Origin: Cephalotus follicularis
Lineage: Eukaryota > Streptophyta > Magnoliopsida > Oxalidales > Cephalotaceae
Direction: 5' to 3'
NCBI GenBank assembly: GCA_001972305.1
Contig: BDDD01002277.1
Span: forward strand, 164,155-228,154
Length of the DNA: 64,000 bases
In this document: piece after piece, positions 1 through 64,000 of the stretch
How the letters are laid out: each line of letters begins with the position of its first letter
Position numbering within the stretch: position 1 is the first letter of the stretch
Position numbers and translations under genes: made by a program
The notes under the pieces: model-generated
Database searches by the model: none
Told to the model about the DNA's origin: nothing
Seen by the model: the letters and a program-made list of their open reading frames with translations, nothing else

Positions 1-498
1 ACCCCAAGCTCAAAATGGGAGTAATATCGAAACAGAGAGCAAAAGTGGGTGACATTTGGTAGACCACACACATTTATTAAAGGTAATTAATGTTCTTTTT
101 CACCTTGCTCACTCAAAATTTAGAAAAGAGCAATCTGCTGCCGATGACGTGCCATATTTTGATTTGTCAAATGAAAAAAATCAGCACCAGACGATCATGT
201 ATGAGCCACAGGGATTGCGACGGGTAATGAGGAACAGTAAGGTGAAGCGTGTTGAAACATATGTTGGAAAAATACTTTGCAAAGAGATATCCCTTTCTTA
301 AGACGGCCAGTATTGGAGGGAGAGTCGAAGACAACTGGCCACTGATGTAAATATCATTGTAAGCAATTTAATTAATTCATGCTTTGATTGGGATAATTTT
401 TTTTTTAATGAGCATATAATCATATTTTTACGTATTTTAATTTTGAAAATGTGATGAACCATAATTTTAATATTTTATTATATAATTATACATATATA
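1..498. other. Flanking DNA left of Tat-A, no recognised gene
   Basis: This is AT-rich sequence outside the first LTR element. A short open stretch at 56-301 on the plus strand encodes 81 residues with a basic segment around PQGLRRVMRNSKVKRVE. I do not recognise it, and it could be an exon remnant of a host or transposon gene or chance. The segment ends in ATATA at 494-498, which is repeated at 29246-29250 and marks the insertion site of Tat-A. Confidence 0.4.
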
Positions 499-968
499 TG
501 TTAATGTGTATAGATATTTGATTTGTAAATGAAAACTCATCGAATGTTTAGATAGGTGTTTTAAGGTCATCCCTCCCTATAGAAAGTAAACTAAACGAAG
601 TTCCAGGAGGTATAACTCCTGAGGACTTTCTGATGTTTAAGTTAGATGGTAGCAAAGAATATATAATAAGGTTCTTTTAAGGCTCAAATTGACCGACCTG
701 TGTAAAGTGTTGCTTTATAGTATTCGTAGGATCACCTGATTGTAACTGTCTCCTCACCATCAGCTTGCATTACAAAGATGATTATTGTACCCCTAGGAAA
801 CGGCCGAGTATCTCGCTATTTCCCTTATTTGGCGTTGAAGATTTATGTTTTGTGTTACCATTTTGAATTGTAAATGGCCCGACCACGTGTCTGTAGCTCT
901 AGATGACATATGGCTGAATTTCCAGAGAACACGTGGTAATTTATTTTGGTATAAATTTTTTCATATCA
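499..968 (-). repeat. Tat-A 3' LTR
   Basis: This 470-bp terminal repeat starts TGTTAATG and ends CATATCA on the plus strand. It matches 28735-29245 along its length. A purine-rich tract on the minus strand (969-985, containing ACCAGAGGTATA) adjoins it and resembles the tract before the Tat-B 3' LTR. It holds two CACGTG boxes, at 883-890 and 929-936. Confidence 0.88.
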
Positions 969-1495
969 TATACCTCTGGTCTTCATTTTCTAGGCCTGAC
1001 AGAGGAGAAAGATCATTTGTAAAGTATTCTTGCTCTAAGCAGGCCAGTAATGTGCGATTTGGACTGTTATAGTTCTTTTGAGCCTTGTTATTTAGCCCAA
1101 TTCTAGAATTAATTATGGCGTGGTAGAGCAAGCGTCTTTTCGTTTGTGTCTTTTCACTTGCCACGCATAGCCTCTTCGTTTCCCGCACCTGATTTAATGG
1201 ACAGATCTGAACCGTTCAATTTTGCAGAGATCGCATGGTCTAAAATCAATCTAGAGCTTTTTAAATTGCTCCTTCTTCTTGGAGAAGTTTCTTTACGCTT
1301 CTTCAAATCTCAAAGCTTTTGCTCTCCCGAATCTCCCAATCGTTTCCAAACTTCAAATAGATTATTCTTTGAGTTTGCAAAAATCTCAAGTGAGTCGTGT
1401 TCATCAATTTGTTTCCTGAAATTGTTTAGGCTCTCTCTTGGGTTTTCTAGTCTTCTCATCCTCTCTCTCTCACTCTCCTCTTCGCGAATCTTTAG

Positions 1496-3816
1496 ATGAC
1501 TAGAGTTAAACAAACTGCTACCCCTGCAGAGGTGTGTTGTGTGGTAGAAGAGGTGAATGTCACCGTGTGTCCTCTTGGTGCAGAGGAGGCCATGGACTCC
1601 GCTGCCGCAGGCGCTCCTGATGTCACCTCTACCAAGGCCGGGGTCCACGTCTTCAGGACTCACTTTGATAAGAGTGTACTCTGCCGCAAAAAGTGCTGAA
1701 ATTATCCAGAAGTACTGCTTTCCGAGGAGCTTAGAGTTCTCCTTTCCCTGAGATCCCAAGGAGATCACTAAAAGCAAACCTGGTCTCTTTGTGGTATTTG
1801 AAGATACTCTGTCCCACTACTTGCGAATTCCCATACCACCCTTTGCCGTTGCAATTTTGAGGCACTTCTAGATTCACCCTTCCCTGCTTCAAGCACAATC
1901 CTGAACCTTCATCATAGGCTTCTTGGTGAGGTGTTTGTAGACGGGGGTGACAGCGATGGTGGGGCTATTCAAGGAGTTTCACTCCCTCAATGCATCTCCT
2001 GGCAAGCGCGGCTACTACTTCAGGTCGCGCATTGGTCAGACTAAGAAATTGTTGGTAGACCCCACAAAATCTGTCAAAGGCTGGAGGGGGAGGTACTTCC
2101 TTGTTAGGAATCTCTTTGGCTTCACTTGCTGCCAATGGTGTAACTCATTGGACACCCAACGTCTCAACCAGAGAATGATTTTGACTGTAGCAGAGAAAGC
2201 AGACCTGGCAAACCTCTCTACTCTGGAGCCAGATGAAGTGAACTTCACCATCTTCGAGGATGGACAGCGCCGTGTCTGGCTGAGCATGTCCCCTGGTCGG
2301 CGATACGTCTTGGATGAGGAAGAGGGGATCTCATTGGGGTAGAGAGAGAAGGGGTTCATGATAGCAAAGAAGAACCCGTGGCATCGCCCATTACTGAGGG
2401 GGAAAGCTGTATTAAGCCTTCCTCACCTCTTCTGTATCCAATGTCTTCTCTTTTCTTTTTTTAGTTCGACCATTATTTTTGACTAAGTGTTTCTTGTGGT
2501 TCTTTGCAGTAATGGCTTCTCGGTGACCTACAATTGATGTCTTGAGAGCTTCCAGAGAGATGGTTGATGCCGAGGATATGAGGCAGAGAGCCTTGAGGGT
2601 ATTGGCTGAGGCGGCAGAGAAGAGGTGAGAGAAAGAGGCCGCTGCTACTGCTGTTGTTGAGGAGGCCGCCAGGGTAGCGTCTGCCCGAGGCAAACGTACT
2701 GCGGATGAGCAGCTAGCTCCACCCAAAAAACAGAAAAAGAGAAAAGGTGAAGAGAGCTCTGCTCGGGGTCAAACTGATTTTCCCCTCGCAGCAAGTTCCG
2801 AGGTCCCGATTTGCCTTGGTGAGCCTCGGAACGTAGACCAGTTCGTGGAGGAGCTCGGGGCACTGGCCGACTCTGGCATAGACCTGAATACTCCAAGGGT
2901 GTCTTTTGAGCTGAGTAGGCTGTGTATCTTCCCTGTTGAACTAAATGCAAGGAGGGATTGGAGTATTAGCTAGCTCTAGAATCACTGTCTTCAGAGCAAC
3001 TTTGGGGTATGTAACTTCCTCCTCTTTCTCTCTTTAGGCATGCTATTTGTTCTTCCTCTAATTTTGGTTTTTCTTTTCAAGCTTTGAACGGCACTCACAT
3101 AATGATAGAGAACTCCAAGGCCGACCACGAACTCATTAATTAGCTTCGGGAGAAGGCCGCAGAGCTCAAGCATGCGGCTAGCTCGGCCCAAGCTCAGCTG
3201 GTAGAGGTTCTCGGGGCCCAATAGTCCTTTATGGAGGAGAAGAGGCAGGCTTTGGAAGCTCTGGACAAGGAGACAAGGAAGAAATATCTTGTTGTTCGCT
3301 ATAATATAAAGCTTCAGGATCGTCTGAAGGCTATGGAAGAGAGGGTTTCTAAGATCCAGGAGACGGAGGCTGCTCAGACTCAGTCGGCAGTTGACAAGGC
3401 CCTTGCGGAGTTCAAAGCTTCAGCAGAGTTCCAAGGTGCTCTAACTAAGGTCGTGGATGACTTCAGGGCTTCCAAAGAATTTAAAGAGGAAGTCTTTAAG
3501 GAATCTGCGATACTCTACTGCAGGGGCTTCTACACTTGCCCCAACTTGGTCGCTCGTCATCCGGATGCTCCTTTGGATTCTATTGTTTGTGGTCTGTCAG
3601 TGGCTGTGTTTGACTTTTTTCCCGAGGGGGTTGATGCAGAGGAAGAGAAAGCTCTCCTTGCCTTTGAGGAATAAGAGCTTCTCGCTTGGACGGTTGTCCC
3701 TTACACTGGTCCTGCTGCGGATCCTGACTTTGTCCCTTCTCCCGAGGACCCTCGAGTGCATACTTCTCCTCCCAATGTACACAATATCCCTTCAGGGGAT
3801 GACGATTAGGCTATAA
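1496..3816 (+). pseudogene. Antisense extra reading frame of Tat-A, fossil
   Basis: This region lies between integrase and the 3' LTR and reads opposite to gag-pol. It encodes blocks such as MTRVKQTATPAE near 1496, a segment near 1947-2342 with MTAMVGLFKEFHSLNASPG, and a charged, coiled-coil-like block at 3231-3674 ending in an acidic tail. All three have counterparts in the same order in Tat-B (37726-40427). The family resembles what is annotated in plants as 'putative gypsy-type transposon' protein (Pfam Transposase_28). Extra sense or antisense ORFs between pol and the 3' LTR are known in Tat elements. Function is unknown, and this copy is decayed. Confidence 0.7.
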
Positions 3817-4917
3817 TTTTTTCTTTTTGCCTTGTACTTTTTATAACTTGTTCTCGCTTAATGTAACTTTCTCTTTTACCGAGCAATAAAATATAATTTC
3901 TTCAACTTCGTTTGAGCATTTATGTTTCTCTTAGGAAAATTTACTATAAGTAATAGAACTCAACTTCTGCTTCATTCGAGCTTTGGTAATTCTCTTAGGA
4001 GTTTTTACTTAGTCTATCTTATTTGTAGACTTCTTTTATGAGAGTCTGATATTCTTCAGACTAGGTTACCTAAGCTTTTTAGCCCTCGTAGGACACTTCG
4101 TATCAAAGAGCTTAGGTAAAGAGACTTGGCCTTTGCGAGTTCTTAAGTGTTCGCAGACCAAGTTGTAGGTCTGGCCTGACAAGTTCTTATGGATTTGCAG
4201 TCATGGATCTTATCTGGTCTAATATTTTTTGGACCAAGTCGTTAGAGCTTTCTAGTCCTCTTAGGGACACTTGTATTAAAGCGCTCAGTCCAACAAACTT
4301 AATTGTTGCGAGTTCTTATGTGTTCGCCTATCAAGTTACGATGTAGGTCTGATCGAACAAGTTCTTATGGGCTTGCCATCCAGCATTTGCTCTCTTAGGA
4401 GTCTTTATTTATTGCTTCCTTAGAAGTCTTTTAACAATGCTCTCTTAGGAGTCTTTAATGATTGCCCCCTTAAGGGGTGATGAGCTTATATTAAAGCTTT
4501 AGGTGCTCCTAGGATAGAAGTCTTAGGTGCTCCTCTGGTGGGAGTCTTCTCGGATTATAGACGTTAATATGCTCGAGACCTTAGTCTTCTTTGGTGCTTA
4601 ATCTGTTCAAGACTTGAAGAGCTCTGGTCCTGTATTTAGGCCTACTCTGATTACTCCATTTGGAGTCTTCTTTTGCCATCTCTCTTGGGAGTGGTCTGAC
4701 GAACTTGTAATAAAGTTTTTGTTGAGGGAACTTGTTGGAGGCTATCTAGAGGTTTAAGGATGTGAACATTGGACCTTCTGTCCCTTGCAAACTTGGAACT
4801 ACTATCTTGGAACTGATCTTTTTGATGAAAAACTTCTCTTTATTGATGTTCTTGAACATTTGTACAATTTTACTCTCTTTATTGATGTTCTTAAACATTT
4901 GTACATTTTTACAATCT
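3817..4917. other. Tat-A non-coding 3' region
   Basis: No gene is seen between the antisense frame and the end of integrase. The stretch holds degenerate short repeats built on 'CTCTTAGGAGTCTTTA' (about 4380-4560) and repeated phrases such as 'CAAGTTCTTATGG'. They correspond to the better-preserved 24-bp repeats and flanking spacer of Tat-B. Confidence 0.6.
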
Positions 4918-7625
4918 TCATTGGTAATACTTTCTTAGATGTTTGGCATTCCAAGCTCTAGGAATCTTCCTGCCCCCCAGAGTTTCAAGTTTGAATGTTC
5001 CTGGTTGGAGCACTTTCCTCACCTTGTAAGGTCCCTCCCAATTAGGAGCTAACTTTCCTCTAGTACCGGTGGGATCAGCAATTGCTGCATTACAGAGGAC
5101 TAAGTCTCCTTCCCTTAGTGGTTTGAGGTTTACCCTTTTATTGTAATAGTGGCTTACCCTCTATTGTTAGGCTGCTACTCTGATGGCCGCTTTATCTCTG
5201 AGCTCTTCCACTAAGTCGAGGAGATTCCTCAACCTTTCCTCGTTATTAGTTTCGTTGAAATGCACAACTCTGGGAGAGTGCACCCCAATCTCCATCGGTA
5301 TCATAGCTTCTGATCCAAAATAAAGGCTAAATGGGGACTCGCCAGTTGTTGTCTGAGGAGTGGTTCTATAAGCCCACAACACACTTGGTAGTTCCTCTGT
5401 CCATCTTCCTTTGCTATCTTTGAGGCATTTTTTCAACCCTAAGATGATCTCTCTGTTAATGACCTCTGCTTGTTCATTACTCTGGGGGTAGGCCACGGAG
5501 GCAAGCCTATACTCAATTCTCTATTCCTTGCAAAAATCTCAGAAAGAGTGGCAGTCAAATTGTTTCCCATTATCAAAGACAATTAATCTTGGGACTCCAA
5601 ATCTGCAAATGATTGACTTTCAGACAAAGCTCTCCGTCTTGCTCTCCGTTATTGTGGCCATGGGCTCTGCTTCCACCCATTTAGTGAAATAGTCCACTAT
5701 CACAATGATGTACTTTCTCTGTCCTGTTGCTACTGGTAATGGCTTGATGAAGTCCATTCCCCATTGCGTAAAGGGTAAAGGGACAGTGATAGATGTCAAA
5801 GGCTCTGATAGTCTTCTGCTTATATTGGCATTTCTCTGACACTTATCACACTTCCTCGCAAAGTCGATGGCATCCTGGTGCATGGTCGGCCAGAAATAGC
5901 CTTGTCTCAATAATTTATTGGATAAGGTTCTTCCCCTCGTGTGATTTCTACACACTCTTTCATGGACTTCTCTTAGAGGGTAGTCGGCTTCTGAGGGAGT
6001 TGGACATCTCAACAAAGGGAAAGAGAATGACCTTTTGTATAGGATCTCTTCTTTGAATTGGTATCTGTTGGATCTGTAGACCAACCTTCTCACCTCCTCT
6101 GGGTCCTCTAGCAAAATTTCATCCTTTAGCCAATTAATGAATGGAGTCATCCAATTTGGCTCCTATTGAACATCGATGTCCATCACATCTGCCTCTGAGA
6201 TGGGGGGTTGTCTAGATAGTCTACTAGTACTGCTTGGTTTCTTTCCAATTCCCCCGCAGTAGCTAGCTTTGACAACTGGTCTGCTCTGGCATTCTTTGCT
6301 CTGGAACTTTCATAACTCGGAACACTTGGAAAGCCTATTTCAAACTCTGAACGTGAGCTAAGTATTTAGCCATGGACACTTCTCTGGCCTCATACTCTTC
6401 ACTTATCAGACCAACCACCAGTTGAGAATCACTAGAGGCTTCTAGCTTTTGAACCTCTAAGTTCTTTGCAATTGTCAATCCGGTAATTAACGCTTCCCAT
6501 TCTACTTCATTGTTTGTTGCTTTGAATCCAAATCTCAGAGTATACTCCAAGGTCCACCAATCTGGGCTAGTTAACACCAATCCTGCTCCACTTTCGGATA
6601 CGCAGGATGACCTATCCACTGATAGTTTTCATAACCCCTTCTCATTTTCAGAGGATTCTTCTTTCATACACTCCATAAGTGTATTATCTCCTACTAAATC
6701 GGCCAAGACCTATGATTTTATTGCTGGTCTGGCTTCAAATTTCACGTCGTATTCACCCAACTCGACAGACCACTTAACCAACCTTTCTGACATGTCTGGC
6801 TTTGCTAGTACTTGTCTAAGTGGCTTGTCGGTTAAAACTTTGATAGTATGGGCTTGAAAATATAGCCGTAGCTTCCTCGGTATTATGATCAGAGCATAAG
6901 CAAACTTCTCTACCTCTGGATACCTCCCCTCACCATTATTCAAAGCCTTGCTCATATAATATACCAGCGTCTGAATTTTGTCCTCTTCCTTGACTAGCAC
7001 TGCATTCACTGCGCCTTGTATTGTCGCAAGATACAAATACAAGTCTTCCCTGTCTTTTGGTTTTTATATCAGAGGAGGGGAAGCCAAGTATTCTTTCAAT
7101 TTCTCGAAGGCTACTTGAGATTCATCCAACCAAAGAAACCCCTTGGGGTCCCTTAACACCTTGAAGAAGGGAAGTCACTTCTCTGCTGACTTGAAAACAA
7201 ATCTACCCAGGGCTGCAATTTTGCCATTTAATTTCTGCACATCCCTGATTGATTGAGAAGGCTTCATGCTCTGAATCCCTGAAATCTTCTCTGCGTTGGA
7301 CTCTATTCCCCTGCTGGAAACCATAAACCCGAGGAACTTACCAGAAGTGACCCCAAAAGTACACTTGGAGGGGTTGAGATGCATCTTGTATATTCTTAAT
7401 ACCTCGAAGGTCTCATCCAAGTCCTTAATATGAGGACTCCTCACTGGTATCTTGACGAACATATCATCAATTTAAACCTTCATATTCCTCCCGATCTGAT
7501 GTTCAAAGATTTTGTTGACCAACCGTTGGTAGGTCGTTTTGGCAATTTTTAGTCCGAAGGGAATGACTTTATAGCAATACATACCCCTATCAATGATGAA
7601 GGCTGTCTTGTTCTCATCTAGTCCA
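4918..7625 (-). pseudogene. Tat-A pol, 3' portion (RT end, RNase H, aRNase H, integrase), fossil
   Basis: Read on the minus strand from 7625, the order is as follows. The latter half of reverse transcriptase contains KCTFGVTSGKFLGFMVSSRG. RNase H follows near 7042-6710 (VYYMSKALNNGEGRYPEVEK). An archaeal-type RNase H lies near 6619-6335 (GAGLVLTSPD, FKATNNEVEWEALI). Integrase runs from 6150 to 4918, with the HHCC zinc finger (H..H...CDKCQR), core segments WGMDFIKPLP and AYPQSNEQAEVINRE, and the C-terminal end WNAKHLRKYYQ. The block ends on the left at the pol terminus. On the right it is cut at 7625 by the Copia-1 insertion. The copy is broken. Confidence 0.85.
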
Positions 7626-9340
7626 TGTTGGAACCTTATGGCGATTAAATAATCAATTAAAATCTAGAGGCATGCATCCTAATACAAAACCGTCATCATC
7701 TCATGATCAAAAACCATAAAGTTCAATCCAAGATCATTTGAGCATATATGTACAGTAACAAATATAGATATGAAATAAAGAGCAGCAAGCGAAATATACT
7801 CATAAAATGGAGCAGCTTCTTCCTTGATAATCACTGGTTCTGGCTTCCAAGATTAGTAGGCCTCCAAGGTATCCACACTAAGCTTCAATCACCAACACCG
7901 GACTTCTCAAGTCAACAACTTCTGTTTTTGGGTTATTGTGTTTTTCTTTTTCTTGAGAAAACCAGAGGAAAAACATGTTGAGAGATAGATGAGACATACA
8001 CTCTTGAGAGAGAAAGACGTGTTATCTGTTTTTATTGCTAGATAAAAACGTGTTAACACTAATCCTCTCAATCTCCTATTTTAGTTAAGTATCTTACTTA
8101 ACATAAATAGTCTTTCTTTCCAAAAAGACTACTTACTTTCCTTAATCACATTAAGGACATTTAATCTCTTTAAATGTACTTAAAAAATAATATCCTAACT
8201 ATATGTCGAAAATATTAGCCTGTATAGTGTGTGACCCTATGGGTTCACTATTAGGCTGGCCTTAGGATTAAATCGTGACACTCATGATTATCCAATTAAG
8301 TATTTATTATCACATAAAAAGAAAATACATTTTCGGACACTTCGAATTAAAACTCTTTTAATTTTTTTCTTCCAAGATTTATTATTAATTTAATCTCGGA
8401 CATCCTACAGGTCGACATCGACATCTAGCAATGCATAACAACCCCCAGGTAATATGAATTATCTGTGAACCATGATTTACAGGTACATGCACGTATAGTC
8501 CCTCAATCGACAATGCTCTAATTAAATCTAGGGTACGAATTATGTCAGACCCCGATAATTTAATCTTTAGCCACGTGACTATCTTTCGTCAACCTTAAAT
8601 AATATTAGGGGTACCCCTCTAATATTTTACTAATGATGTCAGACACTTGACATCATGGCTAGCCTGGCCAAGCACTAAATTGCTAACGAAAATCATCTTG
8701 AGCATTATCTTCTTTTACTAGAAGCAATGGATTCATTATTGCACGTTTACGTGTCTCCATACATAAGCGTACTATGTCCAACTAATGCCCGTATACATTT
8801 AATTGAATATGTATTTAAGCACTATCAAAACACAACACCCTATACACAAGACATCCAGTGACGGCTCATGTCCAAGGGCCACATGCACTACTGTAAAACT
8901 AGAATTCTGTCTGACATGTAAGTAAAACTCCATACAGATATTCTATTTTCCATTCACCTTCAGTGAACTCATTTATTAACCAACGAGCACCCACGTAGTT
9001 GTCATAGCATCAACCATGCGAGTGAGTGTGAGATTAGTCACCCTCTGCTTACCGATATAACATCACGTGCTAGTTTATCCGGATTGATCATGCTCTGAGT
9101 GTCAATCCTATAACCAGGAATATTCGAAATAAAGTATACCGAGATTTCAACTCTCACATCATGATCTTGGTTCTCTAACTTTATTCCAAGACATTAATTT
9201 ATTATTAATTAAACATGTATTAATATAATGAACTCACAGCCAATGATAAAATATCAACATCTTTATTGAATATAGATCGTTATGTACAAGATAGAGTAAA
9301 TACAAGCTCGGCACTGGCTTGCAGGACTTTTTCTCTAACA
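7626..9340 (-). repeat. Copia-1 3' LTR (1715 bp)
   Basis: It begins TGTTGGAACCTTATGG and ends TTCTCTAACA. It matches the split right-hand LTR (14948-16137 joined with 25298-25819) in order and length. Both copies share CATGCACGTATAGTCCCTC and the phrase near 8700-8860 that Copia-2 used as its target in the other copy. Confidence 0.9.
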
Positions 9341-9354
9341 ATCTCCCACTAAGG
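9341..9354 (-). other. Copia-1 polypurine tract
   Basis: The minus strand reads CCTTAGTGGGAGAT directly before the 3' LTR. The same tract precedes the Copia-2 3' LTR at 17916-17929. This is the expected plus-strand priming site. Confidence 0.75.
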
Positions 9355-9369
9355 ACTAAAGCCAGTTGT

Positions 9370-12300
9370 CATAGTGTCTCACACTCATAGCTCCAGATGT
9401 CGGTCAAAGACTGCCTTTGGTAATGCTTTAGTAAGCAGGTCTGCAGTGTTGTCTTCGCTTGGAACTTGTTCCACTTTTATGTCTCCACGATCAGCGATCT
9501 CACGTGTAAGGTGAAAGCGCCTGAGAATGTGTTTAGATTTTGAGTGTGATATAGGCTCCTTGCCTTGAGCTATCGCTCCATTATTGTCACAGTATAAAGA
9601 TACCGGATCAGCAATCTCAGGAACTACGCCCAAATCTTCGATGAACTTTTTCATCCATACACCTTCTTTGGCAGCTTCCGGTGCCGTAATGTATTCAGCT
9701 TCTGTGACTGAATCGACAGTGGTAGGCTGTTTGGAACTCTTCCAACTCACTGCTCTACCATTCAAGGTGAATACGAGGTTGAATTTGAATCATCCACATC
9801 TATTTGAAAATTAGAGTCAGTATAACCCTCAATCTTTAAACCTTTTCCTCTATACATTAGGAATAAATCCTTAGTCCTGTTAAGGTACTTGAGGATATCC
9901 TTGACTGCTTTCTAGTGTTGCTCACATGGATCTGACTGATATCTGCTTGTAACACTTACAACATAGACGATATATAGTCTGGTGCAAAGCATAGCATACA
10001 TGATACTTCCAATTGCCGAAGCATAAAGAATATGCATCATCCTTTGTCTTTCTTCAAGTGTCTTGGGAGTCATCCATTTGGAAAGTGAAATCCCATGATA
10101 GAGAGGCAGATAACCTCTCTTGGAATTTTCCATGCCAAAAAGCTTAAGCACTCTGTCAATGTACAAAGATTGGATAACCCTATCATCCTTTTTGATCTAT
10201 CCCGATAGACCTTTTTACCTAGGATATAGGAAGCTTCTCCCAAGTCTTTCATGGAGAAAACTGTGGATAACTAGGCCTTTACGCTGGACAACACGATCAC
10301 ATCATTTCCTATAAGGAGTATGTCGTCAAAGTACAAGACCACAAAGGTCACTGAGCTCCCACTAAGCTTTTTATACACACATGGTTCATCGCCATTCTTT
10401 ATGAAACCAAACTCTTTGATCGTTTCATCGAATCAGATGTTCCAGCTTCTCGAAGCTTGCTTTAGTCTATAAATAGACTTTTGAAGTTTGCAAACTTTCT
10501 GGTCCTCACCAGCGGATATAAACCTCAGGTTGTGTCATATATATGTCTTCATCAATGTTTCTATTAAGTAAGGAAATTTTCACATCCATTTGTCATATCT
10601 CATTATCAAGATGTGCAGTTATAGCAAGTAAAATCCGAATGGATTTAAGTATGGCTACGGGGGAGAAAGTTTCCTCATAATCAATCCCTTCCCGTTGATT
10701 GTAGCCTTTGGCTACGAGCCTAGCTTTGAAGGTCTTCACCTTCCCATCATCTCCAAGCTTTTTAAAAAAAATCCATTTGCAACCTAAAGGTTTAACTCCT
10801 TCGGGTGTATCCACTAGATTCCAAACTTGATTGGAGTATATGGATTCCATTTCGAAACTCGTGGCTTTAATCCATTTCTCTGAGTCCATATCTGATATGG
10901 CCTCTTTGTAACTAACCGGATCATCATTCATGAGGTTTACCTCTTGGGTTCCTTCAATGAGAAAACTACCATAGTATCTCTCGGGTTCCCTAGGTATTCG
11001 GGTAGTTCTACGCAAAGGTTGTGTGTCTGTGGTTACTGATGTTTCAGGCTCATCAATTTGAACAGAAGTGGATAGGTCCTCAACTCGTGGTGCTGTGGAT
11101 TTCTCATCTAGCTCTATCATACTCCCACTACTTTCTTCCAACGGGAAGTCCTTCTCAAGAAAGGTAGCTTGCCTGGCTACAAACACTTTGTTGTCAGGTG
11201 GGTAATAGAAATAATATCTTGTTGTTTTTTTAGGATATCCCACATGTTTACACTTTATGGACCTAGAGTCCAATTTATTTGTTGTTGCCTGCATGACATA
11301 TATAAGACAGCCCCATATTTTCAAATAACTAAGATCGGGTTTCTTCCCGTACCATATCTCATATGGAGTCTTGGGAGCAGATTTTGTTGGTGTCCTGTTT
11401 AATATGGGAACAACAGTTTCCAAGGCATAACCCCAGAAAGACAGTGAAAGTTGAGCATCACTCATCATGCTCCGCACCATGTCAAGCAATGTACGATTTA
11501 TCATTTCAGACACACAATTATGCTGTGGTGTTCCAAGAGGTGTCCACTGAGAGATAATCTCATTATCTCTTAGATAAGTTAAAAACTCAGTGGAGAGATA
11601 CTCACTACCTCGATCTGATCGAAGAGTTTTCAGACTTTTTCCAGTCTGTTGTTCTACTTCTAGTCTGAATTCCTTAAATTTATCAAAGGCTTCAGATTTA
11701 TACCGCATTAGGTATATACAACCAAACCATGAATGATCATCGGTAAAGGTTAAGAAGTAGGAATATCCACCTCTGGCATCCACTGTCATTGGTCCACACA
11801 CATCAGTGTGCACTAGACCCAACAATTCTGGAGACCTTTCCCCTTTCCCTATGAAGGGAGATGTGGTCATTTTTCCTTTGAGACAGGGTTCATAAGTTGG
11901 AAATGGTTGATACTCTGAAAAATCAAAGTATCCATCCGAGATCAACTGGCGTACTCTTTTCCACAAATATGACCAAGTCTACAGTGCCATCGGTAAGATT
12001 GATTTCTTTCATCTCTCTTGCTTTTATTGTCTTTTTGCATATTGAAAACAATCTCATGTTTACTCACTACATATAATCCATCATGAAGGAAACATTGTGC
12101 ATATATCACATCATTCATTAAAATGGTACAACACTTGTCCTTAAAAACAATTTGAAAACCTTCGGCGTCCAACGCCAGAATTGATATTATATTTCGTAAA
12201 ATGTGAGGTGAATAAATGCATTGTTTAAGTACAAAGCTCTGTCTCGAAGGCAACAAAATACAAACTGATCCTTCAGCTATGGCTTCAACAACCGAGCCAT

Positions 12301-12400
12301 CCGCAAGCCGTAGATCTCCCTCACCCTTCTCAAGGTTTCTTCTGTCCGTGAGGGCCTGTAAATTAGACCATATGTGAGTGCCACATTCACTGTCTAAAAT
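9370..12400 (-). pseudogene. Copia-1 pol (protease, integrase, RT, RNase H), fossil
   Basis: On the minus strand a protease motif of the type DSxCGTHIWSN lies at about 12390-12340. The integrase zinc region (WHCRLGH) is near 12000. The integrase core at 11890-11400 contains [21 protein letters not shown] and [11 protein letters not shown]. The linker has [22 protein letters not shown] starts near 10900 ([41 protein letters not shown]). RNase H is at 9765-9385 (SVTEAEYI, LYCDNNGAI, ADLLTKALPKAVFDRH). The longest open piece is 457 codons. It is broken in several places. Confidence 0.88.
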
Positions 12401-13352
12401 TCAGGAAGATGAATCAGGAATATACATATTCATCTATGTATAAGACAAATCAGGCATACATTTGCCAATTGACTTCAGGAATGTCACACAATTCCTTTTC
12501 CAATGTCCCAGCTTCCCACAGTAAAAGCACGGACCCTTAGTAGGAGGTTTTGAGGTCAGCAGGTACAACTCTTGCAATAGCATCTGGTGCAGTAATAGCT
12601 TGTTGCTTTCCCTGACTTGGTGGTTTGACTACCCCTGGTTTGAAAGATGCTGGTCATGGTGGCAGCGTCCCATTTTTAGCCTTCCCCTGTGCAGAGGCAG
12701 ACTTGCCCTTCCTCTTGGGCCTACGGGACTGACCTACCATCATGACGAGGGCCTTGCCCTTATACATGTTCACTTCCGCCTCCCTCAGCATGTTTAGGAG
12801 GTCAGCCAGAGTAGCAGTTATCCTATTCCTGTTAAAATTGGTGATGAAACCAGAGAAGGAAGGTGGAAGCGAATGAAGGATCTGATCTGTGCTTAATTCA
12901 GCATCTTGAATGATGCCAAGAGCAGCAAGATGTTCAACCGCATTGATCATATTGAGCACATGATCATTAATTGAAGATCCGTCAGTTATTTTTGTGCCAT
13001 ACAGCTTAGCAATGAGCTAGAACCAAGCGTTTATACTATTCTCTCCGTATAACTCACGGAGGTGCTGCAGAACAGCCCTAAAGTCTTGCATCGCCTCATG
13101 TTGGATTTGTAAGGCATTGCTCATCGATGCCATTAGGTAGCTTCTGACATTCTTTTCATCTGCCACCCATTTCTTATAGATGGCATGATCCTCGGTTGAG
13201 GCATCTTCAGCAGGCAGTGCTGACATGGGTGCCTCTAGGACATAGTCAATGTCCTAGGAACTCAAAACTATTTTGATATTCCGTAGTCAGTCCACATAAT
13301 TTGGACCTGTTAGCTGATTCTTCGCAAGAATGATAGCTAGTGGGTTTGTCAT
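12401..13352 (-). pseudogene. Copia-1 gag, fossil
   Basis: On the minus strand the start is MTNPLAIILAKNQLTGPNY at 13352, a Copia gag N-terminus. A helical middle follows (DHAIYKKWVADEK, VRSYLMASMSNALQ; LNMLREAEVNM), then a basic linker and a CCHC knuckle of the type CFYCGKLGHWKRNC near 12530-12490. The ATG is chosen because the same start context occurs in Copia-2 at 21832. It is decayed. Confidence 0.85.
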
Positions 13353-14932
13353 TGCGATGTCTGTAGATATAAAATGAGGACAAGAAGCATTAAATAAGAT
13401 AAATTCAATTTCAATGTTTAAAACCATAAAGATTTGGTATTTAATCTTTTAGGTACATATGCCTCTCAGGCTCCCACTATTTTTCGCGAATCCCATAATC
13501 CTCATAAATACGGGAGACGAGAAACAACAATCCAAATCTCATGGATCTCATTTCTGAGTGGGGATTGGTGTCCTGCAACATATTCAGTATAACCTTGATG
13601 GGGGCCAAAACACTATAGTGAATCTTACAGTTAGGCAAAACTCTTGCCAACCATACAATAGTATGATTCCTGATCATTGATTTTGCCTCTAGTGTACATA
13701 TGATCTTGACGGGGGCCAAAACATTCACATCCATAATTCATCTGTATGCACAATCTCATGTTCGACTTATACAGATGTACCCAGAGAAGGCAAGTCTTGA
13801 CGGGGGCCAAAACACTCACAATCTCTAAGAGCATCTATATCAGTAGTAATGGTAGAAGGCAATGACTGAGCACTATCGTGTGCCCGTTTCGCTTTAACTT
13901 GATATCATGTGATAAATGAGGAATCATATTTATTATTAGCCAACCCGTTATTAATCAAATTACAAGTAGATTGCATATTATGGAGAGGTCGTTAAACATG
14001 CATCACATACATATTAAAAACTAATGGCAGGTTATGGACTTTACTACTGCAACTTGTTTGACTCTCAAACAAGCTGCTTGTTTCATTCCTAGGTATGTTA
14101 TTACAATCATACATTCACTCAAATACATGCATGGGTCTTGTAATATCTTTGTTCTTCTCAAAATTGCTTCCGCTGCGACTCTCGCTCTTCAATTACATAA
14201 ACTAACTATAAACTACAGAAACCTTGAATTAAATCAAGGGGGGTTACAAGGAGGTTAAGAAGAATTAACGATGCATATCAAGAAAGAGAAGAGAGACATG
14301 CAAGTCTCAAAAATTATTACAACTTGAAAAATATGAACATAAAACATACATTCAACAATTGAATTAAATGAAATAAAACTAGGTGAAGTCCATAACCCAA
14401 CTATCATGCAAAAATATAATTCAATCTCATTGAATTATGTAATAATGTTGACAAATATGCTTCTATAAATATAGACAATTAATTTGGGTAAATAAGGAAA
14501 TTAAAACTCTTTTTCAGCCTTGAAAAAGGCTAAAACGCATTTATAAAACGCGTAGGCACAGCTTAGAACGCATTAATGCGGTCTACGGTTACCAGTTAAG
14601 CGTCGACGCTTCCGTCTACGCTTTGTGCAAACATCCACGCTTTAGCCATAAGTGTCGACAGTTTTCTCAAAACGTCAGCGCTTAATACTTAAGCGTCGAA
14701 GTATAAGCTTAAGCGATGATTGTTTTCTCAAAAGACCAGCGCCTAATGCTTAAGCGTCGACGGTTTGTGCAAACCGTCAGCGCTTAGTGAATAAGCGTCG
14801 ACGGTTTACTCTAAACTGTCAGCGCTTTACACGAACAAGGACGATACATCACATGTTTGTCTCACAATTTAACCCAAACAATTCAAGCATATCATCATAA
14901 AAAAATTCTAACTGCACATATGCATCAAATTC
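13353..14932 (-). other. Copia-1 5' leader with two repeat systems
   Basis: This is about 1.6 kb between primer site and gag with no gene. It holds three copies of TTTTGGCCCCCGTCAAG-type motifs (minus strand; 13593-13611, 13704-13722, 13795-13813). Nearer the primer site is a cluster of GTCGA hairpin modules (14602-14830). Copia-2 has the same two systems in the same order, so they are family features and not chance. Confidence 0.7.
14602..14830. repeat. GTCGAC hairpin-module cluster in Copia-1 leader
   Basis: At least five GTCGA cores occur (near 14603, 14654, 14695, 14756, 14797), mostly as AAGCGTCGA. They alternate with GTCAGCGCTTA phrases and T/A-rich complementary spacers such as CGGTTTGTGCAAACCG. 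The units can fold into short stems on either strand. Confidence 0.7.
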
Positions 14933-14944
14933 TCTCTGATACCA
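14933..14944 (-). other. Copia-1 primer binding site
   Basis: The minus strand reads TGGTATCAGAGA just inside the 5' LTR, complementary to the 3' end of plant initiator methionine tRNA. This is the usual primer of plant Copia elements. Confidence 0.8.
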
Positions 14945-14947
14945 TTT

Positions 14948-16137
14948 TATTGGAACCTTATGGCGATTAAACAATCAATTAAAATCTAGAGGCATGCATC
15001 CTAATAAGAAATCGTCATCATTTCATGATCAAAAACCATAAATTTTAATCTAGGATCATTTGAGCATATATATACAGTCAGAAATACATATATGAAATAA
15101 AGAGGAGCAGGCGGAATATATTCACAAAATGGAGCAGCTCCTTCCTTGATAATCACTGCTTCTAGCCTCCAAGATTAGCAGGCCGCCAAGATATCCACAC
15201 CAAGCTTCAATCACCAACACCAGACTTCACAAGTCAACAACTCTTGTTTTTGGGTTATTGTGTTTTTCTTTTTCTTGAGAAAACCAGAGGAAAAACATGT
15301 TGAGAGACAGACACTCTTAAGAGAGAAAGACGTGTTATCTGTTTTTATTGCTAGATAAAAAGGTGTTAACACTAATCCTCTCAATCTCCTATTTTAGTTA
15401 AGTATCTTACTTAACATAAATAGTCTTTCTTTCAAAAAATTACTTACTTTCCTTAATCACATTAAGGACATTTAATAAATGTAATTAAAAAATGATATCC
15501 TAATTATTTTTCTCTCGTACGGTGTAGCAAAATATTAGCTTGTATAGTGTGTGACATTATGAGTTCACTCTCACGCTGACTGTAGGATTAAATCGTGACA
15601 CACACGATTATCTGATTAGGTATTTATTATCACATAAAAAGAAAATACCTTTTCTGACTCTTTGAATTAAAACTCTTTTGATTCTTTTCTTCCAAAATTA
15701 ATTATCAATTTAATCTCGGGCATCCTACAAGTCGACATCGACATCTAGCAATGCATAACGACCCCCAAGTAATATGAATTATCTGCGAACCACTATTCAC
15801 AGGTACATGCACGTATAGTCCCTCCATTGACAATGCTCTGATTAAATCTAGGGTACGGATTATGTTAGACCCCAATAATTTAATCTTTAGCCACGTGACT
15901 ATCTATCGTCAAACTTAAATAATAGTAGAGGTGCCCCTCTAATATTTTACCAATGATGTCAGACAGTTGACATCGTGACTAGCCTGGACAGGAACTAAAT
16001 CGCTAACGAAAATCATCCCGATCATAATCTTCTTTTACTATAAGCAATGGATTCATTATTGCACGTTCACATGTCTCCATACATAAGCATACTATGTCCA
16101 ACTAATGCCCGTATACATTTCATTGAATATGTATTTA
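14948..16137 (-). repeat. Copia-1 5' LTR, first part
   Basis: This begins at TTGGAACCTTATGGCG and matches 7626 onward. It is interrupted at 16137 by Copia-2 and resumes at 25298. The two parts sum to about 1.71 kb, equal to the intact 3' LTR. Confidence 0.9.
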
Positions 16138-17915
16138 TGTTGGAACCTTATGGCGATTAAGCAATAAAATATCTAAATGCATAAAACCCTAATATATATG
16201 TTGTGTTATCATCTCATGATTATCAAGCCATATGGTTCATTTCCAGGATCTTTTGAACATACATATATAGTTAGATATAAATCATTAGGGAGGAGCACGC
16301 GGAATTACTCACATGAATGGAGCGGCTGCTTCCTTCTTCCTATGTGTCTTATTGCTTCTAAAAGCACAGCTACTTGTTGAACATTTGAAAACGGTTCTAG
16401 CTTCCAAGTATAGAAAGCCTCCAAGGTATCCACACCAAGTTCCAATCTCCAACACAAAAGATTCAGAAGCTATCAACGCTTGATTGTCTATGAGAGAGAG
16501 AAAGGGGGCGGCTAGGGTTTCTTTAGAATAGAGCAAAAGTGTTCTATTTCCAAAAAATTCTAATTGAGAATAGGGAGATGTGTTTATATATTTGCTGCTA
16601 GATAAATCCTACTTAAACACAACCTCCTAATTCAACAAGTCTTCTTTACAAGGAATTCCTTTCCTTTTAAACTTATTTCTTTCCTTAATATAATTAATCT
16701 CATTAATTATATATATATATATAATCTCATTAAATATAATTAGAAAATAATATCCCAATTATTTTTCTCTCATTACGTGTGGGAAATATCAGCCCGTATT
16801 GTGTGTGATCCTACGGGTTCACTATTACATTGGCCGTAGGATTAAATTGTGACGCTCACAATTTATCCAATTAAATATTTATTATCTCATAAAAAATATT
16901 CTCTTTGACATTTCGAATTAAAACTCTTTTAATTCTGTTCTTCCAAGATTAATTTATCAATTTAATCTCAGGCATCCTACTGGTCGACATCGATATCTAG
17001 CAATGCATAACGACCCCCAGGTAATATGAATAATTTGCTAACCTCTATTTACAGGTACATGCACGTATAGTCCCTCCATTGACAATGCTCTAATTAAATC
17101 TTCGGTACGGATTATGTCAGACCCCAATAATTTAATCTTTAGCCTCGTGACTATCTTTCATTAACCTAAATAATATTAGAGGTGCCCCTCTAATATTCAC
17201 CCAATAATATCACACTCTTGATATCATGGCTAGCGTGGCCAGACGTTTAATCGCTAACAAAAATCATCATGAGCATAATCTTCTTTTATTAGAAGCAATG
17301 GATTCATTGTTGCCAGTTGACATGCCTCCATACATAAGCGTACTATGTCTAACTAATGCATGTATACACTTCATAGAATATGTATTTAAGTATCATCAAA
17401 ACACAACACCCTATGAACAAGACATCCAGTGACGGCTCATGTCCAAGGACCACATGCACTGCTGTAAAACTAGAATTCTGTCTGACATGTATGTAAAACT
17501 CCATACAGATATTCTATGAACAGTCACCTTCAGTGAACTCATTAAACGAGCACCCACGTAGTTGTCATAGCATCGTTCATGCGAGTGAATGTGAGATCAG
17601 TCACCCTCTGCTTACCGATCTGACAGTACGTGCTGGTCTATCCGGATTGATCATGCCCTGAGTGCCAATCCTATGACCAGGAAGATTCGAAATAAAGTAT
17701 ACCGAGATTCCAACTCTCACATCATGATCTCATCATGAACTTGGTTCTCTAACTTTATTCTAAGACATTCATTTACAATTAATAAAGCATGTATTAAAGA
17801 AATGAACCCATAGCCATTGATAAAACATAAACATATTTATTGAATCTATAAATCGTTTATACAAGATATAGTAAATACAAGCTCATCACTGGCTTCTATG
17901 ACTTTATCTCTAACA
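16138..17915 (-). repeat. Copia-2 3' LTR (1778 bp)
   Basis: TG...CA termini, followed by the polypurine tract (17916-17929 on the minus strand). Paired with 23517-25292. Confidence 0.92.
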
Positions 17916-17944
17916 ATCTCCCACTAAGTGCTAAAGCCAATTGC

Positions 17945-20885
17945 CACATGTCTCACACGCATAGCATCAAGGTGTCTGTCAAAGACCGCCTTTGGTAGTG
18001 CCTTAGTAAGCGGGTCTGCAATGTTGTCTTCACTTGGAACTCATTCCACTTTTATATCTCCATGATCAACGATTTCATGTATAAGGTGAAAGTGTCTGAG
18101 AATGTGTTTAGACTTTGAGTGCGATCTAGGCTCCTTGGATTGTGCTATCGCTCCATTGTTATCACAGTATAATGATACCGGATCATCAATGTCACGAACT
18201 ACACCCAAATCTTCGATGAACTTTTTCATCCATACACCTTCCTTGGCAGCTTCCGATGCCACATGTATTCAGCTTCAGTCACTGAATCTGCAGTGGTAGG
18301 CTACTTGGAACTCTTCCAGCTCACTGCTCCACCATTCAAGGTGAACACAAACCCCGATGTTAATTTTGAATCATCCATTTATGTCTGAAAATTAGAGTCC
18401 CTCAATCTTCAAACCTTTTCCTCCATACATTAAGAATAAATCCTTAGTCCTGTTAAGGTACTTGATGATATATTTGACAGCCTTCCAGTGACTCTCACCT
18501 GGATCTGACTGATATCTGCTTGTAACACTTCCAGCATAGGCGATATCTGGTCTAGTGCAAAGCATAGCATACATGATGCTTCCAATTGCTGAAGCATATG
18601 GAATGTGCATCATCCTTTGTCTTTCTTCAGCTGTCTTGGGAGACATCTATTTAGAAAGTGAAATTCCATGACATAGAGGTAGATAGCCTCTCTTGGAATT
18701 TTCCATGCTAAACCACTTGAGCACTCTGTCAATGTACAAAGACTGGGATAACCCAATCATCGTTTTTGATATATCTCTATAGACCTTTATTCCCAAGATA
18801 TAGGAAGCTTCTTCCAAGTCTTTCATGGAGAAAACTGTGGATAACCAGGCCTTTACGTTCGACAACATGATCACATCATTTCCTATAAGGAGTATGTTGT
18901 CAACGTATAGGACTAGAAAAGTCATTGAGCTCCCACTAACCTTTTTATACACACATGGTTCATATCGATTCTTAATGAAATCAAAGTCTTTGATTGTCTC
19001 ATCGAATCGGATGTTACAACTTCTCGAAGCTTGCTTTAGTCCATAAATGGATTTCTGAAGTTTGCACACTTTCTGGTCCTCACCAGTGGATATGAAACCC
19101 TCAGGTTGAGTCATATATATGTCTTCATCAATGTTTCCATTGAGAAAAGCAGTTTTCACATCCATTTGCCATATCCCATAGTCAAAATATGCAGCTGTAG
19201 CAAGTAAAATCCAAATGGATTTAAGCATGGCTAAGGAAGAGAAAGTTTCCTCATAATCAATCATTTCCAGTTGATTGTAACCTTTGGCTACGAGCCTAGC
19301 TTTAAAGGTCTTAACCTTTCCATCGTCTCCAAGCTTCCTTTTGAAAATCCATTTGCAAACTAAGGGTTTAACCCCTTAAGGTGCATCCACTAGATCCCAA
19401 AATTTTTTGGAGTACATGGATTCCATTTCAGAATTCATGGCATTGAGCCATTTCTCCGAGTCCATATTGCATATGGCTTCTTTGTAGTTTATCGGATCAT
19501 CATCCATGAAATTTACCTCTTGGGTACCTTCAATGACAAAACTGCCATAGTATCTCTCAGGTTCCCTTGGTAATATGGTAGTTCTACGTAGAGGTTGTGT
19601 ATCTGTGGTAGGTGACATTCCAGGAACATCAATTTGAACAGGATTGGATAGTCCCTCAACTTGTGGTTCTTTAGATCGTTCATCTAATTCTATCATACTC
19701 CACTACTGTCTTCCAACAGGAAGTCCTTTTCAAGAAAAGTAGCAAGCCTGGATACAAATACTTTGTTGTCAGGTGGATAATAGAAGTAATATCCCCGTGT
19801 TTCTTTAGGATATCCCACAAGTTTACATTTTATGGACCTAGATTCCAATTTATTTGCTTTTACATGCTTAACATATGCAGGGCAGCCCCATATCCTTAGA
19901 TAACTAAGATTGGGTTTCTTCCCATTCCATATCTCATAATGGGTCTTGGGAGCAGATTTCGTTGGAGTCCTGTTTAATAAGAGAACAGCAGTCTCTAAAG
20001 CATAACCCCAGAAAGACAGTGGAAGTCCAGCATCACACATCATGCTACTCACAATGTCAAGCAATGTACGATTTCTCCTTTCAGACACACAATTATGCTG
20101 TGGTGTTCCCAGAGGGGTCCACTAAGAGATAATCCCATTATCTTTGAGATAAGTTAAAAACTCGGTGGAGAGATACTCACCACCTCGATATGATTGAAGA
20201 GTCTTCAGACTTTTACCAGTCTGTTTTTCTACTTCATGTCTGAATTTTTTGAACTTTTCAAAGGCTTCAGATTTGTGCCGCATTAGGTACAAATAACCAA
20301 AACGAGAATGATCATCCGTAAAGGTTATTAAGTAGGAATATCCATCTCTAGCATCAACTGTCATTGGTCCACATACTTCAGTATGTACTAGACCTAGCAG
20401 TTCTGGGGTCCTTTCCCCTTTCCCTGTGAAGGGAGATTTGGTCATTTCATTTATATAACCAAGTCTGCAATGCCATAGGTAGGATTGATTAACTTCATCT
20501 CTCTTTCTTTTATTGTCTTTTTGCATATTGAAAACAGTCTCATGTTTACTCAATATATATAATCCATCATGAAGGAAACATTTTGCATGAATCATATTAT
20601 TAAATAAAATAGAACAACACTTGTCTTTAAAAATAATATGAAAACCTTCAGCATCTAATCCTGGAATAGAAATAATATTACGCAAAATGCGAGGCGAATA
20701 AACACAACGTTTGAGTTATAAACTCTGTCCCAAAGGCAACAAAATATAAACCGATCCTATAGCTATGGCGTCAACAATGGAACAATCCGTAAGCCGTAGA
20801 TCTCCCTCACCCTTCTCAAGATTTCTTCTGTCCGTGAGGGCCTGCAAATTAGAACATATGTGAGTACCACATCCGCTGTCTAAAA
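17945..20885 (-). pseudogene. Copia-2 pol, fossil
   Basis: Minus strand, in order: protease motif DSGCGTHICSN near 20880; integrase zinc region (WHCRLGY) near 20480; core with [15 protein letters not shown] and FTDDHSRFGYLYLMRH; SERRNRTLLDIVSSMM near 20088; the linker with [20 protein letters not shown] with QMDVKTAFLNGNIDEDIYM, LYVDNILLIGND and the CTRPDIAYA segment near 18540; RNase H near 18260-17950 with LYCDNNGAIAQSKEP. It is closely parallel to Copia-1 pol and is broken. Confidence 0.9.
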
Positions 20886-21832
20886 TCCAGAAAGATGAAT
20901 CAGAAATATTCATATTCACCTCTATATAAGACAAATATGGCATACCTTTACCAATTGATCTAAGGAATGTCACACAGTTCCTTTTCCAATGTCCTGGCAT
21001 CCCATAATGGAAGCACGATCCCTTAGCAAGAGCTTCTGAGGCAGACTCCTCAGCAGGTGCAACTCTTGTGACAGTGTTCGTCGTAGCAACAACTTGCTGG
21101 TTTGTCTGATTATGTGGTCTGGCTTTTGCTAGTTTGAAAGATGCCGGTCGTGGTGGTATCGTCCCATTTTTAGTCTTTCCCTTCTCAAGGTTGGACTTGC
21201 CTTTCCCCTTGGGCCTACGAGATTGTTCTACCATCATGACTGGCACCTTTCCCTTATTCATGTTCACTTCGGCTTCCCTCAGCATGTTTAGAAGATCAGA
21301 CAGAATAGCTGATATCCTATTCATGTTAAAATTGGTGATGAAACCAGAGAAGGAAGGTGAAAGCGAATGAAGGATCAGATCTGTGTTTAATTCAGCATCC
21401 TGAATGATGCAAAGAGCAGCAAGACATTCAATCGCATTGATCATCTTAAGCACATGATCATTAACAGAAGATCTTTCAGCCATTTTAGTGCCACATAGCT
21501 CAGTAGTGAGTTGGAGCTGAGCATTCCTACTAGTCTCTCCGTATAACTCGCGAAGATGTAGGATAATTTCCCTAGAGTCTCGCATTGATTCATGCTGGAC
21601 TTGTAGGGCATTGCTCATCGATGCTATTAGGTAGCTTCTGACTTTCTTTTCATCAGCCACCCATTTCTTATAAATGACATGATCTTCGGTTGAGGCATCT
21701 TCAGCAGGCAGTGCTGGCATAGGGGCCTATGTCCTCGGAATTCAAAACTATTTTGACATTCCGTAGCTAGTCCACATAATTTGGACCTGTCAACTGATTC
21801 TTCTCAAGAATTACAGTGAGGGGGTTTGTCAT
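20886..21832 (-). pseudogene. Copia-2 gag, fossil
   Basis: It starts at 21832 with MTNPLTVILEKNQLTGPNY, the same start as Copia-1. The helical gag core contains LQLTTELCGTKM and HSLSPSFSGFITNFN. A Lys/Gly-rich linker follows, then a CCHC-like knuckle (CFHYGMPGHWKRNC) just before protease. It is decayed but more continuous than in Copia-1, with about 330 codons open. Confidence 0.88.
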
Positions 21833-23501
21833 TGCGATTTTTGCAGATATAAAATAAAGACAATATTCAGATAAATTCAATTTAAATGTTTATAACCATA
21901 AAGATTTGGTCTTTAATATTTTAGGTGTTTTTCCTCTCAGACTCCCACTGTTTTACGCGAATCCCATAACCTTCAAATATTATAGGAGACGAGAAACAAC
22001 AATCCAAGTCTCATGGATCGTATTTCCGAGTGGGGATCAGTGTCCTACAATATATTCAGTATAACCTTGACGGGGGCCAAAACGCTATACTGAATCTTGT
22101 AGTTAGGCAAACTCTTGCCAACCATACAATAGCATGATTCTCGATCATCGCTTTTGCCTCTAGTCTACACATGACCGTGATGGGGGCCAAAACGTCATAT
22201 GTATTCTAGTCAAGTTTAACCTACCATGAAACACATGATGAATCAATGAATGTAAATCTTGACGAGGGCCAAAACATTCACATTCATATGTATGTACATC
22301 TCATGTTCAACTTATATAGATGTTCCTAGAGAAGGCAAGCCTTGACGGGGGTCAAAACACTCACAATTTTCAAAAGCATTTATATCAGTTGTAATGGAAG
22401 AAGGCAACGACCAAACACTTTCTTGTGCCCGTTTCACTTTAACTTGATATCATGGTATAATTGAGGAATAATAACATAAGTCTCATTATTATTATTATTA
22501 TTAGCCAACAATTTTTTAATCAAATTACAGGTAGATGGCATATTATGGGGAGACCGTTGGAACCTCAAGAGCAAAATTTAGACATGCATCACATACATTC
22601 TATAAACTAATGGCAGGTTATGGACTTTTACTACTGCAATGTTTGACTCTCAAACAAGCTGCTGGTCTCATTCCTAGGTATGTTATTACAATCATACATT
22701 CGCTGCCATACATGCATGGGTCTTGTAATATCTTCGTTCTCCTCAAATTTGATTCCGCTGCGACGCTCGCTCTTTAATTACATAAACCAACTATAAACTA
22801 CAGAAACCTTGAAATAGATCAATGGGAGTTACAATGAGGTGAAGAAGAATTGTATATACAAATTAAGAGAGAGAAGAGAGACATGCAAGTCTCAAAAGTT
22901 GTTACAACCCGAAAATATGAAAAATAAAAACCATACATTCAACACTTGAATTAAATAAGACAAACTAGGTCAAGTCCATAGCCATACCGTCATGCATATT
23001 CAATATCATTGAATTAACTAACAATCTTGACAGATATGTTTCTACAAATATAGTCAATTGATTGGGTTATTAAGAAAAAAGCCTTTTCCGTATATTAACG
23101 CCAAACCGTCGACGCTTTTAGACAAAGCGTCGACGCTTTCGTCGACTTATGGCTTTGTTTTATAAGTGTAAGCTTCGACGTGTTTCTCAAAAGCGTCGAT
23201 CGATTTACTGCATTGGCGTTGACGCTTTTCTCAAAAGCATCGACGCTAAGTGTATCAACGCTTTAGCGCGTAAGCGTCGATGCTTTTCTCGAAAGCATCG
23301 ACGCTTATGCATCTCGGTGCGATTTGCTGCAGTGGTATCACGCGTAACTGTCGACGGTTTGCTCGAAACCGTCGACGGTTTTGCGACTACAGGGAATCGC
23401 AAATTGCATCACATGCTTCCGTCTCACGGATTAAACCCAAACAATTCAAGCATATCATCAACAAACAACAAGTTTCTAACAATATATATGCATCAAATCC
23501 G
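21833..23501 (-). other. Copia-2 5' leader
   Basis: About 1.7 kb without a gene. Four copies of the GGGGGCCAAAAC motif occur at 22065-22083, 22174-22193, 22256-22274 and 22340-22358. The GTCGAC hairpin cluster is at 23107-23385. Short open frames across the cluster arise from the repeat itself. Confidence 0.7.
23107..23385. repeat. GTCGAC hairpin-module cluster in Copia-2 leader
   Basis: This is the densest cluster in the window, with at least seven GTCGA cores. A pair near 23348 and 23369 reads GTCGACGG, TTTGCTCGAAA, CCGTCGAC, which is a perfect 11-bp stem with a 5-base loop. Another reads GACGCTTTTCTCAAAAGC followed by ATCGACGC. Core-to-core spacing is often 20-21 bp. Confidence 0.8.
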
Positions 23502-23513
23502 GCTATGATACCA
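23502..23513 (-). other. Copia-2 primer binding site
   Basis: The minus strand reads TGGTATCATAGC, matching initiator Met-tRNA in all but one position, three bases from the LTR edge at 23517. Confidence 0.75.
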
Positions 23514-23516
23514 ATT

Positions 23517-25292
23517 TGTTGGAACCTTATGGCGATTAAGTAATAAAATATCTAGATGCATAAAACCCTAATATATATATTGTGTTATCATCTCATGATT
23601 ATCAAGCCATATGGTTCGTTTCCAGGATCTTTTGAGCATACATATATAGTTAGATACAAATCATTAAAATATCTAGATGCATAAAACCCTAATATATATA
23701 TATATTGTGTTATCATCTCATGATTATCAAGCCATATGGTTCGTTTCCAAGATCTTTTGAGCATACATATATAGTTATATAAAAATCATTAGGGATGAAT
23801 AAACTACAAGCTATCAACGCTTGATTGTCTATGAGAGAGAGAAAGGGGGCGGCTAGGGTTTCTTTAGAATAGAGCAAAAGTGTTCTATTTCCAAAAAATT
23901 CTAATTGAGAATAGGGAGATGTTTTTATATATTTGCTGCTAGATAAATCCTACTTAAACACAACCTCCTAATTCAACAAGCCTTCTTTACAAGGAATTCC
24001 TTTCCTTTTAAACTTCTTTCTTTCCTTAATATAATTAATCTCATTAATTATACTTTTAATCTCATTAATATATAATTAATCTCATTAATTATATATATAT
24101 AATTTCATTAAATATAATTAAAAAATAATATCCCAATTATTTTTCTCTCATTATGTGTTAGAAATATCAGCCCGTATTATGTGTGATCCTATGGGTTCAC
24201 TATTACGCTGGCCGTAGGATTAAATTGTGACGCTCACAATTTATCCAATTAAATATTTATTATCTCATAAAAAATATTCTCTTGGACATTTCGAATTAAA
24301 ACTCTTTTACTTATTTTCTTCCAAGATTAATTTATCAATTTAATCTCAGACATCCTACTGGTCGACATCGATATCTAGCAATGCATAACGACCCCCAGGT
24401 AATATGAATAATTTGCTAACCTCTATTTACAGGTACATGCACGTATAGTCCCTCCATTGACAATGCTCTAATTAAATCTAGGATACGGATTATGTCAGAC
24501 CTCAATAATTTAATCTTTAGCCTCGTGACTATCTTTCATTAGCCTAAATAATATTAGAGGTGCCCCTCTAATATTCACCCAATAATATCACACTCTTGAT
24601 ATCGTGACTAGCGTGGCCAGACGTTTAATCGCTAACGAAAATCATCCTGAGCATAATCTTCTTTTACTAGAAACAATGGATTCATTGTTGCCAGTTGACA
24701 TGCCTCCATACATAAGCGTACTATGTCTAACTAATGCATGTATACACTTCATAGAATATGTATTTAAGTATCATCAAAACACAACACCCTATGCACAAGA
24801 CATCCAGTGATGGCTCATGTCCAAGGACCACATGCATTGCTGTAAAACTCTAATTATGTCTGACATGTTGTAAAACTCCATACAGATATTCTATGAACAG
24901 TCACCTTCAGTGAACTCATTAAACTAGCACCCACGTAATTGTCATAGCATCGTCCATGCGAGTGAGTGTGAGATCAGTCACCCTATGCTTACCAATCTGA
25001 CAGTACGTGCTGGTCTATCCGGATTGATCATGCTCTGAGTGTCAGTCCTATGACATGGAAGATTCGAAATAAAGTATACCGAGATTCCAACTCTCACATC
25101 ATGATCTCATCATGAACTTGGTTCTCTAACTTTATTCTAGGACATTCATTTACAATTAATAAAGCATGTATTAAAGAAATGAACTCATAGCCATTGATAA
25201 AACATAAACATCTTTGTTGAATCTATAAATCGTTTATACAAGATATAGTAAATACAAGCTCATTACTGGCTTGTAGGACTTTATCTCTAACA
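23517..25292 (-). repeat. Copia-2 5' LTR (1776 bp)
   Basis: TG...CA. It carries an internal direct duplication of about 125 bp near its start (phrase TCTAGATGCATAAAACCC at about 23550 and again near 23671) that is absent from the 3' LTR, so the two LTRs reached near-equal length by different changes. Confidence 0.9.
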
Positions 25293-25297
25293 ATTTA

Positions 25298-25819
25298 AGC
25301 ACCATCAAAACATAGTACCCTATGCACAAGACATCCAGTGACGGCTCATGTCCAAGGACCACATGCATTATTGTAAAACTAGAATTCTGTCTGACATGTA
25401 AGTAAAACTCCATACAGATATTCTATTTTCCATTCACCTTCAGTGAACTCATTTTTAAGCAATGAGCACCCACGTAATTTTCATAGCATCAACCATGCGA
25501 GTGAGTGTGAGATCAGTCACCCTCTGCTTACCGATCTAACAGTACGTGCTGGTTTATCCAGATTGATCATGCCCTGAGTGTCAATCCTATAACCAAGAAG
25601 ATTCGAAATAAAGTATACCGAGATTCCAACTCTCACATCATGAACTTGGTTATCTAACTTTATTCCAAGACATTCATTTATTATTAATTAAACATGTATT
25701 AATATAATGAACTCACAACCAATGATAAAATATAAACATCTTTATTGAATATAGATCGTTATGTACAAGATAGACTAAATACAAGCTCGACACTGGTTTG
25801 CAGGACTTTATCTCTAACA
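25298..25819 (-). repeat. Copia-1 5' LTR, second part
   Basis: This continues the LTR from the ATTTA duplication (25293-25297) and ends TCTCTAACA. It matches the last 520 bp of 7626-9340. The GTCCA target duplication follows at 25820-25824. Confidence 0.9.
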
Positions 25820-25824
25820 GTCCA

Positions 25825-26450
25825 TACATAGGAATTTGGTTGTAGCCAGAGTAAGCATCCAAGAAGCTCAGCATTCTGTAACCGGAGGTTACATCCACCA
25901 ATTGATGAATCTTCGGGAGGTAGAAGTGGTCTTTCGGACAAGTTATATTGAGGTCTGTGAAGTCTATACACATCCTCCACTTGCCGTTGGCCTTCTTGAC
26001 TAGGACCAGGTTCGCCAGCCAGTCGGAGTATTGTACTTCTCTTATAAACCTCGCTTGCAATAGCTTATTTACTTCATCTACTATCACTTGTTGCCTTTCG
26101 GGCGTGAAGTTTCTCTTCTTTTGCCTAGTCGGAGGCCGCATTGGATCCACACTAAGTTTATGGATCGTTACCTCTGGACTGATCCCCGGGACCTCCTCTG
26201 CCGACTAGGTGAACACATCTCTATTGTTTTTGAGGAAAGTTATTAGTTCCTCTTTCTCCACCTCTCCAAGTTGTGAGCCAACCTGGAATACTTTCTCTGC
26301 ATTACCTTCCTCCATAGGCACCTGCACAACATCCTCCACGAGTTATGGACGCTCAAGCTCCACTTCTCCTCTGAGTTTCACATTTGCTATGAGAAGGGCT
26401 TTTCCCTTCCCCTTGTCTTTTATGGCAGTCTGGTAGTACTGCCTAGCAAC
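25825..26450 (-). pseudogene. Tat-A RT, N-terminal portion, fossil
   Basis: The minus strand reads MDPMRPPTRQKKRNFTPERQ, then LLQARFIREVQYSDWLANLV, VKKANGKWRMCIDFTDLN and FLDAYSGYNQIPMYG. This is the fingers/palm start of a Gypsy RT. It is cut at 25824 by Copia-1; the rest of RT lies left of 7626. Confidence 0.88.
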
Positions 26451-27029
26451 CTACTGGCCTTCCTGGACTTCCCCCAGACCAAACCTGGTCGAGAATTTTA
26501 CCAATAAGTGCCTTGTCGACACTATTGCCTCCATTAAGTTCAATCCTAGTCGCCCAATTATAGCATCGTAGGGGCTTGGTGTATCAACCACCAGGAAGGT
26601 TACTTGTACTTGGGTTTGGCATGGGGCCATGCCTGCAACAACTGACAAGTCGATGGATCCTAGATGATAGACCATCTCTCCCGCGAAGCCTATCAGAGGA
26701 GTTTTGACAGGCTTTAGTTTGTCTGTCGGAATCCTCAGCTGATCAAATGCATGTTTGTAGAGGATGTTCGTCGAGCTTCCATTGTCAATGAGGATTCTCT
26801 TCATAGTGAATAATTCCACTAGGAGAGTCACTACCACGAGATCATCGTGAGGGAGACGTATTCCCTTATAGTCCACATCTGAGAAGGATATTACCTCATC
26901 TTCTCCACCAGTCTTCAACCTTTTGCTATGCGTGTATTGTTGCATAGCAAAGGTTTGCCAAGCATAGGCTTTTCTAGCCCTGCTATGGTCGCCACCAGAT
27001 GCGACCCCTCTAGAGATGATGTGGATCAC
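26451..27029 (-). pseudogene. Tat-A aspartic protease region, fossil
   Basis: The minus strand contains ILIDNGSSTNILYKHAFDQL, where DNGS stands at the usual D-S/T-G site, and VVDTPSPYDAIIGRLGLN, a typical flap and C-terminal motif of Gypsy proteases. Tat-B has the same region with DSGS at the active site. Confidence 0.82.
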
Positions 27030-28690
27030 ACCCCTGGGCTGTTGCTCCTCTTCCTACTGTGGAGCTTCTTCTCTGCGCTTCCTTCTTCCCTGGGGAGCAT
27101 CTCTGTCAACAAATTTTCTTAGATGACCTTCGCGGATCAAGTCCTCTATTTGATTCTTCAAGTGTCTGCACTCCTCCATATCATGCCTATGAGCACGATG
27201 GTACCGGCAGTATTTATTCAAGTCCCTCTTCTCGGCCAGGGCTCTTAATGGTGTTGGCCACTGGATAGGGACCTTGTCCTTCTCCACCGCCAGAATCCTG
27301 GTCCGCGTCTCCAGGAGATGGGCAAAGTTATTGTAATTGGGGATTGGTGTTCCCCTTTTTGGTGACTCCTCTCTCCTGAAAAGTTTGTGCCTAAGGTCAT
27401 CTTTGTTTAGCTCTGACCTCTCCTTCCTTTTCTGCTTTTTCCCTGGAGCACTTTCATGAGCGCTCCTATTTCTCCACATGTTGACCCGACCAGGAAGTCT
27501 TCTGCTTCCTAGCCACCATAGCCTCCTCTGCATTAGCATACTTCTCTGCTCTTCTCAGAAGGTTTGCCATGTCCAGAGCATGCTTCTTCATGAGGGTTAA
27601 GGTAAATGGTGAGTTGTCCTTCAATCCACTGTTCATAGCTGCCAGAGCAAAGGATGGCTCCAAATCCTTCACCATCAGAGACTCCTTATTGAATCGGGTG
27701 AGGTAGTCTCTGAGTGACTCATCCTTCCGTTGCACCACGTTGATCAAATGGTTTGAATTCTTCCTCTGCATGGTGCTATTGAGGAATTTAGTAATGAACA
27801 GTTCTGTAAACTGTTCGAAGTTCACCACCGAATTTTGAGGCAGGGTGGAGTATCATGCCTAGGCTGCACCGGTCAGAGTTGCTGGGAATCCTCGGTAAAG
27901 CACAACATCTGAATCCTGATGAACCAACATGATTTGTGTATAGTAGCGTACATGTTGGATTGGGTCAGTGGACCCATCATACTCCTTGAGATTAGGGAAC
28001 CAGAATCGTCTTGTGATACGTTCTCTTATTATCTCTTGAGTGAGGGGCGTGCAGTTAATATTTCGCACCTCGGACAAGTACCCCTTCGACTGCTCGGCTC
28101 TTTTGAGCATCTTTTCCATCTCAACAAACATTCTGTTCATGGTCTGCTCCACACCTGCTAGAAACTTGCGATGTACCCGTTGCAAGTCAGACTGAGTGAT
28201 CCAACCTGCTCCTCTGTAAAGTTCTCGTTCTACGAGAAGCGTAGGAACGTGCTCGGGTCTCCTCCTCCTCCACTGCACAATCCTCTTCCATCGGATCTTG
28301 CTCTGGAAGATCTTGTTGGGGATTATAGCTATAATCCATTGCGCTTGAAGACTCAACCCTAAGAGATGTATTAATCTCCGGCCGCCTCGGGGGACAAATT
28401 GCCCTCTTCGGCGGGTTTCGCCTGACCCATTGGAGCTGTTGAACTTCTGTGGCTAACCTGCTTGGTCCAGCCTGATCTGGAAGGGCTGGTCAGCTTGGCC
28501 CAGCCTGATTTTGATTGGCCAAGTTGTTCGCTAGCAGGGTGGTAAGACACCCCATTTCTTGGAGCAGTTGAGTAAATTGCTCGCCAGTGATGGGAGCTTG
28601 CTCGAGAGCCTAAGCAGCAACAGGTGCTTGACTGTCAGCGGGAGCTTGGCTGCCGGTGGCTGTAGAGCTGGTGTTCCTTCTTGTAGGCAT
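27030..28690 (-). pseudogene. Tat-A gag, fossil
   Basis: The start is taken at 28690 (MPTRRNTSSTATG), shortly after the primer site as in Tat-B. Retrotransposon gag motifs follow: YDGSTDPIQHVRYYTQIM, then FEQFTELFITKFLNS, LRDYLTRFNKESL and LRRAEKYANAEEAM. Near the end comes the CRYHRAHRHDMEECRHLKNQ motif that replaces a classic CCHC knuckle in many Tat elements. It is broken. Confidence 0.85.
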
Positions 28691-28716
28691 AATTCAAAAA
28701 TCTTTTTGTTGCGTTT

Positions 28717-28733
28717 CCCACAGACGGCGCCAA
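28717..28733 (-). other. Tat-A primer binding site
   Basis: The minus strand reads TTGGCGCCGTCTGTGGG directly inside the 5' LTR, a sequence common at this position in plant Tat-type elements. I did not assign the tRNA. Confidence 0.7.
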
Positions 28734-28734
28734 T

Positions 28735-29245
28735 TGTTGATGTCGAAATCAACACCACAACAGTCCCTTACGTGTAGAGATTTGATTTGTAGAGAAAAAC
28801 GCACCGAATGCTCCGAGGATGACATTGGATAGGTGTTTTGATGTCCTCCCTACACACAGAAAGCAAACTAAATGAAGGTCTAGAAGGTATTACTCCTGGG
28901 GACTATCTGATGCTTAAGTTACATGGTGACATAGAAGATATAATAAGGTTCTTTTAAGGTTCAAATTGACCGACCTGTGTAAAGTGTTACTTTATGGTAT
29001 TTATAGGATCACCTTGTTGTAACTGTCTCCCTACCATCAACTTGCATCACGGAGATGATTATTGTACCCCTAGGAAATGATCAAGTATCTCATCATTTCC
29101 CTTATTTGGCGCCGGACCTTTATGTTGTGCATTACCATTTTGAATTGTAAATGGCCCGACCACGTGTCTGTAGCTCCAGATGACACATAGCTGAATTTTA
29201 AGAGGACACGTGGTAGTTTATTTGGGTAGAAGTTTTTCCATATCA
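28735..29245 (-). repeat. Tat-A 5' LTR (511 bp)
   Basis: TGTTGATGTCG...CATATCA; partner of 499-968. Two CACGTG boxes at 29161-29166 and 29207-29212 flank the likely upstream promoter region. Confidence 0.9.
28998..29007 (-). promoter_or_regulatory. TATA box in Tat-A 5' LTR
   Basis: The minus strand reads CTATAAATAC, in the position matching the CTATAAATAC of the Tat-B LTR at 30845-30854. Conservation between two diverged copies supports it as the LTR promoter. Confidence 0.6.
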
Positions 29246-29636
29246 ATATATATAATCGTAAATAATTAATGTTTGTCTTAATTAATTTTGTGTAACATGA
29301 TAGTCTTATTTGACACACTAATTAAAATATTGTGTAAAATTTATCAAAAAATAAAATCTAAGGTTATTAAACGAAGATAAATGAGGAGAATTGATTAGTT
29401 ATGGTTATTAAATGTTACTTTGTAATTAATTGGTAAAGTATGGATAATTTTGTCTACTTAAAATGAAATTGAAGGGTAAAATAGGTATATAAAATATATT
29501 TCAATGGGAATGTTGGATTCTCACTATTTTTTGTGGGAATGACATTGTCATGTTTTGTGGGTAAGTGATTTTTATGGGAATAAAACATTCTTAGAAATAT
29601 TTTAGAATTCTACGAACCAAACTCCGGCATTTATAA

Positions 29637-29920
29637 ATATTCATGAGAATATTTTATTTCCATGAAAAATACCCTGAATCAAATGTAATATAAATTTATA
29701 TTAATTGAGTGATATACGATAATAAGTTTACTACCATATGACTATAGATCCTCTCTCTAAATATATAGGTGCATGTAAACATTCCTAGGAATGTTTTATT
29801 TTTATAGAAAATGCTCGGAACAAAATGCAGCATGAATATATATTAATTGAGTTGTGTAAGATGATAAGTTTGTCACCATATGACAGTGAACCCTCTCTCT
29901 AAATATATATGGGTATAAGC
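29637..29920. repeat. Diverged tandem repeat, two units of about 141 bp
   Basis: Unit 1 (29637-29778) and unit 2 (29779-29920) share AATATTTTATTT/AATGTTTTATTT, then TATTAATTGAG, then ACCATATGAC, and end in CCTCTCTCTAAATATATA. They differ at perhaps a quarter of positions. They may be the end of an older transposon. Confidence 0.6.
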
Positions 29921-29960
29921 AATATGATAATAATGGTGCGTGAACATAAATTTTTTTTAA

Positions 29961-30309
29961 AAATAATTCTATAGATCATATTAATCCTGATTTTTTTTCC
30001 AAAAGTGATATGGCCAAATATGGTCATGGTTTATGCATTTTCAAATATTAATTATGATTTTTTAGAAACGTGACCAATGATATATGGCCATATCACTTTT
30101 GGAAAAATCTTTCGGTATTAAGTTAGGATCTATAGATTATCTATATATCCTAACTTAATACTGAAAGATTTTTCCGAAAGTGATATGGTAAAATATCATT
30201 GGTCATATTTCATGTATTTTCAAATATCATATATGACTTTTTAAAAATATGACCAATGATATTTGACCATATCACTTTCAGAAAAATAAGTTAGGATCTA
30301 CAGAATTAT
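29961..30309. repeat. Compound foldback (MITE-like)
   Basis: The sequence is palindromic at two scales. Two foldback units of about 115 bp (about 29990-30107 and 30169-30288) each begin and end with a GTGATATGG/CCATATCAC arm. The whole is also an inverted repeat about a centre near 30138, where TAAGTTAGGATCTATAG meets CTATATATCCTAACTTA. The outer ends ATAATTCTATAGATC and GATCTACAGAATTAT are inverted copies. No coding capacity is seen. Confidence 0.7.
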
Positions 30310-30608
30310 TCTTTGTTTTAAATAAATTACTTTAATCAATTGATTTAGAGGATTAATTTGTCAAAGCAAAATATCTTTGTCTACTACTTTGATGATATGA
30401 CTAAATCAGAACTTTAAAATGATGGTTTTGAATAATAGAGATTTAGTCACATTATCAAGGTTGTGGATGAGGATATTTATGCTTTGACAAAATCACTTCT
30501 GTTGATTTAATTCAATCTAACAAATCCTTATAATTAGTTTCAATTTTATAAATGTGATAGGAAATAAAATTAAGAGTAAGGAAAAATTAACATGAGAATT
30601 ATAGATAG

Positions 30609-31106
30609 TGATACGGTAAAAATTTTATTACAAGAACCTTGCCACGTGTCCTCGGGTCGTGATGCCAGGTGTCTTCCAGAGGCCTAGACACGTGGTCAGG
30701 CGTTACCAGCTCAAAGAATCACGCTAAATAGGCATGCTGGCGTTAAATCCGGTGGAGATCAGGGAAATGTCCGTGATCCTAGGGCATTTCCTTAAGGGAT
30801 ACACATCAACTCCGAAATCCATGCTTATCAGTTACATTCTAGAGCTATAAATACTAGAATCAACAACATTAACCAGGTCAGTCATTTTTACATACTAAAG
30901 AACCTCAAATTTTATGTGCATTGTCTAACTTAAGCATCGGAGTGTCCCCGGGACTTCAACCTCCTGGACCTACAAGCTGTTTGCTTATTTGTGTAGGGAA
31001 CATAGTCACCATCAAACCTTCTTCTCAGGCATATCTCAGCGATTCCTTTAACAAATCAAAGTCCTCCACGTAGGATACTGCTGAGGAAAGGATTTTTGCA
31101 TCAACA
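30609..31106 (+). repeat. Tat-B 5' LTR
   Basis: TGATACGG...GCATCAACA. Holds CCACGTGTC at 30642-30650 and GACACGTGG at 30687-30695, upstream of the TATA box. Confidence 0.92.
30845..30854 (+). promoter_or_regulatory. TATA box in Tat-B 5' LTR
   Basis: CTATAAATAC, also present in the 3' LTR near 41299 and in the Tat-A LTR. It lies about 150 bp downstream of the paired CACGTG boxes. Confidence 0.6.
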
Positions 31107-31124
31107 GTTGACGTCGTCTGTGGG
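31107..31124 (+). other. Tat-B primer binding site
   Basis: GTTGACGTCGTCTGTGGG abuts the 5' LTR and corresponds to the TTGGCGCCGTCTGTGGG site of Tat-A with a few changes. Confidence 0.65.
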
Positions 31125-31151
31125 AAATGAGACAAAAAGCTATCAAGAATC

Positions 31152-32743
31152 ATGCCTCCGAGAAAGAACAACAACCATTCTGCTCTTGATGGCAGCCAGG
31201 CTGCTACTGGAAACAACCCAGTTTCAACCGGCCAAGTTACCGTCACTGCCAAGCAAGCTCCCATCACTGGGGAGCAATTCACTCAGCTGCTCCAGGGAGT
31301 GGAGCGCCTCACCAACTTGTTTCCCACCAGTTTAGCCAACCAAAATCAGGTCGGACCTGCTCAACCAGTGGTTCGAGGATAATCTGGCCCGCAAAGGCCG
31401 ACCCAGGAGAACCAACGCCCCCGTGGACAAAGGCGAAACCCGCCAAGGGGCATGCTCCCCCCGAGGCGGTCAGGGGTTGATACACCTCTGAGGAGGAGAA
31501 CTGAGATTAATACATCTCAGAGGGCAGAGTCCTCAACTGCCCAAGATCACAACAATCCCCAACAAGAGCACTCCGAGCACCAAGCGATGGAAGTGGATCG
31601 CCAGGGGGGGTGCTGAGGAGATGCGTGTGCGCTCCAATGCCTCACGCAGGACCGGTACAGTGCGGGGGAGTCACAGGTTTCTAGCAGGGCTAGGAATATT
31701 GAAGATGTTGAGCAAGCAATGAACATGAAGCTTGCGGAGATGGAGAAGAGGATCTGTGGAGCCGAGCAACCAATGGGATATCTGGCCGAGGTACGCAACA
31801 TTAGCGGCAACCTCTTCACATCCGAGATCATGAAGGAGTGTATCCCTACTGGATTCCGGTTCCCGAGTCTCCAGCAGTATGATGAGTCCACGAATCCCAT
31901 CCAACATGTGCGCACTTACATCCAAACCTTGTTAGTGCACAAGCCTCGGACGTCACACTTTGCCTAGGATTCCAGCAACACTGACTGGAGCAGCCCAGTC
32001 ATGGTATTCTACCCTGGCAGAGGGATTGGTGGAGAATTTCGATCAGTTTGCAGAACTGTTCGTGACAAAGTTCCTCAACAACGCCACACAAAGGAGAAAC
32101 TTGACCCATTTAATCAACGTGGTGTAGGGGAGGGATGAACCACTAAGAGACTACCTCACCAGGTTCAACAAGAAGTCTCTCACAGTGAAAGACCTAGAGC
32201 CGTCCTTCGCTCTAGCAGCTCTGAACAGTGGGCTGAAGGACAACTCCCCTTTCACTTTCTCTCTGCTGAAGAAGTCCGCGATGGATATGGCAGACCCGCT
32301 GAGAAGAGCAGAGAGGTATATCAACGCTGAGGATGGGATGGCGGCCAGGAAACAGAAAACATCCTGGTTGGGCCATCAGGTGGAGAAAGGGGAGCATTCA
32401 TGAAATTCCCCCACGAAGAAAGAGAAGAGGAAAGAGAGGTTTGAGCTCCACAAGGATGACCTCAGGCACAAGCTCTCTAGGAGAGAGGAGACCACGGGAA
32501 GGGGCGCCCATCTCGGCATACAACAATTTTGCCCATCTCCTAGAATCTCGTACCAGGATACTTGCAGTGGAGAAAGATAAGGTCCCCATTCAATGGCCTG
32601 CACCAATGAGATACTCAGCTGAGAATAGGGACACAGAAAAGTATTGCTGGTACCATCGTGACCACGAGCACGATACCGAGGAGTACAAGTAGCTAAAGAA
32701 TCAGATAGAAGACCTGATTCGCAAGGGGCACCTACACAAGTAT
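31152..32743 (+). pseudogene. Tat-B gag, fossil
   Basis: It starts MPPRKNNNHSALDGSQAATG at 31152, about 45 bp after the LTR. Motifs: ITGEQFTQLLQGVERLTNLF, then YDESTNPIQHVRTYIQTLLV, KDLEPSFALAALNSGLKDNS, LRRAERYINAEDGMAARKQ, and the CWYHRDHEHDTEEYK motif near 32650. It parallels Tat-A gag and is broken. Confidence 0.85.
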
Positions 32744-33421
32744 GTGAATAGGAACGCTCCTCAGAAAAGGAGGGAGCGCAGAGAAGAAGCTCCACAACAG
32801 CCAGAGGAGCAACAACATCAACCCAGATGTGTCATCCATACCATCTCTGGAGAAGTCACGTATGGTGGCGACCATAAAAATGCTAGAAAGGCCTATGGAA
32901 GACAATCCCTTGCAATGCAACAGATTCAGCATAGCAAGAAAATAAGGACTGGTGGAGATGAGGAGGTGATATCCTTCTCCGGGATGGACTATGAAGGATT
33001 ACGTCTCTCTCATGATGATCCAATGGTGGTAACTCTTATGGTGGAACTTTTCACTATGAAGAGGATCCTAATTGATAGCGGGAGCGCGGCCGATATCTTG
33101 TATAAACATACATTTGATCAGCTAAAGATACCAACTGATCAGCTCAGGCCCGTGAAGACCCCCACTGGTTGGCTTTGTAGGGGAGATGGTCCATCCTCTA
33201 GGATCCATCGATCTATCCGTGGTTGCAGGCACAGCCCCACGTCAGACCCAGGTGCATATGATATTCTTGGTAGAGGACACACCAAGCCCGTACAATGCTA
33301 TAATCGGGCGTCCATGTTTGAACTTATTGGAGGCAATAGTGTCTACGAGACACTTGGTGATAAAATTCCCAACGAGATTTGACATGGGGGAAGTCAGAGG
33401 AGATCAACAGGTAGCAAGACA
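32744..33421 (+). pseudogene. Tat-B aspartic protease region, fossil
   Basis: An open block starts at 32744 with a charged linker, then CVIHTISGEVTYGGDHKNAR. The active-site segment MKRILIDSGSAADILYKH is near 33055-33110. Decayed. Confidence 0.82.
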
Positions 33422-34940
33422 GTGCTACAAACTGTCGTGATGGATAAGGGGAAGGAGAAGGCCTTGTCCATAACAAATGTGGAGCTTAGAGGGGATGCGG
33501 AACCCGAGCCTTCACAACCTGTGGAAGAAGTGTTACAGGTGCACTTGGAGGAGGGCAATGAAGAAAAAATTATCCAACTTGACTCACAATTTGGAGAGGT
33601 GGAGAAAGGGAAACTTATAACGTTCCTCAAAAACAATAAAGATGTATTCGCTTGGTCCGCAGAGGAGGTCCCTGGGATCAGCCCAGCAGTGATGGTGCAC
33701 AAGCTAAGTGTGGATCCTATGAGGCCTCCGGCCAGACAGAAGAAAAGGAACTTCGCTCCTGAGAGGCAGCAAGTAATAGCCAATGAGGTGAGCAAGCTAT
33801 TACAAGCGGGGTTCATCAGGAAGTGCACTATTCTGACTGGCTGGCGAACCTGGTCCTAGTCAAGAAAGCAAACGGCAAGTGGAGGATGTTCATTGACTTC
33901 ACATACCTCAACAAAGCTTATTGCAAGGATCACTTCCCTCTCCCCAAGATTGATCAGTTGGTGGATGCGACCTCGGGGTACATAATCTTAATCTTTTTGG
34001 ATGCCTACTTGGGGTATAATCAAATCCCCATGTATGGGCCCAACGAGAACAAGACAGCCTTCATCACTGACAGAGGCATGTACTGTTACAAAGTCATGCC
34101 ATTTGGATTGAAGAATGCCGGGGCAACCTACCAACGGTTGGTCAACAAGATCTTTGAGCCTCATATCGGGAAAATCATGGAGGTTTATAATAACGACATG
34201 TTCATCAAGACGCCAGCAAGGAGCCCCCACATTAATGACTTGAAGTAAACCTTTGGAGTGTTAAGGAGATATAAGATGAAGCTCAATCCGTCCAAGTGTA
34301 CTTTAGGGGTCACCTCTGGTAAGTTCCTCGGGTTCATGGTCCCAAGCAGGGGAATAGAGGCCAACCCGGAGAAAATTTTAGCAGTACAGAGCATGAGGCC
34401 TCCTCAGGCCATCAGGGATATACAGAAATTGAATGGAAGAATAGCAGCCCTGAACAGGTTTGTCTCAAAGTCAGCAGAGAAGTGTCTCCCTTTTTTCAAA
34501 GTATTAAGAGATCCTAAGGGATTTTATTGGTCGGAAGAATGTCAAGCAGCCTTCGACAAGTTGAAGGAATACTTGGCTTCCCCTCCTCTGATATCAAAAC
34601 GTAAAGACGAGGAATACCTGTATTTGTACCTTGCGGCAACAACAGGTGCAATGAGTGCAGTGCTAGTCAGAGAAGAGGAGAAAGTTCAAAGGCCGGTATA
34701 TTATGTCAGCAAAGCTTTGAACGAAGCTGAGGGGAGGTATCCGGAGGTGGAAAAATTTGCATATGCTCTGATCATAGCAGCAAGGAAGTTGAGGCCGTAC
34801 TTCCAAGCTCATACTATCAAGGTCCTGTCCAACCAGCCACTAAGGCAAGTACTATCAAAGCCAGACCTCTCGGGAAGGCTGATCAAGTAGTCGATCGAGT
34901 TAGAAGAGTATGATATAAAGTTTGGAGCCAGACCAGCAAT
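33422..34940 (+). pseudogene. Tat-B RT and RNase H, fossil
   Basis: Linker, then MRPPARQKKRNFAPERQ, DWLANLVLVKKANGKWRM, FLDAYLGYNQIPMYGP, ITDRGMYCYKVMPFGLKNAG (palm) and KCTLGVTSGKFLGFMVPSRG. RNase H follows with FYWSEECQAAFDKLKEYL, LYLAATTGAMSAVLV, VYYVSKALNEAEGRYPEVEK and LSNQPLRQVLSKPDLSGRL. It is broken. Confidence 0.88.
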
Positions 34941-34953
34941 AAAGTCATAGGTC

Positions 34954-35330
34954 TTGGAAGATTTTGTAGGAGATCATACACTTACGGAGTGTATGGAAGA
35001 AGACACCTCTGAAGAAGAGAAGGGGTTATGGAAGTTGTCCGTGGATGGCTTATCCTGTGTCTCCGACAGCGGAGCAGGTTTAGTGTTAACAAGTCCAGAT
35101 GGGTGGACCATAGAGTATGCTCTGAGGTTTGGATTCAAGGCCACAAACAATGAAGTCGAGTGGGAAGCACTGATCGTTGGGCTAACAATAGCGAAGCACT
35201 TGGAGGTTCAAAAAATAGAAGCCTCCAGTGATTCTCAGCTAGTAGTTGGTTTGACGAGTGGTGAATATGAAGCCAGAGAAGATTCCATGGCTAAGTACTT
35301 AACATAATTTCAGGGTTTGAAGTCAACCTT
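34954..35330 (+). pseudogene. Tat-B archaeal-type RNase H, fossil
   Basis: Contains WKLSVDGLSCVSDSGAGLVL, YALRFGFKATNNEVEWEALI and EASSDSQLVVGLTSGEYEAR. These are the signature strands of the second RNase H that distinguishes Tat elements from other Gypsy lineages. Confidence 0.85.
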
Positions 35331-35499
35331 CCAAACGATTAGAGTCTTAAAGGTGCCGAGAGCAGAAAATGCCCGAACAGACCAGTTGTCCAAGTTAGTA
35401 ACAGCGAAGGAGTTGTAGGGAAATAAAATAGCATTGATGGACTACCTGGATAAGCCCACCGTCTTGGAGGTAGACGTGATGGACATAGATGCACCGTCA

Positions 35500-36742
35500 G
35501 AGCCAAACAGGATGACTCCATTTATCAATTGGCTGAGGAACGGGATTTTCTCGAGGACCCCGTAGAAGCGAGAAAACTAGTGTACAGAGCAAACAAATAC
35601 CAACTTCGAGATGAGATTCTCTACAAAAGTTCATTCTCTTACTCTTGGCTGAGGTGTATGACTCCCCTAGAGGCCAATTATGCTTTAAGGGAAGTCCATG
35701 AAGGAGTCTGTGACAATCACAAGGGGGCAGAACCATGTCCCACAAATTATTGAGGCAGGTCTATTTCTGGCTTACCATGCACCAGGATGCCATAGACTTT
35801 GTGAGGAAATGTGATAGGTGTCCGAGATATGCCAATATAAGCAGGAGACCCTTAGAACCCCTGACATCCATCACGGCCCCATGGCCCTTTGCATAGTGGG
35901 GGGTGAACTTTGTTGGACCATTATCAGTGGCAATAGGGCAGAGGAAGTTTATCATTGTGGCAGTGGACTACTTCACCAAGTGGGTAGAAACTGAACCCCT
36001 GGCCACGATCACATAGCAGAACACGGAGAGCTTCGTATGGAAATCGATCATCTAAAGATTTGGAGTCCCGAGAGTAATGGTCTCAGATAATGGGAAGCAA
36101 TTCGATTGCCAGGCTTTCCATGATTTTTGCAAAGAATGGAGAATAGAGCATAGGCTAGCCTCAGTAGCCTACCCCCAGAGCAATGGTGAAGCCGAGGTGA
36201 TCAACAGAGAAATCATCTCGGGCTTGAAGAAGCGCCTTGAGCATAGCAAGGGAAGATGGACAGAGGAGCTACCAAGTGTACTATGGGCTTATAGAACCAC
36301 TCCTTGGACCATAACTGGCGAGTCCTCATACAGCCTTTGTTTTGGAGCTGAAGTTATGATACCGGTAGAGATTGGTGTACAGTCATCATGAGTTGTACAT
36401 TTCAGCGAAGAAAATAACGAAGAAGGGCTGAAGACCCTCCTCGACTTAATGGAAGAGCTCAAAGACAAGACAGCTATCAAAGTTGCAGCATACCAACAGA
36501 GGGTGGGCCGTTACTATAACAAAAGGGTACACCCCCGACCACTAAGGGAAGGAGACCTAGTCCTACGCAACTCAGCTATTGCAGATCCAACCGGTACCAG
36601 AGGAAAGCTAGCCCCTAATTGGGAAGGACCATACAAGGTGAAGAGAGTGCTCCGCCGAAGAACATTCAAACTTGAAACTCTTGGGGGCAGGGAGATTCCC
36701 AGAGCTTGGAATGCCGAGCATCTGAGGAAGTATTACCAGTGA
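35500..36742 (+). pseudogene. Tat-B integrase, fossil
   Basis: N-terminal zinc region with GGQ-like spacing and H...C..C residues around 35740-35830, core with VDYFTKWVETEP, VSDNGKQFDCQAFHDFCKEW, AYPQSNGEAEVINREIISGL and LPSVLWAYRTTPWT, then the C-terminal domain GTRGKLAPNWEGPYKVKRVL ending WNAEHLRKYYQ at 36742. It is broken. Confidence 0.87.
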
Positions 36743-36935
36743 TTCTTTGTAAGTTGTACAAATTCAAGAATGTCAATAATATTGAATTTTTTCTCAAAAA
36801 ATGTTTGCAAAGATCATAGTTCCAAGTTTGCAAGGGACCGGAAGCCCAATGTTCATGTCCTTAAACCTTTGAACAGCCGTCGATCAACTCCCTCAACCAT
36901 GAAACTTTAATATAGGCATGCCCGACCATGCTCCC

Positions 36936-37143
36936 AGGGGAGCACAAAAGCCTCCCGCCAGGGGAACACAAAAGCCTCCCTCCAGAGGAGCACTAAAGCC
37001 TCCCGCTAGGGGAGCACAAAAGCCTCCCGCCAGAGGATCACTAAAGTCTTCTGCTAGGGGAGCACTAAAGCCTCCCTCCAGGGGAGCACTAAAGACTCCT
37101 CTAGAGGAGCACCGAAAACTCCTCTAGGGGAGCACCTAAGACC
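36936..37143 (+). repeat. 24-bp minisatellite in Tat-B
   Basis: About nine units of the form AGGGGAGCACAAAAGCCTCC plus CGCC; the first six are exactly 24 bp apart (36936, 36960, 36984, 37008, 37032, 37056) and later ones are 23 bp. Because 24 is a multiple of three, one frame reads RGAQKPPA repeats across 36918-37127. Tat-A has only degenerate traces at the matching place. Confidence 0.85.
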
Positions 37144-37725
37144 ACATACAAAAGATTTCTAAGGAAGTAATAAGACTCCCAAGGGAGCGAACACCGGTCA
37201 ACATTTCAATGCCCGACCACAACCACATCGTGTCTTGAGAGGCAAATCCATGAGAACTCGCAACGATCAAGTTCGTTGGACTGAGCACTTTGAAATAAGT
37301 GTCCCTAAGTGGATTGCAAGCTCAGGTGACCTGGTCTAGAATATAACGGACCAGACGAGACCCTGCTAGGCAAACCCGTAAGAACTTGCCAGAGCAGACC
37401 TGAAACTTGGTCTACGAACACAGCAAAACTCGTAAAGACAAAGTCTTTTTGCCTAAGCGCTTTTGAAATAAAGTGTCCTAAGGGGACTACGAAGCTTAGG
37501 TAATCAGGCTTGAAAATTGTAAGGCCACAATATAAAGTCTATAAGTTAGGCTGGTTATAATTCCTAAGGGAATTGCAAATGCCCGGGTAGAGCTCAAGCA
37601 TACAACACAAATAAAGCACATAAAGGAGATCCGAGGTGAAAAAAGATTTGTATCTCATTCATCAAAAGAAAATTACATTGCAAAAGTAAGAAAAAATTAT
37701 AAGGCAAAACAAAGAAAAAGCTATT
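37144..37725. other. Tat-B non-coding 3' spacer
   Basis: No gene seen. Repeated phrases such as AAGTCTTTTTGCCTAAGCG and GACCTGAAACTTGGTCTACG resemble, inverted, the 3' spacer of Tat-A (3817-4917). Confidence 0.55.
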
Positions 37726-40427
37726 CTAGTTTTCATCCCCTAAAGGGATGTCATGTACAGTAAAAGGAGGTGGTGGAGCATCTTCTTCTGTTGGAGAAGG
37801 CAGTGGAGGGTCCTCGGCTCTTTGCTCAGTGGGAAGAGGTGGAGAATCCTCAGCCATAGGCTCGAGATGGGGTTCCTCGGTCACGTGGGCAGGAGGATCC
37901 GCAGCCATCTACTCAGGAGCTGGATCCTCAGCTACAATACGAGAAAGAGGGTCCACGTCCAAGGGCTCAAGGTTGTCCTCCCCGGTAGATGCAACGAAGG
38001 GAACCATATCACGACCATTGGACGACCATCCCGATTCCTGGGCTTGACTTTGCTCCTCGTCATAGGCCCGAAAAGCCTCTTCCTCAGCTTCATCAACACC
38101 TTCAGGGAGGAAGTCATACTCAACCACCGCAGGACGGCAGATGATGGACTCCAAGGGGAGCTCCGGGAGGCACTCAAACATGTTCCGGCGGGTATAGAAC
38201 CCCCGGCGAAAATTGTCCGAGGACTTCTTAAAGACCTCTCTGTTGAAATCTTCAGAGGCCTTATAGTTGTTCACGGCCCGGTTTAGAGCATCCCAAAATT
38301 CCGTGGACGCCTTGAAGTCCAGGACAGCCTTCTCCACAGCAGCCCTTGTCTGAGCACCTTCAAGCTCGCGGATATGCGCTAAATGATCACCATGAGCCAT
38401 CAACTTGCCTTCCAGCTCAGTTTTGTGGCACATTACAGCTATCTTGAGCCCCCTCTCCCTTCTAGCCTCCTCTAGAGCCTGATCCTTCTCGGCAGTTATG
38501 GTCTCCTGGACCCCCAGCACTTCCTCCAGCTGAGCACGGGCTGCAACCAAGGATCTCTTAAGTTCAGCTTTCTCAACCCCGAGCTGCTCGTTCAAGCCGC
38601 TCTCCTCCTCGGACATCTCCTTCAGAAGATGAGCATCAACCATGGCCTGAAGATGTAATAGAAGGTTAGAAATAAGCAAAAAGGTTGTGCAAAGGAGAAA
38701 GTTGGGATAAGCATACATACCTTGAGACAGCACTGGAAGAGGTTGGTCCAGGTTTGACCAGTGGTACACTTCTCCCTCACCATCAGCTCGTGGGGAAATA
38801 TGTCCGCCTTGCCAAGTTCATCGGCGACCCCGGGCGTCTTCAGACAGACACCAGATTTGTCGAGCTCTCTAAGGATTCCCGTCACTTGCCTAAGCTCCTC
38901 AGAAGGACATTGGAGGTCAGGATCATATGAGAGCACCTCATTGATTTCATCTTGAGGTGCATCCCCCGCTTCTGTCCTTTGCCATTTTGAAGGATGGGTA
39001 GGATCAGCATCAGCGGTCCTCTTGCCCAGAGCAATCTCTGCCTTGGCCTCCGCGACCTCCCTGGCCATGGCCTCCGTAGCTTCCTTTGCCCTGGCTTCCA
39101 TAGCCCTGGCCTCCGCGGCTTCCTCGTCCTTGGCCTCTGCGGCCTCCCTGTCTCCTGCCACCCCGGCATCATCAGTATCAGTCTCCTCGGCCCCTTGCCT
39201 GGCCTCCTCAGATAGGGCCCGAGATAGCCCCTCAAGTCTGGCCTGGGCAGCGGCATGCCTGACTGCCTTCCTCTTCTCTGCACCAGCTCTAAACTTTTCC
39301 AAAGCCTTTTACCTCTTAAGAGCCTCCCACTCCCGCTCCTCGGGGTCGGCAACCCGGGCTTGGTCACGGCTAGCCCTATGATGTCCATAGTAGAGTCCCG
39401 ATATGTCATCACTGCAGGGGATTACAAGAGAATGGTTAGAAAAACATCAAAAACAGAGAATGAAGGAAAAATAAAAAATGATCCAAGGGAAAGCATAATA
39501 CAGCTCTCTCATTGGAAAGTTGCCGAGGATGCGGGTTCATCTCGGCCATCCTGGTTCCTTTCTCTTCTGACCCCCCTGGGAATCTCCTCATCTAGATCCA
39601 GGCCAGCCCTACGGCCTGGGGGCATGCTTAGCCCAAGACTTCGCAGGCGGACTTCAGAGACTACCACAAGCACGTCCTCAGGTGCAAGTTCTAGAAGCGT
39701 CCCCAGGTCGGCCCTCTCTTCCCTGGACAAAAACATCCTCTGGTTAAGATGCACAGTATCCAGGGTGGTCTCTCCACGGACAGGGCGTGAAGCCAGGAAG
39801 ATTCTTGACCATGAAATACTTCTCCCTCCGGCTTTTGACTGTCTTGGTGTTCTCCGCCAACAGTTTGTTGTGACCCGCGCTATATTTGAAGTAGAAGCCA
39901 CGCTTTTTTGGGGAGGAAGTTAGGGTGTGAAATTCCTTGAACAGCCCCACAGTGGCTGTCACCCCCACCATAAGGCCCCTCACCAGGAAGGCAGTAATAA
40001 ATCCCCAGGACTGGGCTTGAAGTAGTGAGGGGTGGATCTGGTAGTGCCTGAGGATGGTGATGGCAAAAGGCGGCAGAGGAAGCCTCAATCCATGCTCCAG
40101 GGCATCCTGGAACACCACAAAGAAGCCAGGCTGGCTCTCCGTGACCGTCATGGGATCAGCAGGGATCTCCAAGTCCAGACAGTCAGGGATGGAATACTCT
40201 TTGACTAACTCCCCTAGCTTCTTTGGGCGTATCTTGGTATGGTCAAAGTGGGTCCTAGAGACTTGGACCCCAACCCCTGTGGACGCGACTGTGAGAGCCC
40301 CGGCAGAAGCGGCCTCCGTTTCCACCTCAATATTGAGAGGATGCTCAGCAATCATAACCCCCGCAAACGCTTGGGCTACCACTTTAGTACGTCTAATCAT
40401 CCGTTTGGTTTGCTTGGTTCTGGCCAT
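37726..40427 (-). pseudogene. Antisense extra reading frames of Tat-B, fossil
   Basis: Opposite to gag-pol, from the start MARTKQTKRMIRRTKVVAQA at 40427. The first block contains LEHGLRLPLPPFAITILRHY and AQSWGFITAFLVRGLM, typical of plant 'putative gypsy-type transposon' proteins (Pfam Transposase_28 from memory). Later blocks are Ala/Glu/Lys-rich with coiled-coil character (39302-38622, 38769-37909) and an acidic Pro-rich end. Blocks are separated by gaps with intron-like edges. The order matches Tat-A at 1496-3816. Blocks of more than 220 codons remain open. Function unknown; a nucleic-acid-binding or regulatory role is only a guess. Confidence 0.75.
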
Positions 40428-41065
40428 GGCATTTTCAGAGAGAGAGGAAGATGAGGATGCAGTGGACATGTGAAATTTTGGAGAACTCAAACAAAAAAAT
40501 AAAAACAAGCTGAAGAAATTTAATCACCTGAGAGTTTGGGCGAAGAGGAAAACGAAGAAGTTGAGCTTGAAGATTAGGAAAGCAAGAGACTCACATAGAT
40601 CTAGGGTTCTAAAAAGCAAGGAAGCATAAAGAACCTTCTCCCAAGAAAAGGGGAGTATTTAAAGAACCTAGGGTTGCATCCAGGCCTTTAGATCTCTTTT
40701 GATCTCAACGGTGGAGATCGCACTGTCAAATCAAGTGCGGGAAATGAAGGGTTTATGCGCGGACGTCGAAACGTCAGGCGTGCAAAACTCTTCAACTTCG
40801 GCGCAATGATGAGAATTAATTAAAGGGATGAGGCGCAAAGAGGACACTTGTCATATCATGACGTTACAATATTTTTATTTGGGTTGCGAAGTTGGGCCCA
40901 ACTGAAGATTGGGTTTGTCATATCTACAAACGGTAAAGTCTCGCTAAAAGCCAGATAAGTCCACTTGCTCTTTTTCCCCCGGCCAGTTTAAAATTCAGCT
41001 CTACAATGAAGCACTGTCCGTGCAACAGCTCCCAGCTCTGCTGCTCCTCCTCTGCCAAGTCCAGA
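40428..41065. other. Tat-B region between antisense frame and 3' LTR
   Basis: No sense gene. On the minus strand, sequence upstream of the antisense start includes a CT/GA-rich leader (about 40530-40650) and a possible TATA element (minus strand CTTTAAATACTCC, near 40655), so a promoter for the antisense frame may lie here. Confidence 0.4.
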
Positions 41066-41086
41066 GAAGAAGGACCAGGGGGCATA
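41066..41086 (+). other. Tat-B polypurine tract
   Basis: AGAAGAAGGACCAGGGGGCATA-like purine run immediately before the 3' LTR at 41087. Confidence 0.7.
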
Positions 41087-41558
41087 TGATGCGGTAAAAA
41101 ATTTATTAGAAGAACCCTGCCACGTGTCATCGGGTCGTGACGCCATGTGTCCTCCAGAGGTCCAGACACGTGGTCAGACATTACCAGCTCAAAGAATCGC
41201 GCTAAATAGGCATGCTGGCGTTAAATCCGGTGGAGATCAGGGAAATGTCCGTGATCCTCAACTTCGAAATCCATGCTTATCAGTTACATTCCAGAGCTAT
41301 AAATACTAGAATCAACAACATTAACCAGATGAGCCATTTTTATGTACTAAAGAACCTCAAATTCTCTGTGCATTGTCTAAAAAAAGTATTGGAGTGTCTC
41401 CGGGAGTTCAACATCCTGGACCTATGAGCTGTTTGCTTATTTATGCAGGGAACACAGTCACCATCAAACCTTCTTCTCAGGCATTTCTCATTGTTTCCTT
41501 CAACAAATTAAACTCCTCCACGTAGAATACTGTTGAGAAAATAATTTTTGCATCAACG
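41087..41558 (+). repeat. Tat-B 3' LTR (472 bp)
   Basis: TGATGCGG...GCATCAACG; partner of 30609-31106, with both CACGTG boxes kept (41121-41126 and 41167-41172). GATAG follows at 41559-41563. Confidence 0.92.
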
Positions 41559-41563
41559 GATAG

Positions 41564-42140
41564 TACCATTATTAATTCAAATAAAAATATATGTCGACGT
41601 TCTCTTACTCTTCTCCACCATTTTGTTTTGCTTTGGAGTTTGAAAAACCGAAGCATTGGAAGAGAGCATGTGATATTAAGGCAGTTGAGATAAATAGTTA
41701 CAACAAAATCGGTTATGGGTTATTGCAGGGACTGAGAGACAAGGGAGGCCTACCCATTAATTTTTGTTTTCATTTTTTCCCTTTTTATCCCCCAATTTTT
41801 TTTTTCTTACTTATCTCCATCTTTTCACCTTCACATTAATGGTTCGCCCCCTATTAAAATTTTTTGCCCGTCTTTTTAGTGGCAATTCATTTTTTCGTGG
41901 GATTTTTTTTTGCCTGTCACCAGGTGATTTTTTTTTATAAAAAAAAGCAATTCAATGAGTTTATGTATATAAGGAGTTTATTTTTTAAAAAACAGTTTAT
42001 TTTGTGTGTAAATTGATGGTTTTTATAAATTGACTACAATAACCATCTCTTAATAATAACATATAAAGCAATTTATTTATGTTTCTTAATATGACCAAAA
42101 CATTGCATTTTAAATTTTAAAAGCTTAGTAGAAGACATAA
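41564..42140. other. Old flanking sequence, unrecognised open stretch
   Basis: This is AT-rich DNA that joined 30608 before Tat-B inserted. An 82-codon open stretch at 41591-41839 (plus) includes FEKPKHWKRACDIKAVEINS and then turns into a Phe/Pro-rich low-complexity tail. I do not recognise it. It could be a gene fragment or chance. Confidence 0.35.
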
Positions 42141-42338
42141 GGTGATGTTTGATAGGGTGAAAACATGATGGAATCAGCTATAATAGAATGAAAAAAAACA
42201 TTATTTATTCTCATTATCTCGTTTGGTAGCAATTTCTGTTGGTAATAATTAATTAATATTCATTACCATATTACTGTAGTGATAATGACCATTCCCTTCT
42301 AAAATGGATATTTGATGAAATAAATAATATACTAGTAT
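42141..42338 (+). repeat. Left arm of a split foldback/MITE
   Basis: It begins GGTGATGTTTGATAGG. The inverted partner ends GTACCAAACGTCACC at 60417. Inverted similarity runs through GATGGAAT, CTCGTTTGGTAGC and ATTACCAT phrases over about 180 bp. MULE and Tekay-like insertions now separate the arms. Confidence 0.5.
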
Positions 42339-42457
42339 TGCCCCACGTTTTGGTAATTTAAATAGAAAAAAGTTTGTTAGAACCGTGTCACGTTTTTATT
42401 GTTAAATAGAAAAAATTTGTCATTAGTCTCGTGATCAATCTCTGTAACAAACCCCCC

Positions 42458-42492
<35 letters not shown>

Positions 42493-42768
42493 TCTCTCCA
42501 CATTAACTGACCAACCCATAACACCCATGCCCTGATCTCCCTCTCTCTCTAAAGTAACGCTTCCCTTTACCCCTCTCTATCTCTCTCTATGTACGCACCT
42601 CTCTTGATCATCAAGCAAATCAATCGTGAAAAGTGGAAGCAAATCGATCGTGGGCAGCCATCCTTCATCTTCCACCTGATTGCAGGTCTGTTTGTTACAC
42701 ATTTTACAATAATATTATGCTTTAATTTTCTTATTTTGGGTCTAAAACAGACTGAATATCTCTGATTT
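42339..42768 (+). repeat. MULE left TIR (about 430 bp)
   Basis: Runs from CCCCACGTTTTGGTAATTTA to GACTGAATATCTCTGATT and includes a (CT)n run at 42461-42489. Its reverse complement matches 50311-50700. Confidence 0.8.
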
Positions 42769-43405
42769 TTTTTTTGCCCAGTGGCTTCTTTGTAATTTTC
42801 TGACTTGCTTCTGTTTTAAACGAGTCCAGTTTTCGTTTAAATATATAGAACGACTATTTTGTTTCAAGCTACTTTGGTTTTGGAAATTTTGCAAACAAGC
42901 TTCCCCGGTGGTTTTGGAGCTGTCTACAAGGTGTCCAATATTCTTTCCTTTTTTTCTCACTTATGGTCTTTGAAAGCTGAGATTGATTGCATGCGATGAC
43001 ACATAGACCCGATAATTCAAATTATATTTTCAATTCATGGTACACTAGTAGATGGAATCATCATTGTGGTTAAGCAGCTTTCTTCAAAATCAAAGTAAGA
43101 AATTTGTGAATTTGTTAATGAAATAATGACTAATATTGATGAATTACAACACCTATATCTTGCTAGATTGAATGGATGGTATTGAAAAAAATCAGCTATT
43201 GCAGGTATATGAATACATGGAAAACAATAGTCTTGCACATTTTATGTTCGGTAAGCTTTATGTTTTGTTCTCATTATTTATCTTGTATTCATCTTGTACT
43301 AGAAAGAAACACTATAAATAGCACATTAAGTATGGGTATGATAAATTTTTTTATTGGGATATCAATGCCATATAACTCCAGAGGAAGGCCAATTGTTTTT
43401 GGATT

Positions 43406-46047
43406 TGTCATACCCGTCCCAATCGACGCGGATGTGACCATCACGTGGCAAGCCTCTTTTCGATAATCTCTACGTGACATCTTAAACCAGTTTGAAAACT
43501 ACTTAAAAACTATATAATCAAATTAAAAATCATAAAGTTGAAATTTTCTAAAAACTTGAAAATAATTCCAACTTTTAAATTTTTACGAAAATCTGACATA
43601 TAATATCCGTTTATTGGACTATGCCCTCTGTAAAGAAAAACACAATTCATATAATGGACTCAGCACTCAGCAGACCACAAGAAAAAAAGAGAAAATATGC
43701 ATGGGTTGGGTTCCGCCTCAACCATATTATCAAAGCATAAATCATAACTAAGGCTTAGCCTTTTAAAACAAAACTATAAAGAAAAACATTTATATAAAGC
43801 ATAAATAAAAGCATAATTTAAATCCTGATACCGTGGATGATATGCACGTGTTGAAACTCTGGTAGACATGCCCTTGTGGTCTCACCTCAGCAGACTGACT
43901 GACTTCGGCTGATAGAACTCACCAGACTAACCTGTCATGACCGAATACGGAGAGGTTTAGTCCATAAAACTAGTGAGATGGAACAAAAGACTCGGGAAGA
44001 ATCTTTGTTGGCATAAAATGGTATTTTTACAGAATAGTTATAAACATAGGTATAAAACAACTTAAACTGAATATCAGAAACAGAATAAAAATCCAAAATC
44101 TAATTTATAAAACAGATTATAAAATAAAAATTAACAAAATCAGCAGAAAGTCAGATTATTATTTTAAACATATTTAAATCATCATAAACTTAGATATATA
44201 TAGTAGTTAACATAGTTTAAACAGAATAAATATATAAAGATGCAATGGGTCTACAAGGTAAGGTTGACACATAGGCTCCATCAAGCCGAACGTCCAGCAG
44301 ATAATAGTGGCAATGATACCGTCATATCAAAGCATCAACATATGATCATATACGTGTAGACAGTGCCTCATGGGCAACAAAAATGTAACTAAAACAATAC
44401 CGAGATCACCAGTGCATCGAAACATATTTAAACAGATTCAACAAGTACAGAAATCACCAATGCCTTAAAACAGACTTAAAAATAATTCAAACAGATACAT
44501 ATGATCATTTTCTTATCAAGTACAGATATAACTGAAAATAACGTCATACTATGACTATCATCATGTGAGCATTTGAAAACATTAAAAGAATGTAATAAGC
44601 ACTAAAACTTAAACATATTTCAGAAATGAAGTAAATCCAAGTTCATTCAGATAAGGAATAAATAAGTGAAAACGTTTAAACATTTAAATCATTTAAAAGA
44701 ATTTCACAATAAAAAAGGGTTAAAGAAATGAGTTCCACTCACAGAACAGACGAGCAAGTTCTACGACTGGTCGTCTCCATGTCCGACCTAAAAAATAGGG
44801 TCCTATGCCAACAGACAGATAGATAGACAACAAACTATCAGAACTCAAACACGACATAAAACCTAATCCCAAACATGACTCCAACATATACTCATTGTCA
44901 TAAATACGTATGGCAACAACCAATAAAATTCTGTTTAAACCCCAATTAAACACAATTTCAAAATCACTAAAGCAAGTGCAAGTGGTTGTCCAGATTATCC
45001 AATTTCGAATTATATAAACAAGTCAATTTCTTAATACCACATAAACAGATGAGAAAATACAGAATTCAACGAAAAACAAAACTAACGGAAAAGAGTTCAA
45101 AGTTTACCGAAAACAGACGGAACGGAGTACGGAGCCGGAATCATGGAGCGGAATAGGAATGAAATACACTTACGTGGAAAACGGAGTCAAAATGCTAGAC
45201 GGGCGTCCGAAACGGGCTGCCGAAGGCTGCCGCGCATGGGCTCACACTCCGCCACTGACATGAGCGTGTCAGCCACGTACGGTGGTTGGACAATAGCGGG
45301 GAGGGTCTGATCTGGTGCGCCAGAGGTCGAGGATCACCAATCGGAGGCGCGTTGGTCACGACGCCGTCTCATCTGGCCGGAACGAGCGAGTTTGACCGGG
45401 TTGTCTTCATCGTTGACTTGCGCTATAGGCGTTGCCATAGGTCAGGGCTAATCGCGTTCGACTCGCCTTGACGCGAGGATGCCGAATCTGGGCTCGCCTT
45501 GCCGTGACCGACGTCGGAGATGCAGATTTGGCGCACGACAGTGGCAGGGAGAGAAACGGGTCGTGCACGCACTGGAGCGGTTCGCCGATGTAGGGGTGGG
45601 GTCCGGTGCGCTCGGGAGGCCACAGTGGTCTCGTCGGCGGTTTTGCAGGTGCCTCATTGGCGTCACTTTGACAGTGACGAGATCGGCGGGAGAGAGGAAA
45701 AAGAGAGATCAATTTTTTTTTGGCATTTCTTTTTATACACAAGCATAACAAACTGAGTTTTTGTCCAGAATTTAACCGATACGAACAGAAATTGGATGTT
45801 TAGGACATACCACTTAGCTTTTTTTCCAAATTTAGCAACAATTTTAGTAAAATATCATTTAATTTAGAGCAAGGAAAATTTTATTTGTTATACAGATAAA
45901 CCATCAGAATAAAATCACACTGATAAAAATTTATTAATGACATGATGCATATATCATAAATACCAGAATAATAGACTAACTGCTAGACAGACAGACAGAA
46001 CGTCACGTAGGGTCACAGACATAGACTATTAGAACACGGATAACACA
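43406..46047 (-). mobile_element. Solo LTR (2.64 kb) inside the captured kinase exon
   Basis: It begins TGTCATACCCGTCCC and ends GGATAACACA, and is flanked by GGATT at 43401-43405 and 46048-46052. Removing it restores an uninterrupted kinase reading (LDWPTRQ), which independently proves the borders. No internal region or second LTR is present, so it is a solo LTR left by LTR-LTR recombination. The minus-strand orientation is inferred from a TATAAAAAG box at 45729-45738 followed by a CT-rich start, and from the resemblance of its edge to the Tekay-like LTR. GC-rich DNA at about 45100-45690 lies downstream of that box. Family: probably Gypsy. Confidence 0.88.
45729..45738 (-). promoter_or_regulatory. 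TATA box of the solo LTR
   Basis: The minus strand reads GTATAAAAAG, followed about 25-30 bases later by a pyrimidine-rich leader (GATCTCTCTTTTTCCTC). Confidence 0.5.
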
Positions 46048-46125
46048 GGATTGGCCTACGAGGCAGAGAATTTGCATTGGCATAGCAGCAGGTCTAACTT
46101 TCCTGCATGAAATAAGTTAAACATT

Positions 46126-47160
46126 GTCCTAAGAATGAGTACATTATTTAGATGGGTGAGAAAATACTAAAACAAAGAATTTTAATGAAATAGGTTTTAT
46201 CGGTAATTATTCTTCTAGAAATGTACACATCTTTGTAACTTATTGAATGAAATCTAATAGTCTTTCTTGATCTTTTACTTTTTGTTCTTAACTCACTACA
46301 CTTGAGCTGTTGTACTAAATAAACAAGACAACTGCATACATTCTTAAACTACATATAGGAGCTCTATTATGAAATGCTATATGAATTCCCTGGCATCAGT
46401 ATTTGTAAGAATCTTTTAGTCGATAAATTATCCCTGGTAACATAAAGTACATATATAGTTGGTTGGCTACATCTACACTAATATGCAATCAGTGATATTG
46501 GTGCTTTCGTCCAAGTAAATGTCAGTGCTGTTGCTGAGCATGTGCTTCTTCAAGTAAATGATATCGAGCAAAACTAATTTCACATCTCTGATCACGTTAT
46601 TACTCAATTGTGGCAGCTTTGACACGGCATAAATGCATTCCAAAATAGCAATGAACTTGATGTTATTTCTTATGTGATATTTTTGCTTGTTAGTACCTTA
46701 GTTTGTTGCTTGGCACAATTAAGCGCTAAAAGGATTGAAGCCGTGATGGAGGAGTAATGCAAACTGAAGTATTTTTCCAGTGAAGCCACCTCCTTAAAAA
46801 CCATGCATCTAATTTGCTCCTCCACAAGGTCAACCTGCAAAAGAAAAAAAAACCACAACAAACCAAATCAATCGAAATCTTCAATGTGTCAAAGATTGCA
46901 ATAATACAAACATCAACCCAAAAGAGGAGATATTAATTACCTGAACAAGAAAGTGAGACACTTTACTAATCATCCACGACTATAAAATATGATAACAGAA
47001 AAATAAAATAGTTATGTCCATGACAATAGTATCCGACAACATAATATAAGGCTAACTCATCATTTCTCCTCTTCCATATTCTCTTATATTAGAGAAATCT
47101 GTTAAAAATATTAATCAATAATTACACCATTAAACTAAATAGGTCATTAAGAGATAAAGA
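46126..47160. other. MULE interior without recognised gene
   Basis: AT-rich DNA between the kinase fragment and the transposase end. A 63-codon open stretch at 46670-46861 (minus) is unrecognised and may be chance. Confidence 0.4.
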
Positions 47161-47164
47161 GACA

Positions 47165-49270
47165 TAACTTATTTTTAAAACCATACCTAGGCTTTTTTTT
47201 GACATGTTGCGTAATGTCCTTTTTCACCACAAAGCTTGCCCTTTCGTTTCTTTGGGGCCTCTATCCCAGCTGGAATCCTTGAAGGATGCTTTGGATGACC
47301 TTTGGTCTTCACTGTTTTAGGATCTCGAATAAATATTCCAGGAGTGTGACAGGAAAGAGCAATAAAATTAACTTCACTACCAATCCAGTAGGTGCAATAT
47401 GGTTGTCAATCAAACTCGTTTCATCAAATTTACCAAAGAAACTATTCAGAAAAGAATTCAACTCTTTATATGTGCATATTGAACTTGATGCTTTATTTAC
47501 TGCTTTGTTGGCTAGCGTTGTAAGAAACCATTTCATAATTGGTGTTACCTCATTTTTTGTTACTTCGCTTGCAGAAACTCTATTATCCATTAGATACCTA
47601 GCATGAATTGTCCATCTCTTTAAAATATATCGATCGAGAATGACATTTAAATGCTTCTTGACCATGATATGAAGGATATGCTTGCATAAGTAACCGTCAG
47701 TCTCAAACTTTGCACAATCACATTTGCAAGTGACATCCTCTGACTCATCATACGTAACAATGCACCATTTCCTCCTCTCCTCACTACATAGCCCTACAGA
47801 GTATGTTGTAGTACCACACTTACTCACCTTCTCATGCCAACAATCAATGATACTCTTGAACTCTTCTTGAAACAACTTGAACATCACTCTTGTATAAAAA
47901 TCTCTAGCTGATTACTCCATCGAAGACGTACCTATTAGAACAGCTTTTGAATTCGTTGTCATGTAATCCTCATGCTCTTCCGCTTGACGATGTGATTGCA
48001 ATGCCCTGTCATATTGTTCCACGAATTCATGCGAAGGAGTGTTTGAATTTATGAGCCAATCAAAAAATGCATTTATACTTTCACTCTGCCCACTAAACGT
48101 CATATCTGCAACGAATGTATCTTTGAGAAAAGCAGGTACCCAATGAAATTGCAGGTTCCACATTTTTGTTAACCAACTCTTATCTTCTATATGATATTTC
48201 TCAACCAATTGTTGCAATCTTGTTTCACTTTCATCCACATTTTTGCTGTTTCCCCATCTTCTGTAATCAATCAAGAACTCACTTGTATTATCCCGCAATG
48301 CATAAACATTCTCCACAAGATGGTTGTGGATATGCCATGAACAAAACCGACGTCGAGTCATTGAGAATATTTTCTTAATTGCATTACACATCACTCCATC
48401 CATATCGGTAATAATTGCTGCAGGGGCTTTATCCAACATACAAGTTAACCAGTGCTAAAATAACCATACAAATGTCTCTTCAGTCTCATATGCTAATAAT
48501 GCGCATCCAAAGAGAGTGGATTGCTATGATGATTTACCCAGGTAAATGGTGTGAAGGGCATCATAAATATATTCGTTTTATATGTGACATCAAACAGAAT
48601 AACATCACCAAATATAAAATATTCATTTATTGACCTTGAATCAGCCCAAAACATAGACCGTAATGTCCCATCGGTGTCCAACTCCATAGCAAAATAGAAG
48701 TTAGGATCTAATGCCATATGTTTCTTGAAATGCATAGCTACTAGAATCCCTTCCTTCCCTACATTATTCATCATATATTCTCTAAAATGGTCTATCACAT
48801 GTTGTGGAGTGATAAAGGTATTCCCACTTGTAGCATCAATGGCCTTAGCAATTTTAGAAGGCCCCATCCCATAACTATGGAGTTGATCCATCAAGTTCTT
48901 AGCTACCAGATTTTTATGAGATTTATTATGCGAACGGTGCTTCGAAGCTCTCCTTGGTGTGTCAAGAGTGTGACTATGTTCTTCTACAAATCCTGTTACA
49001 ACTCATTTCTCATTTTTTCTCTAAAGAACATCTATTTTTGCTTTACACCCTTCTATTGTATCACAACGACGATGCAAAACTTCACGTCCATCTTCCTTTT
49101 CATTGCTTAAATCTTTGAATCCCGCTTTATCGCATCAAATTTTTTCCATATCAATTCTTCCATAGCTTGCGACCTGGTACTTAAGGATTTTCTTATTCCA
49201 AATCCTTCACGTAGCGCATAACAATTATAAAAGTTATACACATCATCAAGAGTATTATGGATTTCCCCAC
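47165..49270 (-). pseudogene. MULE transposase (FAR1/FHY3-like), decayed
   Basis: The minus strand starts near 49250 with a FAR1-type DNA-binding region (VYNFYNCYALREGFGIRKS). The MULE DDE domain follows: FDVTYKTN (first Asp) near 48580, ITDMDGVMCNAI (second Asp) near 48410, CSWHIHNHL near 48335, and SGQSESINAFFD with the likely catalytic Glu near 48080. The SWIM zinc finger CKCDCAKFETDGYLCKH is near 47730. At the C-terminus a nuclear-signal-like KKRKGK is followed by a knuckle remnant, CGEKGHYATC. Stops and frameshifts interrupt it, for example a frame change near 48500 and TAG in LF*HW near 48465. Because TIRs flank it, it is a transposon gene and not a host FAR1 gene. Confidence 0.85.
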
Positions 49271-50310
49271 ACTACACTCGTTGTCATTATTTTCTTCGTC
49301 AACTACTAAAGGGTTCAATAATGTCATCCCCAATCTCAATTAATGGAACACCAACTTGCAACAACAAATTATTGGACTAATATGAATATTCGTCACTCCC
49401 CGAACCCATGATTATCATAAGTAGTAAAAGTTGGATCAAAAGAACGATGAAATATCCATCATTTACTGAATACAAAAGATAAATATATGATGTAGGTATT
49501 ATGGATCATAGCATCTATCACCCCATGTGGGAGGCTACATTTTCGAGGGATGGGAAGAGATTTTCATGATTTGTGTTAGATAAACTGATGTCTATGACTG
49601 TGAAATGCCTTAAGATGAAGTGTATCCTAATTATTTATTATTTATATTGTTTTTTAGGCATCCACATTGATATCATTTTAAGGGGAAAATAAGCATAGTA
49701 ATTGAGCTTGCAACTTTGGCTTAAGTTTCTTTCTCTATTATTGGTGCTGTTGATGCCATGATTAATTTCTCCTTCAGTTATTCTTTCTTTTAAGATTGGC
49801 AATATCGGTTATTATTGATTGATTGAGAAGAGAAAAACTAGAAATTGTAAAAACCTAAACTGTTAAAATATTTTTTTTCACCCAACTGGTTAAATTTTTT
49901 AAACTAATTGATAATTGAACCTAAGACAGCTTCAATAAGGATCATAGCACATTTAGAAAATAAATAAATAAAATCATTTAATCATCTGTAGAAGACTACA
50001 ACTGTAAACAACAAGGGAAAAGCCACTAAACTTGTACAAAAGAATGATTAATTTGATAAAATTAACAGAACCAAATGACCTCAAGCTAACTAATCAACAT
50101 CACAAATATGATAAAAATAGTATAGATGATGAGAATATCGTGATTCTTAAAAGATAATAATGTCTTAGTAAAAGACAATTGAAAAAAGATATCACCGTAC
50201 ACGTGAGTAACCTTCCTTTACACTAAATCATATCAAATTATGAAATTAACTTTTATGAATCCCCACTATGCATCACTCATTTACTCAAAAAGAGGCTATT
50301 ATATATATAT
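49271..50310. other. MULE 5' region, no gene
   Basis: AT-rich region upstream of the transposase start and inside the right TIR. Expected to hold the transposase promoter, but no clear element was picked out. Confidence 0.4.
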
Positions 50311-50700
50311 AATCAGAGATATTCAGCCTGTTTTAGACCCAAAATAAGAAAATTAAAACACAAAATTATTGGAAAGTGTGCAACAAACAGACCTGCAATC
50401 AGGTGGAAGATGAAGGATTGCTGTCCACGATCGATTTGCTTCCACTTTCCACGATTGATTTGCTTGACGATCAAGAGAGTTGCATACGTAAAGAGAGAGA
50501 GAGAGAGAGCACTGATTGTAGAGAGAGGTAGGGGGAGGTGTTACTTTAGAGAGAGAGAGAGCACTGATTGTAGAGAGATAAGGGAGGTTGGTTGCAGAGA
50601 GTGATGATTGGGCTAATGCCAAATTTTTTCTATTTAATTATTAAAACGTGACACAGTTCTTACAAACTTTTTTCAATTTAAATTATCAAAACGTAACGCA
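50311..50700 (-). repeat. MULE right TIR (about 390 bp)
   Basis: Inverted partner of 42339-42768, with (GA)n runs at about 50492-50508 and 50551-50562 in place of the left (CT)n. Ends near TATCAAAACGTAACGCA. Confidence 0.8.
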
Positions 50701-50710
50701 GAGCGCTGCA

Positions 50711-51055
50711 CTCAAAATTATTTTTCCGATATAATATAATATGACATAATATTTATTTATATTATAAATATATATTTTTAATATATAAAAATAATAAAAT
50801 ATATATTTATTATTTACTTAATAAATGAATATATAATATCTAATGTAATATATATTTTTTTATTTATGTAAAAAATATATATTTCTATATTATATATATA
50901 TATTAATATGATACATGTAAACATAAATTTATATTTGCATTTATATATAAATTTACATTTATGTATAAAATATAATATAATATATATTTATTTGTTATTA
51001 TATATAAATAATATAATAAATACTTCTTATATTTATATAATGTAAAAATATATAC
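50711..51055. other. AT-rich tract between MULE and Tekay-like element
   Basis: Almost pure A/T with ATATAT runs and no gene. It continues at 60182 after the Tekay-like insertion (TATAC duplication). It is probably the centre of the split foldback. Confidence 0.5.
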
Positions 51056-52274
51056 TGTCACACCCCGTTTTCACGTCGAGACAACATTAAAGCGGTAAAG
51101 CAATCAACGCAACATAATTCAGCTTATGCGATTTTACGTATAATCAAAAAACTTTCAATAGCGGAAACAATAACATGAAATAAGCTGAATTTAAATATGT
51201 ATCACGCATCCCATATTACGTGATACCTAAAATGTTTATATAAAAACCCAACATCATTGTCGATCGCCCATAAACGGAGCGTGATAATACAGTACGAAAT
51301 GAAATAAACCACGGTATCCATCAATACATGACAGATATAAAATCCACGTTACAATAATCCAATTAACAAAATCATTGTTCATTAATCCAGATAATATAAT
51401 GATAGAGAAACAATTCAGTCTTCTCCTTAAGTCTCCTTGCGTGCTCCATATCAAATCCCACTCCATCAATCTGTTACAGTAGGGGATTAGCTTTTGTCCT
51501 CACTCGGCTAAGTGAATAAATTCATAAATGCAGTTTGAGGTATATGATAATGAGTCTCATGAATGAATGCATCATGATGCAGTACAGTATATATATATCG
51601 CAGTATATACATATGTAAAAGTATATGCATGTTCACAGTACAGGTATAACCTCATAAGGCTACATCAACACAAGCAGTAAGTATGCCCCAAAAGGAACCA
51701 GACAAACAAGACGTCACGACCGTCGCCACCTCCTGGCCCCAACGTCACGCACTCTTACCCCATCCCCGTTTGCGAACGGTTTGAGGCAAGTCCTCCGTAT
51801 AGGTTGCTTAGCACGACGGCTAAACAATCAACAGGTTACTAGCACAACAACTAATAATCAACAAGCACAAACACCGTACAGTACAAGTTAAGCAATAAAA
51901 TATAATTACTTGATCAAATATATTTGTTTAAAATATATTATTTCGTTCTCAGGTTGTGATAAGTTATAAAACTTAAAACAATATAGTTCGATTGTATAGC
52001 CAATCCTTTAAACATTTCACTGTCTTTGGAAAAATACTTTCCCCAGTCATTTGAAAAAATATATATATATTTGGCAAATATACATTTTCGTACAATTAAT
52101 GATTATAATAATCATGCAAACTTTTACAAAATGGTTAACACTTTTTAGCAATCAACCACAATTCAATTCACAGTTCAGTAACAATGCACACATATGCTCA
52201 GAATGTATCTAGGATCGTTTCTAGAGTCGTTTCGGGTCTAACGGGTCCCATTCGAGTAAAACTTTTCCAAACAG

Positions 52275-52710
52275 GGGAATAAGCATCGACGCTTATCCCC
52301 TGGGCGTTGACGTCTTTACCCTAAGGCGCCAGCGTTTCGTGTAGTTATTCCCAAGCGTTTTAGGACCAAAGACATCGATGATTTTCCAAAGACGTCGATG
52401 TCCTTATGATACCAGGAGGTATCAGTTCGCAAATCTTGATTCCAGGGGGAAGAATCCGACCCTTAAACCTTCACACAAACAATCTCATCCTCTCACCGTG
52501 TAAGGTGAGCTACTGGTTATCAAAATATGTAACCAAATATCAATTCATGAACAAGTCAGGCAATCAAAAGCAGGCCTTCATCGTCCACAACGAACACTAA
52601 GGTTCTGCAATTTTCCAGAAAAGGCGTCGATGTTCTACCAAAACATCGACGTCTGTCGTTTTCACACAAGAAGGCATCGACGTCTTTATGTAGGCGTCGA
52701 CGCCTATTCA
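52275..52710. repeat. GTCGAC modules in Tekay-like 3' LTR, first clusters
   Basis: Examples are GCATCGACGCTTATCCCC, AAAGACATCGATG paired with AAAGACGTCGATG, GCGTCGATGTTC paired with AACATCGACGTC (a hairpin), and GGCGTCGACGCC. Core spacing is often about 20-22 bp. Confidence 0.7.
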
Positions 52711-53464
52711 GCCCAGAACGTCATCTCCATGGTTTTAACACACCAGACCATTACCAATCCATCCTTTACACAAGCCAATTCGAATATTCATGTAATTTAC
52801 ACATGCATGGTTACTCCGTACATCACAGCAGTCATCACAACAAATCCAAAGATTTCAATTCATCCATTAACATGCAATTCATCAATGTCATTTCATTATC
52901 TTAACCCTCAAAATGCATGTATAAGATCATCACTTTCCCCTATCTTGTTGTTCCAAGTTAGGAACTAGAAAGTCCACCCCTTTAAGTCCGGGAATCCGGT
53001 CTCAGTAGCTCCAAGATTTTTCCACAGTTGCAATCCCAGGAGCTCCAAGGTTCGAAATTGGTGGTATTCTTCTCACTTTTTCCTTCTGGTTTTCTCCCAA
53101 CTCTCTGGTCTCTTTCCTTTTTCTTTCTCACAGTGTTTAGCTGAGAATGAAGGGAAGGAAGAGGTGTTTTATGCTGGCAGGAATCCTCTCTTTCTCCCTT
53201 GGTTCACATGCACCCATACACACCTGTGCTCTCCTATCTCCTTCCTGTTTTGGCTCCTTTCCTTTCCCTTTCTGCAGGTTGCAGATGAAGATGACACATC
53301 CTTTTGCATGCACCAGGTGAAGGACACGTTTTGGAGTATGCCTGGTACCACACCAGCATCATCAACACGTCGCTTTGTGCATGTCAAGATGCCTGGATGA
53401 TGCCTCAAAAGCTGTCCATTTGCATGTTATTTTGTCAGTGTATAACGTGCCCGAGGTTTGGCGT

Positions 53465-53605
53465 TACGCATCGACGTCTTCTTTAGACGTCGACGTCTTC
53501 TCCATTTTCTACGTGAGGGCGTCGATTGTGCCTGTGCATGCGCTACGTGAGTTTGGTCCCGTAAGCGTCGATGCTTTCATTATGGCGTCGACGTCTTTAT
53601 ACCAA
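53465..53605. repeat. GTCGAC modules in Tekay-like 3' LTR, second cluster
   Basis: CATCGACGTCTTCTTTAGAC followed by GTCGACGTC, then GGGCGTCGATTG, AAGCGTCGATGC and GGCGTCGACGTC. The same cluster is in the other LTR at 59872-60002. Confidence 0.7.
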
Positions 53606-53879
53606 TACTGCGCCATTTTAGCTTAACAATTGTTTTAACATTTCTTTCCCAAAATCAATATTATTAGGGTTTGGAAAACATCATCAACGTCGAAATCTCT
53701 GACATTTTCATCAATTCAATTATAAGATTACATCTTAAAACGAAATATTACAATAACAAAAATCCCGGGCGTTACATCCACCACTCCTTCAAGAAATTTC
53801 ATCCTCGAAATTAACACAATACTAAAACAAATGCGGGTAACGTTCCCGGATATCATCCTCACGTTCCCAAGTCACTTCA

Positions 53880-56530
53880 TCCGGTCGATGAAACTGCCAC
53901 TAAACCTTTACCATCGAAATGGTCCGGTTCCTCAATACTTGTGTCTTCCAATCCAAGATTCTCACGGGTGACTCCTCGCAGGAAAGATCATCCCTCACCG
54001 TAACTGAGTCACAATCCAGGACATGTGATGGATCTCGGATATAACCTCGTAGCATCGATACATGGAAGACATCATGTACGCTCGATAAAGTAGGAGGCAA
54101 GGCTAGCTGATAGGCTGCCTCCCCAACCCTCTCCAGAATCTCAAAAGGACCAATATAGAGTGGCGCTAACTTGCCCTTCTTCTCGAATCTTTGCACCCCT
54201 TTCCACGGAGATACCTTCAAAAACACGTGATCTCCAACATTGAAGGTCAAAGGTCTTCTCTTCACACTGTCGACATAGCTCTTTTGCCGACTCTGTGCTG
54301 CTAGAAACTTCTCTTTGATGAACTTGACTTTCTCCGAAGTCTCCTCCACCAAATCCGACCCAAGCAATGGTCGTTCACCAACCTCGTCCCAACAGATGGG
54401 TGACCTACACTTCCTCCCATACAGTGCCTCGTATGGAGCCATACCAATACTCGAGTGATAGCTGTTATTATAAGAAAACTCTATCAAAGGAATATGGTCT
54501 TCCCAGGTCCCAACAAAATAGATCACACAAGCCCGAAGCATATCCTCCAAGGTTTGGATGGTACGCTCTGACTGTCCATCTGTTTGAGGGTGAAAAGCAG
54601 TACTGAGATTCAATCTCGTTTCGAAGGCTGTCTGAAATCTCTTCCATAAGTTGGAAGTGAAGATCGAATCCCTATCGCAAACGATGCTCACCGGAACACC
54701 GTGCAGTCTCACAATCTCCTTCACATATAATCGAGCCAACTTGCTCGCTGAATTAGTGACGTGTGTAGGCAAAAAGTGTGCTGATTTGGTGAGTCTATCG
54801 ACAATAACCCACACGGCATTATGACGATGCCTAGTCAGTGGAAATCCAGAAACAAAGTCCATCGTGATGTGTTCCCATTTTCACTCCGCCACTGGTAATG
54901 ACTGCAACAGTCCTGCCGGTTTCTGGTGTTCGGCCTTGACCTTCTGGCAAGTCAAACACTTCGTGACATATTCGGAAATTTCGCGCTTCATGCCGGACCA
55001 CCAGTAAGTCTTCTTCATATCTTGGTACATTTTGGTGCTACCAGGATGGATACTGTACCGGGACTTATGAGCCCCGTAAAGCAACTCACTCTTCAACTCG
55101 CTATCATTCGGAAGACACACCCGCCCTCGAAATCTCAGAATACCATCGGCGTGTACTCAAAAATCAGACTCCGAATCCAGATTCTCTCGAATCCGCTGCA
55201 ATTCAGGATCATGTGGTTGTGCATCCCTTATGTGGTCGAGTAACATAGGCCGCACCCGCATGTCGGCCACAAAGATCCTCGGTGACTGAGTAGACGGAAA
55301 CCACTCTTGGAGATCTTCCAACATTTTCCATTGTGACACCATCATACTGGCAATCATGACCTTGCGACTTAAGGAATCCGCAACCACATTCGCTTTTCCC
55401 GGATGATACTGAATACTGCAGTCATAGTCGTTAAAGAACTCTACCCACATTCACTGCCTCATATTCAGTGCATCTTGACAGAACAGGTATCTCAGACTCT
55501 TGTGATCAGTAAAAATCTCAAACTGTGCCCCATACAAGTAATGTCTCCATTTCTAAAGAGCAAACACAACCGCAGCTAGTTCGAGATCATGTGTCGGGTA
55601 ATTCTCTTCTTATGGCTTTAGCTTTCGCGAAGCATAAGCGATCACTTTACCCCGTTGCATTAATACACAACCCAAGCCCTTACCCGATGCATCACTGTAT
55701 ACAGCAAGGTCCTCGTTACTCTCGGGCAATGCCAAAATAGGAGCGGTAATCAATCGGTCTTTCAGCTCTCGGAAGCTGCTCTCACAATCCTCGTCCCATA
55801 TGAACAAAGTTTTCTTTTGTGTCAATTTCGTCAATGGTGCGGCAATCCTTGAGAAGTTCTAAATGAACCTCTGATAATACCCTGCCAATCCAAGGAAACT
55901 GCGCACCTCTGTCACATTCCTCGGTTGCGGCCAATCTCGTACCACCTCTGTTTTCGACGGGTCCACCGCCAAGCCCTCTCCAGATACAATGTGATCAAGA
56001 AAGGTCACATGGTCAAGCCAAAATTCACACTTACTGAATTTGGCATACAGCTGCTGCTCTCGGAGAATCTGCAAAACCAACCTCAGATGGCAAGCATGCT
56101 CCTCCTCACTCCTTGAGTATACTAGTATGTCGTCAATAAACACAACGACAAACTGGTCCAGGTACGGTTGAAACACATCATTCATTAATGACATGAACGC
56201 AGCCGGTGTATTGCTAACACCAAAAGGCATCATAAGGAACTTGTAGTGACCATACCTTGTCCGGAAATCAGTCTTCTCAATATCTCCTTCCCTCACCCTT
56301 AACTGGTGATAACCCGACCTCAAATCACGTTTCGAGAATACTCTCACTCCTTGCAACTGATCAAACAACTCCTCAATGTGTGGTAGAGGATACTTGTTCT
56401 TAATCGTTGCCTTGTTCAACATCCGGTAATCGATACAAAGTCTCATCGATCCATCCTTCTTTTTCACAAACAGTACAGGTGCTCCCCACGGGGAAAAACT
56501 AGGTCGAATAAAACCCTTATTGATCAGATC
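53880..56530 (-). pseudogene. Tekay-like pol (RT, RNase H, integrase, chromodomain region), fossil
   Basis: RT block 56467-55859: [60 protein letters not shown] and the catalytic [13 protein letters not shown]. RNase H near 55834-55500 has AVYSDASGKGLGCVLMQ. Integrase has the zinc-region segment YWWSGMKREISEYVTKCLTC near 55000, and the core MDFVSGFPLTRHRHNAVWVI, IVCDRDSIFTSNLWKRF and STAFHPQTDGQSERTIQTLE. The C-terminus carries HDVFHVSMLRGYIRDPSHVL and an aromatic-containing tail of chromodomain type, as in Tekay/Del elements. A few breaks are present. Confidence 0.9.
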
Positions 56531-58384
56531 TTACAACTGCAATTTCAGTTCTTTCAATTCTGCAGGAGCCATCCTATAAGGTGCCTTAGAAATATGAGCT
56601 GTACCTGGTGTAAGATCGATAACAAACTCCATATTCCTCCTCGGTGGTAATGACTCTAAGTTTGTAGGAAACACATCCGGAAATTCACTTGCAACAGGAA
56701 TTTCCTTAATACTCAATGCTTTCTCCTTCCTTCGGTCAATCACATAAGCAAGATATCCTTCGCATCCCTTCTCGAGATACCTCGACGCACGAATGAAGGA
56801 TATGATCGGTGTAGAAAATCCCTTGTCTCCCTTAAACTGGAAAATAGTGCCATCGGGCAGACGAAAATCAATAGTCTTGCTGTAGCAGTCCATGTAAGCA
56901 TGATGTGCTGACAGCCAATCCATCCCCAAGATGACATCGAAGTAATGAATGGGCAATACAATCAGGTCCCCGTACAATGAAATGCCTGCCATAGACATCT
57001 CGTAACTCCTATATACGGTATCTGTATACATGGAAACTCCAGCAGGTGTACTCACATCCAAGGTATATGGCATACAGTCTGGTGTTACATCTAAACATGA
57101 TGCAAATTGTGATGAAATAAAAGAATGTGATGCTCCAGGGTCCATCAACACTCTAGCAGAAAAACTATAAATATACAGTGTACCTCCAACAACCGAGGTA
57201 GACTCCGGAACCTCTGTCTGTGAAATGGTAAAAACTCTACCTTTCGCAATGCCCTTGCCGGTGTCCCTTCGCTGTGAAGGCCCCCCTACGGCCCCGCTAC
57301 TAGTAGCTGGTCCAGTAGGTGCTGTAGCCTGACTCTTCGGGCAATCTCTCACTGAATGGACAGATGCCCCACACCTTAAACACAATCCGTTCATCCTCCA
57401 GCAATCTTTCTGTAAGTGGCCTTTACGACCACAGTGATAACAAGCTCCAGTTCCCGCATTACTCCCCTGGCTAGGAGTGCCCTGTGTGGCAGCCTGCCCA
57501 GATCTGTTCTTCGATGATTTCGTCGGAGAACCACTGCCTTGCCATTTCGAAGAAGCTGGTCTCGTCAGTCTCTGTTTATTTTGTTGTGCTCGGGCCCTTT
57601 CTGCTCGGTCCTCACTAGATATGCTCTCCAGCAACCTCGCTTTTTGAGCAACTTCTGAAAAAGTACCCAACTCCATAGCCCTGATCCTCGACCGAAGATC
57701 CGGTCGCAGACGTCTCAGAAATCTCCGTATCTTTTTCACTTCATCGGCTACCAGAAAAGGTGAATATCTGGCTAGCTCCATAAACCTGGCCTGGTATTCA
57801 GCCACAGTCATATCTCCTTTACGTAACTCAAGAAGCCCTGTCTCTCTCCGTTCTTGGTCTACTCGGGGTACATAGGAATCGAGGAACTCTGTCTGGAATC
57901 TCTCCCATGTGGCATCGAGTCCAACTGACTCCCATCTCACTTTGACCATCTCCCACCAGTGAGTGGCCTCTCCCCATAGACGATACACGGCAAACTTCAA
58001 TTTCTGTTCGTCTCTACAGTCCATTACTTCAAAGATTTTCTCCAAGTCTTGTAGCCACCTCTCAGCGATGGTAGCATCTAGCTCTCCTCAGAAGCTGGGC
58101 GGATTCTGACGCATGAATCTCTCAATGTTCCTCCCAAACTGATTACTATCCTCCCCTGGGCACTGGTCAGGAGCCCTATGTCGAGGTTGTGCTTGCGCAT
58201 AATTTCGGCGCGACTCCTCCGCATCAGCCATATTAAAGGCCATCTGCTGTTGAAAGTAATCTGCAATACGGACCATCGGATCTCTCTCATCTAGGGGAAC
58301 ATTTGCTGCTTGTGGAAAATTCTCCCCTTGAGGATTATTCCCCTCAACCACTCTCGGCCTTTCGCACCTTCTCCTTCCGTCCAT
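56531..58384 (-). pseudogene. Tekay-like gag and protease, fossil
   Basis: Starts MDGRRRCERPRVVEGNNPQG at 58384. The gag core contains YRLWGEATHWWEMVKVRW, FQTEFLDSYVPRVDQERR and ELARYSPFLVADEVKKIRRF, followed by a Ser/Thr-rich linker, CYHCGRKGHLQKDC and a second knuckle, CLRCGASVHSVRDC. The protease region has VLMDPGASHSFISSQFASCL (DPGA at the active-site position) and VILGMDWLSAHHA. Two knuckles are typical of this lineage. Confidence 0.88.
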
Positions 58385-58545
58385 AATTGGTTCCTATACA
58401 AAATGATGTCATTAGTAATCATCTCAAGGAAGCAATTCGTTAATTGTCTAAGCATACATGGAATATGCTCGATCACCACTATTGTAGTATCAATTAATTG
58501 GTTGCCAAGGATAGTATCCTAACGATAGCTTATAAGGGAATATAA

Positions 58546-58557
58546 GCTCTGATACCA
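58546..58557 (-). other. Tekay-like primer binding site
   Basis: The minus strand reads TGGTATCAGAGC, an exact match to the initiator Met-tRNA 3' end, four bases from the 5' LTR. Confidence 0.85.
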
Positions 58558-58561
58558 CTGC

Positions 58562-60181
58562 TGTCACACCCCGTTTCCACATCGAGCCAACATTAAAGCG
58601 GTAAAGCAATCAACACAACATAATTCAGCTTATGCGATTTTACGTATAATCCAAAAACTTTCGATAGCGGAAGCAATAACATGAAATAAGCTGAATTTAA
58701 ATATGTATCACGCATCCCATACTACGTGATACCCAAAATGTTTATATAAAAACCCAACATCAGTGTCGATCGCCCATAAACGGAGCCTGATAATACAGTA
58801 CGAAATGAAATAAACCACGGTATCCATCAATACATGACAGATATAAAATCCACGTTACAATAATCCAATTAACAAAATCATTGAATCTCATCCTCTCACC
58901 GTGTAAGGTGAGCTACTGGTTATCAAAATATGTAACCAAATATCAATTCATGAACAAGTCAGGCAATCAAAAGCAGGCATTTCATCGTCCACAACAAACA
59001 CTAAGGTTCTGCAATTTTCCAGAAAAGGCGTCGATGTTCTACCAAAACATCGACGTTTGTCGTTTTCACACACGAAGGCATTGACGTCTTTATATAGGCG
59101 TCGACGCCTATTCAGCCCAGAACGTCATCTCCATGGTTTTAACACACCAGGCCATTACCAATCCATCCTTTACACAAGCCAATTCGAATATTCATGTAAT
59201 TTACACATGCATGATTACTCCGTACATCACAGCAGTCATCACAACAAATCCAAAGATTTCAATTCATCCATTAGCATGCAATTCATCAATGTCATTTCAT
59301 TATCTTAAAACTCAAAATGCATGTATAAGATCATCACTTTCCCCTACCTTGTTGTTCCAAGTTAGGAACTAGAAAGTCCACCCCTTTAAGTCCTGGAATC
59401 CGGTCTCAGTAGCTCCAAGATTCGTCCACAGTTGCAATCCCAGGAGCTCCAAGGTTCAAAATTGGTGGTATTCTTCTCACTTTTTCCTTCTGGTTTTCTC
59501 CCAACTCTCTGGTCTCTTTCCTTTTTCTTTCTCACAGTGTTTAGCTGAGAAGCAAGGGAAGGAAGAGGTGTTTTATGCTAGCAGGAATCCTCTCCTTCTC
59601 CCTTGGTTCACATGCACCCGTACACACTCGTGCTCTCCTCTCTCCTTCCTGTTTTGGCTCATTTCCTTTCCCTTTCTGCAGGTTGCAGATGAAGATGGCA
59701 CATCCTTTTGCATGCACCAGGTGAAGGACATGTTTTGGAGTATGCCTGGTACCACACCAGCATGCTCAAAACGTCGCTTTGTGTATGTCAAGATGCCTGG
59801 ATGATGCCTCAAAAGTTGTCCATTTGCATGTTATTCTGTCAGTGTATAACGTGCCCGAGGTTTGGCGTTACGTGTCGACGTCTTCTTTAGACGTCGACGT
59901 CTTCTCCATTTTCCATGTGAGGGCATCGATTGTGCATGTGCATGCGCTACGTGAGTTTGGTCCTGTAAGCGTCGATGCTTTCATAATGGTGTCGACGTCT
60001 TTATGCCAATACTGCATCGTTTCAGCTTAACAATTTTTTTTAACATTTCTTTCCCAAAATCAATATTATTAGGGTTTGGAAAACATCATCAACGTCGAAA
60101 TCTCTGACATTTTCATTAATTCAATTTTAAGATTACATCTTAAGACGAAATATTACAATAACGAAAATCATGGGCGTTACA
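58562..60181 (-). repeat. Tekay-like 5' LTR (1620 bp)
   Basis: TGTCACACCCCG...GGGCGTTACA. Shorter partner of 51056-53776; both ends match closely. Holds the GTCGAC modules at 59028-59110 and 59872-60002. Confidence 0.93.
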
Positions 60182-60417
60182 TATACGTATTATAAATATA
60201 TAAATATATATAAAGATTCGATTATATTTACAAAAAATAATCGCATTATTTCATTCCATTCCAATATTGAATTAGTCACACCAACAATGGAATGGTAATC
60301 CTCAGCATAATTTCATACTAACAACCAAACAGAATAATCCTTATTTCATTCCATTCAATTCAATTTCATCCCATTCTCTATTCCATCATAAAAAGATTTT
60401 TTGTACCAAACGTCACC
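60182..60417 (-). repeat. Right arm of the split foldback/MITE
   Basis: Begins with the TATAC duplication and AT-rich tract, then repeated TTTCATTCCATTC phrases, and ends GTACCAAACGTCACC. Inverted relative to 42141-42338. Confidence 0.5.
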
Positions 60418-61153
60418 AAATAGGGTTTTCTTTTTTTGTTTTCATTATTAATATCGATAATGTTTTTGCCTAAAATATTGATATATAGCTACATTCGTTT
60501 TGTTTAGATTTTAATCCTTTATCATATTATTATAAAACCAGTAATTGACTAAACCGATAGACAATTGATCAATTATATCTTCCCTATAAAACCATTAGTC
60601 GATTAGATCGATAGATCATTGGTCGTGATGGTTAGGCACTTGACTTGTCCTGACATAGTAGGCCAAAGTTCAAGTCACCCTACTTCCACAATGTTTTATT
60701 TATTTATGTAGAGTTCAAGTCACCCTCATTCAACAATGTTTTTTATATGGATTTAAAATCATGTTATATTCTGGATTATAACGAAGTTGAATGTGACGGA
60801 ATTTGCAAACCTCGCCCTTGGCCTCCAAGGGAGCAATCTTGTCACGTTGTCTAATCGTCAATAATTCATTTAAATCAAAATAAAAAAGAAACTAATTGTG
60901 AAATTCTGAATGGCAATAGGATGGGGTAGAGCAAATTTTGTAAGGGTGACAATCCGTGTCAAACACATTGAATTCGTGTTGGTTTTTATGAGATTCATAC
61001 AATAAAATATTATTCACTAACTTACTTATTAGGCAATTATGATAACTATCATGAAAACAAAATAAATTCTACTAAATTTGGTCAACTATTATTAACACAT
61101 TTTTATAACTTTCAAAAAATTTAATGATTTTTTATTGGGAAAAGTGATACTTT
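60418..61153. other. Intergenic DNA with a SINE candidate, no gene
   Basis: AT-rich. Apart from the tRNA-like piece at 60618-60700 I see no feature. A moderately GC-rich phrase near 60800-60860 (CGCCCTTGGCCTCCAAGGG) is a short inverted repeat of unknown meaning. Confidence 0.45.
60618..60700 (+). repeat. tRNA-derived SINE candidate
   Basis: TGGTTAGGCACTTGAC near 60629 resembles a Pol III A box. AAAGTTCAAGTCACCC near 60665 resembles a B box at normal spacing. The B-box phrase AGTTCAAGTCACCCT is repeated about 45 bp downstream. No intact tRNA fold is evident, so a SINE head is likelier than a tRNA gene. Confidence 0.4.
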
Positions 61154-61289
61154 CTACTTTAATGACCGAACCTACGGATCACATTTCATAAATCCAACCG
61201 TTGAATTAACACGCTATTTTATATAAGTAGAATATCTAATCCAACGGCTGGATTTATGAAATATGATTTGTAGGTCCAGTAATTAAAGT
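61154..61289. repeat. Foldback MITE
   Basis: Left arm 61154-61203 (CTACTTTAATGACC ... AATCCAACCGTTG) pairs with right arm 61240-61289 (CCAACGGCTGGATT ... AATTAAAGT) around a loop of about 36 bp. Arms of roughly 50 bp match at most positions. No coding capacity. Confidence 0.7.
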
Positions 61290-61435
61290 GAATATGATAT
61301 AAGTTATATCCTATGAAAAAAAAATTCCATTTCTCTTCTTCTATTACATAAAGTACTACTTTGTAAACTAAAATTTGTGAACAATAAATTTTACATAAAC
61401 AAACTTTCTGGCAACAATTAAAGTCTTGTTCTGGC

Positions 61436-62140
61436 TCACAACTTATGGTATTTTCCTTTTATGGTGATGAATGATATGACATGTATATTATATTATGGTA
61501 TTTTCCTTTTATGGATGTTTATGGGTTATGAGGGTTCAATAGAACCTAGGGCGAGCTTTTGGGTTTTTCACCCAATGAAGCCTATATATAGGCGAGTAAC
61601 TCTCTTTCCTTCTCATTTTCATTTCTCTTTCCGATTCTAGAGAGATAGTGAGAGAGGGAGTTAGAGAGATAGAGGCCAGAATCAAGCAAAGAAGGAGCCA
61701 TTTGATTCGTGGTAGGATATAGAACTTGAAGGAAGGATCAAAACAAGGTTTCAATAGCAAATCCTTCCAGATCTGCATCTCAATACTTTTGAGGTAGGTT
61801 CTATGTATATGCTTTGAATTCATGCATATTGATAGAATGGAATGGTTATATGTTTATTGATTGATAGATCTATGCTAGATGGATGAGCTAGGCCAATTGT
61901 TATGGTTAACTGCTACTTAAAATGGGAATCAGAGAGAGAATTGAGAGTTTTAGGTTTATAGGCCTAACCTCTTCTGTCTCTCGAGTATGGGTTTATGGAC
62001 ATGGATCTTAGTGTTTTAAAAGTGTTTTTAAGTTGTGATCGACCATGGGGGCTTATAGCTTTCCTTGGACCGAGTTTTAAACGGTTTAAACTAGATTTGA
62101 ATCAATTTTCGGACTGTTTGACGAACTTTCTACGACAGTC
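61436..62140 (+). promoter_or_regulatory. Promoter-like region with TATA box and leader, owner unknown
   Basis: CTATATATAG at 61582-61591 is followed by a pyrimidine/GA-rich leader (61605-61690) and a possible GT donor (TTGAGGTAGG near 61790). Just upstream, ATGGTATTTTCCTTTTATGG occurs twice, 48 bp apart (near 61446 and 61494). No gene follows on the plus strand. It may be part of an LTR of an unclassified element or an orphan promoter with 5' UTR. Confidence 0.35.
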
Positions 62141-62143
62141 AAA

Positions 62144-62240
62144 CCGTCGATGCTTTGGCTAAAAGTGTCGACGCTTTGTGAGTGTTGACTGTCGACATTT
62201 TTGTGTAAACTGTCGACATTTTTGTGTAAATTGTCGACGT
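62144..62240. repeat. GTCGAC module array with near-regular 21-bp spacing
   Basis: GTCGA cores start at 62146, 62167, 62191, 62212 and 62233, with spacings of 21, 24, 21 and 21. The intervals contain TTTTTGTGTAAA phrases. It resembles the Copia leader clusters but adjoins a different Copia fragment. Confidence 0.8.
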
Positions 62241-62255
62241 TATGCGATCATGAAC

Positions 62256-64000
62256 AAGACGAGCCTTTAATCGATCCATAGTGCCATCAGGATGATGCTT
62301 TACCACAAAGTCCCACCGATACCCAACCAACTGCTTTCCAGATGGTAAATGAACAAGATCCAAAGTTTTGTTGTTATGTAAGGCAGTCATTTCATCTTCC
62401 ATAGCACGGGTCCAACTAGGATGAGCTAATGCTTCCTACACACTATTAGGCACAAATACAAAGGAAAGGGATGACCAAAGGCAGACATATATGGAGACAG
62501 ATTATTATAAGAAACAAAGTGGGAACGTGTACATTGAGCAATAAGTGACTCTGGAGCAGATGGATCGGAGACGATAGCCAGTGGTTGTTAATCGTACTGC
62601 TGTGGAGGATCAATTGACTCTGGCACTGATGGGAGTCTACGAGAGTACACCCGCAGAGGTAAAGATCATGCCTGAGAAATAGCGGGAGGAAGAAAAAGAT
62701 CCACTGTTGAAGGTTGTGGCTGAGATTCTTTACTATAATAGGGTTTGTTCTTAAAAAAATGTTACATAAGCAGATATAGACACCTGACGCCTATTTAGAC
62801 TATAACAAACATATCCTTTTTGAGACTGAGAGTAACCAACAAATACACATTTTTCTACATGAGGGGAAAACTTATCAACACCAAAGCCCAAGTAATGAAC
62901 AAAGCAAACACATCCAAATACCTGGGGATGAACTGACCAAAGAAGCTGACTTGGATGAAGAACGGTATAAGGAACAACACCCTCCAATACAGAGGATGGA
63001 AGACGGTTTATGAGATGACAGGAAGTAAGAAGTGTATATCCCCAGAAAGATTTAGGCATATTCGTGTGAAGAAGCAAACATCTGGCAACATCAAGTAAAT
63101 GTTTGTTCTTGCGCTCAGCTACCCCATTTTGTTGTGGGGTGTGAGCACATGAACTTTGGTGAAGAATTTCACATGATTCAAGAAAAGATGTAAACTGGAA
63201 AGCAGAGAAATATTCACGTGTATTGTTAGTACATAGACATTTAATAGGTACATCATATTAATTGAGAATTTCATAATAAAAAGTACAAAAAGGCTTGAAA
63301 ACTTCAGTACAATCTTTTATTAAATATAACTAAGTTGTGCGACTACAGTCGTCAATAAATGTAACAAGTACTTGACACCAAATGAAGACTCATGACAAGA
63401 ACCCCACACATCTGAGTGAACTAATTCAAATGGTTGAGACACACGCCTCACATCCCGAGAAGGGAAAGACACACGATGATGTTTACGTAACTGATATGTT
63501 TCACAATTAAATCGAAGACTTGACACTGATAAAGGAGTAAGCTGATGGAGTACATCTGCTGATGGGTGACCAAGATGACAATGAGGTTTGTAGTCATCAT
63601 CTATCTATTGAACAACAGCAGAAGTTACTATAATATCATGATCCAATAAATACAGACCACTAGACTCACGCCCACCACCGATCCGGCATCCAGTCTTCCG
63701 ATCATGAAAAACACAAGAGGTAACAGAAACAAAACAGTACAATCAAGATCACGGGTAAGACTACTAATAGACAACAAATTGTAAGGAAAATTTGGAATGT
63801 TATAAACAGAGGGTAGGGACATGGATGAACTTAATGATACAATACTTGTACTTGCCACCTTGGACTTAGATCCATAAGCAAAGGTTACATTGGTGGTGAT
63901 GAACTTGGAGTCGCATTAGAAAGAAGACGTTGATCATCGATCATATGATGAGTGGCACCAGAATCAATAACCCAAGGGCGAGGAGTACTGTATAACAAAC
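62256..64000 (-). mobile_element. Copia-3: partial Ty1/Copia element, broken, runs off the window
   Basis: The minus strand from the right edge carries a protease motif WVIDSGATHHMIDD near 63985, then NLLSISSLTRDL, an integrase zinc region with GHPSADVLHQL and FELVHSDVWG, core PHTPQQNG-type sequence near 63130, KSFWGYTLLTSCHLINRLPS, VFGCVCFVHY and KCVFVGYSQSQKGYVCYS. RT begins with MTALHNNKTLDLVHLPSGKQ and stops near KARLV at about 62256. The remainder of RT, RNase H and the 3' LTR are not present here. It is a different family from Copia-1 and Copia-2 and is decayed. Confidence 0.85.

Follow-up and report, generated by a model that had tools for sequence, protein, structure and literature searches.

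Why should plant retrotransposons of different families carry the same short palindrome, repeated at the same spacing? The question is raised by a 64,000-nucleotide stretch of the Cephalotus follicularis genome (hereafter the window), for which a preliminary description reported clusters of GTCGAC or ATCGAC cores about 20-21 bp apart in the leaders of two Copia elements, in both LTRs of a Gypsy element and in a further segment near 62 kb. All of these clusters are present. GTCGAC occurs 27 times in the window, compared with a mean of 5.2 and a maximum of 12 in dinucleotide shuffles, of which none out of 100 reached 27, and RTCGAC, counted on both strands, occurs 86 times (shuffle mean 27.5, maximum 41). 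RTCGAY pairs with a separation of 19-22 bp were counted 14 times, where 300 local order-1 simulations gave 0.11 on average and never more than 2; every one of the 14 falls within the clusters originally named. The idea that the module might be no commoner than in shuffled sequence thus fails by a wide margin, here and in the genome counts given below. The spacing of 20-21 bp holds for the clusters overall, but it is not intact in the Copia-1 array, which contributes none of the 14 pairs and has four GTCGAC separated by gaps of 52, 102 and 41 bp.

Are the host elements indeed unrelated? The two Copia elements, initially taken for separate families, belong to one (presumably Angela-like), as their gag and leader are 81-83% identical. 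Copia-2 (16138..25292, minus strand, with RVT_2 and copia gag domains) is nested in the 5' LTR of Copia-1, whose BLAST match covers 14950-16137 and resumes at 25293-25819 beyond the insertion, which is bordered by a 5-bp duplication, ATTTA, at 16133-16137 and 25293-25297. Their arrays occupy the same location, between 5' LTR and gag, on the minus strand: at 14598..14830 in Copia-1 (four exact GTCGAC, the other sites decayed) and at 23104..23385 in Copia-2 (five GTCGAC, four one-step variants and one further RYCGRY), the latter between the gag ORF (20716-21726) and a sequence near 23500, spotted by eye, that we take to be PBS-like. The arrays diverge faster than the sequence around them; no alignment of Copia-1 with Copia-2 runs across them, and a looser threshold recovered only 16-37-bp matches there. 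Near the edge of the Copia-2 5' LTR, positions 23544-23791 hold a 125-bp tandem duplication (94% match), each copy of which is matched by the 3' LTR with one stretch only. In contrast, BLAST at E 1e-3 links the Copia, Gypsy and third-family regions of the window to one another by nothing more than 17-39-bp matches, all of them inside modules (for example 23269-23286 with 53560-53577, 18 of 18 identical). A single nested or recombined source therefore accounts for Copia-1 and Copia-2 alone, and the earlier claim of a module common to unrelated elements is upheld for the others.

The Gypsy element, which we take to be Tekay-like, has RVT_1, Gypsy-type gag and protease domains; Pfam, run on the three Gypsy ORFs given to it, reported rve and SH3_Tf2-1 and no chromodomain. 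Its LTRs, on the minus strand and delimited by BLAST extents, span 58561..60182 (5', about 1.62 kb, with TG..CA ends about one base inside) and 51055..53777 (3'), and TATAC stands at both ends of the element. The 5' LTR contains array 1 at 59872..60002 (LTR positions about 181-311) and array 2 at 59028..59110 (about 1073-1155); the 3' LTR contains array 1 at 53465..53605 and, at 52275..52710, array 2 (52620-52710) together with further sites (52280-52400), all on the minus strand. These further sites lie inside a 1,103-bp segment (51378-52480) of the 3' LTR; it is absent from the 5' LTR but shared with a relative (L041), and because the relative has it, the 5' LTR probably lost it by deletion. 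The array of the third family (62144..62240, plus strand; five sites with spacings of 21, 24, 21 and 21 bp) marks the edge of an LTR-like family, of which 61471-62181 is 76-77% identical to stretches of three loci (L001, L002 and L004) that were retrieved for carrying a 16-base motif and that each have an array at the same edge. In the 12 kb around L001, the pol and gag pieces of the window matched only a Copia gag elsewhere in the region, so this copy may be a solo LTR. With promoter positions placed from TATA-like sequence rather than transcripts, array 2 of the Gypsy 5' LTR perhaps lies downstream of the transcription start, and the third-family array lies 563 bp downstream of TATATATA at 61583.

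The phenomenon is larger than the preliminary description conveyed. In 1,577,397,061 bases (1.577 Gb) on 9,746 contigs, GTCGAC-N15-GTCGAC, corresponding to the 21-bp spacing, occurs 105,145 times compared with 1,224 for the reversed-pattern control, and pairs at 16-bp spacing occur 68 times compared with 72; such counts take in many related copies and so measure abundance, not independent events. We also drew a 160-kb sample of 20 stretches (3,561 N) at fixed offsets in ten contigs, which is arbitrary and not strictly random, since the contigs came from carrying the 16-base version of the motif somewhere. Here GTCGAC is found 122 times against 14.3 expected (8.5-fold, the top ratio of the 64 palindromic hexamers), with at least one in 18 of the 20 stretches, and 83 of the 122 sites have an RYCGRY partner 19-22 bp away. 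From the 12 exact 21-bp pairs one would project about 118,000 for the whole genome, which agrees with the direct count. The spacing of distinct RYCGRY pairs is most often 20-21 bp (64 and 116 pairs); other maxima lie at 41-43 bp (35, 41 and 23) and 48-53 bp (11-21), and each spacing from 23 to 40 bp has 0-11 pairs. Most of the arrays we examined fall outside coding sequence, within LTR retrotransposons (the Copia family, several Tekay-like Gypsy families and the third LTR-like family), at positions that vary from the leader to the beginning of the LTR or further down it; pol-like coding sequence (30,974 bp) has seven GTCGAC, compared with 115 in the 125,465 bp outside. Single-linkage clustering by flank similarity sorted the 71 arrays of the loci used into 12 groups, the biggest of which comprises 48 arrays, including those of the window's Gypsy element and many relatives, and six of which consist of one array each.

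What is conserved in these arrays is a CG-centred core on near-random spacers. Neighbouring 21-bp units are identical at a rate of 0.80-1.0 in the core, a figure raised by the choice of RYCGRY sites, and of 0.27-0.32 at spacer positions 11-16, which that choice leaves unaffected and where chance is 0.26. Among 99 in-phase one-step variants, 81 are transitions outside the CG, 12 are CpG transitions and six are transversions, and genome-wide the in-phase partner is GCCGAC in 39,383 cases versus 16,100 for the CpG-decayed GTTGAC. The modules had been said to keep their CpG sites, and they do so, although methylated CpG usually mutates fastest.

Beyond the hexamer the conserved flanks, CA..TG or AAAG..CTTT, differ between families. 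One class of arrays has the consensus CAGTCGACTG with little conserved beyond it (class I), another the consensus AARNCGTCGACGNYTT (class II). Class II predominates in the Copia leaders, the third family and the Gypsy element of the window, and the Gypsy relatives L016 and L027 (integrase 69-71% identical to the window's) and L042 (87%) are class I; L053 (85%) is not. The arrays of L027 occupy about 147-228 and 1,125-1,213, measured from an LTR start located by eye, compared with 181-311 and 1,073-1,155 in the window's element. Among close relatives, then, the flanks switch and the core and its position stay. A third flank type is seen in a Copia relative (L003), where 14 RYCGRY sites at 2342-2753, right of the leader array, are rich in AAAGACATCGATCC and AGACATCGACGTCTTT units.

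Some arrays also have a direction. The 106 in-phase sites that could be anchored by a preceding A and a following T, with up to two mismatches allowed, comprise 45 GCCGAC, 44 GTCGAC and 17 others, and every one of the 17 arrays that have two or more GCCGAC, or two or more GTCGGC, shows a single variant polarity. This is a set that is mostly class I (three arrays, two in L046 and one in L054, have other flanks) and that includes related copies (L005 and L009, L020 and L022). The motif of these arrays reads CAG(T/C)CGACTG in one direction. Where ATCGAC variants occur, as in the class II arrays of the Copia-2 leader and the window's Gypsy element, polarity is mixed; a polar motif is seen in arrays with at least two GCCGAC-type variants and not in the clusters first described. 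The polarity agrees with element sense in L016, L027 and L042, is ambiguous in L036 and opposes it in L037 and L048 (one variant each) and L012 (two variants, with a short integrase hit), so that strand-biased mutation is an unlikely source of it.

How might such arrays serve the elements that carry them? With a CG-centred core, random spacers, a spacing of two turns and, in part, a single direction, an array looks like a row of protein-binding sites. We therefore favour, at about an even chance of being right, the view that the modules are cis-regulatory arrays, that is, rows of putative sites at which a sequence-specific DNA-binding protein of the host would bind, maintained by selection wherever copies of these several unrelated LTR families are active. 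A shared host-factor target was among the explanations first put forward; it is the best fit of the readings considered here, but an inferred one. We envision a scenario whereby a distance of 20-21 bp, or two helical turns, would place the sites on one face of the DNA, several protein molecules could then bind side by side, and their binding would drive or protect transcription from the LTR.

Which protein might this be? GTCGAC and GCCGAC, the alternating cores of the arrays, both fit listed CRT/DRE cores, and an AP2/ERF factor of the CBF/DREB type is thus a candidate, on the strength of the motif only; its binding would make the elements responsive to cold or drought. The PLACE entries quoted in one source include GTCGAC, the CRT/DRE core that barley HvCBF2 prefers, RYCGAC, the site of barley CBF1/CBF2, and RCCGAC, a DRE/CRT core (PMC4222965). 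Another source reports an association of DREB sites with plant LTRs and with stress-activated maize elements, and mentions ONSEN, in which heat-shock elements in the LTR act as host-factor sites that make the element stress-responsive (PMC11656987). Candidate host transcription-factor sites in an LTR are common to ONSEN and our elements; ONSEN, however, is a single element answering to another factor, whereas here one motif is common to unrelated families. The agreement with CRT/DRE sites extends to both cores of the polar arrays, with GYCGAC in 89 of the 106 anchored sites and oriented (in all 17 arrays with at least two GCCGAC-type variants). Yet ACCGAC, a standard DRE core, makes up one of the 106, a near absence that a CBF/DREB factor does not predict and that counts against it; the conserved flanks are wider than a short DRE core needs, and the arrays here are regular, two-turn rows at more than 100,000 pair sites. 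The general view of binding-site rows also has points against it, namely that Copia-1 lacks an intact 19-22-bp pair, that the arrays have no single position and that one stem test, described below, leans towards hairpins.

The closest known design is that of the repeated motifs of Sireviruses, many short palindromic boxes clustered in LTRs that are element-specific on a shared CGG-CCG core, with one exception listed (Tnd-1), and whose PLACE matches are mainly stress-related (Bousios et al. 2010, PMC2829016); that article calls them Sirevirus-specific and absent from classic retrotransposons. The arrays described here are likewise repeated short palindromes clustered in the LTR. Their core, however, is RYCGRY (CAGYCGACTG, AARNCGTCGACGNYTT) and not CGG-CCG, their hosts are a Tekay-like Gypsy element, which is not a Sirevirus, a Copia family and a third family, and they have a preferred spacing of 20-21 bp and, in one class, a fixed polarity. 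The Vitis Sirevirus motif, CGGTCGACCG, does contain GTCGAC (PMC2829016). A precedent for sharing between unrelated elements is provided by the maize Sirevirus palindrome, reported as the commonest motif of structured regions in Helitrons (PMC10760457). A search of one open-access library returned no published account of such arrays in Gypsy or non-Sirevirus Copia elements: tandem GTCGAC palindromes of LTR elements led to the Sirevirus article alone, RYCGAC in retrotransposons to a wheat WRKY paper, and the matches listed for the bare motif letters concerned unrelated work, presumably through SalI cloning sites. Palindromic boxes have been held to be private to Sireviruses, whereas here Gypsy and Copia elements within a single genome have a related design, built on the same core and with the same preferred spacing; the shared core and spacing, and in part the polarity, point to convergence on a single factor. 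A bolder version, about which we are doubtful, would be that one trans-acting factor, host or element-encoded, jointly switches or shields a large share of the genome's LTR families, unrelated Copia and Gypsy lineages having independently built two-turn arrays of one CG-centred site with flanks tuned per lineage. These arrays touch on the long-standing question of what plant retrotransposons answer to and how unrelated ones activate together.

Conceivably, the sites are instead recognised by a VANC-like anti-silencing protein, encoded by a transposon, that strips DNA methylation from the carriers of the motif. In two reports, VANC targets are the motifs YAGTATTAY or AGTTGTMC, arrayed in tandem in VANDAL DNA transposons that themselves encode the binder (PMC5735166, PMC10398659); the arrays are non-coding and vary between related elements, and the VANC6 motif is also found in an unrelated element, AT9TSD1 (PMC5735166). 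Rows of this kind would, by analogy, be able to serve anti-silencing. The likeness is considerable, as short motifs here also form divergent tandem arrays in non-coding DNA, related Gypsy families carry different flanks, and the retention of CG fits hypomethylation. Nevertheless, the motifs are others, and VANC is described for DNA transposons with a binder of their own, not for LTR elements, whereas the arrays reported here sit in LTR elements. We regard this alternative as quite unlikely.

A decidedly improbable alternative is that the DNA palindromes are a by-product and that selection acts on RNA hairpins in the transcribed leader, for dimerisation, packaging or translation control. The stems that were quoted initially do fold well, with z scores of -7.7 and -7.2 for the two Copia leaders and of -3.7 and -6.0 for two further arrays, but strong folding is what any row of palindromes must give. 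The Copia leaders should be transcribed, whereas array 1 of the Gypsy LTR sits 181-311 bp into the LTR, probably in U3. If a hairpin were kept, a change in one arm should pair with a complementary change in the other. For the T-to-C change, the direct combination GCCGAC-N15-GCCGAC occurs 35,594 times genome-wide (17,577+18,017) compared with 682 for GCCGAC-N15-GTCGGC, one of the two compensating orders; the reversed pattern (14,865) is no valid control for these pairs, because CAGCCG itself recurs every 21 bp in the arrays. Among 221 distinct sampled pairs, neither compensating order was found, compared with 21 direct pairs. For the G-to-A change, giving ATCGAC, direct pairs number 49,240 (24,794+24,446) and compensating pairs 25,039 (10,431+14,608), although under independence the compensating sum should equal the direct count. 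RNAalifold detected no net covariation in four Copia-family leaders (an unfavourable term of +5.06, with a kept two-sided change in four of 69 pairs), and when the palindromes were compared site by site, class I showed no covariation and class II only a little, except at one position (0.68 versus 0.45 at three bases from the hexamer). One narrow test leans the other way: of 597 places matching GTCGACGSTTT-N3-6-AAASCGTCGAC, 529 are compensated and 68 are not, where independence at the 6:33 ratio of GG/CC to GC/GC would leave about 186 uncompensated (the 50 listed places comprise six GG/CC, 11 mixed and 33 GC/GC). Because the count includes related copies, three of the six listed GG/CC places sharing one spacer, this speaks only weakly for one stem type having been maintained or copied. 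Hairpins with complementary spacers thus fold strongly but are mostly not supported as a generally conserved feature.

Could the arrays be neutral, a slippage-prone 21-bp unit hitch-hiking in LTRs and passed between elements by recombination? TRF identifies 21-bp units at 23170-23247 and 62188-62238, and the fast divergence of the Copia-1 and Copia-2 arrays relative to their flanks would fit such a minisatellite. Over the sample, however, repetition of the whole unit, spacer included, is not found, even if single arrays such as 62188-62238 do repeat it. Spacer identity is no higher than chance even though the core persists, variants in phase seldom alter the CG, the dinucleotide that methylation should make the first to go, and the similarity between the window's families ends at the modules. 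The minisatellite idea, raised at the outset, may describe how arrays grow; as a full account we give it very little credence. Least probable of all is that the arrays, being rich in hairpins, supply the small RNAs and silencing of the host and are kept only insofar as they are also regulatory, as proposed for maize Sirevirus palindromes, to whose clusters an excess of small RNAs maps according to one report (PMC10760457): the arrays do fold strongly, but a pure host recognition signal should be lost, not kept.

Two other features of the window were observed in passing. A G+C-rich 24-bp tandem repeat of about seven units at 36934-37135, with the consensus CCAGGGGAGCACTAAAGCCTCCCG, is unrelated to the GTCGAC arrays. 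At 47309-49002, a broken transposase-like gene is represented by three minus-strand ORFs, the middle one of which matches Pfam MULE.
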